DNA of 64,000 nucleotides from Orenia metallireducens (GTDB lineage: Bacteria; Bacillota; Halanaerobiia; Halobacteroidales; Halobacteroidaceae). The DNA lies in assembly GCF_003001995.1 (NCBI RefSeq), contig NZ_PVNB01000015.1:1-64000 (forward strand). The letters are read 5' to 3'. Shown here one piece after another: positions 1-64,000 of this stretch. The position numbers and the translations under genes were made by a program. A model generated the notes under the pieces. It did no database searches. It was not told the DNA's origin and worked only from the letters and a program-made list of their open reading frames with translations. Each line of letters begins with the position of its first letter. Position 1 is the first letter of the stretch.

Positions 1-59
1 CATATTACATGATACTTTATATCGTATACTGCATGGCTTCTTTTCGTATAGTCAACCAT
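1..59 (-). CDS. tnpA: IS200/IS605-type transposase TnpA, N-terminal fragment cut by the window edge
   Basis: Reading leftwards from an ATG at 59, the 19 visible residues run MVDYTKRSHAVYDIKYHVI and the frame leaves the window. The pattern SHxVYDIKYHxxW is the start of the Y1 HUH transposase of IS200/IS605 elements, which moves single-stranded DNA using a catalytic tyrosine located outside this window. A GAGGTG ribosome binding site lies 6 bases upstream. The DNA on its 5' side carries the short hairpins expected at an IS end. The assignment rests on few residues, but the match is characteristic. Confidence 0.75.
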   Translation of the reverse strand, partial: MVDYTKRSHAVYDIKYHVI

Positions 60-181
60 ACTAATCACCTCTTTGATGAATAGTATGTCATTTTCCACAA
101 TATTTAAAAGGCTGAAAGCGTATACCGCCTAAAGGCGGTGGTTTTAGACCACGCGCATGGAAAATAAAGCTACAATCAAGC
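60..181 (-). mobile_element. Terminal region of the IS200/IS605-like element
   Basis: Between the tnpA start and the end of the muramidase gene there is no ORF but two adjacent small hairpins: ACCGCCTAAAGGCGGT at 124-139 and GTGGT-TTTAG-ACCAC at 138-152. Subterminal hairpins are the recognition structures of IS200/IS605 ends, so this is probably one end of the element. The exact boundary cannot be fixed without a second copy or an empty site. A related motif (ggctgaaa-cgta-ccgcc-aggcgg) recurs near 6695-6725. Confidence 0.5.
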
Positions 182-688
182 TCATAATAAGGTTCGCTTC
201 AGCCACCCTCTAATAAACTTCTTCTGACTCTTATCTGCTTTACAGATAGAGATGTATCTTTCACCCTGTAAGATATTAAGTAATTGTAATAGCTCAAAAC
301 CATAAGCAGAGTTATTGACTCCCTTTAAGGTATTAGACCCAACAATTCCATCTACCTCAATCTCTTGCTCAGTTAATAGATTATAAGCCAACTGCAAATT
401 ACTAGTTGCCCTTTTGGGACCGATATGAACTGCCTGTTCAAAACATTCAATAGCAATATCTATAGCCTTAATCTTATGATAATTAAGATTAACCCAATAG
501 TTTTGATAATAAATCCCTTTGGCTTGATCTAAGGTTAAATCCTTCATCTCCCCCTGATAACCACTCTCTCTAGCTATAGTTTCAGAGATTCCATATTTAG
601 TCTTACCTCCTCGGTCATCCTTATCATCAGAGTATTTACCTTCAAATTGCAAAATTTTCTGAAAAGCCTTTTCAAAATTCTTATCCAT
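182..688 (-). CDS. GH108-type N-acetylmuramidase (phage-like lysozyme)
   Basis: A 168-aa soluble protein with no signal peptide. Residues 12-35 read ILQFEGKYSDDKDDRGGKTKYGIS, the conserved start of glycoside hydrolase family 108 in which Glu16 is the catalytic acid. The C-terminal half (from about residue 90), with a DGIVGSNTLKGVN segment, matches the PG_binding_3 domain usually fused to GH108. The family cuts the N-acetylmuramic acid-N-acetylglucosamine bond of peptidoglycan and is typical of phage endolysins and secretion activators. No other phage gene is present, so it may be a domesticated remnant or lie at the edge of a prophage left of the window. It sits directly against the IS element. 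A CCTCGATATCGAGG terminator separates it from the next gene upstream. Confidence 0.8.
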   Translation of the reverse strand: MDKNFEKAFQKILQFEGKYSDDKDDRGGKTKYGISETIARESGYQGEMKDLTLDQAKGIYYQNYWVNLNYHKIKAIDIAIECFEQAVHIGPKRATSNLQLAYNLLTEQEIEVDGIVGSNTLKGVNNSAYGFELLQLLNILQGERYISICKADKSQKKFIRGWLKRTLL

Positions 689-755
689 TATCTGCCCCCC
701 TCTTTATTAGGATATGATAGTATAGTTGAAAAATTATAATTATAGTTATTAAAAT

Positions 756-785
756 AAAAGCATCCTCGATATCGAGGATGCTTTT
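756..785. terminator. Bidirectional hairpin terminator
   Basis: A perfect 30-base palindrome (AAAAGCATCCTCGAT and its complement) with A and T tracts on both sides. It follows the barrel-protein gene, which reads leftwards, and lies just upstream of the muramidase gene. Confidence 0.8.
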
Positions 786-814
786 AAAGCTAAACTATTA
801 TATTATTTATATTA

Positions 815-1321
815 TTAAAATTTATAGCCTACTCCCACTTCTAAGGTATGAAAATGATGATGGTCATCTTCAATAAAACCTAAAATCCCTGCTCTTAAAT
901 CAACCTTTGCATCTAAATTTATCTTTAATCCTAATTCATACATTAAAGATAAATCGCTTCTTCTTGCAGATAGATCAAACTCGTAAATTCCAGTAATATC
1001 ACTATTAAACTGATGGGAACCATTGATTCCGATAAAAGGACTACTCTCAGTAACTCCACCTACTAAGGCAAAGTTTCCATCAAGTTCATACTTTACTCCT
1101 AACCTCGAAATTGGATCTCCCATTGTACCCATTAAAGCTAGCTTAGGGGTAAGACCATACTCACCACTTAATTTAAGTCCATGATCACTAACCAACATTC
1201 CTGTAATGACTCCATGATTTTGTCCAACCTGTGGACTAGTTAAAGCATAGCCAACACCAGCAAATCCTACTGTAAATACTGCTACTAAAATAACTGCAAC
1301 TAATTTTTTAATTGTTAACAT
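815..1321 (-). CDS. Secreted beta-barrel-like (outer membrane type) protein
   Basis: 168 aa. Residues 1-26 form a clear Sec signal peptide with a hydrophobic core and probable cleavage after GYA. The mature part alternates polar and hydrophobic residues in short segments rich in Gly, Tyr and Leu (for example KLSGEYGLTPKLALMG and SLMYELGLKINLDAKVDLRAGI). It ends in VGVGYKF, a C-terminal Phe strand like the beta-signal of outer-membrane barrels. The length suggests a small barrel of about eight strands. A DDHHHFH stretch near the C-terminus could bind metal. No family is recognised with confidence. Its presence supports a two-membrane envelope, as known for Halanaerobiales. The gene is monocistronic, with GAGAGG upstream of the ATG. 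Confidence 0.6.
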   Translation of the reverse strand: MLTIKKLVAVILVAVFTVGFAGVGYALTSPQVGQNHGVITGMLVSDHGLKLSGEYGLTPKLALMGTMGDPISRLGVKYELDGNFALVGGVTESSPFIGINGSHQFNSDITGIYEFDLSARRSDLSLMYELGLKINLDAKVDLRAGILGFIEDDHHHFHTLEVGVGYKF

Positions 1322-1439
1322 CCTCTCTAAGATTTAATTATAGTAAGTATAAATAAATGTAGTCTAGAAAATATCTACTATAATTATAACTCTTTTTATG
1401 AGAAAATGCTTAGGTAAATGGAGGTGTTTTTGAAAGATT

Positions 1440-2459
1440 TTATCTTAGATCCTTGACTGAATTTCTAATTATCAACTCTGGTTTTAAAAGCTTCTCTTTA
1501 ACTACCTCTACACTATTAGTATTTAACTTATTTAAAATAAAGTTAACCGCCTCTTTTCCAAACAAAATCCCATCTTGATTAATAGTTGTTAACTTAGGAC
1601 TAGTATACTGGGTTGCAGGCATATTATCAAAGCCTACTAAGGATATATCATCAGGAATTTTAAGACCTGCAGCTTTAAAGGTTCCCATGGCACCTAAAGC
1701 CATTGAATCATTAGCTGAAAGTATTGCTGTTGGCCTTTGCTTTAAACTTAAAACCTCTTGAGCAAGCCTCTCTCCACTCTCTTTAGTAAAGTCTCCTTCC
1801 CATACATAAGCAGGATTATATAGGTTTCTCTCTAGTAAATAGTCCTGATAAGCCCTAAATCTAATCTCAGATACCTCTGCTTCTTTAGTAGACTTAAAAA
1901 AACCAACCCTCTGATGCCCTAGCTCTGTCAAATAATCTAAAGCCTGATTAATACCTGTTGGGTTATCAGAGCTGATATAACCGATATTCTCTCCTTTAAT
2001 CTTCAAATCTATAATAGCTACTGGAATATCTGCTTGTTTTATCTCTTCTAACTCTGGATCATTTAGAGCTAATCCAAAAAAGATAGCCCCCTCTACCCTT
2101 CTTTCCTTACAAAGCTTTAAATAGTTTACATTCTGATATAAACTACTAGTATTAGTAAACAAGAGGATATCATAACCTCTTTTATTGGCCTCCTCAGCAA
2201 CCCCATCTAGTATCTCAATAGCAAAACTCTCTCTTAACCTAATCTTATCCCTACTTAAAATAAATACCCCTATCGTATTACTCTTATTCATCGATAGCCT
2301 TCTAGCTATGGGATTAGGATGATATTCCATCTCCTTAGCTACTCTTTTTATCTTGGCTTTAAGCTTATCACCTACACCCTTTCTATCATTTAATGCCTTA
2401 GATACAGTCCCTGGGGAAACCCCTAATTTATCAGCGATATCTCTAATCTTAACACCCAT
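1440..2459 (-). CDS. LacI/GalR-family transcriptional regulator
   Basis: 339 aa, the usual family length. Residues 4-24 (KIRDIADKLGVSPGTVSKALN) are the helix-turn-helix, followed by the hinge helix PNPIARRLSMNKSNTIGVF. The remainder is a periplasmic-binding-protein-like ligand domain (SLVGFDNMPATQYTSPKLTTINQD near residue 275), which normally binds a sugar. The effector cannot be read from sequence. No sugar operon adjoins it; neighbours are the barrel-like protein and a pirin. A LacI-type operator, AAACCGGTTT, does lie before the alpha-amylase gene at 49.9 kb, but nothing links the two directly. Ribosome binding site GAGGTG. Confidence 0.9.
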   Translation of the reverse strand: MGVKIRDIADKLGVSPGTVSKALNDRKGVGDKLKAKIKRVAKEMEYHPNPIARRLSMNKSNTIGVFILSRDKIRLRESFAIEILDGVAEEANKRGYDILLFTNTSSLYQNVNYLKLCKERRVEGAIFFGLALNDPELEEIKQADIPVAIIDLKIKGENIGYISSDNPTGINQALDYLTELGHQRVGFFKSTKEAEVSEIRFRAYQDYLLERNLYNPAYVWEGDFTKESGERLAQEVLSLKQRPTAILSANDSMALGAMGTFKAAGLKIPDDISLVGFDNMPATQYTSPKLTTINQDGILFGKEAVNFILNKLNTNSVEVVKEKLLKPELIIRNSVKDLR

Positions 2460-2492
2460 CTCTTCACCTCATTATTAAGGGTTTTATTGCTA

Positions 2493-2521
2493 ATTTTATT
2501 ATATAAGCTAATCTTTGTCAA
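2493..2521 (-). promoter_or_regulatory. Sigma-A promoter of the LacI-family gene
   Basis: On the minus strand TTGACA (2521-2516) and TAAAAT (2498-2493) are separated by 17 bases, about 35 bases before the ATG. Confidence 0.65.
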
Positions 2522-2717
2522 ATAATCTAGAGATAGGTAATAAATACTCAATTATAGTTATAGCTGTCTAATCACAAAGTTAAATTTAATGAACATATTA
2601 TAATTAAATTTAACTATATATAACATGAAAAATAATTTAAATTAATTTAGCAACGAATTGACGCGAATCATACGAATATGAAATCTTTATCGGTTTCTAT
2701 ATAGCTTAATCATACTT

Positions 2718-3422
2718 CTAAACCAAATCTATTAACATCAACTCAGCACCTACTTCAGTACCTATATTCAGCTCAAATTCCTCTCTTATCCGTAGACTAT
2801 CGCCTTTACTTAAGTTACAATCATTATTTATAATGACTTCTCCTTTAATCACAAATAAATAGAGCTTCCGCTTACTATCATGGCGATAAGTAATCGACTC
2901 ACCTGCCTCGAAGGTAGCTAGATATAGATCAATATCCTGATTAATCTTGACCGTTCCCTCCTTATCATGACCTGAAATTACAGGTAAAAGTCGATTCAAT
3001 TGATCCTCTTTAGCAAACTCATTCTGCTCCCAGCTAGGTTCTAGATCCTCTACTTCAGGTTCAAACCAGAGCTGTAAAAAATGTACATCTTCATCATCTG
3101 AATAATTGTACTCCAAATGTTCAATCCCTGTCCCTGCACTTATTCTCTGTACCCCTCCAGCTTCAACTATGCCATTGTTTCCCAGACTATCTTGATACCC
3201 CAACACTCCATCTATTACATAAGTAACGATCTCAAGATTATTATGGGGATGCATCTCAAAACCTTCTCCAGCCCTAATAATATCATCATTAAAAGCACAT
3301 AAACTTCCAAAACATTCACTATTAGGGATAGTATAATTCCTAAATGAGAAGCTTAAATTACTCTCTATCCAATCCCGTTTGACCTTATAACGATTCTTTG
3401 CTGGAACTACTTCTATCATCAA
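2718..3422 (-). CDS. Pirin-family protein (YhhW-like bicupin)
   Basis: 234 aa, the normal size for the YhhW type. The N-terminal cupin keeps the full metal site: His58, His60, His102 and Glu104, in MHPHNNLEIVTYVIDG and GTGIEHLEYN. A second cupin-like half follows from about residue 145 without obvious ligands. Family members bind Fe or another divalent metal, and some show quercetin dioxygenase activity; the physiological substrate is usually unknown. The gene is monocistronic and divergent from the sulfonate ABC operon. The region 2460-2717 upstream of lacI holds no further gene. Confidence 0.88.
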   Translation of the reverse strand: MMIEVVPAKNRYKVKRDWIESNLSFSFRNYTIPNSECFGSLCAFNDDIIRAGEGFEMHPHNNLEIVTYVIDGVLGYQDSLGNNGIVEAGGVQRISAGTGIEHLEYNYSDDEDVHFLQLWFEPEVEDLEPSWEQNEFAKEDQLNRLLPVISGHDKEGTVKINQDIDLYLATFEAGESITYRHDSKRKLYLFVIKGEVIINNDCNLSKGDSLRIREEFELNIGTEVGAELMLIDLV

Positions 3423-3535
3423 CCACCCCTCCTTTATTATTAATCTATCCCTTTTAGTAAATTTTCATTAATCAAGCTCTGCTTAATAATATAGCAGTAA
3501 ATTATAACAAAATTAAATAAATTTCTATTTTACTG

Positions 3536-3564
3536 TTGACATCACCAAATATCCCCTATATAAT
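3536..3564 (+). promoter_or_regulatory. Near-consensus promoter of the sulfonate-type ABC operon, with possible operator downstream
   Basis: TTGACA (3536-3541), a 17-base spacer and TATAAT (3559-3564) match the sigma-A consensus exactly. Such a strong promoter for a nutrient uptake operon implies repression. About 25-45 bases downstream lies a repeated half-site, CGGAATA-CT-CGGAATTAA (3593-3609), resembling the GGAAT-type halves of CymR cysteine-regulon operators. The operator call is inference. Confidence 0.7.
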
Positions 3565-3635
3565 CAGTATAAAGAAACTTAGAAATTCACATCGGAATAC
3601 TCGGAATTAAAGTTTGTATGATGGAGGTTGATTAT

Positions 3636-4475
3636 ATGATTGAAATTAAGAATATCTATAAGAGCTTTAAACAAAAAGATGGCTCTGATTTGACAGTACT
3701 TAATAATATAGATTTTACTATCAAAGAAGGAGAATTCATCTCTTTATTAGGACCTTCTGGTTGTGGAAAATCCACTCTATTAAATATAGTGTCAGGCTTA
3801 GAGGAAGCAAATTCAGGAGAGATAATTATTGATGGTAGCCCTATTAAAGGTCCAGGTTCAGATCGAGGAGTAGTCTTTCAAGAAGCAGCCCTCTTTCCTT
3901 GGCTTAATGTTTTGGAGAATGTTAAATTTGGCTTAAAGAATAAAGGAATCTCAGAATCAGAAATCAATGAAACTGCATTAAAGTACATAAAGAAGGTACA
4001 TCTAAGTAAATTTAAAGAATCTTATCCCCACCAGTTATCAGGAGGAATGAGACAAAGGGCTGCTATTGCTAGAGCCTTAGCAATGAATCCTAAGATATTA
4101 TTGATGGATGAACCCTTTGGTGCTTTAGATGAACAGACTCGGATGATGCTCCATTATGAGTTACAAAAGATTTGGCTAGAGACTAGAAAGACGATCCTTT
4201 TTGTAACCCATAATATCAGAGAAGCTGTACAATTATCAGATAGAATCGTTGTCTTTGGTACACAGCCAGGTAGAATTAAGGAGATCTTTGAGGTCAAAGC
4301 AGCAAGACCTCGTAGCAAAAATAAGGGATATCTACTAGAGTTAGAAAATAGAATCTTAAATGTATTAAAAGAAGAGATAGAGAAAGTAATGAAGGAGGAG
4401 ATGGGTGATGAATACCACTTTGAAGAGGGTTCTCTTCCTTGGGATCCTGATCGCGATATGGGAAGTCATATATAA
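3636..4475 (+). CDS. ssuB: ABC transporter ATPase, nitrate/sulfonate/taurine type
   Basis: 279 aa from the ATG at 3636, which has GGAGG 8 bases before it; an in-frame ATG at 3618 lies upstream of that site and is unlikely to be used. Walker A GPSGCGKST (39-47), Q-loop Gln82, signature LSGGM (134-138), Walker B ILLMDEP (154-160) and switch His192 are intact. Similarity is to SsuB/TauB/NrtD, the cytosolic motor that powers uptake of sulfonates, taurine, nitrate or a related small anion. Its last 68-71 bases overlap the permease gene in another frame, so the pair is tightly coupled. Cysteine synthase downstream favours a sulfur source, but the substrate is not proven. Confidence 0.88.
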   Translation: MIEIKNIYKSFKQKDGSDLTVLNNIDFTIKEGEFISLLGPSGCGKSTLLNIVSGLEEANSGEIIIDGSPIKGPGSDRGVVFQEAALFPWLNVLENVKFGLKNKGISESEINETALKYIKKVHLSKFKESYPHQLSGGMRQRAAIARALAMNPKILLMDEPFGALDEQTRMMLHYELQKIWLETRKTILFVTHNIREAVQLSDRIVVFGTQPGRIKEIFEVKAARPRSKNKGYLLELENRILNVLKEEIEKVMKEEMGDEYHFEEGSLPWDPDRDMGSHI

Positions 4476-5166
4476 GTTACAAATTTGGCCACCAATTCTC
4501 TTTCCATCACCACTGCAGGTTGGAGAAACATTATATCTAGGGATTATTGATGGCTCTTTTATCACCTCTTTAGGAGATAGCTTTAAGAGATTATTAATTG
4601 GCTATGGTTTTGCTTTAATTATCGGTACTCTTTTGGGACTGATTATAGCTTCTTCGAAATTAATGGAGGATACCTTGGGAAGTTTAGTCTTAGCTTTACA
4701 GAGTGTCCCTTCGATTGTCTGGCTTCCCTTAGCTATCTTATGGTTTGGAATGGGAGAAGCAGCAATCATCTTTGTGGTAGTCTTAGGTGGTACTTGGAAT
4801 ATGGTGATTAATGCCTCAACTGGAATCAAGAATGTCCGCCCACTTTTGCTTAAGGCTGCAAAAACTATGGGGATCACAGAGCACAATCTATTCTTTAAGG
4901 TCACCATTCCAGCAGCAATCCCCCATTTAATTACTGGAATGAGGCTATCTTGGGCCTTCTGTTGGCGAGCTTTGATGGCTGGAGAGCTATTAGGTAGTGG
5001 CAATGGATTGGGTCAGATTCTCATGTGGGGTCGAGAGATGGGGAATATGAGTATGGTAATTTCTATCATGATTATTATTGCTACTTTAGGTAGCTTAACT
5101 GATGGAATCATCTTCAAGCCTCTAGAAAATAAGGTACTAGAGCGTTGGGGACTAGCAAAGATATAG
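4408..5166 (+). CDS. ssuC: ABC transporter permease, nitrate/sulfonate/taurine type
   Basis: 252 aa with about six membrane segments. The cytoplasmic coupling loop KAAKTMGITEHNLFFKVTIPAAIPHL is the EAA motif of BPD_transp_1 permeases. The ATG at 4408 has GGAGGAG 7 bases upstream, and a GTG at 4405 directly precedes it. The ribosome binding site and start lie inside the ATPase gene, giving a long overlap. It forms the membrane channel with the ATPase and the lipoprotein that follows. Its TAG stop touches the left arm of the inverted repeat at 5166-5234. Confidence 0.88.
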   Translation: MNTTLKRVLFLGILIAIWEVIYKLQIWPPILFPSPLQVGETLYLGIIDGSFITSLGDSFKRLLIGYGFALIIGTLLGLIIASSKLMEDTLGSLVLALQSVPSIVWLPLAILWFGMGEAAIIFVVVLGGTWNMVINASTGIKNVRPLLLKAAKTMGITEHNLFFKVTIPAAIPHLITGMRLSWAFCWRALMAGELLGSGNGLGQILMWGREMGNMSMVISIMIIIATLGSLTDGIIFKPLENKVLERWGLAKI

Positions 5167-5234
5167 TAATGAGTGACGAATAACGATTAAAGAGTAAAAG
5201 AATTGATTACTACTGATTACTCGTCACTCATTAC
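5166..5234. repeat. Inverted repeat GTAATGAGTGACGA between permease and binding-protein genes
   Basis: Fourteen-base arms GTAATGAGTGACGA (5166-5179) and TCGTCACTCATTAC (5221-5234) are exact complements. Related sequences occur near 45300-45405, 47051-47075, 48390-48497 and in part at 32051-32063, always between genes. Here it may trim or partly terminate the transcript, so that the binding protein is made at a different level from the membrane parts. Confidence 0.65.
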
Positions 5235-5260
5235 CGAATTTAAATAAGGAGGAAATAAAA

Positions 5261-6262
5261 ATGAATAAAAAATTAATACTAATGTCAATTTTATTAATCG
5301 GTATTCTGGTAATTACCGGTTGTGGAAATAAAACTACAGATACAACTGCTGATGTTAAGGAGATTACTATCGGTTACTTCCCTAACCTAACCCATGCTCC
5401 TGGGATTGTCGGAGTAGCCAATGGAAGTTTTGAGAAGGAATTTGATGGAATCAAGATTAATGTTAAGACTTTTCCTAAGGGTTCATTATTTATGGATGCT
5501 ATGGCTACTGGTCAAGTTGATATCGGTTATGTCGGTCCAGGTCCTGTATTAAATCGTTACTTACAAGGTTCAAAGGTTAAAGTCTTAGCCAGTGCCAGTG
5601 TTGCTGGTAATGTAGTTGTGGGTAATGGGGACAGTAAGATCTCCTTTCCTGCCGATTTAGCCAATAAGACCATTGCTACTCCTGGCTTTGCTTGCAGCCA
5701 TGACCTTTTATTAAGAAGATTCTTATGGGATAACGAGTTAAAGATGGAGAAACGTGGTGGAAATATCAAGCATATTCTACAGAAACCCGCTACTATGATG
5801 GGACTCTTTAAGCAAGGACAGATTGATGCTGCTGCTGTCTCTGAACCTTGGGCTGCTGTGATGGAAGAGAAGATTGGTGCTAAAATCCTAGTAAATTGGG
5901 ATGAGATGCCTTGGGGTGGTCAAATGCCAGCTACTGTCATCGCTACTACCGATGAATTTACCAACAATCACCCTGAATTAGTCAAAAAGTTCTTAAAGGT
6001 AAATGAAGAGGCAATTGACTTCATCGAGAATAATCGGGCAGAAAGCTTGAAGCTAATGCAACAAGAGATTAAGAGAATCACTAAACAAGAACTAGCTATC
6101 GACATCTTAGATAGAGCATTAACTAGAACCAAACTTACTTCTGCTATTGACCCTCAAATCATCCAAGAGTTTGCTAATATCTCTGGTGAATTGGGAGCAA
6201 TCAAAGGAAGTACTGACATCACTGGTTTAGTTGATACCTCTTTTTTAGCAGAAATTGAATAA
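5261..6262 (+). CDS. ssuA: Substrate-binding lipoprotein of the sulfonate-type ABC transporter
   Basis: 333 aa. The signal peptide ends in the lipobox ITGC with Cys21, so it is a lipoprotein facing outwards. The core is an NMT1/SsuA-like type II binding protein: ITIGYFPNLTHAPGIVGVANGSF, then GQVDIGYVGPGPVLNRY and PATMMGLFKQGQIDAAAVSEPWAAV. These folds bind alkylsulfonates, taurine, nitrate or thiamine precursors. The ligand is not decided by sequence; the cysteine synthase downstream and the possible CymR-like site upstream favour a sulfonate. Strong AGGAGG site 7-8 bases before the ATG. Confidence 0.88.
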   Translation: MNKKLILMSILLIGILVITGCGNKTTDTTADVKEITIGYFPNLTHAPGIVGVANGSFEKEFDGIKINVKTFPKGSLFMDAMATGQVDIGYVGPGPVLNRYLQGSKVKVLASASVAGNVVVGNGDSKISFPADLANKTIATPGFACSHDLLLRRFLWDNELKMEKRGGNIKHILQKPATMMGLFKQGQIDAAAVSEPWAAVMEEKIGAKILVNWDEMPWGGQMPATVIATTDEFTNNHPELVKKFLKVNEEAIDFIENNRAESLKLMQQEIKRITKQELAIDILDRALTRTKLTSAIDPQIIQEFANISGELGAIKGSTDITGLVDTSFLAEIE

Positions 6263-6266
6263 TGGT

Positions 6267-6311
6267 GGATAGATAATAACGAGTAGTATCAACTACTCGT
6301 TATTATCTTGT
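6267..6311. repeat. Hairpin after the ABC operon
   Basis: GATAATAACGAGTAGT-atca-ACTACTCGTTATTATC forms a perfect 16-base stem just after the binding-protein stop. It ends in TTG rather than a long T run, so it is a probable but not classic terminator. The arms contain the ACGAGTA motif of the GTAATGAGT repeat group. Confidence 0.55.
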
Positions 6312-6339
6312 TATATATGATGAATCTAGATTAAATAAA

Positions 6340-6774
6340 GATAATACTACACTCTTTATAGTTTACAGTGTACAGTTAGCAGCAGTTTACACGAAGAGTC
6401 TTATTTTTGGACTCGTAGGGACAGTTAATTTCTTTAAAATCGAAGAAAATTATTGTTTGAACGAAGCAAAAATTGAGCTGGAATTTAGAGTTTAATCAAA
6501 TTTTAAATAAAGAATATAATTAATAATAATAATTAGTACTTTGGTTGCTGAGTGAGTTTAATTTTCTTCTTGATTGGATTTATCACGAAGGGTTCCCTAC
6601 AGGTTTTTAATAAAAAAACCTTCCGTAATAAATTTAAGAATGAACCCGTAGGTTTGGTTACTTTTTCATCAAGGACGCCCCGTAGGCAGTAGTCTTGGGC
6701 TGAAAACGTAACCCGCCCTTAGGCGGAACCTAAGATTTTGTCTACTTTTATAAGGTAAAAACTGTCGCAATATA
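6340..6774. mobile_element. MITE-like element, long compound subtype (copy 1)
   Basis: The gene-free 550 bases before cysteine synthase are almost filled by this element. Its right end ACTGTCGCAATATA matches the family terminus and its left end GATAATACTACACTCTT is a decayed version. The interior holds nested hairpins: GAGTC/GACTC at 6397-6416, GAAGAAAAT near 6444 with its inverse ATTTTCTTC near 6551, and AAAAACC/GGTTTTT near 6600-6625. Blocks near 6440-6470 and 6540-6665 are shared with the copy at 61261-61585. No ORF of useful size is present. The segment 6695-6725 also resembles the hairpin DNA beside the IS200/IS605 fragment. Confidence 0.55.
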
Positions 6775-6821
6775 TTTGAATAACAACATTTATATTGTAT
6801 TAAAAAGAAAGGATGATCCCC

Positions 6822-7736
6822 ATGAAAATCGCCAATAATATCATAGATTTAATAGGTAATACCCCTATCGTTAAATTAAATAGAATAGTTCCTAAAGATG
6901 CTGCTGATATTTATCTTAAATTAGAATATTTCAACCCTACTAGAAGTGTTAAAGCCCGCCCTGCTTATAATATGATTAAACAGGCTGAAATTGATGGTCT
7001 GCTCAAAGCTGGTGGAACTATCATCGAGCCTACTAGCGGAAATACTGGGATCGGTTTAGCAATGGTGGCAGCAGTTAAAGGCTATCAAGCCATCTTAGTA
7101 ATGCCTGAATCAGCCTCACAAGAGAGAATCAACATGATGAGAGCCTATGGTGCTGAGGTTATCTTAACCCCTAGCGACCAAGGAATGACTGGTGCTGTTA
7201 AGGAAGCAGAAAGGCTATTAGACAAGATTAAAAACTCTTTTATGCCAAATCAATTTACTAACCCAGCCAACCCTGATGCCCATCGTCATACTACAGCTGT
7301 AGAGATAATTGAAGCCTTTGATGCTAAATTAGACATCTTTGTCAGTACTGCTGGAACTGGAGGAACAGTCTCTGGCACTGGTGAAGAGCTAAAAAAAGAG
7401 ATAGATGATCTAAAAATCTATATTGTAGAATCAGAAAATTCCCCTGTTATCTCTGGTGGAGAATCAGGAAGCCATAAGATTCCTGGTACTGGGCCTGGGT
7501 TTATCCCCGAAACTCTCAATCGAAATATTTATAATCGGGTTTATCGGATTGATGATGAAGATGCTTTAGAGACAGCTCGACAGTTAGCAGCTAAGGAAGG
7601 AATCTTAGTTGGTCCCTCAGCAGGGGCAGCAGTCTGGACTGCCCTTCAAGCAGCTAAAGAACTTGGAAAAAACAAGACTATCTTAGCAATGGCTCCTGAC
7701 ACAGGCGAGAGATATTTAAGTACAGACTTATTTTAA
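6822..7736 (+). CDS. cysK: Cysteine synthase (O-acetylserine sulfhydrylase)
   Basis: 304 aa from the ATG at 6822, which has AAAGGA 8 bases upstream; an in-frame ATG at 6813 overlaps that site. The PLP lysine is Lys44 in NPTRSVKARPAYNMI, the substrate loop is TSGNTG (71-76), and the PLP phosphate loop is STAGTGGTVSGTG. It makes cysteine from O-acetylserine and sulfide in the cytosol. The usual GGSVKDR around the lysine is TRSVKAR, so a variant substrate such as O-phosphoserine, or a cysteine synthase-like role, cannot be excluded. It lies downstream of the sulfonate-type transporter, consistent with sulfur assimilation, although a MITE-like element separates them. Confidence 0.87.
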   Translation: MKIANNIIDLIGNTPIVKLNRIVPKDAADIYLKLEYFNPTRSVKARPAYNMIKQAEIDGLLKAGGTIIEPTSGNTGIGLAMVAAVKGYQAILVMPESASQERINMMRAYGAEVILTPSDQGMTGAVKEAERLLDKIKNSFMPNQFTNPANPDAHRHTTAVEIIEAFDAKLDIFVSTAGTGGTVSGTGEELKKEIDDLKIYIVESENSPVISGGESGSHKIPGTGPGFIPETLNRNIYNRVYRIDDEDALETARQLAAKEGILVGPSAGAAVWTALQAAKELGKNKTILAMAPDTGERYLSTDLF

Positions 7737-7751
7737 AAGTTAAAATAGATT

Positions 7752-7785
7752 AAGAAGCCACCTTGAAGGTGGCTTCTTTCTTATC
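7752..7785. terminator. Terminator between cysK and the small minus-strand peptide gene
   Basis: AAGAAGCCACCTT-G-AAGGTGGCTTCTT is a perfect 13-base stem followed by TCTT on the plus strand. It ends cysK and could also serve the convergent 24-aa peptide gene. Confidence 0.85.
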
Positions 7786-7834
7786 TTATATACCTAACTA
7801 CTCAAGATGGTGTCTCCCTTTCTAAACATCCTCT

Positions 7835-7909
7835 TTAGTCAAATAAAGGAATTAAGAAGAAGAATAAAATTATTATCCAAATAAATTCATTATCACCATA
7901 GTCACCCAT
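7835..7909 (-). CDS. 24-aa hydrophobic peptide (YjcZ-like sporulation peptide candidate)
   Basis: On the minus strand an AAAGGGGGG ribosome binding site stands 7 bases before an ATG at 7909. The reading frame encodes MGDYGDNEFIWIIILFFFLI then PLFD and stops at 7835. The layout, a short Gly/Tyr/Asp head followed by one membrane helix, resembles the YjcZ/small-hydrophobic sporulation peptides of spore formers. Upstream, CATATGATA fits the CATANNNTA -10 pattern of SigK, though no -35 was assigned. Cellular role unknown. Support is the strong ribosome site and the peptide design; conservation was not testable. Confidence 0.5.
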   Translation of the reverse strand: MGDYGDNEFIWIIILFFFLIPLFD

Positions 7910-8171
7910 TACTTATCCCCCCTTTTTCTCTCAATTTAATATATCATATGAAGTAGATCCTAGTATTGTTAATTTATAATCTATTTTTTATATCTCCTCA
8001 TAATCATATAAAGCAACTTGAAAGCACTCCTTCATATAAGTTAATTCTTAAAGTGGGATTAGATTGCTATCTCTAATTTAATAAAATAAACTTAATTTTC
8101 AATCACCAATTGTTTATTTCCTAAATATAATAATAATGTAATAATTATGCAGAAAGAAAGGAGGTACTATC
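7910..8171. other. Intergenic, upstream regions of two divergent small genes
   Basis: AT-rich DNA with no ORF. It contains TTAATTTTCAATC near 8091, a short motif that recurs at 16293 and 58851. Confidence 0.5.
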
Positions 8172-8528
8172 TTGCATAGAGACCTAGCTCACTTAGTAAC
8201 TACTATACAAGATTGTGAAATGGTCTGTGAGGATATGACCACTTATGTGATGAGAAGATCAGATTTTCGAAGCAGAATCAGACAGTTAGAGCTATTGAGA
8301 GATTGTGCAGACATCTGTGCCCTAACTGCCAAATTTATTGCTAGAGATAGCCATTTTGCCAGAGATATAGCTAAATTATGTGCAGATATCTGTATGGCTT
8401 GTAGCAGAGAGTGTGCTAAATTCCCTGATCAGCAATCACAATACTGTAGCGAAGTCTGTTATAACTGTGCCCAAGAGTGTAGAAGATTTGCTATGGAAAG
8501 AAGGGATAGATTTTATTCTCAGGATTAA
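8172..8528 (+). CDS. Four-helix-bundle copper-binding protein (DUF326/Csp-like)
   Basis: 118 aa from a TTG at 8172 with AAAGGAGG 7 bases upstream; no ATG is available. Twelve cysteines (15, 19, 45, 49, 70, 74, 77, 81, 92, 96, 99, 103) lie in helical CxxxC spacing, as in DUF326 four-helix proteins such as the Csp copper-storage proteins, which line the bundle core with thiols and hold many Cu(I) ions. No signal peptide is seen, so it should be cytosolic like Csp3. It probably buffers copper together with the CopA/CsoR island 3-10 kb downstream, but no CsoR box precedes it. A hairpin terminator follows at 8541-8580. Confidence 0.82.
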   Translation: MHRDLAHLVTTIQDCEMVCEDMTTYVMRRSDFRSRIRQLELLRDCADICALTAKFIARDSHFARDIAKLCADICMACSRECAKFPDQQSQYCSEVCYNCAQECRRFAMERRDRFYSQD

Positions 8529-8540
8529 TCTATAAGTATC

Positions 8541-8580
8541 TATAGCCTACTGCCTCAATTGAGATAGTAGGCTATATTTT
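8541..8580 (+). terminator. Terminator of the copper-storage-like gene
   Basis: TATAGCCTACT (8541-8551) pairs with AGTAGGCTATA (8565-8575), followed by TTTTG. Confidence 0.8.
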
Positions 8581-8657
8581 GTATAAATAGAGCAAGTTAA
8601 TGATATTTTAATATAAAAAGAGAATAATAAAATAAAAAGATAATGGAGGAACTAAGA

Positions 8658-9755
8658 TTGTTTCAAGATAAAAAATTATATCTAACTATAACACTAATAA
8701 CTCTCCTTCTTGCCCTCTTAGCTTGTAGCAGAGAAGAAGAAAAGCCTCAAAAAATTATAGAAGAACAGAGAAATAATGATAAAATAAAAGTTAATCACAG
8801 AGATAAAGAAAACATTAAAAATCAACAAAAGTTAGCTGATTCTATTATAGTTAAGACTCCTAACTATACCTATACTATGCTAAAAAAGCAGCTAATAAAG
8901 CTAGAGCAGAACTATAATAATTACCTTCAACTCTCATCAATCGGTAAATCAGTACAAGGTAGAAAGCTTTATCTACTGAAAGTTGGTACTGGTAAAGAGA
9001 AGATTGGAGTTATAGGAGGGGTTCATGGCAGAGAAGGAATCACCTCTCTATTAACTCTCAAATTAGCTGAAGATTATATTAGAGCAATGATTAGAGGAGC
9101 AAAGATCAATAACTATAACCTAACAGAGATATTAAAAAAGACAAGCTTCTACTTCATCCCAATGTTAAACCCCGATGGAGTAGAGATAGCTATCAATGGA
9201 ATTAAAAAATTAGATAATAAAGAGTTCTATCTAGTGGCAAATCAGAACAGCTCTGATTTTAAAAGATGGAAGGCAAATGCCCATGGTGTAGATTTAAATA
9301 AGCAGTTTAAAGCCAATTGGCAGAAACTTAAGGCAGAAAAAAGACCACATTTTGCGCACTACAAAGGACCTAGTCCAGAAAGTGAGCCTGAAAGTAAAGC
9401 CCTAGCTGAGTTGACCAGACAAGAAGAGTTTGATGCAGTGGTCGCCTTTCACAGTAGCGGAGATGTAATCTACTGGTATTATAATCAAGCAGAAGAATCT
9501 TATCAAAGAGATTATCAACTTGCTAAAGCCCTTAGTGCTAAAAATGGCTACAGGATAGTTAAAGCTAAGGAAAGCGATAAAGTAGCTGCAGGATATAAGG
9601 ATTGGTTTATTAAGAAGTTTCATAGACCTGGCTTTACAATTGAGATTGGTTCAGAGATTAATGAAAAGCCCTTACCTAGCTATGAGCTAGCTAAGTACTT
9701 TCAAGAGAACAGAGAGGTACTATTAGAGTTAGCTTTGTTAATAAACACTAACTAA
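8658..9755 (+). CDS. M14-family zinc carboxypeptidase lipoprotein
   Basis: 365 aa from a TTG at 8658, which has GGAGGA 7 bases upstream; the in-frame ATG at 8643 overlaps that site. The signal peptide ends LALLAC, a lipobox with Cys23. Zinc ligands are His123 and Glu126 (GGVHGREG) plus a later His in AVVAFHSSGD. MLNPDGVEI and GVDLNKQFKANW are the Asn/Arg-type substrate-binding segments, and FTIEIGSE carries the catalytic Glu. The family trims C-terminal amino acids, and bacterial lipoprotein members often act on peptidoglycan peptides (gamma-D-Glu-Dap type). It acts outside the cytoplasmic membrane. Substrate is inferred, not shown. Confidence 0.82.
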   Translation: MFQDKKLYLTITLITLLLALLACSREEEKPQKIIEEQRNNDKIKVNHRDKENIKNQQKLADSIIVKTPNYTYTMLKKQLIKLEQNYNNYLQLSSIGKSVQGRKLYLLKVGTGKEKIGVIGGVHGREGITSLLTLKLAEDYIRAMIRGAKINNYNLTEILKKTSFYFIPMLNPDGVEIAINGIKKLDNKEFYLVANQNSSDFKRWKANAHGVDLNKQFKANWQKLKAEKRPHFAHYKGPSPESEPESKALAELTRQEEFDAVVAFHSSGDVIYWYYNQAEESYQRDYQLAKALSAKNGYRIVKAKESDKVAAGYKDWFIKKFHRPGFTIEIGSEINEKPLPSYELAKYFQENREVLLELALLINTN

Positions 9756-9952
9756 TAATATCATTGAGGACTTATTTAATCACAAATAAGTTGCAGTTCT
9801 AGCTAAAATAATAGAAATAATTTTAATATCTTCTTTATCTTAAATATAAGCATTTAATTCTTATAAAAATAATTATTTTCAATTATAAAGAGGTAAACAA
9901 GTACAATTATCGAATATATTAAATAAACTGTATTGTATGGAGTTGATAAACT

Positions 9953-10864
9953 ATGAAAAATAATAACATATTATTAGAAAGTGGAACTGGAGAGTTAGAA
10001 GTACTAAAGTTTAAGGTTAAAGGAGTATTTTATGCTATTAACGTAATTAAGGTTAAAGAGATTTTAAAGACTAACCTTGAATCTATTCAACCACTCCCAT
10101 CACAGCCAAAAGCAGTTAGAGGAATAACTAATATTCGGGGCGAGGTTATCACCTTAATTGACTTAAGAGAATATTTAAATCAGGAAATACCTTACAACGC
10201 TAATGAAAGTGAGCTTCTAGTAATCTTAACTGAATTTAACAACATCAAACTCCTCTTTGCTGTAGACCAAGTAATCGGTATCTCTAGATTAAAATGGAGC
10301 GACATCCAAAAGCCAAACAATCTAATGGGCAACTTAGTCAATGGAATCATTAAATCCGACAATCAGCTAGTTAACTTTCTTGATTTTGAATCAATACTCA
10401 CAAATATACAACCCAGCATGGTAATGAACACAAACAATTATAAAATCAATAGTACTTTAAAAGAGCAGAGGGAGAATATTACCTTAGCTATAGCAGATGA
10501 TTCTCCAACGATTCGAGAAATCTTAAAAAAGACACTCTATGAAGCTGGCTATGAAGATTTAAAAATCTTTAATGATGGACAACAGTTATTAGACTATCTT
10601 TATGAACTCAAAGATAAAGGAGCAATTGTTTCTAACTATATCCAAGGGATAATAACCGATATAGAGATGCCTGAGATGGATGGACATACTCTTGTTAAAC
10701 ATATTAAAAATGATAAAACTTTAAGAGAGATTCCTACATTAATCTTCTCATCTTTAATTACTGGTGATTTAAGGCATAAAGGAGATGCTGTTGGAGTAGA
10801 TGAACAGATCAGTAAGCCAGAGATTGAAAAGTTGATAAACATTTTAGATGATTTAATCTTATAA
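9953..10864 (+). CDS. cheV: Chemotaxis protein CheV (CheW-receiver fusion)
   Basis: 303 aa. A CheW domain (about 13-150; QPLPSQPKAVRGITNIRGEVITLIDL) couples receptors to CheA. A receiver domain (about 176-303) has the acidic pair Asp182-Asp183, phosphoacceptor Asp236 in GIITDIEMPEMDG, and Lys288. CheV proteins tune receptor-kinase coupling when phosphorylated. No cheA, cheY or flagellar gene lies in the window, but three chemoreceptors do. A long palindromic terminator follows. Confidence 0.93.
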   Translation: MKNNNILLESGTGELEVLKFKVKGVFYAINVIKVKEILKTNLESIQPLPSQPKAVRGITNIRGEVITLIDLREYLNQEIPYNANESELLVILTEFNNIKLLFAVDQVIGISRLKWSDIQKPNNLMGNLVNGIIKSDNQLVNFLDFESILTNIQPSMVMNTNNYKINSTLKEQRENITLAIADDSPTIREILKKTLYEAGYEDLKIFNDGQQLLDYLYELKDKGAIVSNYIQGIITDIEMPEMDGHTLVKHIKNDKTLREIPTLIFSSLITGDLRHKGDAVGVDEQISKPEIEKLINILDDLIL

Positions 10865-10901
10865 GAGAGAGTATTTACTGAGTTTAATTTTATCCATCTA
10901 A

Positions 10902-10943
10902 TAAACTAAGAGCTATGACAATATTGTCATAGCTCTTAGTTTA
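10902..10943. terminator. Bidirectional terminator between cheV and copA
   Basis: A perfect 42-base palindrome: TAAACTAAGAGCTATGACAAT and its exact complement, with T-rich sequence on both sides. It serves two converging transcripts. Confidence 0.9.
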
Positions 10944-10950
10944 TCTTCTA

Positions 10951-11160
10951 TTATTCAATTCCTACTACTTGATATCCTGCCTCTTCAACTGCTGCTGTCA
11001 ACTTAGCATCAGCTACCTCTGCAGACAGCTCAACTATAGCTCTATTCTCATCAGCACTCACATCAGCTGATTTGACCTCATCCATTGCCTCTAATTCTTT
11101 TTGGACACGTCCTGAGCAATGTCCACAACTCATTCCTTCAATTCTAATAACCTTCTTCAT
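10951..11160 (-). CDS. copZ: CopZ copper chaperone, nested in-frame at the 3' end of copA
   Basis: An ATG at 11160, in frame with copA, has AAGGAGGAG (11175-11167) exactly 6 bases upstream, a near-perfect translation start inside the linker of CopA. The product would be 69 aa, the same length as Bacillus CopZ, with the Cu(I) site GMSCGHC (Cys12, Cys15). The linker residues VKEEKS are simply the translation of that ribosome site. It could deliver Cu(I) to CopA or CsoR as a free chaperone. Either the cell makes both fused and free forms, or a stop codon was lost recently between two genes. Expression of the short form is inference. Confidence 0.6.
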
Positions 11161-13692
11161 AGATTTCTCCTCCTTAACAGTACTATCTTCTATATTTTTA
11201 TTATCTTTAACAGTATCAATCCTATTTTGAGGTTTAAAGTTCTTTAACCTCAAAGCATTGGTCAATACTGATACTGAACTCATTGACATCGCTGCCGCTG
11301 CAATCATTGGATTGAGTAATGGTCCCCCAAAAAGGTGTAACAGACCAGCAGCAATTGGAATCCCTGCTGTATTATAAGCAAAAGCCCAGAATAGATTCTG
11401 CTTGATATTTCTAATTGTAGCTTTACTTAGCTGGATAGCTGTAACTACATCCATGATATCATCCTTCATCAAGACAATATCAGCACTCTCCATGGCTACA
11501 TCGGTACCAGAACCGATTGCTAATCCTACATCTGCCTGGGCCAAAGCAGGTGCATCATTGATCCCATCACCAACCATGGCTACCTTCTTACCATTGTCTT
11601 GTAATTTCTTAACCTCGTTAGCTTTATCTTCAGGCAAAACTTCAGCTCGAACTATATCAATCCCAACCTCTTTAGCAATAGCATTTGCTGTCCGCTGATT
11701 ATCACCTGTAATCATCGCAACCTCAATTCCCATCTGATGAAGGGTCTTGACTGCTGCTGCACTGCTCTTCTTAACTGTATCTGCAACAGCAATAATTCCA
11801 GCTAACTCCCCATCAATTGCCATAAACATTGGAGTCTTACCTTCATTGGCAAGTCTATTGGAATCCTCTTGTAAGGTAACTTCAATCCCTTTATCATCCA
11901 TCAGCTTTATATTGCCAAGTAAGATAGCTTGATCATCTATCTCTACCTCAATTCCATGACCAGGAATCGCCATAAAGTTATCGAGCTTCTTAAACTCTAA
12001 CCCTTTATCTTCTGCACCCTTAACGATAGCTTCCCCTAGTGGATGTTCAGAACCCTTCTCAGCTGAACCTGCTAACGTTAATAGCTCCTCTTCAGAATAG
12101 TTACTAGCTGCTACTATATCGGTAACCTTTGGCTTTCCTTCAGTAATAGTACCTGTCTTATCAAAAACTATTGTCTCTATCTTGTGAGCAGTTTCTAAAG
12201 GAACCCCACCTTTGATTAAGACTCCATTCTCTGCCCCTTTACCTGTACCGACCATAATTGCTGTTGGTGTTGCCAGACCTAAAGCACAGGGACAAGCAAT
12301 TACCAATACCGAAATGAAGATAGTTAAAGCAAATACTGCTCCTGCTCCTGCTAAATACCAAGCAAGCCCTGCTAAAATAGCAATTCCAATTACTACAGGA
12401 ACAAAGTATCCTGCAATTATATCTGCCATCTTAGCAATTGGAGCTTTGGAGCCTTGGGCCTCTTCTACTAACTTAATAATTTGGGCTAAGGCTGTATCCT
12501 TACCTACTTTAGTAGCCTTAAACTTAATAGTCCCATTCTTATTAAGCCCAGCACCAATTACCTTATCACCAACCTTCTTTTCGACAGGGATACTCTCTCC
12601 AGTTAACATTGATTCATCGACAGCAGTATGCCCCTCAACAATCGTACCATCTACAGGAATTTTCTCTCCTGGCTTGACCACGATAATATCTCCAACCTCC
12701 ACCTCTTCAATAGGAATAGTCATCTCCTCACCATCATGGATAACTGTAGCTGTTTTAGCCTGTAAATCCATCAGCTTCTTAATCGCCTCTGAAGTCTTCC
12801 CTTTAGAGACTGCTTCTAAGTACTTACCAAGTAAAATTAAAGTAATGATTACTCCTGCACTTTCAAAGTATAGATTCATAGCATAACTATTATCTCCACT
12901 AGCTATTCTAAAGACAGCATAGATTCCATACAAAATAGCTGCTGAGGTACCAATAGCTATCAATGAATCCATATTAGGATGCCCTCTAAATAAGGATTTA
13001 AAGCCGACAGTATAGAACTTATAACCTGCTATCATTACTGGAATAGTTAAGAATAATTGTAGCAGAGCAAAATTCATTGGATGGACTGATGGCTCTAAAA
13101 TCTCAGGAAGCGGTAAACCTATCATATGACCCATAGAGATATAAAATAGAGGTATTGTAAAGATAGCCGCAGCAATGAACTTCTTCCAAAGTGTCTCTAT
13201 CTCCTGATTCTTTCTCTCTTTATCAGTATCTACTCGCTCACCTGCTTCAATCTCTAAGGGTTCATATCCTGCCTTAGTAATGGCACTTTTAATCTCAGAG
13301 ATTCTAGTCTGATGGGGATTGTACTTAACTCTTGCTTTCTCTGTGGCAAAGTTGACGTTTACCTCTTCAATTCCTTCTAACTTCTTAATCCCCTTCTCTA
13401 CAGCAGCAGCACAACTAGCACAAGTCATCCCACCAATTGGTATATTTATCTCTCGTAGTTCAATCTCATCATCAATACCATAACCAGCAGCTTTAACTGC
13501 TGCTTTAATATCTTCTAATCTAGCAGTTGAATCATCAAAAACCACATTTAGCTTTTCAGTAGCAAAGTTAACATTGGCTTCTTGCACACCAGCTACCTTG
13601 TTGACATTCTTCTCTACTGCAGCTGAACAGCTAGCACAGCTCATTCCTGTGACCTTAATTGTTTCTTGCTGCAATGCTTTTGTCTCTGACAT
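10951..13692 (-). CDS. copA: Copper-exporting P1B-type ATPase with C-terminal CopZ domain
   Basis: 913 aa, longer than the usual 730-810. Two N-terminal HMA domains bind Cu(I) through Cys19/Cys22 (GMSCASC) and Cys91/Cys94 (GMTCASC). The P-type core shows TGES, the membrane CPC motif ([13 protein letters not shown]), the phosphorylation site [18 protein letters not shown] in the nucleotide domain and [16 protein letters not shown]. After the last membrane helices comes a third HMA domain (residues 845-913, Cys856/Cys859). It exports Cu(I) from the cytosol. The third domain is a complete 69-aa CopZ preceded by an internal ribosome site (separate entry). Its promoter carries a CsoR box. Confidence 0.95.
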
Positions 13693-13749
13693 CCTGACCC
13701 CTCCTTATATTTATTATCTCCTTATCTCTAAGAAAGTATTTTCCTTCTT

Positions 13750-13807
13750 ATACCCCCTAAGGGTATTTCTTGATTAAAAGAATATCATATTCAAGCTTAT
13801 CTGTCAA
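13750..13807 (-). promoter_or_regulatory. copA promoter with CsoR operator
   Basis: Minus-strand TTGACA (13807-13802), 17 bases, TATTCT (13784-13779), then the 17-base box ATACCCCCTAAGGGTAT (13766-13750) just downstream of the expected transcription start. The box matches the G/C-tract pseudo-palindrome bound by CsoR, and nearly the same sequence recurs at 15878 and 16869. CsoR bound here would block transcription until Cu(I) releases it. Confidence 0.85.
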
Positions 13808-13879
13808 GGGGAGAGTGAGTATATTGTATAATAGATATGAAAGATAACCTACTTAATATTGAAAGTTAGATAATATAAA

Positions 13880-14025
13880 GATAAAGCGACACTTTGTGTT
13901 TTGGTGGTTGGGTAGTTAGGGGTGGTTTACACGAAGAGTCATCTTTTTAGACTCGTAGGAGGAAGTTAGGTTTAAACCAGCCACCCAACCACCTACCTCC
14001 TAGTACCCAAACTGTTGTAATATCC
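13880..14025. mobile_element. MITE-like element (copy 2)
   Basis: Ends GATAAAGCGACACTTTG and CAAACTGTTGTAATATC are imperfect inverted repeats of the family. The interior has GGTGGTTGGGTAG with its inverse at 13979-13995 and a small hairpin GAGTC-atctttttA-GACTC at 13935-13955. It sits between copA and the permease gene, in a 380-base gap with no other gene. Confidence 0.6.
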
Positions 14026-14075
14026 CCATAGACCAATACTCACCATATCAAAATTTAATTAGATAATATCTTGAT

Positions 14076-15284
14076 TTAAACAAAGATATAAGAGAATAAT
14101 CCACCAACTAAAACTATAATAAATACTTTAGTAAATAATCCTTTAATATCTAACTTTTCTTCATCATCTGTCCCATGATTCCTACTCTTATGATTCTCTC
14201 TCTGATCTTTATATAGATAAACTAATCCTCCTGCCAAAACTATAAAGAAAAGATTCATCCAAAAGGTATAATCTAGCTTAAACTGAGTCAATTGGGTAAT
14301 CACTTTATTACTCTCTGGAACAATCCCACTAACAGAGAATAAACCATTTAAAATCAATGCTGTTAAGACAATACTAAGATACATAATCCCTGCAATATAA
14401 AAAGCTACCTTCTTACCATAATACTTAGCATTAACAGCAACTAAAGGTGGTACCATCAAATCTGAATAGATAAAACCCATAATCCCAGCAAAAAAGACCC
14501 CATTAGCATTTAAGACTGTTGCCAGTGGAATATTTCCCATAGATCCAATAAAGGTAAGAGCTGCTACAAAGGGAGCCACTAAAGCATTCTCAATGGCAAT
14601 TAGCCAAGAAGGTAATGAATTAGTGTAATCCATCAAAAATATCTTAGCCCAAATATCATCACTAACAAAGACTGCTACAAAACCTGCAATAGTAAAGCCT
14701 ATTAATATTTCCTGCCAGACCATCTTCCACTCCATCACAAAGTTCTTAGCAACTAAGTTCCAACCCTCTTTACTGGAAATTCTTTCTTTCCAATCAAAAT
14801 CCTCTTCTGCTAAATCTGTATCACTCTCTACCTTCTTTCTAGCAGCTTTAATCAAGCTATCAGGATAAGTAATCTTAATTAAGATACTACTAATTGCAAT
14901 CAAGACCAATCCACCAATAATTTCAGCAGCTAGAAACTCCCAGCCCAAAAAAATTAGGATTAAAATCCCTAACTCTATTACTAGATTAGTCGAAGCAAAC
15001 ATAAAAGCAACAATCGTGATAAAATGGGCTCCTTTATGGAACAATGCTCGTGCTGCTGCCAAGGCTGCAAAAGAACATGATGAAGAAGCACCACCAAAGA
15101 TAGTAGATAATGAGATACTCTTTAAATTAGCTTCACCCATATATTTTGTTAATTTCTTCTTAGGTACAAAACTTTGAATCATGCTACTGATAAAATAACC
15201 TAAAATAAAGGCCCAACCAGCTTTCCAAAAGAAGCCTATTGCAGTGACGGCTCCTTGACCATAAAGTTTAAAAAAATTATTAAT
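14076..15284 (-). CDS. ArsP/DUF318-type membrane permease with non-canonical start
   Basis: The frame is open to 15284 and encodes 402 aa. An internal ATG at 15182 has no ribosome site and would cut off a predicted helix (FFWKAGWAFILGYFISS). A strong AAAGGAGGAG at 15300-15291 precedes the codons ATA CTT ATT, so ATT at 15284 (6 bases away) or ATA at 15290 is the likely start; no ATG, GTG or TTG is available. Around eight to ten membrane segments flank a charged loop (about residues 145-175). The GGASSSCSFAALAAARALFHKGAHF segment replaces the CSCS signature of ArsP-type permeases. Relatives export organoarsenicals or are of unknown use. Its place in the copper island suggests metal or metal-thiol export. 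Function uncertain. Confidence 0.7.
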   Translation of the reverse strand: MNNFFKLYGQGAVTAIGFFWKAGWAFILGYFISSMIQSFVPKKKLTKYMGEANLKSISLSTIFGGASSSCSFAALAAARALFHKGAHFITIVAFMFASTNLVIELGILILIFLGWEFLAAEIIGGLVLIAISSILIKITYPDSLIKAARKKVESDTDLAEEDFDWKERISSKEGWNLVAKNFVMEWKMVWQEILIGFTIAGFVAVFVSDDIWAKIFLMDYTNSLPSWLIAIENALVAPFVAALTFIGSMGNIPLATVLNANGVFFAGIMGFIYSDLMVPPLVAVNAKYYGKKVAFYIAGIMYLSIVLTALILNGLFSVSGIVPESNKVITQLTQFKLDYTFWMNLFFIVLAGGLVYLYKDQRENHKSRNHGTDDEEKLDIKGLFTKVFIIVLVGGLFSYIFV

Positions 15285-15389
15285 AAGTATCTCCTCCTTT
15301 ATCTAAATAGTAACTATTACTATTTTATCATTTGAAGAAAAAGATAATTTTTCCTGCAAAAAAATAAAATTTTAGTTAATAAAGCCAGC

Positions 15390-15860
15390 TTATTGCTCAT
15401 CATAAAGATAAGAGACTCCCAATCCTATTGAGAAAAAGATACCCACTAAAAAAGTGCTAAGATACTTATAGCCTTGAGGTACAGATTTAATATCAACTTT
15501 ATTACTAAAATCTAGCTTATGTAAGAAATTTAGTTTGATTAGTCCAGCAGTCTTTAATCCTAAAAGTATAATAAATATTCCTCCAACTATATTGAAATAT
15601 TTAATATTGTTCTTAAAAACATGACCAACTTCACTAACTAACCCACCAATTAAGGTAAATACCAGAGTAAAACCTAAAATAAAGACTAAGGTACTAATTA
15701 CAATATGAGCCTTCATTTTCTTCTGTATAGTTGCCGATTGTAAATCCTCTAAAGATAATCCAGTAATTAAGGTGAAATAAACGGTACTCATCGGAATAAT
15801 ACAAGGTGATAAAAAAGAAAAGAAGCCAATAATAAAAGGGACTAAATATATACTTTCCAC
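15390..15860 (-). CDS. CcdA-like thiol-disulfide membrane protein, C-terminally truncated
   Basis: 156 aa from a GTG at 15860 (AGAAGGGA upstream). It begins like CcdA/DsbD-beta: FIIGFFSFLSPCIIPMSTVYF, with the first redox Cys in helix 1. It proceeds through about four helices to FLVGIFFSIGLGVSYLYDEQ and stops. Complete CcdA proteins are about 220-240 aa and carry the second essential Cys right after this FxxGxxFSIG segment (usually WxPCxGP). That Cys and the last helices are absent, so electron transfer by the usual mechanism is not possible. It is probably a decaying gene, or a subunit with a changed role. A CsoR box lies 17 bases before the start. Confidence 0.7.
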   Translation of the reverse strand: MESIYLVPFIIGFFSFLSPCIIPMSTVYFTLITGLSLEDLQSATIQKKMKAHIVISTLVFILGFTLVFTLIGGLVSEVGHVFKNNIKYFNIVGGIFIILLGLKTAGLIKLNFLHKLDFSNKVDIKSVPQGYKYLSTFLVGIFFSIGLGVSYLYDEQ

Positions 15861-15877
15861 TAAGATCCCTTCTCAAA

Positions 15878-15894
15878 ATACCTCATAGGGGTAT
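15878..15894 (-). promoter_or_regulatory. CsoR operator before the ccdA-like gene
   Basis: ATACCTCATAGGGGTAT, 17 bases, equals the copA box at both ends (ATACC and GGGTAT). Confidence 0.8.
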
Positions 15895-15958
15895 TATTAC
15901 AATAAGTATATGTTTAGCCTCTTAGAGGATATGCTTAAAATCATCTATTATCAAAACT

Positions 15959-16234
15959 TTATTTAGTAAATTTAAAGATAACATCCATTAATTCACTAAT
16001 CACCTCGTCACCTTCTTCTCCTACATCTACTGCATCTTTGACACAACCATGAGTATGAGACTCCAAAATACTCATTCCTACCTTATTTAAAGCACCTTTG
16101 ACTGCTGCAATCTGAGTCAAAACCTCTACACAATACTTTTCATCATCTATCATGTTTTGAATACCTCTTACTTGACCCTCTACTCGTTTTAATCTAGTAA
16201 TTAACTCCTTCTTATTACTGCAATATGAAGACAT
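15959..16234 (-). CDS. csoR: Copper-sensing repressor CsoR
   Basis: 91 aa from the ATG at 16234, which has AAAGGGG 9 bases upstream; ATG 16240 and GTG 16243 are too close to the site. The all-helical DUF156 fold keeps the Cu(I) ligands Cys35, His60 and Cys64 (the C-H-C pattern with HTHGC), and LKRVEGQVRGIQNMI is the DNA-binding face. Apo-CsoR binds GC-tract pseudo-palindromes, and Cu(I) releases it. Three matching boxes at 13750, 15878 and 16869 lie within 3 kb, so targets are copA, the ccdA-like gene and the secreted protein gene. Ni-type (RcnR/InrS) sensors use different ligands, so copper is favoured. Confidence 0.92.
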   Translation of the reverse strand: MSSYCSNKKELITRLKRVEGQVRGIQNMIDDEKYCVEVLTQIAAVKGALNKVGMSILESHTHGCVKDAVDVGEEGDEVISELMDVIFKFTK

Positions 16235-16300
16235 AATCATCACCCCTTTTTTAGAATTAAAAATTGATAATACAGAATTGAGAGTTTAATAAATTAATTT

Positions 16301-16840
16301 TCAATCCTTAATTGTATTTATAACTTGATGCTTCTTAGTATCTACCACCGATACTGTCCCACTATTAGCATTAGCAATATAGGCATAATCCTCATTATTC
16401 TTAGACTCTAATTTCCACTTTAAAATATGGTCAACATCCCTAATATTTTTAAAAGTTATTTCTATAAATTTAATCGAGTTATTAAACAGATCTTGCTGAT
16501 CGCTAACTTTAATCTTCCCTGCAGGATGATGACTAGATCTTCTTTCCCATTCCCATTTAATATTCTTTGAATTTATTTCACCTAAATTGGTTCTGACATC
16601 AATAATCTTATCAAAATCTAAACCTAATAAGTCCCCACTATGAGTAGTTAAATAGACTTGAAACTCTACAGTATCATTATTTAACTGCTTAGGATTAAAG
16701 ACTGTATCAATCCAAACACCTTCGCCACTAGAACTACGGCTCCATTCTCTAGGGTTGAATTCTTCATTAGCCATTACTATACTAGAACCAAATAATATTA
16801 AAGCTAATAACATTAAAATAGATACTTTAATCTTCTTCAC
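16301..16840 (-). CDS. Secreted protein truncated at its first YVTN beta-propeller repeat
   Basis: 179 aa from a GTG at 16840 with AAGGAGT 7 bases upstream. Residues 1-24 are a Sec signal peptide ending VMA. Residues 30-145 form an unrecognised beta-rich domain containing SSHHPAGKIKV, a possible metal site. The last residues, YAYIANANSGTVSVVDTKKHQVINTIKD, are exactly one blade of a YVTN surface beta-propeller, after which the gene stops. Such propellers need about seven blades, so the gene looks truncated. The DNA after the stop is a repetitive TTAAGGATTGAAAATTAA-type sequence. A CsoR box at 16869 precedes it, so it belongs to the copper regulon. Confidence 0.65.
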   Translation of the reverse strand: MKKIKVSILMLLALILFGSSIVMANEEFNPREWSRSSSGEGVWIDTVFNPKQLNNDTVEFQVYLTTHSGDLLGLDFDKIIDVRTNLGEINSKNIKWEWERRSSHHPAGKIKVSDQQDLFNNSIKFIEITFKNIRDVDHILKWKLESKNNEDYAYIANANSGTVSVVDTKKHQVINTIKD

Positions 16841-16868
16841 TTTATCAACTCCTTATTATATTTATACA

Positions 16869-16885
16869 ATACCCCCGTAGGGTAT
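16869..16885 (-). promoter_or_regulatory. CsoR operator before the secreted protein gene
   Basis: ATACCCCCGTAGGGTAT, 17 bases, differs from the copA box at two central positions. Confidence 0.82.
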
Positions 16886-16905
16886 TATATAGCTAAAAAA
16901 ATAGC

Positions 16906-17151
16906 TTACTTCTTTAAGACTTCTTTTCTTTCTCTAAACTCTTCCTTAGTAATTAAACCTTGAGCAAGCTGTTTCTTTAACAAAGCCATAGCACTATCCT
17001 CTCTTTTAGATTTTAGAATTAACAACCGAATTATAAGATAGATTATTCCTATAAATACTCCTAAGTGTAATAACATTATTCCTATTGATTGCCAACCATT
17101 TAAACCATAGCTATATATTCCTGAACAAAGATCTGACCACATTACCTTCAC
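16906..17151 (-). CDS. Small membrane protein with SHOCT domain
   Basis: 81 aa: one membrane helix (about 20-46) followed by a cytoplasmic C-terminal SHOCT motif (MALLKKQLAQGLITKEEFRERKEVLKK). SHOCT is a short helical oligomerisation module often found at the C-terminus of small membrane proteins. Cys9 precedes the helix. It is one of two such genes in the copper island. Function unknown; perhaps assembly or turnover of the neighbouring membrane proteins. Confidence 0.72.
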   Translation of the reverse strand: MKVMWSDLCSGIYSYGLNGWQSIGIMLLHLGVFIGIIYLIIRLLILKSKREDSAMALLKKQLAQGLITKEEFRERKEVLKK

Positions 17152-17264
17152 CTCCTCATATTATATTAGTGAAATAAACAATTATATTCCCATCATTTTA
17201 CTCGTATTTAATACAAATAAAAAAATCTAAATATATCATTAAAATTTATAATTAACAAATATAA

Positions 17265-17306
17265 GTATTCAATTAACAGATTAATTCTACTCTGTTAATT
17301 GAATAC
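17265..17306 (-). terminator. Hairpin after the Met/Gly-rich SHOCT gene
   Basis: GTATTCAATTAACAGA (17265-17280) and TCTGTTAATTGAATAC (17291-17306) form a 16-base stem, with T-rich sequence following on the minus strand. Confidence 0.65.
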
Positions 17307-17311
17307 CATAT

Positions 17312-17563
17312 CTATTTCAATAACTCGTCCTTAATCTCTTGAAACTCCTCTTTACTTATCTCTCCTTTGGCATACCTCTGTCTAGCAATTTCCATTGGAT
17401 CTTCTACTGATTTTCCTTCTATTCTCTCAGTTCTATTGTTAGAATTATTAGAATTTCTGATAAGATAGACTCCTACAGCAATTATGGCTATCCAAAATAA
17501 ACCCATCATCCAGATTCCACCTCCAAAAAAACCACCCATTCCATGCCCCCACCCATGCATCAT
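17312..17563 (-). CDS. Met/Gly/His-rich small membrane protein with SHOCT domain
   Basis: 83 aa from the ATG at 17563, with AAGGAG 9 bases upstream (a GTG at 17572 abuts that site). The N-terminus MMHGWGHGMGGFFGGGIWMMG is rich in Met, His and Gly, a composition suited to binding Cu(I). One helix follows, then a SHOCT motif, DPMEIARQRYAKGEISKEEFQEIKDELLK. It has the same architecture as the gene at 16906. It starts 19 bases after the stop of the di-heme gene, so the two are co-transcribed. Copper binding is inference from composition and context. Confidence 0.75.
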   Translation of the reverse strand: MMHGWGHGMGGFFGGGIWMMGLFWIAIIAVGVYLIRNSNNSNNRTERIEGKSVEDPMEIARQRYAKGEISKEEFQEIKDELLK

Positions 17564-17582
17564 CGGTATCACTCCTTAAAAA

Positions 17583-18302
17583 TCAGATTATATATAGCTT
17601 ATCTAAAACATGATATACAGTTATTAAAATAGCAATTACTGAAACTATTACATGTAATACTCTAAATAACTTATAGTCTAATTTAACTTTAAAATACTTC
17701 TTTAATATTCCCAGTAGAATTACTAAACTATATAAAAATAACATTATCCAGCCTGGTGAAAGGAAAAGACCATGAAATTGAGGAACAATATGAAAGAATA
17801 TTACTATTAGAAGTCCAATAATCCCAACAATACAATGATAATTTAGTACCCTTCTAAAGTAATGTTTTCGTCGCTCCTTTAAACTATTACTTCTCTTCCA
17901 TAGATAATAAAGGATTCCATTTAATAAAAATAATAAATAGGAAACTACACCCATGGTAATTATCCTACTTCTCTTTAATCTATAATCTTTTTTTAATTTA
18001 TACCCATAATCTTGAACCTTATCTTCAACTGGGGAATCAGTATCGCCTTCTTCTTGCTCCTTAATTTCTCTGTTTTCAGCCTCTTTATTCTCTTCTTGTT
18101 CTTCTTTTATCTTTTCCTCTGGACTCTGATGAAATTCTTGACCATGGGCGATAATTAAATTCACCTCATCTTCTATAAGTAACTCTCTTTGAAATAAATA
18201 GTTGAGTTTAAAATCATCCTGCCAGCTTATTGCCTCAACAACTTTGATATTTAGAAATAATCCTAATATTAAAAAGACTAGAATAAATCTAATTAGTTTC
18301 AT
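17583..18302 (-). CDS. Predicted di-heme membrane protein (ferric-reductase-like) with acidic linker
   Basis: 239 aa. A signal peptide (1-24) is followed by an extracytoplasmic stretch (25-110) with a Glu/Lys-rich segment (residues 62-90) and then four membrane helices. Two of them carry paired histidines: H-X14-H (HCIVGIIGLLIVIFFH) and H-X13-H (HVIVSVIAILITVYH). That spacing is the bis-heme b arrangement of ferric-reductase-like (YedZ/FRD-type) membrane domains. It may move electrons across the membrane, for example to reduce Cu(II), Fe(III) or a thiol-redox partner. Flanked by Met-rich proteins. No close family was recognised; heme binding is inferred from the spacing only. Confidence 0.6.
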   Translation of the reverse strand: MKLIRFILVFLILGLFLNIKVVEAISWQDDFKLNYLFQRELLIEDEVNLIIAHGQEFHQSPEEKIKEEQEENKEAENREIKEQEEGDTDSPVEDKVQDYGYKLKKDYRLKRSRIITMGVVSYLLFLLNGILYYLWKRSNSLKERRKHYFRRVLNYHCIVGIIGLLIVIFFHIVPQFHGLFLSPGWIMLFLYSLVILLGILKKYFKVKLDYKLFRVLHVIVSVIAILITVYHVLDKLYII

Positions 18303-18407
18303 GCCCCTAACACATCCTTATATTGATGTTGATATACTTATTATTCACTTATCTGCTAGGGGTATATACAATCTATAATTTAATTATTAACATTATTTTC
18401 TGTTAAA

Positions 18408-18923
18408 TTACCAAACCATCATTCTACTACCATGCATCATGTGACTTCCCATCATTCCACCACCAGCCATATGTCCTCCAAATCCTCTTCCACCCATCAT
18501 ACCAAAGCCCATCATTCCATGGTCTTCCATAACCTCCAATTGTTCAGCTGTTAAGATATCCCTTATCTCTAACTGCATCTCTGCCATTAACATAGACATC
18601 TTATCTCTTAATTGATTGATCTCTGCTTGTAATTTTAAGACATCATCTTTAACACCCTTATCAAAGTATAAATCTCTTAAATCTCTTCTCTTATCCCGCA
18701 TATCATCCATTAAATCATCAATTTGATCATGGTATTTATCTTGTAAGTCTTCTATCTTATCCTTTTGTTCCTTAGAGATATTCAACTCATTACGGAAGTC
18801 ATTATTCCTATAGTTACTTCTAGAATCTTGAGCAAACCCATTTCCACTTCCATGGGCAAAAGCATAAACTGAAACTCCTAATACCAATGTCATTACTAAA
18901 GCAAAACTTAAAATCTTTCTCAT
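18408..18923 (-). CDS. Spy/CpxP-like Met/His-rich periplasmic metal-resistance protein
   Basis: 171 aa. The signal peptide ends AYAFA/H (residue 23). The core (about 45-130) is the charged helical Spy/CpxP hairpin with one LTAEQLE motif. The last 35 residues (GMMGFGMMGGRGFGGHMAGG, then MMGSHMMHGSRMM) are packed with Met, His and Gly, as in Cu(I)-binding tails. Spy-like proteins act as extracytoplasmic chaperones and metal buffers under envelope or copper stress. Strong AGGAGGAG site. Its promoter region carries three 11-base direct repeats (separate entry), unlike the CsoR-box genes beside it. Confidence 0.8.
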   Translation of the reverse strand: MRKILSFALVMTLVLGVSVYAFAHGSGNGFAQDSRSNYRNNDFRNELNISKEQKDKIEDLQDKYHDQIDDLMDDMRDKRRDLRDLYFDKGVKDDVLKLQAEINQLRDKMSMLMAEMQLEIRDILTAEQLEVMEDHGMMGFGMMGGRGFGGHMAGGGMMGSHMMHGSRMMVW

Positions 18924-19002
18924 ATTTATCTCCTCCTTTTTAAATTTCAGTAATCAGTAAAAAGATTAGCAAAAGACTTCTTACCTCTTACTCTGTAATC
19001 AT

Positions 19003-19048
19003 ATTATATAGGGTAAATATTAAGAAAGTATTAAGAAAATATCAAGAA
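19003..19048 (-). promoter_or_regulatory. Three 11-bp direct repeats abutting a -10 box, response-regulator type
   Basis: Reading the minus strand: TTCTTGATATT (19048-19038), TTCTTAATACT (19037-19027) and TTCTTAATATT (19026-19016) are contiguous, followed 7 bases later by TATAAT (19008-19003). There is no -35 box. Head-to-tail 11-bp repeats on one helix face, replacing the -35, are the binding pattern of OmpR/PhoB-family activators. This would put the Spy-like gene under a two-component system, as CpxR/BaeR control spy in E. coli. No such system lies in the window. Confidence 0.65.
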
Positions 19049-19067
19049 TCTTTAAAGCTTTTAAATG

Positions 19068-19102
19068 TAAAAAGAGTAGACTGAAATCAGTCTACTCTTT
19101 AC
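19068..19102 (-). terminator. Terminator of the flavodoxin-DUF3793 operon
   Basis: AAAGAGTAGACTGA-aa-TCAGTCTACTCTTT (19071-19100), a 14-base perfect stem followed by TTTTTAC on the minus strand. Confidence 0.88.
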
Positions 19103-19107
19103 TATAA

Positions 19108-19689
19108 TCATACCACATTATATAGTTGTTCTATCTCTTCTGCTCTATCTATCCTCTTATTAAAATAGTCTCTAGCCATCTCAAACCTCTTTTGTTGTAA
19201 TAAAGAGATTGATTTATCACCATAAATCTTCCATTCCTTACTATGTGTTACCTTTAAATCAGAATACCCCATAAATCCTAAGACATCTTTAAGAGGGTAT
19301 CCAAAAAAGATACCAATCTCATGGGGAAACTCATTACTTCTTAATCTCTTAACAAGAAAATCTAGATATGACTTCAAATTATACTTTTGGGGATATCCAT
19401 GCTCTTTCAAAAATTCTAGAACCTCTGCCTTGCGTAACTGCTGGTCTAAAGCAGCTTCATGATAAAATAGCACCTGCTTACGATTAACTTTTTCATTTAA
19501 CTCTATCATTTTAATTTGATCATAGGCTAGAATTGTACTCTTGCACCTATCCCAAATCTTAGAATTATTGAATCTAATATTTCTTAATTCAGCAGGTTTT
19601 ACCCCCATGATTGTCGCCCCAATATTCTTTAATATACATGTGATACAATCTCTAAAATTAACCTTGCAACCTTTATTCAATCTCATCAT
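19108..19689 (-). CDS. DUF3793 family protein
   Basis: 193 aa, cytosolic. The family signature is visible in SNEFPHEIGIFFGYPLKDVLGFMGYSDL and EWKIYGDKSIS. Three Cys cluster at residues 8, 15 and 18 (KGCKVNFRDCITC), which could ligate metal or a cluster. DUF3793 genes are common in anaerobic Firmicutes beside flavodoxins and iron genes; the biochemical function is not known. It starts 29 bases after the flavodoxin stop, with AGGGGG before the ATG, so both share the Fur-controlled promoter. A role in iron limitation or heme/iron handling is inferred from this context. Confidence 0.8.
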   Translation of the reverse strand: MMRLNKGCKVNFRDCITCILKNIGATIMGVKPAELRNIRFNNSKIWDRCKSTILAYDQIKMIELNEKVNRKQVLFYHEAALDQQLRKAEVLEFLKEHGYPQKYNLKSYLDFLVKRLRSNEFPHEIGIFFGYPLKDVLGFMGYSDLKVTHSKEWKIYGDKSISLLQQKRFEMARDYFNKRIDRAEEIEQLYNVV

Positions 19690-19718
19690 AGATACCCCCT
19701 TAATTACTCAATTAAATC

Positions 19719-20147
19719 TTAAAGTGCCCCAGTCCATTCTTTAACTGAAGTTTCCGCTTCTGCTGTTATCTCTCCATCCCATTTAAAGCCAGATTGAACC
19801 AGTTCTGCTCCTCTTTGCTCTAACTTCTCTTCTAACATATCTACCGCTTGGCAGAACATATCTCCATAGGCTGTGTCCCCTGGTCCAAAAACTGCAGCCC
19901 TCTTATTAGCTAAATCAACCTGATCTAAATTATCATAAAAGTCATAAAAATCATCCTGTAACTCTCCTGCGCCCCAAGTAGATGAACCAAATACAATTAA
20001 GTCAAAATCCTTCAATACTTCTACCTTTACATCAGTAACATTTTCAATAGTAGTCTCATAATTATCACTCAATACCTCTTCTACCTTAGTCGCCAAGGCC
20101 TCAGTGTTTCCCATAGTTGAACCATAAACAATGATAGCTTTCTCCAC
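19719..20147 (-). CDS. Flavodoxin
   Basis: 142 aa from a GTG at 20147 with GGGGAG 7 bases upstream. The FMN phosphate loop is YGSTMGNTEALA (residues 8-19), aromatic loops are at SSTWGAGELQDDFYDFYDNL (56-75), and FGPGDTAYGDMFCQAVDMLEEKL is the third FMN loop. A short-chain flavodoxin that replaces ferredoxin as electron carrier when iron is scarce. The Fur box over its promoter fits that role. It is the first gene of an operon with DUF3793. Confidence 0.92.
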   Translation of the reverse strand: MEKAIIVYGSTMGNTEALATKVEEVLSDNYETTIENVTDVKVEVLKDFDLIVFGSSTWGAGELQDDFYDFYDNLDQVDLANKRAAVFGPGDTAYGDMFCQAVDMLEEKLEQRGAELVQSGFKWDGEITAEAETSVKEWTGAL

Positions 20148-20233
20148 AACATATCTCCCCTTTTTTAATTATTTGTTTTATTTAATGTTTTGTACTGCTT
20201 TGATGAGTATTAGTCAGTACTTTAATATGTATT

Positions 20234-20306
20234 ATTATAAAACTAGATAATGAAAATGATTTTCATTATCTAGTTTTATAATATCATCCATGTAAATGAA
20301 TGTCAA
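20234..20306 (-). promoter_or_regulatory. Fur-controlled flavodoxin promoter inside a 49-bp palindrome
   Basis: Minus-strand TTGACA (20306-20301), 17 bases, TATTAT (20283-20278). Overlapping the -10 and running downstream is a perfect palindrome, 20234-20282, with 24-base arms around one central base (20258). Its core GATAATGAAAATGATTTTC (20246-20264) and the mirrored ATTATC match the Fur consensus GATAATGATTATCATTATC as overlapping 7-1-7 units. Iron-loaded Fur should shut the operon. Confidence 0.88.
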
Positions 20307-20671
20307 TATCATTTTAAATAATAAGTAGAATTTTCTTAAAAAAAGATACAAATGTGCTCTTCTCTTAAAAAGAATAAGTTACAAGTTAGTTAGCCAAAGA
20401 CCAGAAAGAGCAGCAAGAACTGACTGCTGATATTGCTAAAGCTATTAAGGGTGATGTAATAGAATTGCATTGTGGAGATTATATGGTGGTTAAAGTTTAA
20501 ACTGGATTTTTTTTAAAATAATTCTAAATGATCACAATTTCATCACAAATTGATGCTATAATCAAATTATCATCACAAGATAAAGGTTGACAAACCTAAA
20601 TTTCTTCTCAATTTTATACTCCTTTAAAATAAACCGTTAAAGGAATAAGCATTAAAAGTATTTACCCCATT
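20284..20671. other. Gap with a possible gene remnant and no intact gene
   Basis: Between the flavodoxin promoter and the hairpin at 20672. From 20390 to 20500 the plus strand has a 36-codon open stretch ending KGDVIELHCGDYMVVKV and TAA, without start codon or ribosome site. The rest, 20501-20671, is AT-rich with no feature I can support. Confidence 0.5.
20390..20500 (+). pseudogene. Possible 3' remnant of an unidentified gene
   Basis: The 36 codons before a TAA have coding-like composition (residues QELTADIAKAIKGDVIELHC and a following GDYMVVKV). They are preceded in frame by a stop at 20387, with no start. It may be the tail of a gene lost by deletion. The family was not recognised. Low certainty. 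Confidence 0.3.
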
Positions 20672-20710
20672 AATAAGAAAATGGCAGCTAATAGCTGCCA
20701 TTTTCTTATT
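20672..20710. terminator. Terminator after the parvulin gene
   Basis: AATAAGAAAATGGCAGCT-aat-AGCTGCCATTTTCTTATT, an 18-base perfect stem with A and T tracts inside the arms, usable in both directions. Confidence 0.85.
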
Positions 20711-20754
20711 ATAAGTATTTTAATTAATCTAAATAACTGTAATCATTGCTCATA

Positions 20755-21771
20755 TTATAATCTAATATCTACCTTAGTATCTTCCTTTAATCCTTTCACA
20801 AAGCTATTCCATTTAGCCTGTTGTGCCTGTTGAGTAAGTAAATTCTTGATCTTCTCTTTAGCATCTGCCAATGAAACGATCTCAGCCTCTTGCTTATCCT
20901 CCACTTTAATAATATGATAACCAAATTTTGTCTTTACAGGTTCGCTTATTTCATCGACTTGAAGGTTAAAAGCAGCTTGCTCAAATGCTGGCACCATCTG
21001 TCCTTTACTGAAATAACCTAGATCTCCACCATTTTCTGCAGAAGGTCCTTCAGAGTATTCTTTAGCTAACGTAGCAAAATCTGCCCCCTCTTTTAGCTTA
21101 TTTATTACTTCTTTAGCCTTAGCTTTTGCTTCTTGGTCAGTCTTATCATCTGTTGTAACTAAAATATGTCTAGCCTTAACTCGGGCAGGACGCTTAAATT
21201 TAGACTTATTCTCTTCATAATAGTTTTCTACCTCTTCTTCTGTGATAACAACACCATCAACTACTTCTTGCTGTAATTTCTGAATTAAAATTTCATCCTT
21301 ATTATCTTGCCAGATCATCTTTTTGAATTCTTCTATAGAATTAATTCCTTTACTATTTAAAGCATCTACTAACTGCTCTTCTGTAAGTTGATTCTGCTTC
21401 TTAATCGAGTCTATTTTATTATTTAACATACTATTTTTCTCATCTTCAGAGATAGTTATCTCTTGGTTTTTAGCCTCAATCTCTAGCATCTTCATATTAA
21501 CTAATGAATTAAGCTTCTGCTTACGATACTCATTTAATAGTTCCTTTCCCTCATCTGAGGAGAATAGAAGTTGAGCAAAGTCACGATTTGCTTGAGCTAA
21601 CTCTCTATATAACTGTTGTATATTTGTAAACTGATTTAGCTGGGCTTCTGTTATCCCTTCACCATTGACAGTTGCTACAAGATTATTATCATTATCCTCT
21701 TTAGCTCCAATTGCTATACTGCTTATTAATAGTAATAATGCCATTAAAATTAAACTGATTTTAAATTTCAT
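20755..21771 (-). CDS. Secreted parvulin-type peptidyl-prolyl isomerase (SurA/PrsA-like)
   Basis: 338 aa. The signal peptide (1-23) ends AIGA with no lipobox Cys, so the protein is soluble or periplasmic rather than a PrsA lipoprotein. A SurA_N-type helical region (about 30-185) is followed by a rotamase domain (about 195-295: RPARVKARHILVTT, NGGDLGYFSKGQMVPAFEQAAFNL, KTKFGYHIIKV). It helps exported proteins fold. In a diderm, a soluble periplasmic form could serve outer-membrane proteins as SurA does. Monocistronic. Confidence 0.87.
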   Translation of the reverse strand: MKFKISLILMALLLLISSIAIGAKEDNDNNLVATVNGEGITEAQLNQFTNIQQLYRELAQANRDFAQLLFSSDEGKELLNEYRKQKLNSLVNMKMLEIEAKNQEITISEDEKNSMLNNKIDSIKKQNQLTEEQLVDALNSKGINSIEEFKKMIWQDNKDEILIQKLQQEVVDGVVITEEEVENYYEENKSKFKRPARVKARHILVTTDDKTDQEAKAKAKEVINKLKEGADFATLAKEYSEGPSAENGGDLGYFSKGQMVPAFEQAAFNLQVDEISEPVKTKFGYHIIKVEDKQEAEIVSLADAKEKIKNLLTQQAQQAKWNSFVKGLKEDTKVDIRL

Positions 21772-21840
21772 TAAATATCCCCTTTCAAATTCTAATATAA
21801 TCTTTTTAATAAACTCAAAGCTTGATTGAAAATTTATGTA

Positions 21841-21868
21841 AAAAAAGAGGTTAACTTACCTCTTCTAA
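21841..21868 (-). terminator. Small hairpin, possible terminator of the GerB-family gene
   Basis: AAGAGGT-taactt-ACCTCTT (21845-21864) is followed on the minus strand by seven T. It lies 215 bases after the stop of the germination permease, so the assignment is tentative. Nothing else was supported between 21869 and 22081. Confidence 0.45.
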
Positions 21869-22081
21869 ATTATTTTTATAAAATTTCTGAAAGCAGCTCA
21901 ACTAATTATATCATTTTTAATTACTATTTTAAACCAACTTTATCAATTATTATAGAAGATAAATTTTACAAAATTGTGACAAGAACAAAAGTTAGGAAAA
22001 AAAGTATTACATTTTATAAAAACAATTCGAGTTTTGATTCTAATAATCCTTTAAAAAGAGAGTTAATTCTCAAATAAAAGA

Positions 22082-23179
22082 TTATATCGAATCATATAGT
22101 CTCTTAAAATATGGTATTAAATAGATAAACATTAATATTAGAGTAAAGGGAATATAAAAAACAACTGTATTAATCACACTATATTCAATATAATCGTTAG
22201 ATGAAAATAGATGAGCTCTATTATAAACAAATATAGCTATAGAAGTGATCATAATTGATACTGGAATAACCAATCTTTTATAATTTCTAATATAAAAAAC
22301 ATCACTAACAGCCTTAATTATAGTAAAGTAGAAGATTCCAAACTTAGCAACAGTTATACTCAGCCAAGATAAGAAGATTACTATTTCAAGACCTTGTATT
22401 GGAAAAGATTTGATATAAAAGTAAAAAGGGAATTCTATCTTCATAGCTAAGTCTACACCAAAAAAAGCCAATGCTAATATAAAAACTGAATTAAATACAA
22501 GTTGAGTTCCCAAATTAGCCAAAGAACTAAACTTTATAGACCTCTTCTTATCTTTCAAATATGGTTTCCATAATAAAAGAATGAATAAAGAGGATAAAAA
22601 CCAATGAATACTGATAAAACTCCCTCTAATTATCGATTCTATATTAAACTTAAAAGGATATAATAAATCCATATTAACACCTTTAAAACCAGAGGTGCTG
22701 TGACCAAAAATAATAATCGAGAATCCCGCTATATAGACTATAAACATTAGTATACTAAACCTAGCTATAATCTCTATCCCCTTATAAGAGAGATATATAG
22801 CTAATAGGACAATTCCTATAAAGAAAATTAATGGGGGATTTTCTTCTATAATTACAGCAATAATCTTTACAGAAAAATAAAAAGTTTCAATCACATTAGA
22901 AATTAAACAGATTATAATAGGGATAATTACTATACAACTTAAATAATTACCTAAAATCTTTCTAACGTCAGATATCAATCCATAATCAGAATATTTATAA
23001 CTAAGCATTAAGATAATATAACTAATTGTTCCTATAATAGAACCAGCAACAGAAAAAACAAACCATCCAATACTTCCAGAAATCTCTGTGAGAAATTTAG
23101 GAAATGATAAAACCATTGTAGGAAATATAATCATAGTGGTTATAGCAAATACCTGAAATGGATCTATCTTCTTTAGCAT
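22082..23179 (-). CDS. Spore germination permease, GerB/GerKB family
   Basis: 365 aa with ten predicted membrane helices, the usual GerAB-type size. The opening FQVFAITTMIIFPTMVLSFPKFLTE is the first-helix pattern of the endospore germination permease family (amino acid permease fold). In germinant receptors this subunit recognises the nutrient in the spore inner membrane. Its partners GerA and GerC normally lie in the same operon but are absent here, so this is an orphan copy. It marks the organism as a probable spore former. AAAGGAG upstream of the ATG. Confidence 0.88.
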   Translation of the reverse strand: MLKKIDPFQVFAITTMIIFPTMVLSFPKFLTEISGSIGWFVFSVAGSIIGTISYIILMLSYKYSDYGLISDVRKILGNYLSCIVIIPIIICLISNVIETFYFSVKIIAVIIEENPPLIFFIGIVLLAIYLSYKGIEIIARFSILMFIVYIAGFSIIIFGHSTSGFKGVNMDLLYPFKFNIESIIRGSFISIHWFLSSLFILLLWKPYLKDKKRSIKFSSLANLGTQLVFNSVFILALAFFGVDLAMKIEFPFYFYIKSFPIQGLEIVIFLSWLSITVAKFGIFYFTIIKAVSDVFYIRNYKRLVIPVSIMITSIAIFVYNRAHLFSSNDYIEYSVINTVVFYIPFTLILMFIYLIPYFKRLYDSI

Positions 23180-23321
23180 TTTTAACTCCTTTAATGATTA
23201 TTAATTTTAAATTATTCTTTACTATTCTGTTCTTAGATACAATTAGGTATGCATATTTTATCAAACTTAAAATAAATTAATAATACTTTATAATTAAACG
23301 GTTATAATACCAAAATTTTAA

Positions 23322-23366
23322 AAAGCCTAGTAAATAAAAGCTTCAACTTTTATTTACTAGGCTAAA
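23322..23366 (-). terminator. Terminator of cadA
   Basis: AGCCTAGTAAATAAAAG (23324-23340) pairs with CTTTTATTTACTAGGCT (23347-23363), followed by TTTTT on the minus strand. Confidence 0.88.
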
Positions 23367-23421
23367 TATCAAAACAGACAAGTTATCTTTTAAAACTTTA
23401 AAGGCTCTAAGCTAATTTAAG

Positions 23422-25785
23422 TTATTGACTCTTCATTCTAGTAATTCTCATCGCATTCAACACAGCAAGTAAAGCCACCCCTACATCAGCAAATACTGCA
23501 AACCACATATTAGCCAATCCTAAAGCCCCCATTAAAAGTACAATACCTTTAATCCCTAAAGCAAAGACAATATTCTGCCAGACGACCCTACGAGTGAATT
23601 TAGCAACATTGATAGCATCAATTAAGTTACTTGGCTTATCCTTCATCAAGACCACATCAGCCGCTTCAATAGCTGCATCAGAGCCTAAGCCACCCATAGC
23701 TACACCAATATCGGCTCTGGCTAGTACAGGAGCATCATTGATACCATCACCAACAAAGAGTAATTTATCCTTACCTCTATTCTTTAATAGCTTCTCTAGC
23801 TCAGCAACCTTATCTTGAGGTAATAATTCAGCCCGATAATCATCTACCCCTAGCTCTGTAGCTACACTCTCAGCCACCTGTTGACCATCACCTGTTAACA
23901 TTACTACCTCTTCAATCCCAAGGCTCTTTAACCCTCTGATAGCTGCTTTAGCATCGGTTTTAACTCTATCGGCAATTAAGATATAGCCGGCATATTGACC
24001 AGCAACAGCTATATGAACTACTGTTCCTACTTGCTTAGGAGTTAGATAAGTTACCCCTTCTCTTTTCATCAGCTTATAATTACCTGCTAAGACCTCTTTA
24101 TCTGCTATAGTAACCTTCAAGCCATGCCCAGCAATCTCCTGATAGTTATCTAGCTGTGTAGAGTCAACTTTGCCTTCATAAGCATCTAAGATTGATACTG
24201 CAATGGGATGGTTAGAGTTACTCTCAGCGTAAGCTGCCAACTCCAATAACTCTTCCTTACTAAAATCTTCTGCTGGAACAATATCTGTTACCCTAAAAGT
24301 CCCCTCAGTTAAAGTTCCTGTCTTATCCATCACTACAGTCTTGACACTATTTAAAGCCTCTAAATAGTTTCCACCTTTGACTAATACTCCATGTTTAGAA
24401 GCTGCTCCAATCCCACCAAAAAAGCCTAGAGGGATAGATACTACTAGAGCACAAGGACAAGAAACAACTAAGAATACTAAAGCACGATATAACCAGTCAC
24501 TAAAGGTAGCTGTAGGGATAACTAACGGTGGTAAGACAGCTAGAGCTAAAGCAGAGAATACAACTGCTGGTGTATAATAACGGGCAAACTTGGTAATAAA
24601 ATTCTCAGTAGGTGCCTTTTCACTAGCTGCATTCTCTACCAAATCTAGAATCTTATTAACAGTAGATTGAGCAAAATCTGAAGTAACTCTTATAGTCAAT
24701 AAGCCATCCTTATTAATAAAGCCACTTAATATCTCTTTACCTGCTCTTACCTTACGGGGAACTGATTCACCAGTTAAAGCAGAGGTATCTACCATAGATT
24801 CCCCTCCAATAACCTCACCATCTAAAGGAACCTTCTCCCCTGGTTTAACTACAATAATATCGTCAACCTTAACCTGATTGGGGTCAACCTTCTTCAGTTC
24901 ACCAGCAACCTTTAAATTAGCATAATCAGGTCTGATGTCCATTAAAGATTTGATTGAGCTGCGGGAACGGTTGACAGCTATGTCCTGAAAGAGCTCTCCT
25001 ACCTCATAAAAGAGCATTACCGCTACCCCTTCTGGAAATTCTTTAATGGCAAAAGCTCCAATACTAGCTACACTCATTAAGAAGTTCTCATCAAAGATTT
25101 GACCTTTAGAGATATTTTTAGCAGACTTAGTCAAGACCTTCCCACCTATAGTTAAATAAGCAATCCCATAAAGTGCTAATTCTCCCCAGAAATTCAACTT
25201 TAATAATAAAGCAGCTATAAAAAAGACTGCCCCAATTCCTAATCTAAGAAATTCAGCCTTAAAATCACTATTATCACCATGACTATGAGAATTATGATGT
25301 CCACTTTCATCTTTCTCTTCTCTAATAATTACATCTGGTTCTATCTCCTTAACTATTCTTTTAACGGCTTTTAGAGTTGAATCTAAATAGCTAGAATGAT
25401 GTACTTTAATCTTTAATTTTTGGGATACAAAATTTATAGAAGCTTGGTCAACCCCATCTAAAAGACCAATCTCTCTTTCCATCTTAGCTGCACAATCAGC
25501 ACAGCCCAAACCTTCCAAAATTAACTCCCTTTGAGATTCACTATCCCTTCCTTTGATTCTAACCTTTACCCCTGGCTCTACCTCATCAGCCACCTTAGCA
25601 ATCTTGTCTGCTATTTCTTCTATATCACCATCAACCTCTACGTCTAAAGTCTTAATAGCAAAGTTCATTCTGCTCTTTTTGACCTCATCTAACTTAGAGA
25701 CCCTCTTCTCTATCTTAGCAGCACAATTAGCACAGTTTAGCCCTTCAAGAATAAATCTTTCTCTAATTAACTTTCTTGCTTCCAT
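23422..25785 (-). CDS. cadA: Zn/Cd/Pb-exporting P1B-type ATPase
   Basis: 787 aa. Two N-terminal HMA domains with GLNCANC (residues 14-20) and GLGCADC, a short His-rich linker (GHHNSHSHGD), then the P-type core: TGES, membrane CPC in VVSCPCALVVSIPLGFFGG, DKTGTLTEG, SNSNHPIAV and [26 protein letters not shown]. The CPCALVVSIPLG pattern marks the divalent Zn/Cd/Pb class (CadA/ZntA) rather than the copper class ([10 protein letters not shown]). It exports the metal from the cytosol. The ArsR-family repressor gene lies directly upstream in the same direction, and two operator-like sites separate them. Confidence 0.94.
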   Translation of the reverse strand: MEARKLIRERFILEGLNCANCAAKIEKRVSKLDEVKKSRMNFAIKTLDVEVDGDIEEIADKIAKVADEVEPGVKVRIKGRDSESQRELILEGLGCADCAAKMEREIGLLDGVDQASINFVSQKLKIKVHHSSYLDSTLKAVKRIVKEIEPDVIIREEKDESGHHNSHSHGDNSDFKAEFLRLGIGAVFFIAALLLKLNFWGELALYGIAYLTIGGKVLTKSAKNISKGQIFDENFLMSVASIGAFAIKEFPEGVAVMLFYEVGELFQDIAVNRSRSSIKSLMDIRPDYANLKVAGELKKVDPNQVKVDDIIVVKPGEKVPLDGEVIGGESMVDTSALTGESVPRKVRAGKEILSGFINKDGLLTIRVTSDFAQSTVNKILDLVENAASEKAPTENFITKFARYYTPAVVFSALALAVLPPLVIPTATFSDWLYRALVFLVVSCPCALVVSIPLGFFGGIGAASKHGVLVKGGNYLEALNSVKTVVMDKTGTLTEGTFRVTDIVPAEDFSKEELLELAAYAESNSNHPIAVSILDAYEGKVDSTQLDNYQEIAGHGLKVTIADKEVLAGNYKLMKREGVTYLTPKQVGTVVHIAVAGQYAGYILIADRVKTDAKAAIRGLKSLGIEEVVMLTGDGQQVAESVATELGVDDYRAELLPQDKVAELEKLLKNRGKDKLLFVGDGINDAPVLARADIGVAMGGLGSDAAIEAADVVLMKDKPSNLIDAINVAKFTRRVVWQNIVFALGIKGIVLLMGALGLANMWFAVFADVGVALLAVLNAMRITRMKSQ

Positions 25786-25807
25786 AACTTTACCTCCTTC
25801 TATTTGA

Positions 25808-25864
25808 AATATGAGTAAGTATTCAGATATTGGTTAAAAAATATATGAGTATCTGTTCATATTT
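25808..25864 (-). promoter_or_regulatory. Two CadC/SmtB-type operators before cadA
   Basis: Site A ATATGAGTAAGTATTCAGAT (25809-25828) and site B ATATGAGTATCTGTTCATAT (25843-25862) are imperfect dyads of the TGAnnA-n-TnTTCA type bound by ArsR/SmtB-family sensors. The pair lies in the 126-base gap between cadC and cadA, which implies that cadA also has its own metal-controlled promoter. Confidence 0.6.
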
Positions 25865-25911
25865 ATATTATATGACTCTTGCTATATAATGTCAACAAAA
25901 ATATTAAATTC

Positions 25912-26277
25912 TTATCTCTCTTCCATAACATGATCTAATCCTTGGCAGAAGAGCTGTAAAATATGATGATCATCTAAAGAATAATAGACAACCCTACCTT
26001 CTTTACGATACTTGACCAAATTCATATCCCTAAGCTTTCTCAACTGATGAGAGATAGCCGATTGGGTCATATCCAACAGCTCAGAGATATCACAGACACA
26101 TAATTCTTTATTAGCTAAAGCATTTATAATCTTTAATCTGGTAGGGTCACCTAAGACCTTAAAAGTATCTGCTAATCTACCAATAATATTCTCAGATAAT
26201 TCCTTCTCTTTGACCTCTTCAATTCTCTTAAAATTAGGGCAGTACTCTTGGCAAATAACTACATCCTCACTCTTCAT
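25912..26277 (-). CDS. cadC: ArsR/SmtB-family metal sensor, CadC type
   Basis: 121 aa, winged helix. It keeps both classical metal sites. The alpha3N site has N-terminal Cys9 and Cys13 with ELCVCD (Cys60, Cys62). The alpha5 site is DDHH(103-106 region) with His116 and Glu119. The four-Cys site is diagnostic for CadC, which releases DNA on binding Cd, Pb or Zn. The DNA-reading helix is MTQSAISHQLRKLRD. It should repress cadA and possibly itself. It has its own promoter at 26337-26365. Confidence 0.93.
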   Translation of the reverse strand: MKSEDVVICQEYCPNFKRIEEVKEKELSENIIGRLADTFKVLGDPTRLKIINALANKELCVCDISELLDMTQSAISHQLRKLRDMNLVKYRKEGRVVYYSLDDHHILQLFCQGLDHVMEER

Positions 26278-26336
26278 CTCATCACCTCTTAAAAAATTAT
26301 TAAACTAGATCACAATACCTCTGATTCTTTATCAAC

Positions 26337-26369
26337 ATTCTATTATCTCTGCTGTGTTATGTCAAGAAT
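26337..26369 (-). promoter_or_regulatory. cadC promoter overlapping a TCAAGA dyad
   Basis: TTGACA (26365-26360), 17 bases, TAGAAT (26342-26337) on the minus strand. The -35 is part of the inverted repeat TCAAGA-TATAT-TCTTGA, which could bind a dimeric regulator. Confidence 0.68.
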
Positions 26370-26428
26370 ATATCTTGACCTTATAATATTATTCCCCATT
26401 CTACTGCTTAAATATTGATACCAAAGAT

Positions 26429-26560
26429 GATATTACGACACTTTTTAATAGCCTCTAGCTTTATAAGTTCTTAGCTAATAGCGGATTTATCACGGAGGGT
26501 TTATGATTTTCAAACCCGTAGGAGAGGCCAGAAGCTAGTAGCTAAACTGTCGCAATATCC
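26429..26560. mobile_element. MITE-like element (copy 3)
   Basis: Ends GATATTACGACACTTTTT and ACTGTCGCAATATCC. The interior hairpin is GGGTTT-atgatttt-AAACCC near 26497-26516 and a longer outer stem pairs GCCTCTAGCTT with AGGCCAGAAGCT. It is about 97% identical, apart from one 21-base gap, to the reverse complement of copy 5 (47186-47343). It fills most of the gap between cadC and the decarboxylase gene; 26561-26640 holds no further gene. Confidence 0.7.
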
Positions 26561-26646
26561 CTATTAACCAACACTTTCTAATATTAAAGATCTAGTTGAT
26601 TTTAAATAAACATTACCACAATCAGCAATAATAAAAAAGATAATTT

Positions 26647-26675
26647 TTGACTAACAAACAATTTTATCAGATAAT
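26647..26675 (+). promoter_or_regulatory. Promoter of the amino acid decarboxylase gene
   Basis: TTGACT (26647-26652), 17 bases, GATAAT (26670-26675), about 75 bases before the ATG. Confidence 0.6.
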
Positions 26676-26750
26676 AGAGATATACTACCTTTTATAGAAA
26701 ATCTTGATTTTAATAATTAATATGAAAGAACATTGAAAGGATGATTATTA

Positions 26751-28205
26751 ATGGAACTTGATCAAAGTAGAACACCTTTATTTAGTGCTATTAAGATGAT
26801 TGAAGCAAAAGGTATTACCCCCTTTGATGTACCTGGCCATAAGAGAGGAAAAGGCCTTAAAGAGCTTAAAGAGCATTTAGGAGAACAGGTCTTTGAGATG
26901 GATATTAATGCTATGGTTGAACTTGATAATATCTTCAACCCTTCAGGTGTAATCAAGGAAGCTGAAGAGCTGGCTGCTGACTTATATGGGGCTGAAAAGT
27001 CCTTCTTTCTAGTCAATGGTACCACTTCAGGTTTACAGACGATGATAATGACCCTCTGTAAGACTGGTAAAAAGATTATACTGCCTAGAAATGTCCATAG
27101 ATCAATTACAGCAGGTCTAATCTTAAGTGGAGCAGTCCCTATCTATCTTAAGCCTGAGTATAATAATCAGTTAGGAATTGCTATGGGGGTTACACCTGAA
27201 AATGTAGAAAAGACAATCAAAGAGAATCCAGAAACAGAGGTACTACTGTTGACCAATCCTACCTATTATGGCGTGACTTCTAATATTAAAAAAATAATTG
27301 AGATTGCCCATTCCCATGGGCTTTATGTGATAGTCGACCAAGCTCATGGTTCTCATTTTCGTTTTCATAAAGATTTGCCCCTCTGTGCCCTTGAAGCAGG
27401 GGCTGACATGATAGCAATGAGTTTACATAAGACTGGTGGCTCTTTAACACAGAGTTCCTTACTGATGGTTAATAATAAATCCATCGATGCTGATATTGTG
27501 AGAACCTATCTAAATCTAATTCAAACCACTAGTCCTTCTCATATTCTGTTATCTTCAATCGATGTGGCTAGAAAACAACTAGCCCTTGAAGGAAATAAGT
27601 TACTTGAACAGGTCTTAGAAGTATCTAGATATGCTAGAGAAAAGATTAATAATCTCGAATCCTTCTACGCCTTTGGTCCTGATTTGCTAGGTAATGCTGG
27701 AGTCTTTGCTTTTGATGAGAGTAAATTAGGGATTTATGTCAAGGAGCTTGGATTGACAGGTTATGAAGTTAGAGATATCTTATATTATGAATATAATATT
27801 CAGATAGAGATGGCAGATTTATATAATATACTTTGCATTATCTCTTTAGGTGATGATTACAAGAGCATAGATAGATTAATTAATGCTTTAGAGGATATCA
27901 AAGAGAAACACTGTAAAGCTGCTTATGATCAGTTTTTTGAAAAAGAGCTGATTATTCCAGAAGTAATAGTCTCACCTAGAGATGCTTTTTATAGTAGAAA
28001 AAAGGTGGTAAATCTCGAAGACTCAATAGGAGAAATCAGTGGAGAGTCAGTAATGGCTTATCCTCCTGGAATCCCTATAATTGCACCTGGAGAACGGATC
28101 ACAGAGGAAATTATCGAATATATCAATCTATTAAAAGAGCAAAACTCTTCAATGCAAGGTCCTGTTGACCCCCTCCTTAATCAGATTAGAGTCTTAGGTT
28201 TTTAA
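26751..28205 (+). CDS. Orn/Lys/Arg decarboxylase, SpeA/CadA short form
   Basis: 484 aa, the Firmicute short form without the receiver-like wing domain. The PLP lysine lies in MSLHKTGGSLTQ, with the cofactor-binding VDQAHGSHFRFH and NPTYYGV segments before it. A C-terminal domain begins near residue 385 (PRDAFYSRKKVVNLEDSIGEISGESVMAYPPGIP). It removes CO2 from arginine, lysine or ornithine to give agmatine, cadaverine or putrescine; the exact substrate cannot be read. It supports polyamine synthesis or acid resistance. Monocistronic, with its own promoter and terminator. Confidence 0.9.
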   Translation: MELDQSRTPLFSAIKMIEAKGITPFDVPGHKRGKGLKELKEHLGEQVFEMDINAMVELDNIFNPSGVIKEAEELAADLYGAEKSFFLVNGTTSGLQTMIMTLCKTGKKIILPRNVHRSITAGLILSGAVPIYLKPEYNNQLGIAMGVTPENVEKTIKENPETEVLLLTNPTYYGVTSNIKKIIEIAHSHGLYVIVDQAHGSHFRFHKDLPLCALEAGADMIAMSLHKTGGSLTQSSLLMVNNKSIDADIVRTYLNLIQTTSPSHILLSSIDVARKQLALEGNKLLEQVLEVSRYAREKINNLESFYAFGPDLLGNAGVFAFDESKLGIYVKELGLTGYEVRDILYYEYNIQIEMADLYNILCIISLGDDYKSIDRLINALEDIKEKHCKAAYDQFFEKELIIPEVIVSPRDAFYSRKKVVNLEDSIGEISGESVMAYPPGIPIIAPGERITEEIIEYINLLKEQNSSMQGPVDPLLNQIRVLGF

Positions 28206-28238
28206 ATTTAAATCTATATTTTTATGAGAAAACTAAAA

Positions 28239-28275
28239 AAGCAGCATGACTTTGGTTAAAGTCATGCTGCTTAAA
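28239..28275 (+). terminator. Terminator of the decarboxylase gene
   Basis: AAGCAGCATGACTTT-ggtt-AAAGTCATGCTGCTT, a 15-base perfect stem (28239-28272). Confidence 0.88.
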
Positions 28276-28333
28276 ATCTCTTCTCACTATCTAATTGAAA
28301 AAACACCGTAATAGAACTTCTTCTCATCAATAT

Positions 28334-28531
28334 TTAGTTATTAACCTTTTCATTTAAAGCTTTCATCATCTTATCAAGATCAATTCCATGTACCATTACA
28401 GCTTGTTCTATTGCTTCCCCAGTAGCTGTAGGGCATCCTAAACAATGCATTCCAAAGCTCATAAATACTTCAGCAGTCTCTGGATGCTTTCTTAATACCT
28501 CTGAAATAATATCTGTCTTTTTAATCTCCAT
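28334..28531 (-). CDS. DUF1858-domain protein (copy 1)
   Basis: 65 aa, a single DUF1858 domain: IISEVLRKHPETAEVFMSFGMHCLGCPTATGEAIEQAVMVHGID. The CxxC pair (Cys30, Cys33) in the MHCLGC motif is the family signature. The fold is that of the N-terminal domain of ScdA/YtfE (RIC) iron-centre repair proteins and of hybrid cluster-linked proteins; it may bind metal or NO-damaged iron. A close paralogue lies at 53725-53919, next to a hemerythrin. This copy stands alone. Function unproven. Confidence 0.88.
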   Translation of the reverse strand: MEIKKTDIISEVLRKHPETAEVFMSFGMHCLGCPTATGEAIEQAVMVHGIDLDKMMKALNEKVNN

Positions 28532-28836
28532 AATTAAAACCTCCTATTTTATCTCAAAATTTATTTTAGTTTCTCTAAAGGATTATATTGATATTATAAT
28601 ACATCTGATTTAGAGCTTATATGATATAACTCACATAAATTGAAATTATTAATCTTGTAGCAATAATCAATCTCAGTTAATAAAATATAGTAAAGCAATT
28701 AAAAGAATCTAGTGTATAAAAAAGACAATTTTATAATGGATTACATCCTTTTACAACAATCAACCCTTGCATTCACTGCTAATAATTAATACAATAATTC
28801 TTGCTTCCATTAATATCGATAGAAGGAGGGAATTTT
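28532..28836. other. Gap without a recognisable gene
   Basis: AT-rich upstream regions of the divergent DUF1858 and VanY-like genes. I see no ORF with a ribosome site and no clear repeat here. Confidence 0.5.
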
Positions 28837-29619
28837 ATGAAAAAAAAGCTGGTTTTTATAATCTTATTGTTGCTGTTAGTGAGCAAATCTTCACCTACTT
28901 CTAGTATTACCTTTATCCCAATAGATAATTTATCTAAAGAGGATAATAATAAAATAAAGGATGACAATCTTAAAGAAAAGAATAAAGAAAGTTCTTCAAA
29001 ACAACCTCTTGAGGAAATTAGACCTATTGCTAAGAAGCAAACAGAGCTAAATAATCCTTTAAATAAATTGGTCTTGGTCAATAAAAAACAAGGACTTTCT
29101 GCTGAATTCACACCTGAGGATTTAGTAGTTCCAGATATCCCCTTTGCCTTTGCAGAAGATCATCCCAAAAAGCAGATGAGAGCAGTAGCTGCTCAAGCAC
29201 TCGAAAGACTCTTTGCTAGAGCTAAGGCAGAGCAGGTCGAGCTTGTTGGAGTGTCAGGATACCGTTCTTTTAAGCGACAGCAGGAAATATTTAGCCATAA
29301 TGCTAGACTGAAAGGGGTCGAAGCTGCCAATCAATATAGTGCTAAAGCTGGACATAGCGAACATCAAACAGGATTAGCTATGGATGTTTCCAGTCCAACT
29401 GTTAACTATGAACTGGTCGAAGAGTTTGGCGAGACTAAAGAAGGAAGATGGTTGTCCAAGATGGCACCTGAATATGGTTTTATTATCAGATACCCTAAGG
29501 GAAAAGAAGAGATTACTGGGTATCAGTACGAACCATGGCATCTTCGCTATGTTGGAGTTAAGCATGCTAAAAGAATTGCTTATAATCAATCTACCTTGGA
29601 GGATTATTTATATGGTTAA
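28837..29619 (+). CDS. VanY-type D-alanyl-D-alanine carboxypeptidase
   Basis: 260 aa from the ATG at 28837 (AAGGAGGG 6 bases upstream); a longer TTG frame upstream lacks a ribosome site. An N-terminal hydrophobic signal or anchor (1-20) is followed by a low-complexity linker and a peptidase M15 domain. Zinc ligands are in SEHQTGLAMDV (His and Asp) and EPWHLRYVG (His), and VSGYRSFKRQQEIF starts the domain. It removes the terminal D-Ala from peptidoglycan stem peptides outside the membrane. It is a general cell-wall enzyme; no vanR/S or vanH/A genes are near, so resistance is not implied. Confidence 0.9.
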   Translation: MKKKLVFIILLLLLVSKSSPTSSITFIPIDNLSKEDNNKIKDDNLKEKNKESSSKQPLEEIRPIAKKQTELNNPLNKLVLVNKKQGLSAEFTPEDLVVPDIPFAFAEDHPKKQMRAVAAQALERLFARAKAEQVELVGVSGYRSFKRQQEIFSHNARLKGVEAANQYSAKAGHSEHQTGLAMDVSSPTVNYELVEEFGETKEGRWLSKMAPEYGFIIRYPKGKEEITGYQYEPWHLRYVGVKHAKRIAYNQSTLEDYLYG

Positions 29620-29655
29620 TTAAATAAGAGACTTTTAAAAGTCTCTTATTTAATT
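29618..29655. terminator. Bidirectional terminator, VanY-like gene and converging hypothetical gene
   Basis: Perfect palindrome centred at 29636/29637 with arms AAATAAGAGACTTTT and its complement. Confidence 0.88.
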
Positions 29656-29658
29656 TGA

Positions 29659-29955
29659 TTAAAGATCTAAATCAATGTCCTGATTAGCAAGTAACTCCTG
29701 CAAGTTATTTTTAAGCTCTGCTAGATTATCTTTATTTTTAATATCATTATCTTGGTCTATATTATTTAATATATCAGCAATTCCACTATCTGCTAAAAAA
29801 TTGGAGAACTCCTCTTGATTACTCATATACATATCAGAAAGATTCTTTACTAACTCTAGATTATCATCACTTAAATTATCTGCTCCTAATTCTTTAATAA
29901 CTTCAGGATCGAGACCAGTAAGCTCTGATAACCTTTTTAGCTTTTCATCACTCAT
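29659..29955 (-). CDS. Small acidic helical protein, unknown
   Basis: 98 aa from the ATG at 29955, which has GAGGAGGGG 6-7 bases upstream; a longer frame to 30024 adds a basic tail without a ribosome site. The sequence (LSELTGLDPEVIKELGADNL, then SDDNLELVKNLSDMYMSNQEEF) is helical and strongly acidic with no Cys and no membrane segment. I do not recognise the family. The high acid content would suit a halophile. It converges on the VanY-like gene. Confidence 0.7.
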   Translation of the reverse strand: MSDEKLKRLSELTGLDPEVIKELGADNLSDDNLELVKNLSDMYMSNQEEFSNFLADSGIADILNNIDQDNDIKNKDNLAELKNNLQELLANQDIDLDL

Positions 29956-30065
29956 TCTACCCCTCCTCTTCTTATCTTTTACTTTATTATATCTATGTTT
30001 GATTCTAGTATTTCTTGCATACAATCAGGATATTTTTTAATAAAAAACTTCTTCTTTAAAAGAAA

Positions 30066-30089
30066 AAACTGACAATTAATTGTCAGTTT
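30066..30089 (-). terminator. Terminator overlapping the end of the DUF1540 gene
   Basis: AAACTGACAATT and AATTGTCAGTTT are exact complements, followed by TTTTTCT on the minus strand. The DUF1540 stop codon lies inside the stem. Confidence 0.82.
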
Positions 30090-30372
30090 AAACTTCAACA
30101 TTATTATATTCACTTCCGCCCATCTCTGCTTGATACTTATCACGAGGAACGAAGGTCTTACAACAACTTTGATAACATTCATCGACTGGTGATGATCCTA
30201 AATCATCAACAATCTGATTAGTATTTTCTACATCCATTTCATTTGGAAGCTTTTTAGCAAATTCATCACTGACTACTAGTATCTTTTCAGCTATACATAG
30301 ATTTGGACCTTCCCACCATTGACAATTATTAACTGTACAATGTACGTGTGATTTCTGTGAGATTATACTCAC
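30088..30372 (-). CDS. DUF1540-domain Cys-rich protein
   Basis: 94 aa from a GTG at 30372 next to AAAAAGGGG. The pattern VHCTVNNCQWWEGPNLCIAEKILV, then ECYQSCCKTFVPRDK, matches the DUF1540 domain (CxVxNCxxWxxGNxCxAxxI and a Cys-Thr-Phe end). The conserved cysteines (12, 17, 26, 66, 70, 71) probably bind zinc or a cluster. Small DUF1540 proteins are frequent in spore-forming Firmicutes; their role is not established. The GTG start is probable but has a short spacer. Confidence 0.82.
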   Translation of the reverse strand: MSIISQKSHVHCTVNNCQWWEGPNLCIAEKILVVSDEFAKKLPNEMDVENTNQIVDDLGSSPVDECYQSCCKTFVPRDKYQAEMGGSEYNNVEV

Positions 30373-30554
30373 CCCTTTTTTACTTTTAGTATTTTAAAAA
30401 AACTGATTTAATATACCTCTAAAAGAGAGTTTCTTTTGGTAATCCTAAATAACTATATCTATTTCTTGACAAAAACAAAATCTATAGAGATCAATCTATT
30501 TATTTCTAATTTCATAATCAGAGTATTAAAAATTGTAGAGATAACAAAGTAATA

Positions 30555-30731
30555 TCAAGCATAAAAGTATAATCCAGTATTATAGAATTTAGTATAGATA
30601 TTAATCAAGGCATCAAGCTCTAAGCTCAATTGTACTACTTTAGGATGATAACTATCATATTCTAATTTACTCAATCTAAGCTCTTCTCTTAATTTTTCAA
30701 TCTTATCTTTAATAATTTTAGTAATTTCCAT
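30555..30731 (-). CDS. Spo0E-like sporulation regulatory phosphatase
   Basis: 58 aa from the ATG at 30731, with AAAGGGG 9 bases upstream (the ATG at 30740 abuts that site). It is a two-helix protein: IEKLREELRLSK, then VVQLSLELDALINIYTK, with the SxELD motif that Spo0E-family phosphatases use to strip phosphate from Spo0A~P. Such proteins delay or tune sporulation. Monocistronic. Together with the GerB permease it supports a spore-forming host. Confidence 0.82.
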   Translation of the reverse strand: MEITKIIKDKIEKLREELRLSKLEYDSYHPKVVQLSLELDALINIYTKFYNTGLYFYA

Positions 30732-30937
30732 CTTAATCATCCCCTTTACCCCTTATATATATAATTATAACTTAAATACTATAAAATCAAAAATTTTCAG
30801 CAAAATAATAACAGAAAAATTAAGCTTAATAAAATATTAATATAAGAGATAAAGTTAAAAATGATTGAGGATTAAGCCTTAACAGTTATAATTGTCTAGA
30901 AAATTGATTTTCTTAGATATGTAATATTGAAATAATC

Positions 30938-31312
30938 TTATTTCTTATATAATTTGGCTAATTGAGAAATCTCCTCCTCATTCAGTTCCATTAGCATATT
31001 AATGATATATTCCTTGTCATAAAGTTCAAAATCAAGGGTTCTTTCAATTGTTTTATCTGTAAAGATTCCCCACTTATACAATACTCTTCTTCCCCATTTA
31101 ACCAAATCATTCTCAGCTTGCAGCAATCTACTCTCTACCTCCCAATAATCTAACTCATCTATTAAATCAAGCTCCTGCTCTAAGATTTCCTCTTCCCCAC
31201 ATTCATCGCTTAGCTCATCAATATACTGATGATATATGTCGTTAATTATCTTTTTATATCCCACTGCCAACATATACTCCTGTTGTTCTGTTGAATATTG
31301 ATTAAACCTCAT
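30938..31312 (-). CDS. Hypothetical helical protein
   Basis: 124 aa, cytosolic, predicted all-helical, acidic and rich in Leu, Tyr and Trp (STEQQEYMLAVGYKKIINDI, then YKWGIFTDKTIERTLDFELYDK). No known domain recognised and no conserved Cys or His pattern. Good AAGGAGGG site. Isolated between two AT-rich gaps. Confidence 0.65.
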   Translation of the reverse strand: MRFNQYSTEQQEYMLAVGYKKIINDIYHQYIDELSDECGEEEILEQELDLIDELDYWEVESRLLQAENDLVKWGRRVLYKWGIFTDKTIERTLDFELYDKEYIINMLMELNEEEISQLAKLYKK

Positions 31313-31772
31313 CTTAAATCCCTCCTTCTTCTTTATTATAGATATCCAACTTTAGAATGAATAATTAATAAAGCATAAATAATAGTTAAGTTCAAGCCCC
31401 TTAAACCTTCTAGAAAGATAAGTTTTTATTTATTCACTATTATTTATTATTTGTAAAATTGTCCCAATATCATTCTATTGTTTGATTCTAGAGTTATTTG
31501 TCTATATAGCATTTCCTACTTCAAAAGAAAATATGTAACCATATATTATAGAATTCTGAACTATAAAACAAAGTTTGATCTAGCTAGAGTAAAAAATTAA
31601 GTCTAAGTATAGCAGTTTTCTCAATCTTAACCTTAGAATTATAGTATGGTAATATCTCTATATCAAGAACATTATGAATTAGATGCCATAAAAATCAATC
31701 TATGTTATTTATTATTAACAAAGCTATTAGCTCTACATATAATATATAAACTAGAATGAAAGGAGGAGAAAG
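31313..31772. other. Gap without a recognisable gene
   Basis: 460 bases, AT-rich, between two divergent hypothetical genes. I found no ORF with a ribosome site, no clear hairpin terminator and no copy of the repeat families. Confidence 0.5.
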
Positions 31773-32051
31773 ATGAGTAAAAAGAGTTCACAAAAGTACC
31801 ATGATGACTATTATCCACCAAAAAAATCTGAACGTGGAGTAGCTCCTGCTGATATCGTTAGAGAGCTAGATCCTTTGGTTGATTATGCCTTAGAGGAAGG
31901 TAGAAAAACAGGGCTTAGACATGCTATCATGGAGGTAATGCTGGTTTCATATCTAATGGGAATGGGCTTTGACTATGATACTGCTTATATGATTGTTGAA
32001 TCTTGGGAAGTAAATGAAAGGTTCCCAGGAGAATATGATTACCGCTATTAA
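31773..32051 (+). CDS. Hypothetical small protein
   Basis: 92 aa, AAAGGAGGAG before the ATG. A basic, Tyr-rich head (SKKSSQKYHDDYYPPKKSER) leads into a helical body (APADIVRELDPLVDYALEEG and MEVMLVSYLMGMGFDYDTAY). It ends in EYDYRY. No known family. The helical part resembles small adaptor or coat-type proteins, but nothing decides this. A MITE-like element and a terminator follow. Confidence 0.65.
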   Translation: MSKKSSQKYHDDYYPPKKSERGVAPADIVRELDPLVDYALEEGRKTGLRHAIMEVMLVSYLMGMGFDYDTAYMIVESWEVNERFPGEYDYRY

Positions 32052-32120
32052 GGTAACGAGTAATAAATACTAACACCTTTATAACATTATAAGTCTTTGA
32101 ATTTAAAATAAAATTTCATA

Positions 32121-32234
32121 GGAATAATGCGACACTTTTTCTTTGGTGGTTAGGAGTTAGAAATTTAGGTAGTTAGGCAGTTCCTAACCACCTACCCACC
32201 TGTCTACCTAATAAACAAAGTGTCGCAATATCTC
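32121..32234. mobile_element. MITE-like element, short subtype (copy 4)
   Basis: The best-preserved termini: left AATGCGACACTTTTT, right AAAGTGTCGCAATATC. The interior is itself a near-palindrome, GGTGGTTAGGAG with CCTAACCACC, in repeats of (G)GTAGTTAGG. 114 bases, no coding capacity. Confidence 0.72.
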
Positions 32235-32295
32235 TCTATAACGTCATATTTAACTTTAAATTCAAAAGTCTATATCTATAATTTCCCTCTTATAT

Positions 32296-32335
32296 AAAAG
32301 AACAGTATGCCTATGAATAGGCATACTGTTCTTTT
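32296..32335. terminator. Bidirectional terminator before the polysaccharide deacetylase end
   Basis: AAAAGAACAGTATGCCTAT-ga-ATAGGCATACTGTTCTTTT, a 19-base perfect stem. Confidence 0.9.
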
Positions 32336-32338
32336 AAG

Positions 32339-33307
32339 TTAGTACTTAACAATAATCTGAGAGCTTATTCTATTGTCATAGGTCTTTAAGAAGATTCTAT
32401 TTCTAGAGTATCTCAATGGTAAATCCAAATCTAAAGAGAGAACCCCCTCTTCTAGCTCAACCCTTCTCCAGCCATAACCAGAGACATATAGTTGAGCCTT
32501 TGTTATCTCTGGACTGATTTTGACTTCAACTTTTTTTAATTTATTATCTTCCACTACTTCTTGCTCTAACCACTTAGCCTTTAAATATCTATAGGATAGA
32601 TTCAACTCCAAATTAGAGTTTTCTCCAATCGCAACCCTATCTAGATCAAATAGATCACTCTGCTCTGAAACTCCACCTAAATTCTGATTAAAGATAGCTC
32701 TAAATCCAAAGCCCTTAACCACTTCTTTAACTCTAGAATTATACTCTCCATAAGGGTATGAGAAGAACTCTGTTTCAATCCCTAAGTTCTGATAAATATC
32801 ATCTATGCTTTTTTTGACTTCATCTCTCAACTCTTCTAAAGGTAACCTTGTTAAATGCTTATGTCCATAGCTATGACTCCCAATACTCCCATATCTGCTT
32901 ATCTCCCCTAACTGCTCCCAAGTCAAAAAATCTCCATAATTATAGTTGATAGCCTTGGTATTAATAAAGATAGTAAAGGGATAGTTATACTCCTTAAATA
33001 TCTCCAATCCATTCTCATAAAAGCTCTCATAACCGTCATCTATAGTCAGAGCTACAGTCTTATTAGAAATAGGCTTGCCCCATTCAACCTGATTGACCAG
33101 CTCCTCTAAACTTAAGACTCTATAATTATTATCTTTAAGGTAATCAAATACCTCTCTTAATCTCTGATTGCTGATATTGGTTGAGGGGTATCTTGGGTCA
33201 TTAAAACGATGGAACACTAGAATATTGGCATCACCGTAAACTCTATGGCTTAATAAAAGTAATATAAAGATAACTATAAATAAAACAATCTTAGTACTCC
33301 TCTTCAT
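32339..33307 (-). CDS. Polysaccharide deacetylase family protein
   Basis: 322 aa. An N-terminal signal or anchor helix (6-25) is followed by a NodB homology domain: LVFHRFNDPRYPSTNIS, VALTIDDGYESFYENG (catalytic and metal Asp pair) and GSIGSHSYGHKHLTRL (metal HxxxH). A C-terminal beta domain of about 75 aa is of unknown role. NodB enzymes remove N- or O-acetyl groups from peptidoglycan or other glycans outside the membrane. The substrate is not decided. Monocistronic with AAGGAGGAGAG before the ATG. Confidence 0.88.
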   Translation of the reverse strand: MKRSTKIVLFIVIFILLLLSHRVYGDANILVFHRFNDPRYPSTNISNQRLREVFDYLKDNNYRVLSLEELVNQVEWGKPISNKTVALTIDDGYESFYENGLEIFKEYNYPFTIFINTKAINYNYGDFLTWEQLGEISRYGSIGSHSYGHKHLTRLPLEELRDEVKKSIDDIYQNLGIETEFFSYPYGEYNSRVKEVVKGFGFRAIFNQNLGGVSEQSDLFDLDRVAIGENSNLELNLSYRYLKAKWLEQEVVEDNKLKKVEVKISPEITKAQLYVSGYGWRRVELEEGVLSLDLDLPLRYSRNRIFLKTYDNRISSQIIVKY

Positions 33308-33628
33308 ATTCTCTCCTCCTTCTATTTTTAAGGGTTTCTAGCTTATATCTTCTAATCAAGCAAAAGAAATGATAAATTTTTTAAAACACAATACTCTAAT
33401 AAAAATTTCTATATATTTTTATTAAATCCTGCTAAATCAGAAAATTTAATATAATGATACTTAAATTAGGTAGACTTAAACTTTTAAGGTATAACACATA
33501 AAAATCGTCTACTCTGATACCGACTGAAATCTCGATATCAGAGTAGACGATGAAGAAATAACATAGATTTTATCTTTTAATAAAGTATATTAAGATACTA
33601 TTGCTTACCTTTTATTCAGCTATATTAT
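33308..33628. other. Gap holding a terminator only
   Basis: AT-rich. A hairpin, ATCGTCTACTCTGATA (33504-33519) with its exact complement at 33536-33551, is followed by TTTTTATG on the minus strand. It can terminate the nucleotidyltransferase-EamA transcript. No gene seen. Confidence 0.6.
33504..33551 (-). terminator. Terminator of the nucleotidyltransferase gene
   Basis: A 16-base stem with a 16-base loop and a T-run on the minus strand, 80 bases after the stop. Confidence 0.75.
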
Positions 33629-34399
33629 CTATCGCCATACCTCCTCTAAAGTGGTTCTAAATAATTGATTTAAGCTATCATAGCCTATAGGGCTTATATC
33701 TTCAATACCTCTTACATACTCTTGGTAATAATTAAGCTGCTCTTCAATAAAGTCATTGATAATCTCTATCCTAGCTTCCATAGCTAACTTCTCTCCAGAT
33801 CTCTTTCTGGCTAATAACCTCTGGATTTCATTAGACAGACTCTGATTAAAGCACTCTAGTTCTAATAGCTTCTCAAACTCCATAGGGGGAGTACTCTGAT
33901 ACTTTTCCATCCACTGACAGGCTAAAAGTGGTCTTAAGACATAAAAATACTTCTTTAGCTCAACCTGCTTATCTGCTAAGTACTTGCGATAGTTTCCCTT
34001 GGCCATATGTAAGTAATGATAGATATTTGCCTTAGTAGAGAAGTACTCTTTACTTAACTTCCTTAATCTATCTACTACAGAGTACTCATTTAGATAGACA
34101 ATAGGAGAAGATAGCCATTCCATTAAAGAAGGATTTGATTTTCTAAATAGTTGTAAAGCCTTAGCAAGATCCCAACCACTAATATCTAATCGATCACCGA
34201 TAGGATACTCGATGACATCTCTTCGCTGATCTATTGAAAGATACCAGTCAACAGGATGAATATAGATAAATCTAACATCATAGTCACTATTCTCTGAAGA
34301 AAGCCCCCAAACACGACTCCCCGCTTCCACAGCATATAAGATCTTAACCTTCTCTTCCCTTTCAATTCTCTGTAATCTCTTTAAAATTTCTTCTCTCAT
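33629..34399 (-). CDS. RlaP-type nucleotidyltransferase (COG3541)
   Basis: 256 aa. The minimal nucleotidyltransferase signature is complete: GSRVWGLSSENSDYDVRFIYIHP (GS-x-DYD) near residues 27-49. An all-helical second half with KANIYHYLHMAKGNYRKYL follows. This matches the RlaP/YcgL predicted nucleotidyltransferases (PF10127), some of which lie beside RNA ligases; none is here. It probably transfers a nucleotide to RNA or protein. It starts 22 bases after the EamA stop, so both are probably co-transcribed. Function unproven. Confidence 0.83.
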   Translation of the reverse strand: MREEILKRLQRIEREEKVKILYAVEAGSRVWGLSSENSDYDVRFIYIHPVDWYLSIDQRRDVIEYPIGDRLDISGWDLAKALQLFRKSNPSLMEWLSSPIVYLNEYSVVDRLRKLSKEYFSTKANIYHYLHMAKGNYRKYLADKQVELKKYFYVLRPLLACQWMEKYQSTPPMEFEKLLELECFNQSLSNEIQRLLARKRSGEKLAMEARIEIINDFIEEQLNYYQEYVRGIEDISPIGYDSLNQLFRTTLEEVWR

Positions 34400-34421
34400 T
34401 TTAATCAGTCCTCTATTAATT

Positions 34422-35369
34422 TTAGATTTTTCTATAAATTCTTCTGCTTTTACGATAATTAATAATTATTATCCCAATCGATACCAAGAGTAAAGAAAAG
34501 AGTAGATTCAGATTCAAGCTCTCCTCTGCTAATAAAAGACTAGAGAAGAAGACACCACTGACTGGAATTACAAACTTATAGATGGTAATGTAGCCAAGGT
34601 GATTATATTTGATTAAAGTGTACCAGAGAGCAAAGCCTACTGCTGAAATCATAGCCAAATAGATTAATAATAAGAAGGTTGAAGGAGTAAAGCCCAAACT
34701 CAGCGGTTTTACTTTGGTAATCGAGATCAGAAATAAAGTCACAGAACCTAGGAGCATCTGATAGGCTGTCACTAGCATGGGTTCTATTCTCCTAGTTAAA
34801 CTCTTAGCTATAATACTGGCTATAGTAGCAACTACTGCTGAGGCAATTAAAAACCCCTCACCTAATAGAGCAAAAGAAAAATCAAAGCTACCTTCCTTTA
34901 AATTAACAACTATCACTCCTAATAAGCCCACCAGTAAACCTATCGCCTTTTGGAGGTTGAGTTTATCATCCTGATAGATAAAGTGAGCTAGGATAACTGT
35001 TAAAAAGGTTCCAGTTGTGCCTAAGATTGAAGCCTTAGCTCCAGTAGTATTAGCTAGACCATTATAAAAGAAAAAGTACTGCAAAGTAGTCTGTAATAAA
35101 CCTAAAAATAATAGGAATTTAAAATCAACAGCTTTTAGCTTAAAACTTTTTCTACCTCTACGTAAAGCCTGATAAGTCAACAATAATATCGCTGCAATAA
35201 AGAAGCGATAAGAGGCAAATAACAGCTTTAAAAAATAATCCTCTTTGCCTATTTTTAAAACCTCATAACTTATCTTTAAAGATGGAAAGGCAGTTCCCCA
35301 TAATAGACAAGCTAAAATTGCCAATAAGGGTACTGAATATTTATTGGTGAAAATATCTCTTTCTCTCAT
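34422..35369 (-). CDS. EamA/DMT-family transporter
   Basis: 315 aa with ten predicted membrane helices in two EamA repeats: ACLLWGTAFPSLKISYE near the N-terminus and the TAYQMLLGSVTLFLISI and FALWYTLIKYNHLG segments. Members export amino acids, metabolites or sugars; the substrate cannot be told. The C-terminal tail is basic (NYRKSRRIYRKI). Weak ribosome site. Operon with the nucleotidyltransferase downstream. Confidence 0.88.
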   Translation of the reverse strand: MRERDIFTNKYSVPLLAILACLLWGTAFPSLKISYEVLKIGKEDYFLKLLFASYRFFIAAILLLTYQALRRGRKSFKLKAVDFKFLLFLGLLQTTLQYFFFYNGLANTTGAKASILGTTGTFLTVILAHFIYQDDKLNLQKAIGLLVGLLGVIVVNLKEGSFDFSFALLGEGFLIASAVVATIASIIAKSLTRRIEPMLVTAYQMLLGSVTLFLISITKVKPLSLGFTPSTFLLLIYLAMISAVGFALWYTLIKYNHLGYITIYKFVIPVSGVFFSSLLLAEESLNLNLLFSLLLVSIGIIIINYRKSRRIYRKI

Positions 35370-35470
35370 TTATTACTCAATCCTTTGCTATATATGATCA
35401 GTGGGAGTATATATTCTGTAAGTTCAAAAATATTTAAAACTTATACTTACACTAGCACTCCCTCTATTTA

Positions 35471-37237
35471 TTAAAGTTTAAGAAACTCTTCAATGTCCTG
35501 CTTAATTATATCTAAAGAATCTCTCCAAAAATCTATAGAATTAACATTTATTCCAATAGTTTTGGCAACATTTACTACACTCTCTTTTCCGCTAACAGCT
35601 AATAAAGAATTATATTCCTCTATAAAGCCTTGACCCTTCTCCAAATATTGAGCATAAATACCTTTAGCAAAGAGTAAACCAAAAGCATACGGGAAATTAT
35701 AATAATTCAATCCTGCTGAATAATAATGGGGCTTACATAACCACATATAAGGATGTAGACAATCATGGTCTAAACCTCGACCATAGGCCTTTTTTTGAGC
35801 ATCTATCATCATCTCTTTAAGCTCTTCTACTGCTAATGAAGAGTTCTTTCTTCTCTCAAAGACCTCACTTTCAAAGAGATAACGGCTATAAATATCAACT
35901 ATTACCTGCCCAGCATCAGAGATTGAGCTCTCTAAAATAGTTAATTTTTCCTCTTGCGAAGCCTTCTCTAAAGTTGCCTGTTGAATGATAGTCTCACAGA
36001 AAATCGAAGCTGTTTCTGCTAAAGGCATTGGATAGTCGCTATTAATTATACTCTCATCAACTAAGCAGCTTCCATGATATCCATGCCCCAACTCATGGGC
36101 TAAGGTCAAGACATCACTTAAACTCCCTGTAAAGTTTGCTAAGATTCTACTCTCACTTATTGGATGGATATTACTACAAAAAGCTCCCCCTCTCTTCCCA
36201 CTTCTAGGCTCAGCATCGATCCAATGTTTAGCAAAAGCATTATCGGCATAAGCGGCCAAATCATCGCTAAAGCTTCTAAAGTTACCTACTATAAACTTCC
36301 TAGCTTGATCATATGTAAATCTCATCTTAGCCTCACCTATTGGTGCAAAAAGTTCATAAAAAGGCAATCCAGCTTGATATCCTAATAGTTCTGCTTTCTT
36401 TCTATAATAATTGTTGAATAATGGTAGATACTCTTTAATTGCTTTAAACATCACTTCTAGGGTTTCAGTTTCCATTCTAGAATCAAGCAAGGTCTTCTCT
36501 AAAGGGCTTTGATAACCTCTCTGTTCAGAAATAGTCAGTACCTCTCCCTTAATCCCATTCAAAGCAGCTGCTATAGAGTCCTCTATCTGCTTATAGGAAT
36601 TTAGCTCTGCCTGATAAGCCTTTCTTCTAAGAGCTTGCTCATCCTCATAGGCCATATTCCTGATAACTGGTAAAGGCAATTGCTTCTCTACACCATCTAG
36701 CTCTATCTTGACTAATAAAGTAGAAGTTAATAGATCATATAACTTCTCCCAAGCCTTAGAGGCAGTACTGCTCATCTTAGCAATTAATACCTCTTGCTCC
36801 TCACTTAATAAATACTTACTCTCTTTAGCAAGCTCTTGTAAGAAGAAGCTATGTTCAGTTAATAGCTTAGAAGATACTATAACTTCCTCCAAACCATCTA
36901 AAGCAGCAATCCATTTCTGAAATTTAACAGAGGGCTTTGTCAACAATACCTCCTTCTCTTCTAAACTCTCTATTACCTTTAACGCCTGTTGATTTTTGGC
37001 ATCTACACTCAAAGTCAGTTGAGCAAAGTTAAAGAGCAGTTCAAATAAAGTATAAATCTCTGTCAATAAGGTTATATATTCTTCTGCCTGTAATACAGAA
37101 TTGTCTGTATTATCTAAACCTTCTTCACTCAGTTGATTGATCTGACTGATTTTCTGATCTAACCTCTTAAGATCACCCTTAAATCTTTTAGAATCAAAAC
37201 TAGGATATAATTCCTTCAAACTCCATCTTAAATTCAT
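35471..37237 (-). CDS. pepF: Oligoendopeptidase F (peptidase family M3)
   Basis: 588 aa from the ATG at 37237, which has GGGAG 8 bases upstream; an ATG at 37252 has no good site. The zinc motif HELGHGYHG (with HExxH inside LAHELGHGYH) and the downstream Glu in AETASIFCETII are intact. It is a cytosolic metallopeptidase that degrades peptides of roughly 6-20 residues, in peptide nutrition and turnover. Full length for the PepF family. Monocistronic. Confidence 0.93.
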   Translation of the reverse strand: MNLRWSLKELYPSFDSKRFKGDLKRLDQKISQINQLSEEGLDNTDNSVLQAEEYITLLTEIYTLFELLFNFAQLTLSVDAKNQQALKVIESLEEKEVLLTKPSVKFQKWIAALDGLEEVIVSSKLLTEHSFFLQELAKESKYLLSEEQEVLIAKMSSTASKAWEKLYDLLTSTLLVKIELDGVEKQLPLPVIRNMAYEDEQALRRKAYQAELNSYKQIEDSIAAALNGIKGEVLTISEQRGYQSPLEKTLLDSRMETETLEVMFKAIKEYLPLFNNYYRKKAELLGYQAGLPFYELFAPIGEAKMRFTYDQARKFIVGNFRSFSDDLAAYADNAFAKHWIDAEPRSGKRGGAFCSNIHPISESRILANFTGSLSDVLTLAHELGHGYHGSCLVDESIINSDYPMPLAETASIFCETIIQQATLEKASQEEKLTILESSISDAGQVIVDIYSRYLFESEVFERRKNSSLAVEELKEMMIDAQKKAYGRGLDHDCLHPYMWLCKPHYYSAGLNYYNFPYAFGLLFAKGIYAQYLEKGQGFIEEYNSLLAVSGKESVVNVAKTIGINVNSIDFWRDSLDIIKQDIEEFLKL

Positions 37238-37508
37238 CTCATCAACTCCCATCTCTCTTCTATATTACTAGCATAGTATAGAAAAATTGATTTCTTGTCA
37301 AGAAAAAATTACTTTTACTAACGACTCTATCTATCCCTAAATTGATAATTAAAACTATACTACTCTTCTTATTTTATGCTAATTAGACTTTAATATAGGA
37401 GCTATATTCTAAAATCACATCTATAACTATACTCTAGCTTCCATTCATTCTTTGCTAATTATTCAAATATATATAATTGAGTCTAACTATAATAAGGAGG
37501 AGTCAATC

Positions 37509-38792
37509 ATGAAAGTAGCTATTTTGACTATGTTCAATGGGTTAAGTCGTACCTACTCTCTAGTAAATGTAGTAGCAGAGCAGCTAAAAATGCTGCTTAA
37601 TAATGGGATTGAAACTAAGGTATTGGTCAGTGAGCATTGCCCTGATAATCAAAGAGCTGGCATTTATACAGATGATAGGATTGAATGGGTTAAGGTCTGT
37701 AATAGCATTGATGGTAAACTGATTCATTGGAAGGACTATTCTCAACCTACTGGCAAGGTACATGATACCTTCTTTGAGGAGGTTGAAATAGTAGCAGAGG
37801 ATTTTGTAGATAAACTATCTGATGTAGATGTCTGTATTATCCATGATATTCATTATCAAGGCTGGCATCTACTCCATAATGTTGCCCTTAGAAAAGCCCA
37901 GAAGCAGCTATCTAAGGTCAAGTTCATTGCTTTTACTCATTCATTTCCAGTTAATCGACCACCACAGGTAAAGTGGCCCTTTTCTGCCCGCTATACACCA
38001 ATGGAGAATACCACCTATATCTACCCTACCTATTCTGGCATTCCAGCATTAGCTAAACAATACAATGTTCCAGAAGGAAGGTGTCGAGTCATTAATAACA
38101 GCTTAAATCTCTTAGAGGATATGAATGAAATCACCCAAGAGATTACCCAGCAAGCCAACCTTTTGGCTAGTGATATCCTAATAGTCTATCCAGGCAGACT
38201 GACTACAGGCAAGAAATTTGAGAAGGTTGCTGCTTTAGCAGGAGCAATTAGTAAGCAGACTGAGAAGAGTGTTCAAATTATCTTCTGTGACTTCAAATCT
38301 GCCGATATCAAGCCAGTTGCATATAAGAAGATTATTATAAATACAGGAGCTAGTTTTGGACTAAGTCAGGAGAATATACTTTTTACCTCTGATTTAGGAT
38401 ATCCCCATGGAGTTCCTAGAGAGGTAGTCTTAGAGCTATTTACCCTCTCTAACCTCTTTATCTGCCCTTCTTATTCAGAATCCTTTGGCTTGACGGTATT
38501 AGAAGCTGCTAGTAGAGGAAACTTTGTTGTCTTAAATCAGGCTGTGCCTGCCTTAGAAGAGCTGGGTAAGAAGTTAAATGCCTATTTTATGAGATGGGAT
38601 GCTAGAAACTTTGGTTACAATACCGTTGAAAAGTATCAACCCTCAGAACAGGCTTATTATGAAGAGCATGGAGAAATCATCACCAATTTGATGAGAGAGA
38701 ATCCTGTAATCCATGCTAAAACTATGGTCAGACAACGCTATAGTCCAGAGTGGATTTGGAAGAATCAGCTTGAACCATTATTAGAGAAGTAG
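37509..38792 (+). CDS. Glycosyltransferase, GT4-like
   Basis: 427 aa from the ATG at 37509 (AAGGAGG 8 bases upstream); a longer frame to 37452 lacks a ribosome site. GT-B fold: an N-terminal acceptor domain and a C-terminal GT4 donor domain with VYPGRLTTGKKFEK and the E-x7-E motif SESFGLTVLEAASRG. It transfers a sugar from a nucleotide donor, probably at the membrane surface, to a glycan, lipid or small molecule. No polysaccharide cluster is nearby, so the product is unknown. It ends at a strong terminator. Confidence 0.82.
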   Translation: MKVAILTMFNGLSRTYSLVNVVAEQLKMLLNNGIETKVLVSEHCPDNQRAGIYTDDRIEWVKVCNSIDGKLIHWKDYSQPTGKVHDTFFEEVEIVAEDFVDKLSDVDVCIIHDIHYQGWHLLHNVALRKAQKQLSKVKFIAFTHSFPVNRPPQVKWPFSARYTPMENTTYIYPTYSGIPALAKQYNVPEGRCRVINNSLNLLEDMNEITQEITQQANLLASDILIVYPGRLTTGKKFEKVAALAGAISKQTEKSVQIIFCDFKSADIKPVAYKKIIINTGASFGLSQENILFTSDLGYPHGVPREVVLELFTLSNLFICPSYSESFGLTVLEAASRGNFVVLNQAVPALEELGKKLNAYFMRWDARNFGYNTVEKYQPSEQAYYEEHGEIITNLMRENPVIHAKTMVRQRYSPEWIWKNQLEPLLEK

Positions 38793-38794
38793 GC

Positions 38795-38836
38795 AAACAC
38801 CTCACCACAGAAATTTCTGTGGTGAGGTGTTTTTTA
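38795..38836 (+). terminator. Terminator of the glycosyltransferase gene
   Basis: AAACACCTCACCACAGAAA and its exact complement (38795-38832), followed by TTTTTT. Confidence 0.92.
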
Positions 38837-38934
38837 ATACACTCTTAAAGTACAGGTTCCTTTAGAATTATTTAAGAAAAAATCAGTTCAACTTATACAG
38901 TATGGAATAATTAATCGACATTCTTACTATAAAA

Positions 38935-38966
38935 AAGCCTACTTCGCTAACGCAAAGTAGACTTAA
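38935..38966 (-). terminator. Terminator of the first chemoreceptor gene
   Basis: AGTCTACTTTGCG-tta-GCGAAGTAGGCT on the minus strand, a near-perfect stem followed by TTTTTT. Confidence 0.8.
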
Positions 38967-38970
38967 CAAA

Positions 38971-40620
38971 TTATAATTTATAATTATCTATCATCTCTCT
39001 TAACCCTAAAGCCATATTAGCTAACTCCTCAGCTGACTTATTAACTTCATCAGACATAGCCTTCATATTTGAGCTTGAATCTCTCACAAGTTCACTGCCT
39101 GAAGCCAACTCTTGAGTAGAGGCAGTGGTCTCTTCAATATAAGCTGAAGTATCTGTTACTACCTCTGCAATCTTATTCAAAGAAGCTTCTGTCTCTACAA
39201 TCAGCTCTTCACCTCTTTTGGCCTCTTGATTGACAGATTCAATCGCCATTAATCCTTCTTGGGAGCTACTTTGAGTATCCTTAAGTAGAGTAATTACTTT
39301 ATCAGTAGCTTTAGCTGTCTCTTCGGCTAAAGATTTAATCTCTTCAGCTACCACAGCAAAACCTTTACCAGATTCCCCTGCCCTAGCGGCTTCAATTGCT
39401 GCATTCAAGGCCAACAGATTGGTCTGCTCTGCAATTTCAGTAATCATATTTACAACCTCTGTAATCTCTTGGGAGATACTATCTAGCTTACTGATAACAG
39501 TCTTAGCTTTAGCGACCTCAATATTTATGCTCTTCATCTTAGAGATAGTCCCCTTCATCTTACTTCTACCCTCTTCGGTCTTTAAGTTAGCATCCTCAAC
39601 CAGTTCTACTATCTCTTGACTACTACTAGATATCTGTTGAATACTGGCTACCATCTGATTGATACTTTCAGCTGTAGCTTCAGTGGTGGCATTTCCCTCT
39701 TGAGAAGAAGCTAGTAACTCTTGACTATAAGCTGATAAATCATCAACCACACTTAATATCTTCTGTAAAATCTCTGCTTGTCCCTGAGTGGCATGATTAA
39801 AACCTTGAGTTAATTCCCCTAACTCATCATTACTGTTAACCTCTAATTCAACGGTCAAATCTCCTTTAGCAACTCTTCTCAATCCTGTCAAGATTCTATC
39901 CATATTCTTAGTCAAATAATTTGATATCTTGACTATAATCAAGACCATAACTACTATAAAGATAGCAAATACCACAGTTAATCTAAGGATTGTATCTAAT
40001 TTCATCCTCTCCATCTCTTGATAGGACTCTACCAAGGTTGCATCGATAACAGACTCATACCCCCCTGAACCTACAAACCAATCAGTACCCTCAATCGGTT
40101 CAACATAACCAAACTTTCTCTCATTCTCCTGAGTATTAGGATTTTGATAAATATAAGTAACAAAACCTCCCCCAGCTTTAGCCTCTTTAATAAACTCTTT
40201 AAGGATATAAGTTCCTTCAGAATCCTGTAAATCCAAGCGATTAATCCCTTGCAGCTCTGTAGCAGTTGGTAGAGCAATCGTCTCTCCTTGATAATCATAG
40301 ATAAAGAAATAACCAGCCTCTCCAAATCTAATTAGATTATTCTTCTCAACTATCAGCTCTCTTAACTCTTCTTTAGATAGAGTAGCTTGGTTCTCCCGAT
40401 AGATCTCTGCTAGATTCTGTGCCATAGTATGGACAGTGTCTTTGATTCTATCATACTCTCTAGTTATTAGTACCTCTTTAAGCAAGCTACTATTATTATC
40501 AGCTAACTTATCAAAACCTCTAATTACTACTCCACCTAAAATCAACATCATTACTAAGAAACTAAGTCCAATCCCTATTAAGATTTTTATTCTAATCTTC
40601 ATATCTCTTATTTTTATCAT
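38971..40620 (-). CDS. Methyl-accepting chemotaxis protein with single Cache domain
   Basis: 549 aa from the ATG at 40620, with GAAAGGAG 9 bases upstream (an ATG at 40629 abuts that site). TM1 (about 12-32), an extracytoplasmic sCache_2-type sensor (about 35-195; [20 protein letters not shown] and [18 protein letters not shown]), TM2, HAMP, then a cytoplasmic coiled coil with the kinase-control tip [32 protein letters not shown]. It signals ligand binding to CheA-CheW/CheV. Small organic acids are common ligands for this sensor type; the ligand here is unknown. Confidence 0.93.
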
Positions 40621-40814
40621 AGCTATCATCTCCTTTCTTCAAATCTAAAAATATTATATCTAATTATACTAATTCAATTTATATAAAGCAATCCCTCTTT
40701 AAATAATTATCTTCATTAAATTACTAGCTATGACAATTTTAAAATTAAATTGTAGGTAAAATAAGAAGAAGTATAAATTCACATCAAATCTCTTTTTTCA
40801 TTCACAATCACAAG

Positions 40815-40848
40815 CAAAAAGAGCAGCCAGATTTGGCTACTCTTTTAT
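40815..40848 (-). terminator. Terminator of the nad operon
   Basis: AAAAGAGTAGCCA-aat-CTGGCTGCTCTTTT on the minus strand (one mismatch), followed by TTGC. Confidence 0.75.
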
Positions 40849-40855
40849 AGCATCA

Positions 40856-41869
40856 TTACAAATCTAATAACAAATCATTCTCTCTAATCAACCCTTGCCT
40901 ACGCATAAATTCAGCAATTAACCAAGTCAAAATAGCTGGCAAGATAAAATGTAGGAGAATAATAGAAAAGATTGCTCCACTTCCCATGGCTTCAATCGTT
41001 CCAAACTGTCCAACCAAACCTGCTGTTCCCATCCCTGAACCGATGGGAATATTCTCCATTGGTATGATAGTTGTAGCAATTGGTCCTAAGATAGCCCCAG
41101 CTAAAGTTGGTGGAACCCAAATCAGAGGATTCTTAACAATATTAGGCATCTGTAACATCGATGTTCCCAGACCTTGACTAACAGCCCCTCCCCAGCCATT
41201 CTCACGAAAGCTCATCACAGCAAAACCGATCATTTGGGCACTACAACCAACAGTTGCTGCTCCTGCTGCTAAGCCACTTAAGCTCAACATAATTCCAATA
41301 GCTGCACTACTGATGGGCAAGGTCAATGCCATTCCCATTAAGACTGATACCAAGATGCCCATCGGAATTGGTTGCAACTCTGTTGCCCTCATAATCACTT
41401 GACCTAAGCCCTTCATCAAAGCATCAATTCCTGGTCCTACAAACTTAGCAGCTAACATACCTGTAATGATTACCGTAGCTGGAGTCAAGACTATATCAAG
41501 CTTGGTCTCTTTAGAAATAGCTTTACCAAACTCAGTACCGATTACCGCTGCAATAAAAGCTCCTACAGGACCACCCAACGCTGCACCAGCAGCACCTGTT
41601 ACTACCGATGTAAAGATTACCAAAGGTGGCGCTTCCAATCCATAAGCAATTGCTACACCAATGGCAGATCCCATCATCCCCATGGCAGTCTTACTAAACT
41701 CAAGCAAAATTGTAAGATGTAAGCGCTGCCCTAAAACCTTTAAGATTAAACCTACAATCAATGACGCAAAAAGTCCCTGTGCCATAAATCCTAAAGCCTG
41801 CACTCCATAACGCTCCAAGGAAAATTCTATGTTCTTTCTTGCTAAAAATCCTTTTTTATTTTTGGACAT
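40856..41869 (-). CDS. PfoR-like PTS IIC membrane protein in the nad operon
   Basis: 337 aa with about eight to ten hydrophobic segments rich in Gly and Ala (GMMGSAIGVAIAYGLEAPPL, VTGAAGAALGGPVGAFIAAV, PIGSGMGTAGLVGQFGTIEA). This is the PTS_EIIC_2/PfoR family: membrane proteins resembling sugar PTS IIC, but encoded without IIA or IIB partners. No phosphotransfer gene is near. It begins 14 bases after the nadC stop, so it is co-transcribed with nadABC. A role in uptake or export of a pyridine compound is possible but purely contextual. Confidence 0.8.
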   Translation of the reverse strand: MSKNKKGFLARKNIEFSLERYGVQALGFMAQGLFASLIVGLILKVLGQRLHLTILLEFSKTAMGMMGSAIGVAIAYGLEAPPLVIFTSVVTGAAGAALGGPVGAFIAAVIGTEFGKAISKETKLDIVLTPATVIITGMLAAKFVGPGIDALMKGLGQVIMRATELQPIPMGILVSVLMGMALTLPISSAAIGIMLSLSGLAAGAATVGCSAQMIGFAVMSFRENGWGGAVSQGLGTSMLQMPNIVKNPLIWVPPTLAGAILGPIATTIIPMENIPIGSGMGTAGLVGQFGTIEAMGSGAIFSIILLHFILPAILTWLIAEFMRRQGLIRENDLLLDL

Positions 41870-41883
41870 TCAAATTCTCCTCT

Positions 41884-42717
41884 CTAAAAATTCAAACTAA
41901 TATCTAAAGACTTAATACTGTGAGTCAAAGTTCCTAAGGAGATTACATCTACCCCTGTTTTGGCTATCTCAACTATATTCTCAGCAGTTATTCCACCAGA
42001 AGCCTCTATAATCGCTTGCTCTCCAATCAGCTCTACTGCTTCTCTCATCAGCTGAGCATCCATATTATCAAGCATAATGATATCAGCTTTAGCTTCTAAA
42101 GCCTCTTTAACATCTGCTAAGCTCTCTGTCTCTACCTCTATCTTCATTGTATGAGGAATATTGGCCCTAGCTTGACTTACTGCTTTTAAGATACTGCCTA
42201 CTGCAGCAATGTGATTATCCTTGATCATTACTGCATCATAAAGTCCAAAACGATGATTGGCTCCACCACCGACTCTGACAGCATACTTTTCTAAGATCCT
42301 TAAACCTGGGGTAGTCTTGCGGGTATCTACAATCCTAACCTTATAATTTGCTACCAGACTCTTATAATAATTTGTCTTAGTAGCTATCCCTGACATCCTC
42401 TGTAACAAGTTAAGGGCCAATCGCTCTGCTGTTAAAATTGAACTGCTCAAGCCAGAGACTTTAGCCAGCTCTGTACCAAAGTCTACTTCAACCCCTTCTT
42501 CTACCAGAGGCTTAAATTCTATCTCTTTATCTACCTGTTCAAACACTAAAGCAGCCACCTCTAAACCAGCAATTACCCCTTTGTCTTTGGCTAAGATAGT
42601 CGCTGTTACTTCTTCTCCCACTCCGACAACTGCTGCTGTAGTTATATCTCCAGTACCTACATCTTCTCTTAAAGAATTATCTATAATCTCTAAAATCCTA
42701 TCTCTATTCAAACTCAA
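41884..42717 (-). CDS. nadC: Quinolinate phosphoribosyltransferase
   Basis: 277 aa, full length. Key segments: ERLALNLLQRMSGIATKT, VDTRKTTPGLRILEKYAVRVGGGANHRFGLYDAVMIKDNHI (quinolinate and PRPP binding) and EASGGITAENI. It converts quinolinate and PRPP to nicotinate mononucleotide, CO2 and pyrophosphate, the third step of de novo NAD synthesis. It overlaps the end of nadB by 14 bases, so translation is coupled. Confidence 0.96.
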   Translation of the reverse strand: MSLNRDRILEIIDNSLREDVGTGDITTAAVVGVGEEVTATILAKDKGVIAGLEVAALVFEQVDKEIEFKPLVEEGVEVDFGTELAKVSGLSSSILTAERLALNLLQRMSGIATKTNYYKSLVANYKVRIVDTRKTTPGLRILEKYAVRVGGGANHRFGLYDAVMIKDNHIAAVGSILKAVSQARANIPHTMKIEVETESLADVKEALEAKADIIMLDNMDAQLMREAVELIGEQAIIEASGGITAENIVEIAKTGVDVISLGTLTHSIKSLDISLNF

Positions 42718-44323
42718 TAGCCAACTCCTCCCACTCTCTATCCTTCTGTAAGATAATATGTTTCTCCCAAGCAGTCTCTACTACTGGGAAGTCTTTGCGA
42801 TAATGTGCCCCTCTACTCTCTTCTCTGTATAAAGCACCTTTAAAGCTTAGATGAGCTAAAGTAATCAGATTCTGTAGCTCAAAGTCATGTACATTAGATA
42901 AATCATAATTTAAATAAGCAAGTAGGTTATCTGCTTCTGCCAAACCCTTTTCCAATTCAGTTCTCTCTCTAACTATCCCTAGTTTAGCTGACATCAACCC
43001 TTTAACCCTTTCTTTTGAAGGAATTTTCCCTATATCTTCTATAGTACTTTGAGCCTCATATTTTAAGCTAATCCCTTTAGAAAAATCACCTTGATTTAGA
43101 TAAGTAGTTGCTCTATCAGCTACCCGCTTACCAAAGACCAATCCATCTAATAAAGAGTTACTAGCTAACCTATTAGCCCCATGAATTCCTATACAGGCAG
43201 TTTCTCCACAAGCAAATAACCCTTTAATATTAGTCTCTCCATGCAGATTGCTAAGAATTCCTCCCATCAAATAATGGGCTGCTGGAGCTACTGGAATATA
43301 ATCCTGACTGATATCTATCCCATGGTCTAAACAGGTGCGATAAATTGTAGGAAATCTCTTCTTTATAAAGGCAGAATCTAAGGCTGTTACATCTAAATAA
43401 ACATGATCAGCACCACTTACTTTCATCTCCTGATAGATAGCACGGGCCACTATATCTCTAGGAGCTAAGTCAGCCAATTGATGGTACCTGGTCATAAATC
43501 TATCACCAGCTTGATTTCTAAGTACTCCACCTTCACCTCGCACAGCTTCAGAGATTAAAAAGTTATCTACACCCTCTAGCTCTAAGGTTGTAGGATGAAA
43601 TTGAACAAACTCTAAATCAGTTACCTTAGCTCCTGCCCGATAGGCTAAAGCAATCCCATCACCTGTAGCTACTGAAGGGTTACTAGTAGCATGATAGATC
43701 TGTCCCGCTCCACCAGTAGCCAAGACTACTACCTTACTTAAATAAAGCAGATACTCCTCTTGCCTTCTATCATAAGCTAAGATTCCATGGACCTCTTGAT
43801 TATCAGTAAGTAGATCTACAGCAAAGATTCCATCTTCTAAAGTAACATTATCTTCTGAAGCTACCTGCTCAACTAAAGACTTTCTAATCTCTCTTCCTGT
43901 GGCATCACCACCAGCATGTAAGATTCGCCGACAGCTGTGAGCAGCCTCTTTAGTTAATAGTATCTGCTCACCTTTACGGTCAAAATTGACCCCTAAATCT
44001 ATCAGTTCCTTAATCCGCTTACTCCCCTCATTAACCAAAATATCTACTGCTTTAGGGTTACATAAACCTGCTCCTGCCTCTAAAGTATCTTGGTAATGTG
44101 ACTGGGGGGTATCTTCTTTGGCTATTACTGCAGCAATTCCACCTTGGGCATATTCGGTGTTACATTCAGCTAATCTTTCCTTACTTAAAAGAGTAACTTT
44201 TCCTGACTTAGCCAAATTCAAAGCTGTAACCAATCCTGCAATTCCTGTTCCAATAACTAGAAAATCACTCTCTTCTTTTCTTAATTTAGCTGTATCAAAA
44301 TTCTTCAAATATCTTGGGAGCAT
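42704..44323 (-). CDS. nadB: L-aspartate oxidase
   Basis: 539 aa from the ATG at 44323, with GGAGGG 7 bases upstream; an ATG at 44338 contains that site just after it. FAD-binding FLVIGTGIAGLVTALNLAKSG at the N-terminus, active-site region AQGGIAAVI, then HPTTLELEG and CGETACIGIHGANRLASNSLLDGLVFGKR near the FAD. It oxidises L-aspartate to iminoaspartate, which NadA then uses. In an anaerobe fumarate is the likely electron acceptor. It is the middle gene of nadA-nadB-nadC. Confidence 0.96.
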   Translation of the reverse strand: MLPRYLKNFDTAKLRKEESDFLVIGTGIAGLVTALNLAKSGKVTLLSKERLAECNTEYAQGGIAAVIAKEDTPQSHYQDTLEAGAGLCNPKAVDILVNEGSKRIKELIDLGVNFDRKGEQILLTKEAAHSCRRILHAGGDATGREIRKSLVEQVASEDNVTLEDGIFAVDLLTDNQEVHGILAYDRRQEEYLLYLSKVVVLATGGAGQIYHATSNPSVATGDGIALAYRAGAKVTDLEFVQFHPTTLELEGVDNFLISEAVRGEGGVLRNQAGDRFMTRYHQLADLAPRDIVARAIYQEMKVSGADHVYLDVTALDSAFIKKRFPTIYRTCLDHGIDISQDYIPVAPAAHYLMGGILSNLHGETNIKGLFACGETACIGIHGANRLASNSLLDGLVFGKRVADRATTYLNQGDFSKGISLKYEAQSTIEDIGKIPSKERVKGLMSAKLGIVRERTELEKGLAEADNLLAYLNYDLSNVHDFELQNLITLAHLSFKGALYREESRGAHYRKDFPVVETAWEKHIILQKDREWEELAIEFE

Positions 44324-44337
44324 CGCTCTTCCCTCCA

Positions 44338-45246
44338 TTATTTACTTAACTCTAACATTTTATCTAAAGCCTCTTTGGCCTTAGTTCTAGTGGCTTCATC
44401 GACACTAATCTGATACTTCATCTCTTCTAAAGCCTCTGCTACATGGTGTAAAGCAGTCTTTTTCATATTCTGACAGATTAATCCTTGATTTAAGAAGTAA
44501 AATTGCTTATCTGGACTGTCTTGCTTTAGTTGATATAAGATTCCCATCTCTGTACCAATAATCATCTTCTTAACCTCTGATTGTTTGGCATACTTTAAAA
44601 TTTGAGCTGTACTGCCTACAAAATCAGCTAGCTCTACCACCTCTGGTCTACATTCTGGGTGGACTAAAATCTCTGCATCAGGATGAAGCTCTCTAACTCT
44701 ATGGATACTGTCATCCTTAACTCGATGGTGAGTAATACAGAAGCCTTCCCATAGGATAATCTCCTTATCAGTCTGCTGACTCACATAATGACCTAAATTC
44801 TGGTCAGGAACGAATAAAATCTGGTCGTTATCGATAGCATTGATAATATCTATTGCATTTGAAGATGTACAGCAGACATCACTCTCTGCCTTTACCTCTG
44901 CTGAAGAGTTAACATAACAAACAACAGTAGCCTCAGGATACTCCTGCTTCTTCTTTCGCAAAGCATCTGCAGTGACCATATCAGCCATTGGACAGCCTGC
45001 ATCCCTTTCTGGTAGTAATACAGTCTTATCAGGTGATAAGATAGCAGCACTCTCAGCCATAAAGTCTACCCCACAAAAGACTATTACATCGGCATCGGTC
45101 TCTGCTGCTTTACGGCTCAATCCCAAAGAGTCTCCTGTATAATCTGCTATCGCTTGTACCTCATCTATCTGATAATAATGGGCCAAAATGATTGCATTAC
45201 GTTCTCTTTTAAGCTTATTTATCTTATTAACTAAATCCTCTTTCAT
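44338..45246 (-). CDS. nadA: Quinolinate synthase
   Basis: 302 aa, the short archaeal/thermophile-like type. The three conserved Cys for the [4Fe-4S] cluster are in [28 protein letters not shown] and LICQNMKKT; substrate segments [10 protein letters not shown] and HPECRPEV are present. It condenses iminoaspartate with dihydroxyacetone phosphate to quinolinate. First gene of the nad operon. The promoter lies at 45462-45490. Confidence 0.95.
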
Positions 45247-45295
45247 AACATCCTCCCCAAAATAAATTTATTCCATATTAATTCACTCAGACTTG

Positions 45296-45408
45296 ATAAT
45301 GACAAATAATCAATTATCAGTAACGAGCATAATTTTAAAGCATTATGATATTTTAATCCTTTGAGTTTAACTGCTCACTCTTTACTCTTTACTTGTTACT
45401 GGCATCTA
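45296..45408. repeat. GTAACGAGT-type inverted repeat upstream of nadA
   Basis: TCAGTAACGAG near 45319-45329 faces CTTTACTTGTTACTGG near 45387-45402, with CTCACTCTTTACTCTTTAC between, matching the repeat at 48390-48497. It lies in the nadA leader, so it could affect nad transcription. Confidence 0.45.
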
Positions 45409-45461
45409 ACTTAACATTAATCTAAAGCTCATTTTAAAGTTAGATGAGTATACTAGTACAT

Positions 45462-45505
45462 ATTTTATAATTCAATCAATGTTATGTCAAGTGTCTTTAC
45501 ACCTC
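45462..45505 (-). promoter_or_regulatory. nadA promoter with an adjacent GTGT-n4-ACAC dyad
   Basis: TTGACA (45490-45485), 17 bases, TAAAAT (45467-45462) on the minus strand, giving a leader of about 210 bases. Touching the -35 is GTGTAAAGACAC (45502-45491), a dyad that a NAD-biosynthesis repressor could bind; the regulator is not identified. Confidence 0.55.
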
Positions 45506-45721
45506 TTCTTTTGATAGATAGTCATAAATGACCAATTCTAAAATGAATTTATAATTCTATAAATACACAAGTTCTATCTTTCTATTTTTATTTATAATAT
45601 AGACACTTCTTTCTATTAATTTTTAACTTTTATAAGCTAAATCATTGAAATTTCTTTGTTTTTTTGCTAAAATTTCTATATAATTATATATTTTTTGCTT
45701 CACGAGACGAGGAGGATGAGA

Positions 45722-47050
45722 TTGAGAATGGAAAAGAGAGAGACTTTTAGTGGCAAGATTGGATTTATTTTAGCATGTATTGGAGCAGCAATTGGACTAG
45801 GTAATATCTGGATGTTCCCTTGGAGGCTAGGTAGCTATGGTGGGGCAGCCTTTTTAATCCCCTACCTTTTCTTTATTCTAGTTTTAGGAACTACTGGCTT
45901 GATGGGAGAGTTTGCTTTTGGACGTAATAAGAAAAGAGGAGCTATTGGTGCCTTCAAAGAGGTCTTTGCAGAGAAAAATTTACCCTTTGGTTCCTTTTTA
46001 GGAACAATCCCTGTAATTGGAGTCAGTGGAGTATTTGTCTTCTATTTAATTGTAGTTGGCTGGATACTGAAATACTTCGTATTAGCTTTAAGCAATAGTT
46101 TTGCAACTGTAAGTATAGATAATATACCTGCTGTATTTGGTGCTTTTGCTGGTCAACCCCAGAGCATAGTATGGCATATGTTAGCTATAATCATTACCTT
46201 AATTATAATCAACCTAGGAGTCGTTAAAGGGATAGAGCAGGCTAATAAGTATATGATGCCTACCTTATTTGCAATATTGATTATTCTAGGAATTCGTTCT
46301 TTAACTTTACCAGGTGCAATTGAAGGGCTAAAGTTCTTATTTATTCCCGATTGGAGTCTATTAAAAGACCCTACTACCTGGATTATGGCTTTAGGACAAT
46401 CCTTCTTTACAGTCAGCCTAGGAGGAGCGGCTATGTTGGTCTATGGTAGCTACTTAAAAGATAATGTTGATATCCCTGAATCTGCTATTCATACTGCTAT
46501 CTTCAACACTTGTGCTTCCTTTCTAGCAGCTTTAGTGATTATTCCAGCAGTTTTTGCCTTTGGATTGAGTCCACAAGCTGGACCGACCTTATTATTTATT
46601 ACAATTCCTAATATCTTAAAGTTGATGCCTGGAGGATATATCTTTGGTACATTATTCTTCTTAAGCATCTTCTTTGCTGCATTATCTTCAGCACTTAACT
46701 TGATGGAAGTGCCTGTTGAGGCATTGATGGATTACTTTAAAATCTCTAGAAAAAAGAGTGCTATTATTGTAGGTACTCTTGGTTTTCTAATTGGAATACC
46801 CTTAGATTTGAATATAAATTTATTTGGTAAGTTTGCTGACTTTGTCAGTATCTACTTGATACCTTTAGGTGCAGTTTTAGCAGCTGTTGTCTTCTTCTGG
46901 GTCTTTGGTGTCTCTAAAGCTAGAGCAGAGATAAATAAAGGTGCTAATAAACCTTTAGGAGTATGGTGGGATTTTCTAGCCAAATATGTATTTACTATAG
47001 TAGCTGTTGTAGTACTAGTACTTGGAGTTATCTATGGAGGCATTGGATAA
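45722..47050 (+). CDS. Sodium-dependent transporter, NSS family
   Basis: 442 aa from a TTG at 45722 (GGAGGA 5 bases upstream); an ATG two codons later at 45728 is the alternative. Eleven to twelve helices of the LeuT fold. ACIGAAIGLGNIWMFPWRLGSYGGAAFLIPYL is the TM1 sodium and substrate site, and TVSLGGAAMLVYGSYL is TM6. The family imports amino acids or related solutes with Na+, fitting a halophile. Divergent from nadA and ended by a strong hairpin. Confidence 0.92.
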   Translation: MRMEKRETFSGKIGFILACIGAAIGLGNIWMFPWRLGSYGGAAFLIPYLFFILVLGTTGLMGEFAFGRNKKRGAIGAFKEVFAEKNLPFGSFLGTIPVIGVSGVFVFYLIVVGWILKYFVLALSNSFATVSIDNIPAVFGAFAGQPQSIVWHMLAIIITLIIINLGVVKGIEQANKYMMPTLFAILIILGIRSLTLPGAIEGLKFLFIPDWSLLKDPTTWIMALGQSFFTVSLGGAAMLVYGSYLKDNVDIPESAIHTAIFNTCASFLAALVIIPAVFAFGLSPQAGPTLLFITIPNILKLMPGGYIFGTLFFLSIFFAALSSALNLMEVPVEALMDYFKISRKKSAIIVGTLGFLIGIPLDLNINLFGKFADFVSIYLIPLGAVLAAVVFFWVFGVSKARAEINKGANKPLGVWWDFLAKYVFTIVAVVVLVLGVIYGGIG

Positions 47051-47086
47051 AGACAGTGACGAGTAATGAGTTACTAATAATCAGTT

Positions 47087-47131
47087 AAAAGAGCAAGACA
47101 GGTAAAAATTTACCTGTCTTGCTCTTTTTCT
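47087..47131 (+). terminator. Terminator of the NSS transporter gene
   Basis: AAAAGAGCAAGACAGGTAAA-aa-TTTACCTGTCTTGCTCTTTT, a 20-base perfect stem. A GTGACGAGTAATGAGTTACT repeat fragment lies just before it (47056-47075). Confidence 0.92.
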
Positions 47132-47185
47132 ATTTACTTGTAAATTATAAATTTGTGACTCTATAATTTAAATATAAAACTATAT

Positions 47186-47343
47186 GGGTATATTGCGACA
47201 CTTTAGCTACTAGCTTCTGGCCTCTCCTACGGGTTTGAAAATCATAAACTCTCCGTGATAAATCTGCTATTAGCTAAGAACTTATAAAGCTAGAGGCTAG
47301 TAGCCAATAGCTAGTAGCTATTAAAAAGTGTCGTAATATCTCT
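47186..47343. mobile_element. MITE-like element (copy 5), inverse orientation to copy 3
   Basis: Termini GGGTATATTGCGACACTTT and AAAAAGTGTCGTAATATC. Its reverse complement matches copy 3 at 26429-26560 with three or four substitutions, plus a 21-base insertion made of the motif CTACTAGC-tattgg-CTACTAGC. The outer interior stem pairs AGCTACTAGCTT with its complement. The rest of the gap 47132-47525 holds no gene. Confidence 0.72.
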
Positions 47344-47525
47344 ATATTCTCTCATTCCTTAATAACATACTAATTTATTAATTCTGCTTACTCTTCACTT
47401 TCCCCTTACTGTACTAAGAATTTTCACACTATTCACTAAAATAACTGAAGTTATTGAATTATACTCAGAGGTATGTTATGATTGAATTCGTGATTCTTTT
47501 AACAAAAACATTTTAGGGGGTCAAA

Positions 47526-48389
47526 ATGGAGAAGCGTTATTTAAAGCCACAAGAAACGATTGACTATACTATTGAATCTGGAATTAAAAAGACTCATAGA
47601 AGTAATAGCATCATCTTATTATCTGCTATTATTGCAGGGATATTTATTGCTATGGGGGCTTTATCCAGTAATACTGCTGCCTATACCATCAAAAATTCTG
47701 GTGCTGCTAAGATAGTAACTGGAGCAATCTTTCCAGTAGGACTTATGTTAATTATTATTGTTGGAGCAGATTTATTCACTAGTAACTGTTTATTAATGAT
47801 TGGTACTTTGGAGAAGAGAATAAAATGGGGAAGCTTTTTAAGAGTCCTAGGGATTGTCTATATTGGTAACTTCATTGGAACAGTTTTAATTGCTATTATG
47901 ACCATCTCGGCAGGACAATTTGATGCTGGCAATGGTGCTTTAGGAGCTTATCATATCCATTTAGCACTACATAAGCTAGAAGCCAGCTTTGGTCAAGCTA
48001 TTATCTTAGGTACTTTATGTAATATTATTGTCTGTGCTGCAGCCCTTGCTATGTATAGTGCTCAAGATATTACCAGTAAGGTCTGGGGAGGATTCTTCCC
48101 AATCTTTGCTTTTATTATTGCAGGATTTCAGCATAGTATTGCAAATATGTACTATATTCCAGCTGGCATTATAGCTAGCAAAAACCCATTGTACTTAGAG
48201 GCTGGGCACTTTACTCAAAATGAATTAGCTATGCTAACTTGGAGACACTTCTTTATTGATAATCTATTACCAGTAACTATTGGTAATATCATCGGTGGAG
48301 CAGTGGTAATTGGAGCTAGCTATTGGTATATCTTTGTCTACCAAAAGAACAGTACTGCTGTTAAAAAATCTAAACATATTGCAGCTTAA
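47526..48389 (+). CDS. Formate/nitrite transporter family protein
   Basis: 287 aa, six helices, the FNT fold. Diagnostic pieces are GADLFTSNCLLM, GTLCNIIVCAAALAM and GFQHSIANMYYIPAGI, the last with the central pore His. FNT channels move formate, nitrite or hydrosulfide across the membrane. Without pfl or nirBD beside it, the substrate cannot be assigned. TAGGGGG site before the ATG. Confidence 0.92.
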   Translation: MEKRYLKPQETIDYTIESGIKKTHRSNSIILLSAIIAGIFIAMGALSSNTAAYTIKNSGAAKIVTGAIFPVGLMLIIIVGADLFTSNCLLMIGTLEKRIKWGSFLRVLGIVYIGNFIGTVLIAIMTISAGQFDAGNGALGAYHIHLALHKLEASFGQAIILGTLCNIIVCAAALAMYSAQDITSKVWGGFFPIFAFIIAGFQHSIANMYYIPAGIIASKNPLYLEAGHFTQNELAMLTWRHFFIDNLLPVTIGNIIGGAVVIGASYWYIFVYQKNSTAVKKSKHIAA

Positions 48390-48497
48390 AGACAGTAAGA
48401 AGTAAGTAGTGAAGAGTAAAAACTCTCATAACCTTATTAAAGGAATTCAAATTTTTTAGTTCTTTACTCATCACTGCTCACTCTTTACTCATTACTA
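48390..48497. repeat. GTAATGAGT-type inverted repeat between converging genes
   Basis: AGTAAGAAGTAAGTAGTGAA (48394-48413) faces TTCTTTACTCATCACTGCTC (48460-48479) and ACTCTTTACTCATTACT (48480-48496), an imperfect long dyad related to 5166-5234. It sits between the FNT gene and the amylase gene and may act as a terminator for both. Confidence 0.55.
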
Positions 48498-48501
48498 TTC
48501 T

Positions 48502-49836
48502 TTATAATTCTGCTAAGATTACCTTCTGCCCTTCCTCTTCTTTAACCTCTAGAGCAAAGATAATCGGCTCTACTCCTAAAGTCATCTTTCCATCTTCTAC
48601 TTTAATCTGTTTAGCACTGATTAAATTCTCATAAGTACCATCAGGTACTGGCACACTAATATCCCCTAGCTTCTGCTCTAAATTAAATACTCCAACCATT
48701 AATCTATTATTTAATTGATATGTAGCCACTACTACTCCAACTCTACCACTATCTAAAATCTCATAATGTCCTTTAGCAAAGATCTCGTCTTTCTTAATTT
48801 CCCCTAAATCTTTTAATAAATCTACATAATATTCATCAAGTAGAGTCCAATCAACTGGATCAGAATCAAATAGACTTGGAGAAATTATATCATCGGTCTC
48901 TTGACCTCCATAGATTAGAGTCAATCCTTGCTGGAAGTAATAGAATGTCGTCCAATTATATAAATCCTCTTTTACTGCTAGCAACCTTCTTGCCCGTGCT
49001 TGGTCATGGTTCTCAATGAACCTCATCTTGACATAATTAGCAGGATAGATATACTCCTGCATCCTTACCTTCTCTAAATATTGGCTAAAGGATATCTCTC
49101 CACTCTTATACTTCTTAAAGTACAGAAAGGTATCATAATCATAACTTACATCAAAGGCTTGATAGAGCTCTGCATCTGATAGACCTACAAAACCATTCTT
49201 TCTTAGAGCTTTAAGAAAGTCAGGTTCTACACTCTCAGCAAGCCAGATAACCCCCTCTTTTAATTGGGCAACCTCTGTGCGTGCCTGTTTCCAAAAATCT
49301 AGAGGAATCATCGAAGCTACATCACAGCGGAAGCCATCTACTCCAAGCTCTACCCAATATTTAAGGGCATCTATTAGATAATCCCATAACTCTTGATTAT
49401 TAAAATCAAGATCTATGACATCATACCAATCACCTACCTTATTACCTACCTCTCCATCAGCAGTACGATAAAACCACTCAGGATGCTCTTCAAATAGCTT
49501 AGAATCATGGGCAGTATGATTATAGACTACATCTATCATCAACTTCATGCCCCTTTGATGTACAGCCTTAATTAAGCCTTTAAAATCATCTAAAGTACCA
49601 TACTCTGGATTGATTCCTCTATAGTCTTGAATAGAGTAAGGACAACCTAACTCCCCCTTCTTATTCTTCTGCCCAATAGGATGAATTGGCATCAACCATA
49701 GAATATTGACTCCCAGCTCTTTAATATTATCTAAATCCTTGACAAGCTCATTAAAGGTACCCTCTTTACTATGATTTCTCACATAAGCTTCATAAATAAT
49801 TTGATTCCTTAATTCAATCGGTGTATCAAAGGCCAT
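48502..49836 (-). CDS. Alpha-amylase family glycoside hydrolase (GH13), cytosolic
   Basis: 444 aa, no signal peptide. Catalytic triad in the (beta/alpha)8 barrel: nucleophile Asp in GVDGFRCDVASM, acid Glu in IWLAESVEP and Asp in RFIENHDQAR; region I is IDVVYNHTAHDS. A C-terminal beta domain starts near residue 360. It acts on alpha-1,4-glucans or oligosaccharides inside the cell; exact bond specificity is unknown. A LacI-type operator lies over its promoter. Converges on the FNT gene. Confidence 0.9.
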   Translation of the reverse strand: MAFDTPIELRNQIIYEAYVRNHSKEGTFNELVKDLDNIKELGVNILWLMPIHPIGQKNKKGELGCPYSIQDYRGINPEYGTLDDFKGLIKAVHQRGMKLMIDVVYNHTAHDSKLFEEHPEWFYRTADGEVGNKVGDWYDVIDLDFNNQELWDYLIDALKYWVELGVDGFRCDVASMIPLDFWKQARTEVAQLKEGVIWLAESVEPDFLKALRKNGFVGLSDAELYQAFDVSYDYDTFLYFKKYKSGEISFSQYLEKVRMQEYIYPANYVKMRFIENHDQARARRLLAVKEDLYNWTTFYYFQQGLTLIYGGQETDDIISPSLFDSDPVDWTLLDEYYVDLLKDLGEIKKDEIFAKGHYEILDSGRVGVVVATYQLNNRLMVGVFNLEQKLGDISVPVPDGTYENLISAKQIKVEDGKMTLGVEPIIFALEVKEEEGQKVILAEL

Positions 49837-49883
49837 CTTAACCCCTCCAGTTATATTGTATTTAATAAAGTAATTCTACATAA

Positions 49884-49897
49884 GAAAACCGGTTTCC
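49884..49897 (-). promoter_or_regulatory. LacI-family operator before the amylase gene
   Basis: AAACCGGTTT (49886-49895) is a perfect palindrome with a central CG, the form recognised by LacI-family repressors, 50 bases before the amylase start. The LacI-family protein at 1440-2459 is the only one in the window, but the link is a guess. Confidence 0.5.
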
Positions 49898-50028
49898 TGT
49901 GTATAATCTATTCTTCATAATTATATTTTTACCCTTTTTAAGAATGGAGATACTTGATAATTTAAAATTGAAATAAAAAAACCACCAAGGTTAGCAATAA
50001 ACCACAGTGGTATAATAATATTTCTAAG

Positions 50029-50583
50029 TTAAATAATATCCATTAGCATATTAATTCCAAAAATAACTAAAATTATCCCTCCTAGATAGTTGGCATACTT
50101 CTCAATAATTGCAAAGTTTTTAATATAATTGACTATCATCAGGGATACAGCCGTTAAGATTGCAGTGATTACTGCAATAGTTGTACCATTACTGAGTATA
50201 GGAATAATATCTAAGTTATACAATACAGAAAAGCCTACTCCAAAGGCATCGATACTCACACTAACTCCCAAAACTATATAGGTCCAAGGACTAAACTCCA
50301 TGTAAACACAGGCTTCTTGATTCTCATAGCCTTCCTTCAAAAATAAGATACCGATAATTAGAATAATAGCTCCACCTATGTAATTACCAAAATCAAAGAT
50401 ATTACTATTAATATACCTTCCTAATTGAGCACCAAAGATTGCAAACAACCCCTGAAAGAAACCAAAGGAGAGTACAATCAAAAACTTCTCCTTAGCCCTC
50501 AACCTACTTCCACAGCCTAATCCTAAAGCCACTGCAAAGGCATCTAAAGCTAATGCTATTGCAATTAAAATAATATTTGTCAT
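50029..50583 (-). CDS. mntP: Manganese efflux pump MntP
   Basis: 184 aa from the ATG at 50583 (GAGGTG 6 bases upstream; a GTG at 50592 overlaps that site). Six helices in two repeats, each with the DUF204 acidic motif: ALALDAFAVALGLG and SVSIDAFGVGFSV. It exports Mn(II). The yybP-ykoY riboswitch that often controls mntP was not recognised upstream. Confidence 0.92.
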   Translation of the reverse strand: MTNIILIAIALALDAFAVALGLGCGSRLRAKEKFLIVLSFGFFQGLFAIFGAQLGRYINSNIFDFGNYIGGAIILIIGILFLKEGYENQEACVYMEFSPWTYIVLGVSVSIDAFGVGFSVLYNLDIIPILSNGTTIAVITAILTAVSLMIVNYIKNFAIIEKYANYLGGIILVIFGINMLMDII

Positions 50584-50896
50584 TGTAAGCACCTCTACTT
50601 TTTTTTATTATCTTTAAGAATACCCTTCTTTATAATACAAGATAAGTAGGTATATATCCTTTATTATTTGACAGGAAGATTAATTTATAACCTTTATAGG
50701 TTACTATTTATAGAATGCTAATGCTATATGTCCAGTTTAAAATTTAGTAGCTTATAAAAATACTCTTTTAATAACTTACTTAGTATTAAGATTATTCTTT
50801 ATTTTTAAATTATCACAACATGCTAATATTGATATATACATAAAAAATAGGCTATGAATTCATAGCCTATTTTCAACACGCTAGCTTATATTTAAA
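50584..50896. other. Upstream region of mntP and terminator of the next gene
   Basis: No gene. It contains a small dyad, TAACCT-ttat-AGGTTA (near 50688-50703), of unknown use, and the chemoreceptor terminator at 50844-50873. Confidence 0.5.
50844..50875 (-). terminator. Terminator of the second chemoreceptor gene
   Basis: AAAATAGGCTATGAA and TTCATAGCCTATTTT (50844-50873) are exact complements. Confidence 0.85.
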
Positions 50897-52789
50897 TCAA
50901 ACCTTAAAATTATCCACTAAACTTTGTAACTTCTGAGCCATAGTAGCTAACTGTTGTGATGAGTTAGTAATCTCTTCTGACATATTCCCAATATCATTAG
51001 AGGAGGTCATAACTTGATCACTTTTCTGAGCTAACTGCTCAGTAGCTGCTGCTGTTTGTTGAATATGTGCAGTAGTCTGTTCACTAGAGCTTTGAATCTC
51101 AACAAATACCTCTCCTGTTCTCTTGGCAACTTCCATTCCTTCTTGAGCTTTAATATCTACTTCTTTAATAGCAGCTAAACTCAATTTTGACTTCTGTTGG
51201 GTCTCTTTCACTAATTTATTAATATCATCAATGGCTTTACTGGTCTCTGTTGCCAACTCTCGAATCTCATCAGCTACCACTGCAAAGCCTTGTCCATATT
51301 CTCCTGCCCTTGCAGCTTCAATGGCAGCATTTAATGCCAATAGATTAGTCTGCTCTGCAATATTATCAATTATCTCTACAATAGTGCCTATCTCTTGAGA
51401 ATTGAGATCTAACTCATTAATAGCTACTCGACTATCCTTGACAGATTGATTGATAGCTTTCATACTAGCTAGAGTATCTTCAATATTTCTACTTCCAACT
51501 TGGGTTTGGGAATTTGATTCTTGGGCTAGACCTGTTACTTGTTGAGCACTAGCTGAAATCTCTTGAATACTAGCTGCCATATCTTCTACAAGCTGATTGG
51601 TCGTCTCTATTGTTGCATTCCCTTCCTCAGCACTAGCAGATAACTCTTCACTATAAGCTGATAAGTCCTCAACATCATTTAATAAATCAACAATAATCCC
51701 CTTTAACTTCTCTCTCATCTTATTAAGTGATTTTGATAATTTAGCAATCTCATCTTCACCTTTAATTTCAAGCTCTTCTACCTTTAAGTTACCTTCCGCT
51801 ATCTCATTGGAAAAATCAACTGCCAAATTGATTCGTTTAATTATCGATTTAACGATAAAATAGATGATTATAATGGCTAGAATAATACAGATAATTGTAG
51901 TAAATAATATAATCTCTCTAAAAGAAGCCAAGCTGCCTAAATATTCTGATATAGGTATAGTAACAGCAATTATATAACCATCATATTTGTCAAAATACAT
52001 CAACTTCTCTTGCTTATTAAAGGTATATAAAAAGTGTCCACTGCCTTGCTTTAAAACCTTTTGACCCCAATCATACTCAGTGATCTTCTTACCGATTAAA
52101 GCATTATCAGGGTGACTTATTATCTTACCTGCCAAATTAGTAATAAAGATATAACCTTCTTGACCAAACTTCATCCTCTTAGTTATTTCACCAATATCTA
52201 TTCTGCCAACCAACTCTTGTAACTCCTCTGGTTTAACTCCAATCTGTACAATCCCCTTCTTATCCTGCCTAGCTACTCCTACATATTGGAAGAGAGTCTG
52301 GTCAACACCTCTTTTTTGTGGTTCTTGAGCCAAGCTAAAATTCTTATTATTCAGTCCTTCTAAGAAAGGTCTAGTCTGTTCTGAGCTGTTAAAGTTAAAA
52401 CCAATGAACCCTGGAATATTAGTCCATTGCAATACTCCCTCTTCATCTATTATATGAACCTCTGGTATATTGAGATAACTGGCTATTTCAGTAAGCTCTT
52501 CATTTAACCTACTCTCAGGAACATCCTTAATAGCCTCTGCTACCATCTTAGTTAGCATAATTAAATATTTATTCAATGCCTTCTTAGTGATCTCTACATC
52601 CTCACTTCTCTCATCAATGCTGACCTTTACCTCTTCAATCTTGAGTTCAGCCCTATCCTTAATAAGATCATTTAAAGTATTCTTCTGTAAATTATAACCC
52701 ATCACTCCCACAATAGTAGTAGCTAAAATTATCATAAATAGCGTTGGTACTAAAAATTTGATCAATATTGTTCTATTAAAAAACCTCAT
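50897..52789 (-). CDS. Methyl-accepting chemotaxis protein with double Cache domain
   Basis: 630 aa from the ATG at 52789, with AGGAGGG 6 bases upstream (an ATG at 52795 abuts it). TM1 (about 10-30), a large extracytoplasmic dCache_1-type sensor (about 35-290, ending [20 protein letters not shown]), TM2, HAMP and the conserved tip [28 protein letters not shown]. dCache receptors often bind amino acids, polyamines or other small nutrients. The ligand is unknown. It reports to CheA through CheW or CheV. Confidence 0.93.
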
Positions 52790-52983
52790 CGCCATCCCTC
52801 CTATTTTCTAGTTAATTGAGAATAAAAAAGAGTTAGTTATATAAGTCACCTCATTATTTTTATAATTCAACATAAAATAGCTTAAACCTCTATAGTTCTA
52901 GTAAAAAATATCAATCTTCCATTGATAATATTAGAAGAATACTTTATTCTATCTCTAGTTTACTCTACCCTATTAATAAATAA

Positions 52984-53014
52984 AAATCAGGGAGCAGATT
53001 GCTCCCTGATTTAA
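52984..53014 (-). terminator. Terminator of the hemerythrin gene
   Basis: AAATCAGGGAGCA-gat-TGCTCCCTGATTT (52984-53012), followed by TTTA on the minus strand. Confidence 0.85.
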
Positions 53015-53031
53015 AATCTTAAATTATCAAA

Positions 53032-53586
53032 TTAATCTACTCTTTGCTCTAAATCATCTATTAGTTTCAAGTATTTATCCTGTAATCCTTGCTGATTGGC
53101 TTCTAATTCCACTTGATGACATGCCTCTTCTACCTCTGCTAAGGACTTCTTACTTAAATTCTTCTCACCATAAGTATAGATAGCATTATCCTCTTTATCG
53201 ATATGTCTATATAATAGATCTGTATAAGCAACAGCATTAGCAATAATATCTACTTTAGCTTCTTCATCACCATCTTTAACTGCTTTTAAGGCTTGCTCCA
53301 AATTGTAGATAAATAATCTACCCAAATCATGCTCTGAAAACATAGCTGAAATTGGACCACTGGCTAGAGGTTCACCTAGCTCTTCAGATAACTTCTTAAA
53401 GAGTATCTCCTCTTCTTTATTATGATGGTGCTTATCAGCATAATTTCTAATAAAATCAATTCCATCATAAAAAGATTCAAAATCTACTTCTCCACTCTCA
53501 AAGACCTTGACCGCTAATTTTCTAACAACTTTTAAGACCCTTTTGATATTATTATGCTCTGCCACCAATAACTTTATAGATTTCAT
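53032..53586 (-). CDS. Hemerythrin-domain protein
   Basis: 184 aa, four-helix bundle. Di-iron ligand candidates are His11 (AEHNNIK), His53-55 and Glu59 (ADKHHHNKEEE), His86 (SEHDLG), His128 and Asp133 (RHIDKED). The arrangement is that of the C-terminal domain of RIC/YtfE/ScdA iron-centre repair proteins and DcrH-like O2/NO sensors. Upstream on the same strand is a DUF1858 protein, the other half of RIC proteins, separated by a MITE-like element. A split RIC, repairing iron-sulfur clusters after oxygen or NO damage, is the suggested role. Confidence 0.88.
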   Translation of the reverse strand: MKSIKLLVAEHNNIKRVLKVVRKLAVKVFESGEVDFESFYDGIDFIRNYADKHHHNKEEEILFKKLSEELGEPLASGPISAMFSEHDLGRLFIYNLEQALKAVKDGDEEAKVDIIANAVAYTDLLYRHIDKEDNAIYTYGEKNLSKKSLAEVEEACHQVELEANQQGLQDKYLKLIDDLEQRVD

Positions 53587-53621
53587 CTCATCGCCTCCTT
53601 ATTTATATATCCAAGTCTAAA

Positions 53622-53722
53622 TTAATGGGTATATTACGATACTTTTAGGTTATAGGTACTAGGTTGTTAGGGGTTAGAGTTTACTACCACCTAACTCCTA
53701 ACCACCAAAGTAAAAAGTTATA
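53622..53722. mobile_element. MITE-like element, degenerate (copy 6)
   Basis: The left end GGGTATATTACGATACTTTT fits the family, but the right end (CCACCAAAGTAAAAAG) has decayed. The interior GTTGTTAGGGGTTAG faces CCTAACTCCTAACCACC as in copy 4. It lies between the DUF1858 and hemerythrin genes. Confidence 0.55.
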
Positions 53723-53724
53723 GT

Positions 53725-53919
53725 CTAATTTACCCTTTCATTTAAAGCTTTCATCATCTCATCAAGGTCAATTCCATGTACCATTACAGCTTGTTCAATT
53801 GCTTCCCCTGTAGCTGTTGGACATCCTAAACAGTGCATTCCAAAGCTCATAAAGACTTCTGCAGTCTCTGGATACTTTCTTAATACCTCTGAAATAATAT
53901 CACTCTTTTCAATTTTCAT
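53725..53919 (-). CDS. DUF1858-domain protein (copy 2)
   Basis: 64 aa, nearly identical to the protein at 28334-28531 (only about six differing residues, mostly at the ends); the DNA is also highly similar, which means a recent duplication or gene conversion. MHCLGC holds the conserved Cys pair. Here it precedes the hemerythrin gene, the pairing found fused in ScdA/YtfE proteins. Its stop lies 138 bases from the hemerythrin start. Confidence 0.88.
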   Translation of the reverse strand: MKIEKSDIISEVLRKYPETAEVFMSFGMHCLGCPTATGEAIEQAVMVHGIDLDEMMKALNERVN

Positions 53920-54053
53920 AACTAAAACCCCCTGATTTATTTTAATTTCTCAATTACTTAGTTTTCCTTACTTACAATTATATTATAAAGAAGCTTGACT
54001 AAGCTTTATATGATTTTAATCACATTAGCTATAAGTATTTCTAATAATTATCA

Positions 54054-54554
54054 TTAACCTAACTTTCTTTTTCTCTTATAGAGATTGAAACTATAATCAT
54101 AGGGGTTTTGCTTATCCTTAACTCCTTGCTGACTTGAAACCTTCTCCCAAAGTTCTAAATTTATCGAGGGAAAGTAAGTATCACCTTCAAACTCCTCCTC
54201 TATCCTTGTTATATATAACTTATTTGAGTATGGTAAAAATTGCTTATATATCTCTGCCCCTCCACAGATAAAGACCTCTTCACTGCTATCTTTAAATTGA
54301 TTTAAAAGCTCCTCTTTAGAATGAATTACCTCACAGCCTTGTTGAGCATAAGTTTTATTTCTTGTTAAAATGATATTTCTCCTATCTGGAAGGGGTCTAC
54401 CAATAGATTCGAAGGTCTTTCTTCCCATTACTACTGGATGATTTAAGGTTTTTAGTTTAAAGTAGTTTAAATCAGAAGGCAAATGCCAAGGCATTTTATT
54501 ATTATTTCCTATTAAATTATTCTTATCCATAGCTACTATTATCGATAAATTCAT
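54054..54554 (-). CDS. folA: Dihydrofolate reductase
   Basis: 166 aa, normal length. LSIIVAMDKNNLIGNNNKMPWHLPSDLNYFKLKT carries the active-site Trp and the acidic residue, PVVMGRKTFESIGRPLPDRRNIILTR is the NADPH segment and VFICGGAEIYKQFLP the conserved GG loop. It reduces dihydrofolate to tetrahydrofolate with NADPH. Thymidylate synthase is not beside it. Monocistronic. Confidence 0.96.
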   Translation of the reverse strand: MNLSIIVAMDKNNLIGNNNKMPWHLPSDLNYFKLKTLNHPVVMGRKTFESIGRPLPDRRNIILTRNKTYAQQGCEVIHSKEELLNQFKDSSEEVFICGGAEIYKQFLPYSNKLYITRIEEEFEGDTYFPSINLELWEKVSSQQGVKDKQNPYDYSFNLYKRKRKLG

Positions 54555-54650
54555 CTATAATCACCTCTTTTTAAATTATTAACCATTTTAATATTATTTA
54601 GTATTTTATCATATTTATCTGTAGATTAATAGGAATTATATAGAGTTATA

Positions 54651-54687
54651 AAAAAGGTTATCAGCAATTGCTGATAACCTTTTTTAT
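54651..54687 (-). terminator. Terminator of the third chemoreceptor gene
   Basis: AAAAAGGTTATCAGCAA and its exact complement (54651-54684). Confidence 0.9.
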
Positions 54688-54688
54688 C

Positions 54689-56257
54689 TTAAACATTGAA
54701 TTTTTGAACCAAATCCCTTAGCTCCTCTGCCAATTGGGCCAATTCCTGGGAGGAGTAAGTAATCTCTTCTGACATACTATTAACCTCTTGGGTAGCTGTT
54801 GAAATCTTAGTACTATCTGAGGCTAATTTATGAGATAGTACCGATGACTGCTCAATTTGGGCACTAATTTCTCTACTTGACCTTTCAATCTCCGCAAATA
54901 TATCACCAGTCTCAGTGGCTATACTCTGTCCATCTTCAACCTTCTTCTCAACCAACTCTATAGCCTCTAAACCTACCTTTGATCTTTTTTGAGTCTCTTT
55001 TACCAAATTTGCTATCCTCTCAGTAGCCTTGCCAGTCTCATCAGCCAATCCCCTAATCTCTTCAGCTACCACAGCAAAGCCATGTCCATGCTCACCTGCT
55101 CTAGCTGCTTCAATTGATGCATTTAAAGCCAATAAATTAGTCTGCTCAGATATGCTGGTTATCAATTTTACTATCTGCCCAATCTCCTTTGATGTATAAT
55201 TAAGGTCATTGATAGCTTTAACTGTATCTACTACTGAGCTCTTTATCCCTTCCATACTAAGCAGAGTCTTCTCTATATTCTCTCTACCAGTAGTAGTTTT
55301 AGAGCTCGATTCTAAAGCAAAACTGCTTACCTCTTCACTACTGCTTGAAATCTCCTCAATACCTGCTGACATAGTTTCAATTAATTGGTTGGTAGTCTCT
55401 ATTACAGCATTTCCCTCTTGGGCTGATGCTGATAGCTCTTGCCCATGACCTGAGATTCTCTCTACACTGTCTAATAAATTGATAATAATCTCTCTTAAGC
55501 TGTCCTTCATCTGATTAAGAGAAGTAATTAACTGACCTAATTCATCCTTAGCATTATACTCTAAAGACTCTAAATTCAACTCCCCTTGAGCAATCTGATT
55601 AGCAAACTCTGCTGCTTTCAAGATCGGTTTTGAGACTTTAATAGAAAGAAAATATAAGAGTATAGAGATAATAAGAGTTAAGACAACAATTATAGCACCG
55701 ACATTATAAAATGATTCAGCAACCATCTTATCAACAAATTCTTTAGAAGCCCCCACATACCAAATACCTATTATCTCTCCTTGCTTATTCCTAATTGGAG
55801 TATATCCTGTCTGATATAAGTGACCTACTACATTGGCCTCACCATAAAAATCTTCTCCCTCTTTTAAAACCCTCTGTTTGACGATATCAGATACAACAGT
55901 TCCTACTGCTCTTTTACCATCCTTTTTGACATTGGTAGCTACTCTAGTATCGTAAGCAAAGATGGTCACCGTATCTTTGGTAAGGCTTCCAATATAATCA
56001 GCTATTTGATAATTGCCATTGATTAAAGTCTGACCTTTATAAAGCTGCTCACCTTCTAATCTCCAATCTCCAGGATATTTTTGATCGATAATACTATAAC
56101 CTGTTGCCAAATCAGTCTTTACCTTCTCTAATACAGACTCCTTAGCATTTTTAGTAATAACAATTCTTACAGTAATCAATACACTAACTGATACTATCAA
56201 CATAATAGCTAATAAGATTAAAATTAGCTTCTTCCTTAGTGACATTATTTTCCCCAT
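54689..56257 (-). CDS. Methyl-accepting chemotaxis protein with sCache_3-type sensor
   Basis: 522 aa, GGGGG site 6 bases before the ATG. TM1 (about 9-31), a compact extracytoplasmic Cache sensor (35-180) with DTVTIFAYDTRVATNV and GYTPIRNKQGEIIGIWYVGA (the Cache_3/2 fusion type, which often binds di- or tricarboxylates), TM2, HAMP and the tip [28 protein letters not shown]. The ligand is unknown. The third chemoreceptor of the window. Confidence 0.93.
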   Translation of the reverse strand: MGKIMSLRKKLILILLAIMLIVSVSVLITVRIVITKNAKESVLEKVKTDLATGYSIIDQKYPGDWRLEGEQLYKGQTLINGNYQIADYIGSLTKDTVTIFAYDTRVATNVKKDGKRAVGTVVSDIVKQRVLKEGEDFYGEANVVGHLYQTGYTPIRNKQGEIIGIWYVGASKEFVDKMVAESFYNVGAIIVVLTLIISILLYFLSIKVSKPILKAAEFANQIAQGELNLESLEYNAKDELGQLITSLNQMKDSLREIIINLLDSVERISGHGQELSASAQEGNAVIETTNQLIETMSAGIEEISSSSEEVSSFALESSSKTTTGRENIEKTLLSMEGIKSSVVDTVKAINDLNYTSKEIGQIVKLITSISEQTNLLALNASIEAARAGEHGHGFAVVAEEIRGLADETGKATERIANLVKETQKRSKVGLEAIELVEKKVEDGQSIATETGDIFAEIERSSREISAQIEQSSVLSHKLASDSTKISTATQEVNSMSEEITYSSQELAQLAEELRDLVQKFNV

Positions 56258-56446
56258 AAATTGCCCCCTATCTTCTATATAAATTGATGTGATTTATTAT
56301 GTAGATTCTACTTATTCTTACAATCTCCTGCTAAAAATAACAAGTTATTTATTAAATTTAGATTAGATGTATCAAAAATCTATATTCAGGATTATTTTTA
56401 CAAAGTATTTACTTCTAACCGAATAAGCCCTTTTAAAAAGACAAAA

Positions 56447-56472
56447 TGACCTCCTTTATACAGGAGATCATA
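56447..56472 (-). terminator. Hairpin after the acidic repeat gene
   Basis: ATGATCTCCTG-tataa-AGGAGGTCAT on the minus strand (one mismatch), followed by TTTTGTC. Confidence 0.65.
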
Positions 56473-56488
56473 GTCTAGTATCGATATT

Positions 56489-57100
56489 TTATTTACTTTT
56501 ATCTTCAACTTCCTCTACTTCTCCATCTTCCTCTACTTCTTCATCTTCCTCTACTTCTTCATCTTCCTCTACTTCTTCATCTTCCTCTACTTCTTTATCT
56601 TCCTCTACTTCTTCATCTTCCTCTACTTCTTCAACTTCCTCTACTTCTTCAACTTCCTCTACTTCTCCATCTTCCTCTACTTCTTTATCTTCCTCTACTT
56701 CTTCATCTTCCTCTACTTCTTTATCTTCCTCTACTTCTTCATCTTCCTCTACTTCTTTATCTTCCTCTACTTCTTTATCTTCCTCTACTTCTTCATCTTC
56801 CTCTACTTCTTCATCTTCCTCTACTTCTTCATCTTCCTCTACTTCTTCATCTTCCTCTACTTCTTCATCTTCCTCTACTTCTTGCTTATTTTCAAGATTG
56901 TCATTTAACTCAATCTCTTCTAATATCTCCTCTTCTTCATAATCAGCAGCATCCACCATAAACTCTCTCTTTAGCTCTTCTTTCTTATCCTTGGGCATTG
57001 GAATAATCTTAGCCTCTTTATCATACTCCTTCTTTCTCCACCAAACCGCTGCTAAAAGTATTCCACCCAATACAACAAGAGTTATAATTATAGCTTCCAT
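56489..57100 (-). CDS. Membrane-anchored protein with 21 acidic hexapeptide repeats
   Basis: 203 aa from the ATG at 57100 (AGGGTG 9 bases upstream). One N-terminal helix (about 2-22: EAIIITLVVLGGILLAAVWW) and a basic stop (RKKEYDKEAK) place the rest in the cytosol. From about residue 74 to 199 come 21 perfect-length hexads, EVEED followed by E, K or G, or EVEEVE. Only the DKSK tail follows. The hexads would form an extremely acidic, probably extended or helical rod. Function unknown; a Ca or polycation buffer, or a spacer, is possible. The repeat tract lies in 18-base DNA units and is likely to vary in length between strains. Confidence 0.7.
   Translation of the reverse strand: MEAIIITLVVLGGILLAAVWWRKKEYDKEAKIIPMPKDKKEELKREFMVDAADYEEEEILEEIELNDNLENKQEVEEDEEVEEDEEVEEDEEVEEDEEVEEDEEVEEDKEVEEDKEVEEDEEVEEDKEVEEDEEVEEDKEVEEDGEVEEVEEVEEVEEVEEDEEVEEDKEVEEDEEVEEDEEVEEDEEVEEDGEVEEVEDKSK
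56504..56881. repeat. Tandem array of 21 x 18-bp units
   Basis: The unit (plus strand) CTTCATCTTCCTCTACTT is repeated 21 times without indels, with single-base changes mainly in one codon (GAA, AAA or GGA) and in Asp/Val. A block ending in the Gly and EVEEVE units occurs twice, which suggests segment duplication as well as slippage. Not a CRISPR: units are contiguous and in frame. Confidence 0.92.
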
Positions 57101-57259
57101 CAGTAGAATCACCCTGCTAAGCGGGCAATTCCTTCACCCCCCTCAATAAATTTACACTCTTATAATGTTTATAAGATTTAAGGAAGGAATATTCCACTCA
57201 CAAATAAATTTTCCTATATTTTCATATCAAATCCTTTTCTGAAATACCAATAAAAAAGA

Positions 57260-57292
57260 AGAGATTAAAACCTAATCGGTTTTAATCTCTCA
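57260..57292 (-). terminator. Terminator overlapping the end of murC
   Basis: AGAGATTAAAACC-gatta-GGTTTTAATCTCT on the minus strand, followed by TCTTTTTT. The murC stop codon is within the stem. Confidence 0.85.
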
Positions 57293-58646
57293 AAGCCCAC
57301 TCTCGAGCAAAAGAATCTATATCTCCCGCACCTAAGAATAGATAGATTCCTTGATTATTCTGTTGGTATTGATCTAGCCAGACCTCTAAATCTTCAAAGC
57401 AATTATAGTAAGTAGTATCACCATCACTGATCGTCTGGGTTAAAGTACTGCCTAACTGCTCTAAATCATAATTCTCTACCGTCTCTCTAACCTTATAAAT
57501 CTTTAATATTACCTTTTCGTCTATCTCTTTATCTAAAATCCCCTTATAATCTTCAAATAGGCTCTTAGTTCTAATATACTGATGGGGTTGAAAGATTAAG
57601 ACCTTCTTCTTATCAGTTTTGATCCTCTCTAAAGTCCCAGCTACCGCTTCTAGCTCACTTGGATGATGAGCATAATCACTGATAACAATTTTATTTTCCC
57701 TATCACTTAGAATTTCAAAACGCCGTTTTACTCCTTGCCATAGCTCCAAACCTTTCTTTATTACTTCAAAGGATAAACCACAGTATCTAGCTACTGCCAT
57801 TGCTTCTAAAGCATGCTTAACATTATAACTACCTAATGCATTGATCTTAAACTCACCAATCTCCTTATCTTGATACTCAACACTAAAATAAGAGCATAAC
57901 TCCTCTTCTCTGATCTTGATAGCGTTAAAATCAGCCTGATTATCATCAATTCCTACTGTAATTAATTCAATATCCATCTCTTCCATATCCAAGGCAAGTT
58001 GATTAATCACCTGTTGATTGGTTACCAGACACTCTGTTAACCCATCTACATATTGGTGATAAGTATCTAATACCTCTGCCATATCTGCATAGATATCTGG
58101 ATGATCAAACTCAATATTAGTAATAACTCCGATATCAGAAGGATACTTTAAAAAAGATTTGTTATATTCATCACCCTCAAGTACAAAATACCTTCCTTGA
58201 TTGGCTCTAAAGTTACTAGCAAAGTTATTTAAAATCCCTCCAATGATAAAGCTTGGCTCTAGCCTTCCCTCTTCTAATAGATAAGCAATCATTGAAGAAG
58301 TAGTCGTCTTACCATGGGTTCCAGAAGCTGAAATCACCCTCTTCTCCTTGGTAATCCAAGCAAGGGCATCAGATCGACCTAATAAATCTAAACCATACTC
58401 CTTCGCCTTTATCATCTCAACATTAGATTCAGGAATAGCATCAGAGCAGATTACCTTCTCTATCTCTTGAGATATATTCTCTGCTTGATGTCCAATTGTG
58501 ATTTCTACCCCTTGATTTCTTAATTCTTCTACTAAATCATTATGGTGCAGATCAGATCCTGTTACTTGATAACCTAATTGAATCAGGCATTGGGCAATAG
58601 CCGACATCGCAATTCCACCAATCCCAATAATATGTGCTCTCTTCAT
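57282..58646 (-). CDS. murC: UDP-N-acetylmuramate-L-alanine ligase
   Basis: 454 aa from the ATG at 58646 (GAGGGGGG 6 bases upstream). Rossmann start HIIGIGGIAMSAIAQCLIQLGYQVTGSD, ATP loop SASGTHGKTTTSSMIAY, then VLEGDEYNKSFLKY and ISDYAHHPSELEA in the C-terminal domain. It adds L-Ala to UDP-MurNAc, the first amino acid of the peptidoglycan stem. It lies alone, away from a division-and-wall cluster. Mpl-type ligases are similar, but the MurC motifs and length fit better. Confidence 0.92.
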   Translation of the reverse strand: MKRAHIIGIGGIAMSAIAQCLIQLGYQVTGSDLHHNDLVEELRNQGVEITIGHQAENISQEIEKVICSDAIPESNVEMIKAKEYGLDLLGRSDALAWITKEKRVISASGTHGKTTTSSMIAYLLEEGRLEPSFIIGGILNNFASNFRANQGRYFVLEGDEYNKSFLKYPSDIGVITNIEFDHPDIYADMAEVLDTYHQYVDGLTECLVTNQQVINQLALDMEEMDIELITVGIDDNQADFNAIKIREEELCSYFSVEYQDKEIGEFKINALGSYNVKHALEAMAVARYCGLSFEVIKKGLELWQGVKRRFEILSDRENKIVISDYAHHPSELEAVAGTLERIKTDKKKVLIFQPHQYIRTKSLFEDYKGILDKEIDEKVILKIYKVRETVENYDLEQLGSTLTQTISDGDTTYYNCFEDLEVWLDQYQQNNQGIYLFLGAGDIDSFAREWALRD

Positions 58647-58732
58647 AAACAACCCCCCTCAAAAATCTCAAGAAAATACCATCTCTAATACATTATATTC
58701 TTATTGAGATTATCATATAAATTATAATTATA

Positions 58733-58814
58733 TATCTTAGTAGTTGGATAGTATAGGAGTTAGGCAGCTAAGTTAGACCTAACCATCTAATAACTAAGGT
58801 GTCATAATAAACCT
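58733..58814. mobile_element. MITE-like remnant (copy 7)
   Basis: The right end AAGGTGTCATAATAAAC is a decayed family terminus. The interior GTTGGATAGTATAGGAGTTAGG faces CCTAACCATCTAATAAC. The left terminus is not recognisable. TTAATTTTCAATC recurs nearby at 58851-58863. Confidence 0.42.
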
Positions 58815-58908
58815 ATCTATTAAAATTAAACCTAGAGATCAAATTCAAAGTTTAATTTTCAATCAGACAATTATCATTTTATCTCGTTAAGCTGCCCTTG
58901 ACAAGCCA

Positions 58909-60555
58909 TTATTCTAAATTTCTCTGATAAATATAGATTCTACTCTGTTTCTCTTCACTTGCTAAGACTAATAACTCCTCTTGATCATCACCGTTAATAT
59001 CAGCTACTGCTAAATCCCTAATCTCCCCTACAAAACTCTCACTCTTCCATTTAGAGCTATATTCCTCTCCATCCCACAGAAAGGATACTAATCGACTCTC
59101 TTCCTCAATGGTTGTATGAAAGATTAGTTCTTTTTTATCTTTGAAAATTCCAATACTAGCACCATATTTATCTGGGAAAGTATACTCAAAGTTACCATCT
59201 AAATCATAGACCTTCATCCTATTGTTCCCTTTACCATCATAAGCTGAAACTATCATCTCAACCTCTCTATCATCATCCATATCCTCAAAAGCCAAACGAT
59301 ACCCCTCATTAGCTTTGATTTCTAACTCAAAGTCAGTCTTATAAGAAGAGGAAGCATCCTCCCAAAGATTAAATCTCAAGCGATTACGATAATCCCTAGT
59401 AATTAGATAATCTTTCCCATTTAGCTTGGCTAAAGTTTTGGGGCGATTCCGATACAAATTCTCAAGAGCCTTAGCTTCATAACCTTTTTCAGTCCAGTTA
59501 AATTTAAATGAATAATTGAAGTTCTCAGCAAAGATTTCAGCGAATCCATCTTGGTCATTATCACCGACCACTAGTTCATAATCATCATACTCTGTTAGCT
59601 GATAAGTATCTATTAGCTCACCTTCAATCAATTCCTTATCTTTATAATTAAAGGTCTGTATTGAGTCTTTATTATTTAATATAATCTCGATATCCTTATT
59701 ACCATCAATATCACCAACTCCAATACTCTCACTTATAATATCAAGGAGATCACTTTTATAAAGTAAGGTAAACTCTTCTGTACTCTCTTTGCTTTTATAG
59801 TATTGCAAGAATTTATCATCTTTAGATAGAGTAATGACCTCTTCTGAACTGGTATTTTTATTCTTTTGTGAATATAATTTACTATAAACAAAGATACTAT
59901 TCTTACCCTCTGAAATATCTACCAACAATAAAAGATCAAGTTTTAGCTCTCTTATCAAAAAAGCAATCTGTTCTTGACTAAGATTCTCCTTTATCCCCAT
60001 TCTTTCTAGAACTTGATCGATCCTTTTACTATCAATCACTTTAAATCTATTATCATGATCTAGATAGTCATTGAAATAACTCTTTATTCGTTCTGTTAAT
60101 AGACTAAACTCCTTACTATCATTAAAGGAAAGTACTCCAACCTGCTTATAACTCTCCTTTGGGACTATCTTATCTCCTCTTTCAATCTTAACTTTAGAAT
60201 CAGCTCGACTTAGCTTCGTTATAGAAAACCCTTCTTTAACTTGACTAACCTCTAGTTCTCCTATCTCTCTTTCAAGCCTACCTAATATCATTTGAGTAAT
60301 TGGATCCTTTAAAAGCTCATCTTCTCTAATTACCTTAAACCTCTGACCAATAAATAAGTTATCTTTATTGTCCAAATTAATGTAGATTTGCTTTCCTTTG
60401 ATATCTACTACATATCCCTCTACAGGCTCAATATCTTTAAATAAAGTCTCACTAAGCTGATCTAACTCTTCTATTAGACCACTACTATTGTCAGCATAGA
60501 TACTGTTACTGATAACTACTAAAAATAGAGTTAATAAAACCATTATTCTCTTCAC
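58909..60555 (-). CDS. Secreted FG-GAP/VCBS-repeat protein with FlgT-like N-terminal part
   Basis: 548 aa. A Sec signal peptide (1-21, ending IYA) is followed by a beta domain (40-130: YVVDIKGKQIYINLDNKDNLFIGQRFKVI) like the C-terminal domain of FlgT. Next is an alpha/beta stretch (135-245: VGVLSFNDSKEFSLLTERIK) like TolB/CsgG/FlgT-middle folds. The rest is an integrin-like propeller with Asp-rich calcium loops: GDIDGNKDIE, GDNDQDGFAE, EDMDDDREVE and ADINGDDQEE. It is exported, and may act in the periplasm or on the surface. Exact role unknown. Confidence 0.65.
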   Translation of the reverse strand: MKRIMVLLTLFLVVISNSIYADNSSGLIEELDQLSETLFKDIEPVEGYVVDIKGKQIYINLDNKDNLFIGQRFKVIREDELLKDPITQMILGRLEREIGELEVSQVKEGFSITKLSRADSKVKIERGDKIVPKESYKQVGVLSFNDSKEFSLLTERIKSYFNDYLDHDNRFKVIDSKRIDQVLERMGIKENLSQEQIAFLIRELKLDLLLLVDISEGKNSIFVYSKLYSQKNKNTSSEEVITLSKDDKFLQYYKSKESTEEFTLLYKSDLLDIISESIGVGDIDGNKDIEIILNNKDSIQTFNYKDKELIEGELIDTYQLTEYDDYELVVGDNDQDGFAEIFAENFNYSFKFNWTEKGYEAKALENLYRNRPKTLAKLNGKDYLITRDYRNRLRFNLWEDASSSYKTDFELEIKANEGYRLAFEDMDDDREVEMIVSAYDGKGNNRMKVYDLDGNFEYTFPDKYGASIGIFKDKKELIFHTTIEEESRLVSFLWDGEEYSSKWKSESFVGEIRDLAVADINGDDQEELLVLASEEKQSRIYIYQRNLE

Positions 60556-60744
60556 AGCTACACCTCTTTCTATATATATTAACTAATAGATAGCAAATAA
60601 AGTACTCAATGAATCTCTTCTCATTATTAGCTTAATCTTAACTTCCTTTACTAAAATATAGATTCTATAAGCAATAAATAATTCCTCTCTCTTATCAAAA
60701 GATTTGATAATTACCACCTGAGTATAAGTTTGGTAGGTATAAAT

Positions 60745-60780
60745 AAGATTAATGCTAGAGATGTCTCTAGCATTAATCTT
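60745..60780 (-). terminator. Terminator of the 43-aa Cys-rich protein gene
   Basis: AAGATTAATGCTAGAGA-tg-TCTCTAGCATTAATCTT, a 17-base perfect stem that contains the stop codon of the small gene. Minus-strand continuation is TATTTAT. Confidence 0.8.
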
Positions 60781-60904
60781 CAGTAATAGATTCCTCTACT
60801 CTTTTCTTAAAATAACAACACCTGTCAGTTAAATAGACATGATATTTTAAGCGGTTGCAATAGAATCTATTATATATAAAATAGATGCAATCCCGACAGA
60901 TCAA
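60773..60904 (-). CDS. 43-aa Cys-rich (probable zinc-binding) small protein
   Basis: A TTG at 60904 follows AGGAGGG (60916-60910) by 5 bases. The frame encodes 43 aa starting MICRDCIYFIYNRFYCNRLK and ending RCCYFKKRVEESITED. The pattern C-x2-C-x9-C-x12-C-C with Asp before the last pair and Phe-Lys-Lys-Arg after it resembles the small CxxCxY...CxL...DxCxxF zinc proteins of anaerobes. It stops inside a perfect terminator stem, which shows a complete transcription unit. Metal ligation and function are inferred. Confidence 0.68.
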   Translation of the reverse strand: MICRDCIYFIYNRFYCNRLKYHVYLTDRCCYFKKRVEESITED

Positions 60905-61260
60905 TAAATCCCTCCTAACCATGAACAGATTAATAACTACTTATTTTTTGATAAATAATGATCCTTAGCTACTTTTATATACAAAAGACTTTTAAACTAA
61001 ATTATTCAAGTCATACTTATATAATTATACTTTATAACTCTCTTTCATCAATTAAATCGGCTAGTACTTACTCTACTTATAAACTATAACTATGACCTTA
61101 GTCCTTAAGCTTAATCATTTATTTATATATCGACCTTCACCCTATTTCTATGCTAGAGCCACCTTAATCTTGCAATGAAATAATTTCCTAATAACACTCT
61201 AGATAGGATTTAGCTCATATTATAATAATTTTATGCTAGAAGAGTAATTGATGTAATATA
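60905..61260. other. Gap without a recognisable gene
   Basis: AT-rich DNA upstream of the small Cys-rich gene. No ORF with a ribosome site and no clear hairpin seen. Confidence 0.5.
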
Positions 61261-61585
61261 GAGATAATGCGACACTTTTACTTCAGTTGATAGTGTACAG
61301 TTAACAGTTTAAAGTTAAGGTCTTTAAAACTGAAGAAAATTTTTGTTTGAACGAAGCAAGCATTCTAAAGAAAAAATAATAACAATATAATCTTTGAAGT
61401 AGAATTTTTAAATTTCATCACTTCAATAGATATTAATTGCGTAGTGAGTTACAATTTTCTTCTAGACATTTTGGTTACTTTTAGGGCAATGCTAAAAGTC
61501 ACTCGGGAGAAAAGCTGATAAGCTTTCCCGAAAAATATTTTAATAATTTTGTTCGCTTTTAAAAAGCGAACGTGTCGTAATATAC
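61261..61585. mobile_element. MITE-like element, long compound subtype (copy 8)
   Basis: Termini GAGATAATGCGACACTTTT and ACGTGTCGTAATATACTC. The interior shares blocks with copy 1: GAAGAAAATTTTTGTTTGAACGAAGCAA near 61331-61358, then GTGAGTTACAATTTTCTTC near 61445, and TTGGTTACTTTTA. It adds its own hairpins: CTTTTAGG...CTAAAAG (61479-61497), GGGAGAAAAGCT-gat-AAGCTTTCCCG (61505-61531) and TTCGCTTTTAAAAAGCGAA (61553-61571). No coding capacity. Confidence 0.62.
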
Positions 61586-61624
61586 TCATTAATCGCCCCA
61601 CCAACAATTAACTATCTATCAAAA

Positions 61625-61670
61625 AATAAAAGTGCTACTTAGCTTCTTAGCTAAGTAGCACTTTTATTTT
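61625..61670 (-). terminator. Terminator of the RND transporter gene
   Basis: AAAAGTGCTACTTAGCT-tctt-AGCTAAGTAGCACTTTT (61628-61665), a 17-base perfect stem with T-runs on both strands. Confidence 0.92.
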
Positions 61671-61678
61671 ACCTTAAA

Positions 61679-64000
61679 TTATGCTTTTATCTCTGTCTCT
61701 TCATCACCATGAAGGATCTTTCTTAAAAAGTTCATTACAAGTTGAGAAAGGTCTTCCATAATATCATAGATAACTGGAACAATTACCAAGGTCAAGACTG
61801 TAGCAAGGGATAATCCACCAATTACTACAATTGCCATCGATTGTTGCATCTCAGCTCCTGCTCCAATTCCTAAGGCTAAAGGTATCATCGCTAAGATAGT
61901 TGTAAGCGATGTCATCATAACTGGTCTTAATCTGATCGGTCCAGCATTTAAAATAGCCTGTTCTCGATCTTCATATTCACGCCGTGTGTTGATATAATCT
62001 ACCAGCACGATACCATTATTAACAACAATTCCCGCTAGCATAATTATCCCAATAAAACCATTGATACTCAAAGGGACACCTGTAATTGCTAAAGCAGAAA
62101 TTGCTCCTACCAAAGAGACTGGTACTGTAAACATGATTATAAAGGGATGGACTAAAGATTCAAACTGAGCAGCCATTACCATATAAACTAAGATAATCGC
62201 TAGAATCATCGCCTTTCCTAACTCTTGGAAGGACTCTGCCATATCACCAGCATCACCTTGATAATTGATACTATATCCTGCTGGAAGGTCTAACTTAGCT
62301 AATCTTCCTTGAATATCTCCTAATACAGCACCTAAACTACGGTTATGTGTATCTGTAGAGATAGTAAACTTACGTTCTTGCTCTTCTCTTTCAATTGCAT
62401 TTGGACCTGTTGCATATCTTATCTTAGCTATCTGTGATAATGGTACTAATCCACCTTGTGGAGAGTTAATTTTGATATTCAATAGTTTATTAACTGAATT
62501 GGTCTCGTCATCAAATAGCTTCAAGCGAATATCATACTCTTTTCCATTCTCTTTATATTTACTTACTTCTGCACCATCAATTGCAGTATCTAAGGTATTA
62601 AATAATTGTTGCTTGGTAATCCCTAGTTCTTTAGCTAAGTTCTCTTTAGGGATAATCTCCAATTCTGGTTTACTAGCCTTAGGTGTAATCGCAATGTTTC
62701 TAGTTCCTTCTGTAGCTTCAATCTCTCCTTCTATTCGCTTAGCTAAAGCTAATAGAGTATCTAAATCAGGTCCTTGAACATTAACATTGATTGCACTACC
62801 ACCCTTACCTTGACGCCCCATCATTGAAGTCTGTGGTACAACATTGATCTTGGCTCCTGCTACATCCTTTAATCTAGTTCTAATTACCTCAGCAATTTCA
62901 GTAACACTACGTTCTCTATCTTCTAAATCTACTAAATCTACCTCTATTTCACCTTCATAGCTATTGCTATTAGAGCCCACTTCACTAGAAAAACTCTCTA
63001 TCTCTGGAATATCATCAATCTTATGCTTCATCTCTTTGATAAACTCATTAGTATTCTCTAGCTTAGTTCCTTGAGCTAACTCAAAGTAAAGGTTTACTGT
63101 TCCTCGATCAGATTGAGGCATAAACTCAACCTGTAGAGGAATCAATTTACTCTTAAGTCCAAAAGCAAACAGGACTAGAATAACTATTAACGATAGAGCA
63201 ATAGCATAACGCCATTTTAAAGATACTTTTAAAAGTTTTTGATATGCCTTTGTAATGACTCCCCTTTTATTCTTCGACTCGTCTACCTCCACTCGCAATA
63301 GCTTAGAGGATAGCATTGGAATAAAGGTTAGCGCAATTACTAAAGAAGCCAGTAGTGAAAAGGCGATAGTCTTTGACATTGGAGTAAAGATTACTCCTGC
63401 AATCCCTTCTACAAAGAGCATTGGCAAGAATACAATTACTGTAGTCATTGTAGAAGCAAAGATAGCTATACCTACTTCTGCGGTTCCTTCTTTAGCTGCT
63501 TGAACCCTACCTAACCCTTCATGATGATGGCGGTAAATATTCTCCAATACTACTACCGAGTTATCTAAGAGCATCCCAATACCTAAACTCAATCCACCTA
63601 AGGTCAAGTTGTTTAAGGTCAAACCTCCAAAGTACATCATTGCTAAAGTAGCAATTACTGAGGTTGGAATTGCAGTTGAAATAATTACTGTTGTTCTGAT
63701 ATTTCTCAAGAAGAGAAATAGGATGATAACTGCTAAAATTCCACCCATAAAGAAGTTCTGCTGCACACTGGCAATAGAGTCTTTAATAAATTCAGAGGTA
63801 TCTGAAATGACCTTGACTTCGATATTTTCAGGAACCTCTTGCTTTAGCTTCTCTATCTGCTTATTAACTTCATCAGCTACCTCTACAGTATTAGCATCAT
63901 TTTGTTTCTTTACTCCTAGAGTAATACTCCGCTTACCCTTTAAATAACTATACTGCTTTATTTCAGCATGAGTATCTTCAACTACGGCAATATCAGATAA
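61679..64000 (-). CDS. RND-family efflux transporter (AcrB/HAE1-like), 5' end outside the window
   Basis: 773 codons are visible and the frame stays open through the right edge at 64000, so the GTG at 63766 is internal. The full protein should be about 1,000-1,050 aa. Visible parts: the porter domain end (KQYSYLKGKRSITLGV and ANTVEVADEVNKQIEKLK), helices 2-6 with GIGMLLDNSVVVLENIYRHH (the proton-relay helix, Asp followed by Asn instead of the usual Asp-Asp), a second porter domain and the C-terminal helices ending VLTLVIVPVIYDIMEDL. It pumps drugs, lipids or metals with an adaptor and an outer-membrane channel, which fits a diderm. Substrate unknown. Confidence 0.9.
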   Translation of the reverse strand, partial: LSDIAVVEDTHAEIKQYSYLKGKRSITLGVKKQNDANTVEVADEVNKQIEKLKQEVPENIEVKVISDTSEFIKDSIASVQQNFFMGGILAVIILFLFLRNIRTTVIISTAIPTSVIATLAMMYFGGLTLNNLTLGGLSLGIGMLLDNSVVVLENIYRHHHEGLGRVQAAKEGTAEVGIAIFASTMTTVIVFLPMLFVEGIAGVIFTPMSKTIAFSLLASLVIALTFIPMLSSKLLRVEVDESKNKRGVITKAYQKLLKVSLKWRYAIALSLIVILVLFAFGLKSKLIPLQVEFMPQSDRGTVNLYFELAQGTKLENTNEFIKEMKHKIDDIPEIESFSSEVGSNSNSYEGEIEVDLVDLEDRERSVTEIAEVIRTRLKDVAGAKINVVPQTSMMGRQGKGGSAINVNVQGPDLDTLLALAKRIEGEIEATEGTRNIAITPKASKPELEIIPKENLAKELGITKQQLFNTLDTAIDGAEVSKYKENGKEYDIRLKLFDDETNSVNKLLNIKINSPQGGLVPLSQIAKIRYATGPNAIEREEQERKFTISTDTHNRSLGAVLGDIQGRLAKLDLPAGYSINYQGDAGDMAESFQELGKAMILAIILVYMVMAAQFESLVHPFIIMFTVPVSLVGAISALAITGVPLSINGFIGIIMLAGIVVNNGIVLVDYINTRREYEDREQAILNAGPIRLRPVMMTSLTTILAMIPLALGIGAGAEMQQSMAIVVIGGLSLATVLTLVIVPVIYDIMEDLSQLVMNFLRKILHGDEETEIKA

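Follow-up and report, generated by a model that had tools for sequence, protein, structure and literature searches.

A probable CsoR-linked copper-efflux and envelope-protection locus in the salt-loving anaerobe Orenia metallireducens

The window analysed here, a stretch of 64,000 nucleotides from Orenia metallireducens (contig NZ_PVNB01000015.1), carries on its minus strand a run of genes that reads, from 19046 down to 10951: spy, a four-helix membrane protein gene (4TM), SHOCT a, SHOCT b, a gene for a secreted N-domain (ND), csoR, a ccdA remnant, an ArsP permease gene and copA. The initial annotation had flagged five of these in 16301–18923, beside csoR, as a cassette that handles copper outside the membrane. 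All five were found as minus-strand open reading frames where it had placed them, and its descriptions (Spy-like, four-helix, two SHOCT, His protein, together with csoR) hold. The cassette is wider than that interval, with copA, the ArsP permease, the broken ccdA and the CsoR operators belonging to it as well. The features are as follows; C39 denotes another contig of the same genome, which holds a complete paralogous cassette, and G012 is a genome of the same genus.

10951–13692, minus strand: copA, Cu(I)-type P-type ATPase (ORF), carrying CxxC metal-binding domains at both ends, two N-terminal and one C-terminal, and an MSMSS signature
13750–13766, no strand: exact CsoR-type operator (ATACCC-N5-GGGTAT), 58 bp upstream of copA
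14076–15281, minus strand: ArsP_1-family permease (PF03773, 3.4e-50)
15390–15860, minus strand: ccdA remnant, 156 aa of about 253 (PF02683, 5.4e-7), cut before the CSHC motif
15878–15894, no strand: CsoR-type operator with one mismatch, 18 bp upstream of ccdA
15959–16243, minus strand: csoR, repressor (PF02583, 8.3e-32)
16301–16840, minus strand: ND gene, secreted N-domain with three invariant His, ending in blade 1 with the propeller lost (truncation relative to C39 and G012)
16869–16885, no strand: exact CsoR-type operator (ATACCC-N5-GGGTAT), 29 bp upstream of ND
16906–17151, minus strand: SHOCT peptide b, one TM helix (PF09851, 1.6e-7, 31.3 bits against a cutoff of 27)
17312–17572, minus strand: SHOCT peptide a, with a Met/His/Gly-rich head (PF09851, 4.5e-10, 39.4 bits against 27)
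17583–18302, minus strand: 4TM, an acidic, secreted N-terminal part followed by four TM helices, of which helices 2 and 4 carry bis-His pairs
18356–18365, no strand: degenerate half CsoR-type box CTAGGGGTAT, upstream of 4TM, seen on inspection of the sequence and missed by the two-mismatch scan
18408–18923, minus strand: Spy/CpxP-like protein (PF13801, 1.5e-10, 41.7 bits against 29.2; PF07813, 1.6e-9, 38.8 against 24.3)
19015–19046, minus strand: three 11-bp direct repeats CTTRATAYTTT, an OmpR-family-like operator, before spy

CsoR carries the C and H-x3-C copper-site pattern, with C38 and H63/H65-x-C67 invariant among three aligned CsoR proteins of copper loci. The ArsP permease matches the SO_0444 Cu/Zn efflux family (NF033936) weakly, under the cutoff, and its frame is open 5′ of the ATG at 15182, up to an apparent ATT start behind AAAGGAGG. 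The published consensus of the type 2 CsoR operator is ATATACCCCTNAGGGGTATAT (PMC3902906). Two exact boxes of this kind were observed in the window against 0.0 expected, while none was found upstream of 4TM, SHOCT or spy within two mismatches. Across 45 ND loci exact boxes numbered 16 (0.0 expected), and boxes with at most one mismatch 48 (1.0 expected); by locus set, 14 exact boxes fell in 40 ND loci and none in 33 control loci. Many of the boxes in ND loci precede copA, a DUF2933-ND-CcdA unit, YHS or the second spy gene (spy2).

The neighbourhood of ND was compared over up to 20 kb in 40 genomes of the phylum with 33 arbitrary control loci from the same genomes. P-type ATPases were found at 19 of the 40 ND loci as opposed to two of the 33 controls. 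DUF2933 and Lgt (17 ND loci each), CcdA (16), an unnamed membrane protein with a CCxHH motif (14), a SpeE-like protein (12), SHOCT (eight) and YHS (six) all stood at zero in the controls; the ND loci share ancestry, such that Fisher p-values overstate their independence and these zero counts are the safer evidence. The full-length P-type ATPases near ND carry the Cu(I) signatures CPC, NxxxxxxYN and MxxSS, with the exception of the neighbouring ZntA of G012, and one 495-aa protein labelled CopA by similarity does not have them. Twenty-one of the 40 fetched stretches hold no P-type ATPase, and csoR lies nearby in only three, both of which weigh against reading ND loci as CsoR-linked efflux. Operators, Cu(I)-type ATPases and conserved neighbourhood nevertheless agree, and this agreement makes the predicted assignment of the locus to copper a strong one, in line with the copper-handling role first proposed for it.

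The five genes did not prove to be a conserved unit. The SHOCT peptides, Spy and ND do recur together elsewhere, and for these three the refuting outcome named in the initial annotation, a lack of co-occurrence in other genomes, did not arise. Only two genomes yielded the four-helix protein, one of the copies being frameshifted, and the five-gene set is therefore not kept as a whole. In the two same-genus species with the cassette the order spy-SHOCT-SHOCT-spy2-ND is preserved, and in genome G010 copA, spy, SHOCT, ND, lgt, yibE, DUF2933 and ICMT follow one another consecutively. The clearest tie of Spy and SHOCT to copper is an operon in the related genome G002, where copA, copZ, spy and SHOCT form one unit, with 2 bp between copZ and spy and an exact box 74 bp upstream of copA.

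The main interest of the locus lies in the ND family. A six-sequence profile detected ND in 50 of the 399 phylum genomes sampled, about one in eight, and in 12 of 59 sampled genomes of the class; the stand-alone form is the usual one in the phylum, a YVTN propeller is joined to the domain in at least seven members, and no ND was found on plasmids. In 38 aligned members H67 (T-H-S-G-D/N-L), H104 and H105 (S-H-H-P) and W142 are invariant, and 14 of the 38 have a lipobox-like motif. Searches of Pfam, NCBIfam and PDB returned no family for ND, giving only isolated weak hits, the majority of them within the signal-peptide or lipobox region, and no cupredoxin among the Pfam or PDB hits; the sulfocyanin model TIGR03094 matched at E 0.066, in two members only. 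The ND core has no conserved Cys or Met and three His instead, and so differs from the His-Cys-His-Met ligand set of type-1 copper sites. A single-sequence structure model (pLDDT 66, pTM 0.59) is beta-rich with a weak, non-significant likeness to Ig domains, and a fold search with it gave nothing at E ≤ 0.001, an outcome that does not favour a copper role for ND. Judged from its sequences, ND is a widespread, undescribed family without a name. As a target it is concrete: it has three residues open to mutation, operators of the copper type and partners that recur consistently, and it would help in putting names to many proteins of copper islands now listed as hypothetical.

The oxygen-dependent multicopper oxidases of aerobes are of no use to anaerobes, and the fate of copper after export by CopA is therefore little known in such organisms. 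The best explanation of the locus as a whole, to which we give a probability of roughly 60%, is CsoR-linked copper efflux combined with protection of the envelope, with ND, SHOCT and Spy acting outside the membrane. In this model, CsoR would keep copA and the ND gene repressed, and probably the ccdA/ArsP unit too, until released by Cu(I), and CopA would then export Cu(I) across the membrane. Outside, the beta-rich ND, through its three invariant His, may bind the exported copper, while the SHOCT peptides and the Met/His-tailed Spy may serve as low-affinity copper ligands at the membrane surface, with Spy possibly also protecting envelope proteins. 4TM would be an accessory particular to this lineage, its likeliest role being that of a di-heme b-type electron carrier, with both the hemes and the direction of electron flow predicted. 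Beneath this model lie the directly seen gene content, operators, conserved linkage to Cu(I)-type ATPases, invariant His and truncations.

The gene set was not described in the open-access literature that we searched on copper resistance, csoR, SHOCT, Spy and propeller proteins. The locus resembles CsoR-copA(-copZ) copper-efflux operons in its csoR, its copA and the type-2 CsoR operators before them. The CsoR meta-regulon published for gut Firmicutes lists, in the portion available to us, CsoR, CopA, HMA proteins, DUF2318 and HMA-DsbD_2-DUF2318 proteins, and in that portion, unlike the present loci, does not include ND, SHOCT, Spy, DUF2933 or 4TM (PMC4938975). Spy, CcdA and SHOCT all go unmentioned in a review of copper homeostasis in bacteria (PMC7558416). 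Among published cassettes the nearest is the MerR-CopA-cupredoxin-DUF2933-ICMT set found in Alteromonas and its relatives (PMC8478169), which likewise combines a copper ATPase with DUF2933, ICMT and one extracytoplasmic beta-sheet protein. The ND loci differ in placing ND in the cupredoxin-like position, in using a CsoR repressor and in adding SHOCT, Spy, CcdA, Lgt and YHS. It is tempting, if not quite an even bet, to see in ND an undescribed, beta-rich, extracytoplasmic copper-binding domain family that in anaerobic Firmicutes-like bacteria replaces the cupredoxin-type partner of CopA, whether alone, beside CcdA or fused to a propeller.

CcdA is the commonest immediate neighbour of ND (17 of 45 loci, with a median gap of 10 bp), which lends some weight to a role in assembly as opposed to detoxification, whereby an anchored protein or lipoprotein would work with the CcdA thiol pathway to deliver copper to, or reduce, an extracytoplasmic enzyme, and the operators would only tune this to copper supply. 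The absence of a P-type ATPase from about half of the ND stretches, and the links to Lgt and the lipobox that point to lipoprotein biology, fit such a role. Conversely, ND in the class of the window sits with copA, csoR, SHOCT and DUF2933, the operators are of the copper-excess repressor type, and the window ccdA is broken. The remnant is 61% identical to the 253-aa CcdA of genome G003 up to residue 151 only, and its frame ends 11 residues further on, short of the CSHC motif found in relatives; it does not have the full length with both Cys sites by which a working CcdA was recognised. We regard the assembly role as rather doubtful, and retain copper efflux with envelope protection as the preferred reading.

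The Spy protein raises the question of how closely the envelope-protection genes answer to copper. It shares with the Spy/CpxP/ZraP chaperones Pfam LTXXQ and Metal_resist matches above cutoff, differs from them in its conserved Met/His/Gly-rich C-terminal tail, and falls under the NCBIfam equivalog cutoffs for Spy, CpxP and ZraP; it may chaperone damaged proteins. SHOCT a begins, from the likely start at ATG 17563, with the head MMHGWGHGMGG, which is kept in orthologues, and SHOCT b is conserved in C39 and G012. The promoter element before spy in the window is not of CsoR type, an observation that counts against the preferred reading. Direct repeats spaced in this way are typical of OmpR-family regulators. 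In C39, G012, G010 and G011 the Spy genes, too, have close copies in front of them. Less complete copies precede those of genomes G006, G007 and G008, where no copper gene was recognised, and since the repeats are common to Spy genes at non-copper loci, the window Spy probably responds to envelope stress and not directly to CsoR. Spy genes, moreover, occur in 32 of 59 genomes of the class, mostly away from copper genes. All of this would suit a general envelope-stress locus in which an OmpR-type regulator brings on Spy, SHOCT and 4TM in response to misfolded envelope proteins, and in which their adjacency to copper genes is loose. We consider this unlikely, given that spy and SHOCT lie directly behind copA in both G002 and G010 and that the same-genus gene order described above is kept.

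Comparison with its relatives indicates that the cassette in the window has been rearranged and has in part decayed. The orthologous locus of G012 is flanked by the same genes (flavodoxin, DUF3793 and ZntA); relative to it the window lacks the propeller, the YHS protein, an lgt paralogue and the second spy with its repeated GNGQGMM tail, and 4TM sits as an insertion after spy, ahead of SHOCT a. The secreted His-containing protein of the initial annotation is a real and secreted ORF, now recognised as a C-terminally truncated ND and YVTN-propeller protein. TIGR02276 (YVTN blade) matches its last 28 residues at 23.5 bits (cutoff 27.85), and the full-length versions comprise 444 aa on C39, 92% identical to the window ND, and 445 aa in G012. 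The propeller of the full-length paralogue (PF10282, 2e-15) recalls YncE-like/YVTN beta-propeller proteins, from which it differs by the unnamed ND in front. DNA similarity of the window ND to both C39 and G012 ends at position 16306. Up to that point the fragment is 94.6% identical to C39 and 81% to G012, and in the adjacent SHOCT region the identity is about 79% with either; the ND fragment being much closer to C39, with the SHOCT region equally far from either, suggests gene conversion between the two copper loci. Against C39 the fragment shows dN/dS of 0.034/0.167, about 0.21, a low value on few changes, for which reason it is not obviously decaying; the same value speaks against a neutral pseudogene, with the same reservation. 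A further reading takes most of the stretch for genomic debris, with ND and ccdA as truncated pieces and the small genes as remains of an island that functions from its copy on C39. The truncations and missing genes and the full paralogous cassette would fit this reading, but it is improbable given that csoR, 4TM, spy and the two SHOCT genes remain intact, that the ND fragment combines its low dN/dS with a retained exact operator, and that ND usually stands alone in the phylum.

4TM occurs almost nowhere outside this genome, which again does not favour the preferred reading of the locus. Behind its signal peptide come an acidic outer region and four hydrophobic segments, with His at 156/171, 177 and 217/231; the paired-His helices first noted in it, H-X14-H and H-X13-H, are present on helices 2 and 4. 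Loop 1 (residues 135–151) has eight K/R and one D/E, a charge distribution that would place it inside, H156 and H217 near the inner face, H171 and H231 near the outer face and H177 in the outer loop. The X13/X14 spacing is that of cytochrome b/b6. In its four helices and in the His pairs on helices 2 and 4 the protein resembles di-heme b cytochromes and the ferric reductase (FRD) superfamily, from which it differs in having no NAD(P)H/FAD domain, no solved relative and a match to PF01794 (Ferric_reduct) of 19.0 bits, below the cutoff of 28; PF02322 gave 22.3 bits against 35.6. A putative di-heme b carrier is the best reading of this architecture, and the same architecture is the basis on which a heme-based redox change, with reduction of Cu(II), may be proposed. 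A single-sequence structure model (pLDDT 64, pTM 0.32) yielded nothing at E ≤ 0.001 in a fold search. Ferrochelatase was not found in the genome, which has two nearby AhbD-like genes, both under the family cutoff, and heme supply by the siroheme (Ahb) route is plausible at best. Scans of genome contigs with the protein and with a two-sequence profile found no further relatives, nor were any found in viral contigs or plasmids; a third match in the class (genome G161, E 3e-4) has five stops and was rejected as spurious. 4TM ends 10 bp before SHOCT a, with which it probably shares a transcript. Its sole relative, in G002, stands at the end of that genome's copper cluster and, while split by a frameshift, keeps all five His.

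The fragment encoding the N-domain protein with three invariant histidines (window 16306-16857) is 94.6% identical to its paralogue in the complete second cassette of the same genome (L012 9985-10536), whereas the flanking DNA encoding the small SHOCT membrane peptides reaches only ~79% identity. This disparity makes gene conversion at the N-domain gene between the two copper loci probable. A phage-portal-like gene (L012 1147-2304) lies ~6 kb away from the paralogous cassette, which may therefore sit on an integrated element. Four-helix, Cys-rich DUF326 proteins, candidates for Csp-like copper storage, adjoin this and other related cassettes (L012 7286-7636, L014 14323-14661, and L016 3867-4220); none was seen at the window locus.

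A small unnamed membrane protein with the motif GTGTSTVSMVACCLHHLGDVLPIIG (CCxHH) directly adjoins the N-domain gene in 14 of the 40 N-domain loci collected across the phylum and in none of the 33 arbitrary control loci from the same genomes, and has no Pfam match above cutoff. Examples are:
L059 9349-9822, CCxHH membrane protein
L075 10448-10927, CCxHH membrane protein
L086 10443-10949, CCxHH membrane protein

Upstream of Spy genes across the order (window 19015-19046; L171, L174, L175, and L176), 11-bp direct repeats of CTTRATAYTTT are found, likely representing a conserved OmpR-type envelope-stress operator. The relative of the four-helix protein in the related genome G002 (L017 9401-10065) carries an N-terminal signal peptide 71% identical to that of the Spy-like protein; a frameshift located between its helices 1 and 2 interrupts the gene.

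The ArsP permease (window 14076-15281) has no ATG, GTG, or TTG at its likely full-length start; from the ATG at 15182 its frame stays open upstream for another ~33 residues, up to an ATT behind AAAGGAGG. Elsewhere, window 56489-57112 encodes a 207-aa protein consisting mostly of acidic, EVEEDE-type tandem repeats after a single hydrophobic segment.
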